Source: Erythrobacter sp. (GTDB lineage: Bacteria > Pseudomonadota > Alphaproteobacteria > Sphingomonadales > Sphingomonadaceae). Taken from it: a DNA stretch of 7,963 nt. This document shows positions 1 to 7,963 of this stretch, one piece after another (the first letter of the stretch is position 1; the number at the start of each line of letters is the position of its first letter). The stretch is taken from positions 1 to 7,963 of the forward strand of contig JABSPI010000083.1 in assembly GCA_013214365.1 (NCBI GenBank). Direction: 5' to 3'. The notes beneath the pieces are model-generated. The model searched no databases. It was not told the origin of the DNA and saw only the letters and a list, made by a program, of their open reading frames with translations. A program made the position numbers and the translations under genes.

Positions 1-701
1 CCGATGGCAGGATCGGACGGATCAATGTCACAGCCAGCGCTTATTGGGCGCTGGGCGAGGATCGCAACAATTTCTTCACCGGTGTGCCCGCCGATATCGA
101 CGCCCAATTTGGCGCGGTTGAGCTGAGCTATGATCGCGACTGGATCCGGATGCGGTTGTCGGGCTTGTATCAAAGCGGCGATAGCGACCCATATGATGAC
201 AAGGAAACCGGTTTCGACGCGATCTTTGAAAACCCTGTCTTTGCCGGGGCTGACACATCCTATTGGATACGTCAAACGATCCCCTTTGCAGGGGGCGGTC
301 GCGCGGTTTCGGTCAATGGTCGCAATGGGATCCTCAACAATTTGCGCTCGTCGAAAGAGCAAGGGCAATCCAATTTCAACAATCCCGGCCTGTGGCTGGT
401 CGGGGTAGGGGCCGATTTTGATCTGACCCCGGAATTTCGGTTGAGCGCGAATGCCAACCATTTGTGGTTCGAGGACACCGCAACACTCGAAAATCTTCGG
501 ATCGAGGGATCAATACCGTCCGAAATCGGATATGATCTCTCGGCCTCGGCGATCTGGCGGCCCAAGGCCAATCAGAATATCGTATTTCGCCTCTCGGGCG
601 CTGCACTGATTTCGGGGGACGGGTTTAGGGACCTGTTCGACAATCTTGGCGGTCAGAACGAGTTTTACTCGGTGCTGGCTAATGTGACATTGAGCTATTG
701 A
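1..701 (+). CDS. Outer-membrane beta-barrel (porin-like) protein, 3' part only
   Basis: The reading frame is open from base 3 to the TGA at 699-701, giving 232 visible C-terminal residues; the start and signal peptide lie before the window. An ATG-like reading from base 84 would be a GTG inside this open frame, so it is not a credible start. The sequence alternates polar and hydrophobic residues in several strand-like blocks (for example RINVTASAYWAL, AVELSYDRDWIRMRLSG, FRLSANANHLWF and NIVFRLSGAALIS), separated by Gly/Asp/Asn-rich loops. It ends in NVTLSY, with hydrophobic residues at -5, -3 and a final Tyr, the usual BAM recognition signal of outer-membrane barrels. A loop block with FDAIFENPVFAG (about 213-248) and another with LRSSKEQGQSNFNNPG (about 343-390) resemble, from memory, barrels found next to multiheme cytochromes. 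The one-base overlap with the following cytochrome implies translational coupling and joint function, probably as a pore or sheath for it. MtrB/PioB kinship is not demonstrated; another porin type is possible. Confidence 0.8.
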   Translation, partial: DGRIGRINVTASAYWALGEDRNNFFTGVPADIDAQFGAVELSYDRDWIRMRLSGLYQSGDSDPYDDKETGFDAIFENPVFAGADTSYWIRQTIPFAGGGRAVSVNGRNGILNNLRSSKEQGQSNFNNPGLWLVGVGADFDLTPEFRLSANANHLWFEDTATLENLRIEGSIPSEIGYDLSASAIWRPKANQNIVFRLSGAALISGDGFRDLFDNLGGQNEFYSVLANVTLSY

Positions 702-814
702 TGGTGGGCAATCGGATCTTGACCATTTCGCGCTTTGCACCGGCCCAGCTGTTGCTGATTGTGGCGGCGGCTTTGCTTGGTATCGCGATTTTCCAGCCCG
801 AGACGCGGGCTGCT
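701..814 (+). other. Signal peptide of the large cytochrome
   Basis: Residues 1-38 show the three-part Sec signal layout: Arg5 and Arg11 in the n-region, an uninterrupted hydrophobic core at about residues 17-31, and a c-region ending in ETRAAD with small residues at -3/-1-compatible positions. Export to the periplasm is required for heme attachment by the cytochrome c maturation machinery. No Cys follows the cleavage site, so lipid anchoring of the Shewanella MtrC/OmcA kind is not indicated. Confidence 0.8.
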
Positions 815-3800
815 GATGGCGAGCGGGCGGTCTATCGCGATTATTACAAGATGGGCGTGTTGGTGCCCCCCGCACCGGCGCGACAGACACAGGCAGAGGC
901 CGATGCCAAATCCGAAGGTTGCCTGACCTGCCACCGGGCCAGTGATGCGCCCACCATGCATGAAAGCAGTGCGGTTGTGCTGGGCTGCACCGATTGCCAC
1001 GGCGGTAATGCCGCGATCGCGGGCAACCCGCAGCTGCCCTATGATCACCCCGATTACACCGCCGCACGCGACAGCGCGCATGTCCTGCCCAAATATCCCG
1101 ACAGCTGGCATTTCCCTTCATCAGCCAATCCTGAACGCTCTTATGCCTTGCTGAACAAGGAATCGCCCGAATTCGTGAAATTCGTGAACCCGTCGGATTA
1201 CCGTGTTGCGCGTGAGGCCTGCGGGTCGTGCCACATCCAAGCGATCGAAAGTGCAGAACGCTCGATCATGGCAACCGGCGCCATGTTGTGGGGTGGGGCG
1301 AGCTACAATAATGGCATTTTGCCGTTCAAGAATTACATTTTGGGCGAGGCCTATACCCGCAGCGGGGAAACCGCGACGATTGCGAGCGTTGGCAATGTCA
1401 TTTCCTCACCTGCATACGGCGAGGGCGACGAATTGTCTCAGGAACAGCGCGATCGCGGGGTGTTGGCGCAGCTTTACCCCCTGCCGACCTGGCATGTTTT
1501 GCCGCCGGCCGATGTGTTCCGTGTCTTTGAACGCGGTGGACGCAATATCCTTTCACAATTTCCCGAAATCGGCCTGCCCAATCCAACCGGCCTGATACAG
1601 CGGTTGGAAGAGCCGGGCCGGCCTGATCTCAAGCAATCAAACCGCGGGCCCGGTACCGGTTTGCGGGTGGCGATCCCTGCGCTCAATATCCACAAGACGC
1701 GCCTCAACGATCCGTTCACCTGGTTTATGGGGACCAATGATCAGCCGGGCGATTACCGCCATTCGGGCTGCGCTTCGTGCCATGTGATCTACGCCAATGA
1801 CCGCGAACCGCGCCACTCTTTGACTTATGCTCAATATGGCCGCGATGGTCAGACCGTGACGGTCGACCCCTGTATCAATCCGGCGGCCAATGCCAACGCA
1901 TCCGCCGCGATGCAGTGTTATTCGCGCAATTCGGCTGGCGAAGGCGGACGGATCCCGGGTGAGGCTTATGACGATCATGGTTCTGACTATGGAGGGGATC
2001 AACCAAGCAGCGGGCTCGCCGGTTTAAGCGGGCAGGGCGCATCGGGTGGATCGGGGCACGGCGCGCTCAAAGGGCCCAATGACGCAGAGCAGGATAATCG
2101 CGATAGCGGGGATTACGCCGAAAATAATGGTGGCCATAGCGGCGCGCCCATTCCTGAAAGCGGCCATCCTTTGCGGCACGTCTTCACCCGCTCCATCCCG
2201 ACCTCGCAATGCATGAATTGCCACATGCACCAGCCCAACATCTTCCTCAATTCCTATCTGGGTTACACGATGTGGGATTATGAGAGCGATGCGCCCTTTA
2301 TGTGGCCGGGGCCGGAAAACACCACGCCGCGGCCCGAGGGTATGAGCGATGCCGAATATGAAGCGTTCTATAAAAGCCAGCGTTTCCCAACGGCCGAGCA
2401 GGTGCGCGCAATCATTGACCGCAACCCCGAGGCCGCCGCGCCGCGGGGAATGTGGGGCGATCTCGATTTTCTGCGCAATGTTTACGAATTGAACCCGCAC
2501 CTGGAGACCACCCAATTTGCCGATTACCACGGTCACGGATGGAATTTCCGCGGCATTTTCAAACGCGACCGTGAAGGCAATCTGCTCGATGCTGAGGGTG
2601 AAATTCTGCGCCCGGGCAACGCGGAAACCGACACGCCTGAACAATTCGCCTATCACGAGGAACGCTGGCGCCAACGTTGGCGCAAGGATGATGAAGACCT
2701 CTTCGTCGATGTGGAACGTGATCCGGCCAATAACGGCACCAACAATCCCGGCACAGCGGTCCATATGATGAGCATCCATGCCGAAGCGGGCATGCAATGC
2801 GTGGATTGCCATTTCGAACAGGACACGCATGGCAATGGCCTGATCTATGGCGAAGTTGCCAATGCGATCGAAATTGGGTGCAAGGATTGCCACGGCACCG
2901 CCGATGCCTACCCCACTTTGCGCACCAGCGGTCCCGCCGCTCCGCCCGAGGGGCACAATCTTGCGCTCCTGCGCAATCCGGATGGTCAAAGGCGGTTCGA
3001 ATGGGTGGAGCGTGATGGCCGTCAGGTTTTGCTGCAGCGCTCGTTGCTTGATCCGGAATTGGAATGGCAGGTCAGCCTGACCAAGGATGCGGTTAATCCC
3101 GATTTGCCGCTCTGCGCGAGCGAGGGGGTTAAGCCGGGTGATGCCTGTTTCAACCCCAAGGCCGCCCGCGCCAAATTGATGAGCGCTAAGGGCGATGACA
3201 CCGGTCTCTTTGAATTTGGCGATGGCATTGCGGTTGAGGACCGTGCGCACCGTGATGATGAGATGGCGTGTTTTACCTGCCACTTGTCGTGGACGACATC
3301 ATGCGGCGGTTGCCATTTGCCGATTGAAGCCAATTGGAAAACCAAGTCGCATCGTTATGAGGGCAAATCGACCCGCAATTTCGCCTCCTACAACCCGCAG
3401 GTTGCGCGCGATCAAATGTTCCAATTGGGCGTGCACCAAACCACCAAGGACAACCAGATCGCGCCGGTGCGCTCGTCCTCTGCATTGGTTCTGTCATCGA
3501 CCAATATCAATCGCGAGCGGATCTATATCCAGCAGCCGCCAATTTCGGCAATCGGGTTTTCAAGCCAGGCTTTTGCCCCGCATTTCCCGCATACGGTGCG
3601 GCGTGAGGAGACCAAGACCTGTTCGGATTGTCACATCTCCGAGGCTGAAGATAACAATGCGATCATGTCGCAATTGATGCTGCTGGGCACCAATTTCGTG
3701 AACTTTGTCGGGATGCATGCCTGGACCGGGCTCGAAGGCGGGATCAGCGCGGTGAGGGTCACCGAATATGATGAGCCTCAAGCTGTTCTGGGCTCCTATC

Positions 3801-5332
3801 TGCACCGCTATTCCTATCCTGATTATTGGCGCATGCATGTCGAGGACAATGATCGCGAGCTGAAGAATTGGGTCCGCGGCGAGGCCTTTGACGGCGATCT
3901 GTCGGGCGAGACCAAGCCGTTTGAGGAATTTGTCAATGTGCATGAAGGCACGCGCGACCGCGTTACCTGTTTGCAATTGCGCGGCGAATATCTCTTCACC
4001 GCTGAAGGTAGAGGCGGCTTCCGCGCCTATGATGTGGCCTCGATCGGGAATAAGGGCGTGTCTGAGCGGATCATCACTGCACCGTTTTCGCCGCTCGGTC
4101 ATGACACCCATGTCGAGACCGAAAACGCAACCTGCATGGCCGTCGCCACCACGCAACCGATCGCGCCAGAGCGCAACACTGCCAAAATGCGCGAGGTTAA
4201 TCAGGAGCAGCCATTCAGCCCAGTCTATGACTACGCCTTTGTCACCGACAGCGTCGAAGGGTTGATCGCGGTCGATATCAATACGCTGGCTGATGGCGAA
4301 CTGCGCGACAACTTCTTCAAACGGGCCATTTTCCCTGACGGGTCGGATGCGTGGAACCCCGATGGTATTTTGAACGGGGCGCGTCACATCACTCTGGCTG
4401 GCGATTATGCCTATATCACCGCCGATGCCGGATTGGTGGTTGTCTATCTGCCCAAGGACGTCCCCGACAATCCGGCGACCGCGCATTACCAGGAAGAGTG
4501 CGAGCTTGATCCGGACAATCCGCGCGAAAGCTGTCTTGCCCCGCGGGTGACAGCGGTGGTTGCGATGGATGATGCGCGCGCCTCAACCATACAATTCCGC
4601 TATTTGTGGGTGACCGATGCCGAAGGGCTCAAAGTGTTTGATGTCACCCGGATGGACACGCCCGTGGCAGTGCCCGAAGCCACCGTTGCGCTTGATGATG
4701 CGCAGCGCATTTATGTCGCTCGCACCTATGCCTATGTCGCGGCAAAGGGGCAGGGATTGATGATCTATGATGTCACTAATCCGCGCGCGCCGCGCCTCTA
4801 TCAACAGGTCACGCTTGGTGGTGAGCTCAACGATACACATGACGTGATCGTCGGGTCGACCAATGCGACTTTGTTTGCCTATGTCGCCGACGGTAGGAAC
4901 GGTTTGAAAGTGCTGCAATTGACCAGCCCGGATAGCCAGCGCAACTTCTATGGCTTTAGCCCGGCGCCCAAACCTGAAATGATCGCTTGGGCGCGCACGC
5001 CAAGTCCGGCGATTGCTCTGTCCAAGGGGCTCGACCGGGACCGTGCGGTTGATGAAACCGGCGGGCAGATGGCGGTGTTCGGACGGCTTGGTTCGCGGCC
5101 CTTCAACCGCTGCGAGATGGAGCAATTGTTCTTCACCCGGCCTCGGCTTGATGGCGATGCCAGTGAATTGACCGCCTGTGAGGAGGGGCGTGAAGGGCGC
5201 GTTTGGCGGGTGACCGATGACGTTGATATGACCAGCTGGGTTGGTCGCGACAATCCGTGGGCCCCTTCTTCAAGGCGGCGTGCAGCCAATCAAGCAAGGC
5301 CAGTCATGCAAGCGCCTGCGGGCGCGCAATGA
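701..5332 (+). CDS. Secreted decaheme c-type cytochrome fused to an LVIVD-repeat beta-propeller
   Basis: This gene encodes 1543 residues from the ATG at 701. A TTG at 698 would add one residue, but ATG is preferred and gives a TGATG overlap with the barrel stop. Residues 1-37 form a Sec signal peptide: basic start, hydrophobic LLLIVAAALLGIAIF, and cleavage near TRA/AD. There is no lipobox cysteine. Ten canonical CXXCH heme sites start at residues 74, 96, 174, 357, 504, 700, 727, 857, 868 and 974; hemes 8 and 9 are only 11 residues apart. Residues about 412-486 are a Gly/Ser/Asp/Asn-rich linker. Residues about 1090-1410 hold six repeats of the pattern YAYVxDxxGLxVxDVT, matching the LVIVD propeller family of surface proteins. 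A conserved-looking tail with GLDRDRAVDETGGQMAVFG follows. The probable role is electron transfer in the periplasm or at the outer membrane with the upstream barrel. Heme density is far lower than in MtrA-type decahemes, so the fold is likely different. Donor and acceptor are unknown. Confidence 0.93.
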   Translation: MVGNRILTISRFAPAQLLLIVAAALLGIAIFQPETRAADGERAVYRDYYKMGVLVPPAPARQTQAEADAKSEGCLTCHRASDAPTMHESSAVVLGCTDCHGGNAAIAGNPQLPYDHPDYTAARDSAHVLPKYPDSWHFPSSANPERSYALLNKESPEFVKFVNPSDYRVAREACGSCHIQAIESAERSIMATGAMLWGGASYNNGILPFKNYILGEAYTRSGETATIASVGNVISSPAYGEGDELSQEQRDRGVLAQLYPLPTWHVLPPADVFRVFERGGRNILSQFPEIGLPNPTGLIQRLEEPGRPDLKQSNRGPGTGLRVAIPALNIHKTRLNDPFTWFMGTNDQPGDYRHSGCASCHVIYANDREPRHSLTYAQYGRDGQTVTVDPCINPAANANASAAMQCYSRNSAGEGGRIPGEAYDDHGSDYGGDQPSSGLAGLSGQGASGGSGHGALKGPNDAEQDNRDSGDYAENNGGHSGAPIPESGHPLRHVFTRSIPTSQCMNCHMHQPNIFLNSYLGYTMWDYESDAPFMWPGPENTTPRPEGMSDAEYEAFYKSQRFPTAEQVRAIIDRNPEAAAPRGMWGDLDFLRNVYELNPHLETTQFADYHGHGWNFRGIFKRDREGNLLDAEGEILRPGNAETDTPEQFAYHEERWRQRWRKDDEDLFVDVERDPANNGTNNPGTAVHMMSIHAEAGMQCVDCHFEQDTHGNGLIYGEVANAIEIGCKDCHGTADAYPTLRTSGPAAPPEGHNLALLRNPDGQRRFEWVERDGRQVLLQRSLLDPELEWQVSLTKDAVNPDLPLCASEGVKPGDACFNPKAARAKLMSAKGDDTGLFEFGDGIAVEDRAHRDDEMACFTCHLSWTTSCGGCHLPIEANWKTKSHRYEGKSTRNFASYNPQVARDQMFQLGVHQTTKDNQIAPVRSSSALVLSSTNINRERIYIQQPPISAIGFSSQAFAPHFPHTVRREETKTCSDCHISEAEDNNAIMSQLMLLGTNFVNFVGMHAWTGLEGGISAVRVTEYDEPQAVLGSYLHRYSYPDYWRMHVEDNDRELKNWVRGEAFDGDLSGETKPFEEFVNVHEGTRDRVTCLQLRGEYLFTAEGRGGFRAYDVASIGNKGVSERIITAPFSPLGHDTHVETENATCMAVATTQPIAPERNTAKMREVNQEQPFSPVYDYAFVTDSVEGLIAVDINTLADGELRDNFFKRAIFPDGSDAWNPDGILNGARHITLAGDYAYITADAGLVVVYLPKDVPDNPATAHYQEECELDPDNPRESCLAPRVTAVVAMDDARASTIQFRYLWVTDAEGLKVFDVTRMDTPVAVPEATVALDDAQRIYVARTYAYVAAKGQGLMIYDVTNPRAPRLYQQVTLGGELNDTHDVIVGSTNATLFAYVADGRNGLKVLQLTSPDSQRNFYGFSPAPKPEMIAWARTPSPAIALSKGLDRDRAVDETGGQMAVFGRLGSRPFNRCEMEQLFFTRPRLDGDASELTACEEGREGRVWRVTDDVDMTSWVGRDNPWAPSSRRRAANQARPVMQAPAGAQ
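920..3634 (+). other. Ten-heme region of the large cytochrome (10 CXXCH motifs)
   Basis: Heme-c attachment motifs are encoded at 920-934 (CLTCH), 986-1000 (CTDCH), 1220-1234 (CGSCH), 1769-1783 (CASCH), 2210-2224 (CMNCH), 2798-2812 (CVDCH), 2879-2893 (CKDCH), 3269-3283 (CFTCH), 3302-3316 (CGGCH) and 3620-3634 (CSDCH). All are canonical and in one frame. They cluster as close pairs (1-2, 6-7, 8-9) with gaps of up to 196 residues between clusters, which contain many extra His residues that could be distal ligands. Non-heme Cys at about residues 391 and 406, and 805 and 816, lie in short loops and could form disulfides. Confidence 0.95.
1934..2158 (+). other. Gly/Ser/Asp/Asn-rich low-complexity linker in the cytochrome
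   Basis: Residues about 412-486, between hemes 4 and 5, are dominated by Gly, Ser, Asp and Asn, with stretches such as GLSGQGASGGSGHGALKG and NRDSGDYAENNGGHSG. There is no heme motif and almost no bulky hydrophobic residue. This looks like a flexible or surface-exposed insertion separating a four-heme N-terminal part from a six-heme part. The Asp- and Gly-rich composition could also bind calcium, but no intact RTX nonapeptide array is visible. Confidence 0.6.
3971..4930 (+). other. LVIVD-type beta-propeller repeats (about six blades)
   Basis: Six divergent repeats are visible, each with a Tyr/Phe-Ala/hydrophobic-Tyr-Val strand, a small-polar turn (TAEG, TDSVEG, TADAG, TDAEG, AAKGQG, ADGRNG) and a second strand ending near D-V/I-T/N: about 3971-4045, 4228-4290, 4390-4453, 4599-4656, 4711-4785 and 4870-4930. 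This is the signature of LVIVD repeats, which fold as propellers in bacterial and archaeal surface proteins. Two Cys (residues 1267 and 1278) sit in the longest inter-blade loop and may form a disulfide. The likely role is protein docking or substrate binding; this is inferred. Confidence 0.75.
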
Positions 5333-5423
5333 GTGCAAAGTCATATTGACTTGAGAGCGGGTCGAGTGGCTGTGACCGGTTCCAACTTTTGAGCTTTGCT
5401 GACCCAAATGCTGTCCGACCGCG
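5333..5423. other. Convergent intergenic gap with a small inverted repeat
   Basis: These 91 bp separate the 3' ends of two converging operons. A perfect 6-bp inverted repeat, AAGTCA-TAT-TGACTT, lies at 5338-5352. It is AT-rich, and no T-tract follows it on either strand, so it is at best a weak or bidirectional terminator. No GC-rich stem followed by a U-run is present, so Rho-dependent termination is possible. No small coding gene is seen here. Confidence 0.35.
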
Positions 5424-6284
5424 CTAGATGCGTTCGGAGAACATGTTCTGCATCATCGGTTCAAGGTGCTCTTCATAGCGGGCCAGCGTTTGCCAATTGC
5501 CCACCGGTTGGAAGTGCGAGACAAGATTGCCTCCGCGCCACAAATGCAGGCTGTAGGAGGGAGGCTCAGCGGCCACAATCGCTCGATTGTCGGCCGCATG
5601 TGTATCTACCGGGCGCAGGTCAAGCGTGACCGCTGGAGCGACTGCCGGGCTGACGCAAATCGGGATGCCTTCCACCATGGCTTGCACTGGGCGGTGCAAA
5701 TGGCCCGCCTGGATCGAGATGATCTGCTTATGACCTCTGACTGTCTCGCAAAAGCGCTTGAGCCACGGTTCGTTCTCGCACGGGTCCATCCAGTCAATGC
5801 CGGCCGCTAGCGGCGGGTGGTGCATAAATATAATCGTCGGCGTATCAGGGTGGTTGCTGAGTTGTTCGGCCAGCCATGCGGCGCGGCTTGTACAAAAGGC
5901 CCCGCCATGCCGGCCCGGTTCAAACGTATCGAGGCACAACACTCTCAGCGGGTCAGACGCTTCGCAGGTTTCAATCGCAAATTGGACAAAGCCGTCATGG
6001 GTGGGGCAATCGCTGAATGCCTTGAGCATTTCCTCACGGTTGTCGTGATTGCCCGGGATGACATGGACGGGGAAGGGGCATTGTGCGACCAATCGCTTGA
6101 TCCGCGCATAGCATTCGGGTTGCCCGCCATCGGTCAAATCGCCGGTTAAGATCAACATGTCGGGGTGCATCAGCTGGCTGCATAAGTGCGCCAATACGCT
6201 GCGCAGGCGAGCGACATTGAATTCGTCTTCGCCGGCCTGTGGTTCAAAGCCCACATGCGTGTCTGTGATCTGTGCGATCAGCAC
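5424..6284 (-). CDS. Class III metallophosphoesterase (Icc/CpdA-like cyclic nucleotide phosphodiesterase family)
   Basis: The product is 286 residues, a normal length for the family. All dimetal-site motifs are present and in order: D8-T-H10 near the start, G48-D49 in TGDLTDGG, GNHD at 78-81, His155/156 in the MHHPP block, and GHLH at 194-197. This is the D-x-H / GD / GNH[DE] / H / GHxH set of class III 3',5'-cyclic nucleotide phosphodiesterases, which use two metal ions (often Fe/Mn). There is no signal peptide, so the enzyme is cytosolic. The start is GTG at 6284, supported by a strong Shine-Dalgarno 6 bases upstream. The gene begins 23 bp after the stop of the minus-strand decaheme cytochrome, so the two are probably co-transcribed. 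The substrate could be cAMP, but relatives also hydrolyse other phosphodiesters or UDP-sugars, so cpdA is not assigned. The protein is fairly Cys-rich in its first half. Confidence 0.9.
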   Translation of the reverse strand: MLIAQITDTHVGFEPQAGEDEFNVARLRSVLAHLCSQLMHPDMLILTGDLTDGGQPECYARIKRLVAQCPFPVHVIPGNHDNREEMLKAFSDCPTHDGFVQFAIETCEASDPLRVLCLDTFEPGRHGGAFCTSRAAWLAEQLSNHPDTPTIIFMHHPPLAAGIDWMDPCENEPWLKRFCETVRGHKQIISIQAGHLHRPVQAMVEGIPICVSPAVAPAVTLDLRPVDTHAADNRAIVAAEPPSYSLHLWRGGNLVSHFQPVGNWQTLARYEEHLEPMMQNMFSERI

Positions 6285-6290
6285 ACCGCG

Positions 6291-6299
6291 TCTCCCCTC
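6291..6299 (-). promoter_or_regulatory. Shine-Dalgarno that fixes the GTG start of the phosphoesterase
   Basis: On the minus strand the sequence GAGGGGAGA stands 6 bases before the in-frame GTG at 6284. No ATG lies near the DTH motif, so this purine-rich site is what decides the start. A second overlapping GTG at 6286 is out of frame. Confidence 0.75.
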
Positions 6300-6307
6300 G
6301 CCTTGTG

Positions 6308-7963
6308 CTAGGGTTTTATACTGCCAAACGCCGCTGCAACAGTGTTATTGGGTTCTTTTCCGTGGAGATCGGCCGGGAAGGCGGGATGATCTTCGGGTCG
6401 CCAGGGGGCTGTAGGCGTGTGATAGCCATGACACATCGCACAGCCTGATGGGACGATTTCCTCCGTCTTGACGGCGGTCTCGCCCAAATGGCAATCGCGG
6501 CAGCTCTCCAGATCGGGGATCAATAGATCGGTCGCCGCATTTGATTGCGAGGTCGCGTGGCAATCAGCGCATTCGGCCACATCGTCGCCGTGGGCACTAT
6601 GATTGAAAGCCCCCTTCATCAAAAACCGGTCAGGCAGATTAACAGGGGTCAGGTCGCGCCGCCCATTAGTAGTGGTGGGGATGTGGCATTCGCCGCATAC
6701 GCCGGTTTCTTCGAGCGCGCGATTGATCGCAATATAGTCGCTCACCGGACGGCCGAAATTGGTGTAATAGCGCCCGCCTCGGGCGAATTGCCCTGGTCGT
6801 CCGCGTCCAGCCGCGAGTTCCATACGGCCACCGCGATCCATCGCTGCCAACTCCGCCATCAAAGTGTCCACATCGCCGTGGCTAAGCGAGCGAAACTGCC
6901 CCCCGGTCCGCTCAAAAACGAGGCTGTGGCAGCTCTCGCAGGCGTCTTCCATCACCACCGGCTTGTAGTCGCCCAGATCCTGCACCCGTTTCTCGCTCAG
7001 ACCGACACTGGCGAGTTTTGTGCGTTCAATATCGCTCCATTTCACATCGCCCAGCAATGCGATCGCATCATCCGATAGCCCACCCGTAATCATCGCCTCG
7101 CGTTCTTTGGAGGACCATTGGGTGTGGCAATCGCTGCATTCGAGCGGCTTGCCATATTGCTTGAGGCTGATCGCCATGCGCGCCACGCCGCCTTGTATAT
7201 CCATATGGTCGTCATGCGGGAATTTAAGCCCGCTTTGTTCGACCGGCTTGTCGTCCAGCGATATGCGCGCGGGGCCATCGGCGAAATGTGCGGTGTAAAT
7301 AGACGGCCGAAATTGGGGATGCTTTTCGCCAAAATCGGCTGCATTGCCAAATTGCGGGCGCGTTATTCTGGTGTCGAGTTGGTCGTGGCAATCGGCACAA
7401 AATTGTTCATTTGATCCGGCAAAACGCACCTTGCCCTCATGCTCGATATGGCACGACACGCAGCCCAGCGGCCCTTCCTTGCCAAGTGTCTCCGCAATCG
7501 ACCACTGGATCGCATCGCCAGCGCTGAGCGGGGCCATGCCTTCTTGAAGCCGGTCCATCTTGGCATGCTCGCCGAGCTCTTCGTGGCATGAGATACAGGT
7601 CTCATCCTGCACCGAGACAAAGGGCGTGACGTGGCATGCCTCGCAATTGCCTTCGAGATCGTGGTGCAACATGCTCAGCTCGCCCGTGCTCCACGATGCA
7701 TCCATCAATACCTGCCCCTGATCGAGATTGTTCGGATCATTCTCTACCGGAGAGCGGATAAGGTGACTGACAATCGGCACACTCAACAGCAGGATCAAAA
7801 TGCTTGCGGCAAACGCCCATGCCATGCCGCGCTTGCTGGGCAGGGCGCCGGCAAGCCCGAAGCGCGCAGCGGGGTCCTTTAAAGCCGCGGCTTTTTTCGA
7901 CTGCGAGATGATGATCTGGATCGGTGCCTTGGCGCCTGCAATGCTCTTTTCAGAGCCGTCATC
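6308..7963 (-). CDS. Membrane-anchored decaheme cytochrome c (c3/c7-like), 5' end beyond window
   Basis: The frame is open from the window edge to the TAG at 6308, giving at least 551 residues. An ATG at 7825 would give 505 residues, but it lacks a Shine-Dalgarno, and the 46 codons before it are open with coding-like codon use, so the true start probably lies outside. Numbering from that Met, a transmembrane helix spans about residues 2-23 (MAWAFAASILILLLSVPIV), preceded by basic SKRG. Ten CXXCH sites follow, at residues 61, 77, 122, 143, 230, 296, 377, 419, 442 and 462. Motifs such as FPHDDH (202-207) and FNHSAH (407-412) are the F-x-H-x-x-H distal-ligand signature of c3/c7-like cytochromes. 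The topology implied is a cytosolic N-terminus, one helix, and a periplasmic ten-heme domain. From memory, related sphingomonad proteins carry an FHA-like domain in front; that part is not visible here. Probable role: periplasmic electron relay. Confidence 0.9.
   Translation of the reverse strand, partial: DDGSEKSIAGAKAPIQIIISQSKKAAALKDPAARFGLAGALPSKRGMAWAFAASILILLLSVPIVSHLIRSPVENDPNNLDQGQVLMDASWSTGELSMLHHDLEGNCEACHVTPFVSVQDETCISCHEELGEHAKMDRLQEGMAPLSAGDAIQWSIAETLGKEGPLGCVSCHIEHEGKVRFAGSNEQFCADCHDQLDTRITRPQFGNAADFGEKHPQFRPSIYTAHFADGPARISLDDKPVEQSGLKFPHDDHMDIQGGVARMAISLKQYGKPLECSDCHTQWSSKEREAMITGGLSDDAIALLGDVKWSDIERTKLASVGLSEKRVQDLGDYKPVVMEDACESCHSLVFERTGGQFRSLSHGDVDTLMAELAAMDRGGRMELAAGRGRPGQFARGGRYYTNFGRPVSDYIAINRALEETGVCGECHIPTTTNGRRDLTPVNLPDRFLMKGAFNHSAHGDDVAECADCHATSQSNAATDLLIPDLESCRDCHLGETAVKTEEIVPSGCAMCHGYHTPTAPWRPEDHPAFPADLHGKEPNNTVAAAFGSIKP
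6428..7645 (-). other. Ten-heme region of the anchored cytochrome (10 CXXCH motifs)
   Basis: In order from the N-terminus the motifs are CEACH (7631-7645), CISCH (7583-7597), CVSCH (7448-7462), CADCH (7385-7399), CSDCH (7124-7138), CESCH (6926-6940), CGECH (6683-6697), CADCH (6557-6571), CRDCH (6488-6502) and CAMCH (6428-6442). The first four and last three form tight groups; the middle three are spaced 66-87 residues apart. An Arg/Gly-rich stretch lies between hemes 6 and 7. Confidence 0.95.
7756..7825 (-). other. Transmembrane helix / signal-anchor of the decaheme cytochrome
   Basis: About 22 mostly hydrophobic residues (AWAFAASILILLLSVPIV and onward) are flanked upstream by Lys/Arg and followed by an acidic, polar stretch. 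By the positive-inside rule this places the upstream part in the cytosol and the hemes in the periplasm. No good signal-peptidase site is apparent after it, so it is more likely an anchor than a cleaved signal. Confidence 0.75.

Follow-up and report, generated by a model that had tools for sequence, protein, structure and literature searches.

A candidate trans-envelope electron conduit combining a PCC4-like inner chassis with an AlgE-type barrel and a giant decaheme-propeller protein in Erythrobacter and its relatives

The recurring gene set of which this Erythrobacter contig carries one end is, on balance, probably an electron conduit spanning the cell envelope; this estimate concerns electron passage through the outer membrane, whether inward or outward. 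It is best read as an inner chassis resembling that of PCC4, joined to an outer-membrane module of its own. The window, meaning the whole stretch of DNA analysed (7,963 nucleotides), is identical with the contig and contains the 3' part of a barrel gene, two decaheme genes, the first of them a giant, and between these a gene of phosphodiesterase type, arranged as follows.

3..701, forward strand: barrel gene, 3' part, running off the start of the window and coding for 232 C-terminal residues out of about 610-650
701..5332, forward strand: giant decaheme cytochrome of 1543 residues, 170 kDa, with a hydrophobic N-terminus and a C-terminal propeller
920..3634, forward strand: ten-CxxCH stretch of the giant (residues 74, 96, 174, 357, 504, 700, 727, 857, 868 and 974)
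3953..4915, approximate, forward strand: LVIVD-repeat beta-propeller region of the giant (PF08309, E 1.9e-13), its limits transferred by hand from the model of locus L042
5424..6284, reverse strand: CpdA/SpdA-like metallophosphoesterase (PF00149, E 1.9e-17)
6308..7963, reverse strand: second decaheme with 10 CxxCH and a single hydrophobic helix; the FHA-like N-terminal region is beyond the contig end

As originally predicted, the barrel gene and the ten-heme gene share one base, the TGA stop at 699-701 running into the ATG at 701 (TATTGATGGT), and the giant counts 1543 residues from that ATG. The ORF tool opens the frame at TTG 698 (698-5332), which gives 1544 residues; the start was placed at ATG 701 because the loci of relatives were compared, and a one-base overlap is also present in 65 of 80 of these, with the start chosen by script. 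The alphaproteobacterial host that had been supposed is likely as well, since 79 of the 80 loci kept carry sphingomonad or alphaproteobacterial names and the remaining one is labelled only "Proteobacteria bacterium".

The gene set in relatives comprises a FAD/cNMP/4Fe-4S protein, a membrane protein, an FHA-like anchored decaheme, a pentaheme, an HbpS-like lipoprotein (hbp), the barrel and the giant, and matches to the last two extend to thousands of protein clusters. Of 196 genomes sampled from the order, the barrel was found in 39 and the giant in exactly those 39, as neighbours each time by printed coordinates, and the two share the identical 20 of 289 genomes in the class sample, again always as neighbours, G202 being counted among the 20 with a giant cut by the contig end. 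Wherever a locus offered room, the barrel adjoined the giant (77 of 77). Eight loci flagged as non-adjacent reflect a frame-limit artefact, in which the stop-to-stop frame of the giant extends upstream over the barrel; a ninth, L056, has a broken giant frame that begins 366 bases past the barrel. Giant homologues occurring routinely without the barrel, an observation named beforehand as telling against such a pair, were not seen: no strong giant lacked a barrel in the two samples (196 and 289 genomes). Single-domain giant matches were left out of these counts, namely one in the order (G086, 47 bits), five in the class (G216, G306, G330, G377 and G430, 30-41 bits) and seven in the phylum (25-41 bits), as were seven weak membrane-protein matches (at most 60.5 bits) and one weak pentaheme match (G162, 20.8 bits) in the order. 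The pairing has one exception in G615, outside the class, where the genes run from the flavoprotein through the barrel with no giant detected, on a contig that stops 330 bases beyond the barrel.

The inner genes share this distribution. A strong membrane-protein match was found in the same 39 genomes of the order, and the pentaheme was strong in 38 of them. The co-occurrence of membrane protein and giant is not mere linkage, because 17 pairs, as read from the coordinates, do not lie within 20 kb of each other, as against 21 that do; in the genome of the window itself the two are on different contigs. In 16 genomes from distant parts of the class, hbp, barrel and giant have the inner-membrane genes next to them on the same strand, all three being present in 15 and one in a truncated contig. 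L079 holds the pair without adjoining hbp and pentaheme, and L129 and L130 hold the inner module without hbp, barrel or giant nearby. The earlier reading of the pair as a conduit thus keeps its fixed barrel-giant pair but was incomplete, the pair appearing to form the outer portion of a more extensive system, the inner half of which is similar to PCC4-like clusters.

The barrel fragment corresponds to residues 381-612 of a 612-residue Sphingobium homologue, with 76% identity. A search of the same genome returned only this fragment, and the assembly therefore does not supply the rest of the barrel. A structural model of the family shows about 18 strands of the AlgE/OprD type at moderate confidence (mean pLDDT 63); the best fold match is AlgE, and the likeness is one of fold, with 14% identity over the aligned part. 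By the topology of this model, the outer loops are more conserved than the strands (mean entropy 0.60 versus 0.77), unlike ordinary porins, and the 72-residue outer loop L7 is almost invariant (entropy 0.33). Sequence searches of solved structures with the barrel gave no match, and the Alginate_exp family (PF13372) was reached by 1 of 14 barrel members, at E 0.12. AlgE/OprD-type barrels are not known to have a cytochrome partner, and a literature search combining alginate export with multiheme proteins found no paper.

Proteins related to the barrel by fold transport solutes or alginate rather than electrons. It could be imagined that the barrel is a substrate pore passing a specific solute and that the giant acts within the periplasm as a reductase or oxidase supplied by the inner chain, with no electrons crossing the outer membrane. 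We regard this as rather unlikely, although it is the rival we take most seriously. The almost invariant 72-residue loop and the conserved mouth of the modelled barrel better suit a protein partner or plug, and the gene layout resembles that of porin-cytochrome clusters. Moreover, the giant carries C-terminal LVIVD repeats, a feature absent from the original prediction and described from cell-surface proteins (PMC2447325).

In the giant, the ten CxxCH motifs are invariant among 58 aligned sequences (for the first two motifs, in 57 of the 57 that have residues there), and are therefore far beyond chance; 15 further histidines are kept in at least 95% of the same alignment. The hydrophobic N-terminus suggests that the protein is exported, and no lipobox was seen there. 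In the model of a relative, the heme part is modelled badly (mean pLDDT 48 over the whole piece) and the propeller is the best-modelled portion. A sequence search of solved structures with the giant gave no match. The ExtM cytochrome model (NF040943) reached 65.9 bits against a cut-off of 800 with local matches only, and the MtrA/DmsE-type decaheme model (TIGR03508) gave 16.6 bits, under its cut-off of 192.2. No paper was found in a literature search for LVIVD combined with a multiheme cytochrome.

A barrel adjoining an exported ten-heme protein recalls MtrAB and PioAB, to which the pair had been likened. That likeness was not supported. The MtrB_PioB family (PF11854) matched 0 of 14 barrels at E<=10 and nothing in the window's own genome, with one match, below cut-off, among 14 control genomes, and the modelled barrel belongs with the 18-strand AlgE/OprD type; MtrB-type barrels are also missing from the best 50 matches of either fold comparison, an absence that excludes nothing. 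Membership of MtrAB/PioAB was rejected on the PF11854 null result in the barrels and the genome together with the TIGR03508 score under cut-off. The giant is about five times the size of MtrA and, unlike those systems, carries a propeller. The inner chassis of Geobacter Pcc is taken to differ. The MtrAB barrel has 28 predicted motifs (PMC4245776), compared with about 18 modelled strands here, and MtrA homologues have a ratio of about 33 (PMC5566968), compared with 154 residues per heme in the giant. In Geobacter Pcc (OmbB-OmaB-OmcB; PMC4245776), porins of 18-22 predicted strands lie beside multiheme cytochromes, so an 18-strand barrel falls within that range. The suggestion that the class is poorly described is borne out within the literature searched.

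The closest kinship of the inner genes is with PCC4, a putative porin-cytochrome cluster of He et al. 2017 (PMC5566968): the Fe-S/cNMP protein, the WX3HX13H membrane protein, the anchored decaheme and a c554-type cytochrome have homologues in PCC4-like loci. Against profiles from PCC4-like loci, which were assigned to PCC4 by gene content, the Fe-S part scored E 9e-53, the membrane protein E 2.9e-22, the decaheme E 2e-21 and the tetraheme E 4e-20. Cross-matches between different multiheme sets reach E 4e-9 and only much stronger values were relied on; the giant scored E 1e-3 against the 5-heme profile. The PCC4-like barrel profile, consisting of two frames picked by eye, did not match the barrel. 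PF13247, a PCC4 subgroup II Fe-S feature, is present in the Fe-S protein of L002 (E 2.9e-11). The WX3HX13H motif, given by He et al. for the PCC3/PCC4 membrane protein (PMC5566968), is kept twice, together with SGXXG, in 11 of 11 aligned membrane proteins, and in all 4 untruncated flavoproteins examined a GSGPAG FAD motif is found a short way upstream of the start, annotated or assumed. Assignments to FHA and b561 are under Pfam's cut-offs.

The giant decaheme-propeller and the HbpS-like lipoprotein have no PCC4 counterpart, and here, unlike in PCC4, the Fe-S protein includes a fused flavoprotein domain. The multiheme proteins of PCC4 have 4, 5 and 10 motifs (PMC5566968), whereas here there are a pentaheme of 4 CxxCH plus one CX4CH, a decaheme and the ten-motif giant; a separate 5-heme protein of the PCC4 kind was not seen. 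PCC3 is alike in its porin, its outer and periplasmic multiheme proteins and its membrane protein with the same motif, but has median heme counts of 34 and 21, repeat-rich proteins and mostly large porins (PMC5566968), whereas the present system has counts of 10 and 10 and a barrel modelled with about 18 strands; a PCC3-like locus, L139, has heme counts of 24 and 27.

Homology of four components to PCC4-like loci also bears on direction. He et al. hypothesised an inward route for PCC4, found it in iron oxidisers, and listed a Mn(II)-oxidising Erythrobacter among the organisms with PCC3 (PMC5566968). In an inward conduit, an extracellular donor, for example Mn(II) or Fe(II), would feed the quinone or NAD(P) pool. 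Erythrobacter sp. SD-21 did not appear by name among the 120 listed of 7776 barrel homologues. Such inward flow is a share of the conduit reading, not an addition to it, and is considered unlikely: the chain starts with an NAD(P)H flavoprotein, and the membrane part was likened by He et al. to outward-running ferric reductases and NADPH oxidases (PMC5566968).

For the preferred reading of a conduit, we infer that electrons cross the outer membrane, and in which direction. The window would represent the outer-membrane end (likely barrel and giant) of a path leading from NAD(P)H in the cytoplasm to the cell surface, together with some of its inner end. The FAD/NAD(P)H flavoprotein, which is joined in one protein with 4Fe-4S clusters and two cyclic-nucleotide-binding domains, would feed the membrane protein, whose two HX13H motifs likely hold two b-hemes. 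The FHA-like anchored decaheme and the pentaheme would then carry electrons through the periplasm. At the outer membrane, the 18-strand barrel with its nearly invariant mouth may hold or dock the giant and the HbpS-like lipoprotein, and the giant would expose hemes and propeller outside and hand electrons to an acceptor, outward flow being the likeliest. Gating of the flow would fall to the cNMP and FHA-like domains, along with the phosphodiesterase encoded nearby. The cNMP and phosphodiesterase genes, together with an NAD(P)H-FAD part beside a di-heme-b-type membrane protein that recalls ferric reductase and NADPH oxidase, would also fit a NOX-like, cyclic-nucleotide-gated chain delivering electrons to oxygen at the surface and generating reactive oxygen species there; since a giant propeller protein would be superfluous to it, this seems very improbable.

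If the conduit reading is right, a large set of alphaproteobacteria from the environment (39 of the 196 genomes sampled from the order) would possess a complete electron route linking NAD(P)H to the exterior, signalling domains included, the inner part would be a module joined to different outer-membrane parts, and an 18-strand AlgE-type barrel would be able to serve in a conduit. More tentatively, it may represent a further architecture, in which a PCC4-like NAD(P)H-to-periplasm chassis meets a narrow AlgE-type barrel capped by a 170-kDa decaheme-propeller, with cNMP/FHA-like gating, common in sphingomonads and other alphaproteobacteria not considered electroactive. Named Sphingobium, Erythrobacter and Porphyrobacter isolates have the gene set, which is testable in them.

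The second ten-motif protein on the reverse strand (6308-7963) had gone unmentioned in the original prediction. Its homologue in L002 has an FHA/YscD-like N-terminus, below Pfam's cut-offs, and a variant decaheme on contig C65 has a similar one; a literature search for an FHA domain with multiheme proteins found no paper. C65 was rejected as a direct continuation of the window, the contig ends having no overlap and the decaheme start being 94% identical over 194 bases, which marks it as either a second copy or a variant from another strain. The metallophosphoesterase scored 141.9 bits with the SpdA model, whose cut-off is 400, and holds the same position in many relatives.

The DNA analyzed here is the whole of contig C472 from the source assembly G000, whose 489 contigs total 2.63 Mb at a completeness of 84%. 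The following genes were recognized.

Contig start to 701, + strand: 3' part of the barrel gene (ORF calling)
701 (ATG) to 5332, + strand: giant decaheme protein of 1543 residues (ORF calling, ten CxxCH motifs)
5424-6284, - strand: CpdA/SpdA-like metallophosphoesterase, convergent with the barrel-giant pair
6308-7963, - strand: second ten-motif protein, convergent with the barrel-giant pair, 5' end beyond the contig

It can be observed that the barrel stop and the ATG of the giant overlap by one base at 701, and that the giant has a hydrophobic N-terminus, ten CxxCH motifs counted in its sequence and LVIVD repeats at its C-terminus (PF08309, E 1.9e-13). The original prediction of a barrel gene overlapping the gene of a ten-heme giant is thus borne out. 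A second anchored-decaheme start was found in the same assembly (L127, G000:C65:1-3252), 94% identical over 194 bases to that of the window and followed by the membrane protein and flavoprotein genes, which points either to a variant strain within the bin or to another copy.

A genome scan for relatives confirmed at least 563 loci, the best 80 of which were retained. Ten CxxCH motifs are present in 79 of 81 complete giant frames, the exceptions being L040, where the contig end cuts the frame, and L056, with a broken frame. The barrel adjoins the giant in all 77 of the 80 loci with room, the remaining three contigs being too short. Upstream lie a pentaheme gene, in 71 of the 72 loci long enough to show it, and an HbpS-like gene, in 73 of 74, with L079 the exception in both cases; in L062 the HbpS-like gene and the barrel share one frame. 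A simple pattern for a lipobox-like hydrophobic-x-x-C-G matched the HbpS-like protein in 65 of 76 loci. All three inner-membrane genes lie within reach in 53 of the 80 loci. Among loci with short flanks, one such gene is present in three and none in six, while in 18 of the 80, with at least 7 kb downstream, they are absent from that side.

Complete relatives reside on Sphingobium and Sphingopyxis plasmids, where tblastn identified 13 records, in each of which the match spans at least 80% of the giant, with 60-80% identity; three were inspected. Operon 1 runs pentaheme (four CxxCH and one CX4CH), HbpS-like protein (PF03928), barrel, giant. Convergent with it, operon 2 encodes a flavoprotein in which two cNMP-binding domains and several of the 4Fe-4S type were matched, a membrane protein matching b561 weakly at 22.1 bits (cut-off 30.1), a ten-heme protein whose FHA/YscD-like N-terminus scores below the cut-offs (27.6 and 17.6 bits against 33.2 and 20.7), and a phosphodiesterase. 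Sphingopyxis indica pMC4 carries operon 1 with no operon 2 nearby. The plasmids of L002, L003 and L004 are large, and two of the 13 records were typed as conjugative. In the Sphingobium herbicidovorans copy (L002), CHAT and CHASE2 genes lie upstream of the cluster (559-14668), where a ShlB/FhaC-type gene adjoining that of a 2092-residue hypothetical protein looks like a two-partner secretion pair. The FAD-binding GSGPAG of the flavoprotein (L002 28566-31043, - strand) and its relatives lies upstream of the annotated start and was hence missed by annotation.

In the order sample, the full-length giant was present in 39 of 196 genomes, with one weak match (47 bits) excluded, and the barrel in the same 39, adjacent each time by coordinates. 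In the class sample, with five weak single-domain matches excluded, a strong giant was present in 20 of 289 genomes, cut by the contig end in G202, and the barrel in the same 20, adjacent throughout. Since three genomes are common to both samples, the adjacent pair occurs in 56 genomes; in these samples the cytochrome does not routinely occur without the barrel, in keeping with the predicted pairing. In the phylum sample, the full-length giant was limited to five of 299 genomes, all of the same class, besides seven weak matches. A strong match to the membrane protein occurs in all of those 39 order genomes; the seven matches in other genomes are of at most 60.5 bits. From coordinates read by hand, the protein lies less than 20 kb from the giant in 21 of the 39 and not within 20 kb in 17, six of which have both on one contig more than 300 kb apart; in G000 the two are on different contigs. 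A strong pentaheme match is present in 38 of these 39 genomes, absent only from the incomplete G000, with one weak match elsewhere. Within genus g1, the set was present in six and absent in five of the genomes listed.

Sixteen genomes from ten other families of the class carry the inner genes on the same strand as the HbpS-like gene, barrel and giant. All three inner genes are beside these in 15, a truncated contig holding the flavoprotein only, and the pentaheme lies within the examined stretch in nine. Judged from sequence, the flavoprotein, membrane protein, anchored decaheme, HbpS-like gene, barrel and giant are one system. Outside the class, G615 encodes the flavoprotein, membrane protein, decaheme, HbpS-like protein and barrel; the giant was not found in its assembly, and its contig stops 330 bases past the barrel, so that true loss and an assembly gap are indistinguishable. 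In loci L129 and L130 the inner module is followed by 7 kb or more in which there is no barrel, indicating that it can occur without these outer parts nearby. Here, flavoprotein and membrane protein occupy one frame of about 1120 residues (L129 3052-6423, L130 6850-10206), a fusion which suggests direct electron transfer between the two.

Gene content, motifs, association and homologies are direct observations. Electrons would pass from NAD(P)H via FAD, 4Fe-4S and two b-hemes to the anchored decaheme and pentaheme, and then to the barrel-giant pair. The direction is probably outward, on the analogy of ferric reductases and NADPH oxidases, to which He et al. liken the membrane protein (PMC5566968). 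Furthermore, cNMP, the FHA-like domain and the phosphodiesterase may gate this flow. That electrons cross the outer membrane, whether outward or inward, is somewhat favored; the leading rival, a solute channel accompanied by a periplasmic multiheme enzyme, is less likely.

The ten CxxCH motifs are invariant among 58 aligned giants, and 15 further histidines are kept in at least 95%, a number sufficient for ten candidate second heme ligands. The giant has 154 residues per heme. A model of a 1200-residue piece (L042) was poor (mean pLDDT 48), while its LVIVD part (residues 961-1180) reached 57-94 per ten-residue block, above 80 in 15 of 22 blocks, and matched beta-propellers, among them Cps50 and BamB, at E about 1e-5 and a TM-score to target of 0.4-0.5. 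The NCBIfam ExtM model, with a cut-off of 800 bits, gave local matches of 65.9 bits, so the giant is not ExtM. Other large multiheme proteins with 10-12 motifs (L124, L125, L126) have a segment in common with the giant (58-73 bits).

He et al. (2017) proposed PCC3 and PCC4, with a membrane-protein motif of WX3HX13H twice plus SGXXG, and named Erythrobacter sp. as a PCC3 holder; the portion of the paper available contains no experimental test of PCC4 (PMC5566968). The motif is invariant in 11 of 11 membrane proteins aligned here. A phylum search with the membrane protein gave matches in 21 of 299 genomes, and seven loci (L133, L134, L136, L137, L138, L141, L142) encode a 3-4 CxxCH protein, an Fe-S/cNMP protein, the membrane protein and a 10-heme protein, with a 5-heme protein in three. 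By content, they are judged to be PCC4. Profile comparison matched their Fe-S protein (E 9e-53), membrane protein (3e-22) and decaheme (2e-21) to those here, and their tetraheme to the pentaheme (4e-20), but their 5-heme protein reached only about 1e-3 against the giant, and the barrel did not match the PCC4 barrel profile, built from only two frames picked by eye as barrels. These comparisons point to a common inner chassis with an apparently different outer-membrane module.

LVIVD with multiheme cytochrome, FHA domain with multiheme, and alginate export with multiheme were combinations not found in the literature searched, the scope of which excluded subscription papers and preprints. Among the matches listed for Sphingobium and extracellular electron transfer, none had a title about a system like this one. 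The literature on Erythrobacter with multiheme cytochromes includes He et al. 2017 (PMC5566968). The available part of a paper on Mtr distribution records a single alphaproteobacterial MtrCAB (PMC8805035). The system is placed among putative porin-cytochrome conduits. One further locus, L139, is PCC3-like: next to a membrane protein of this kind it encodes proteins that have 24 and 27 CxxCH motifs.
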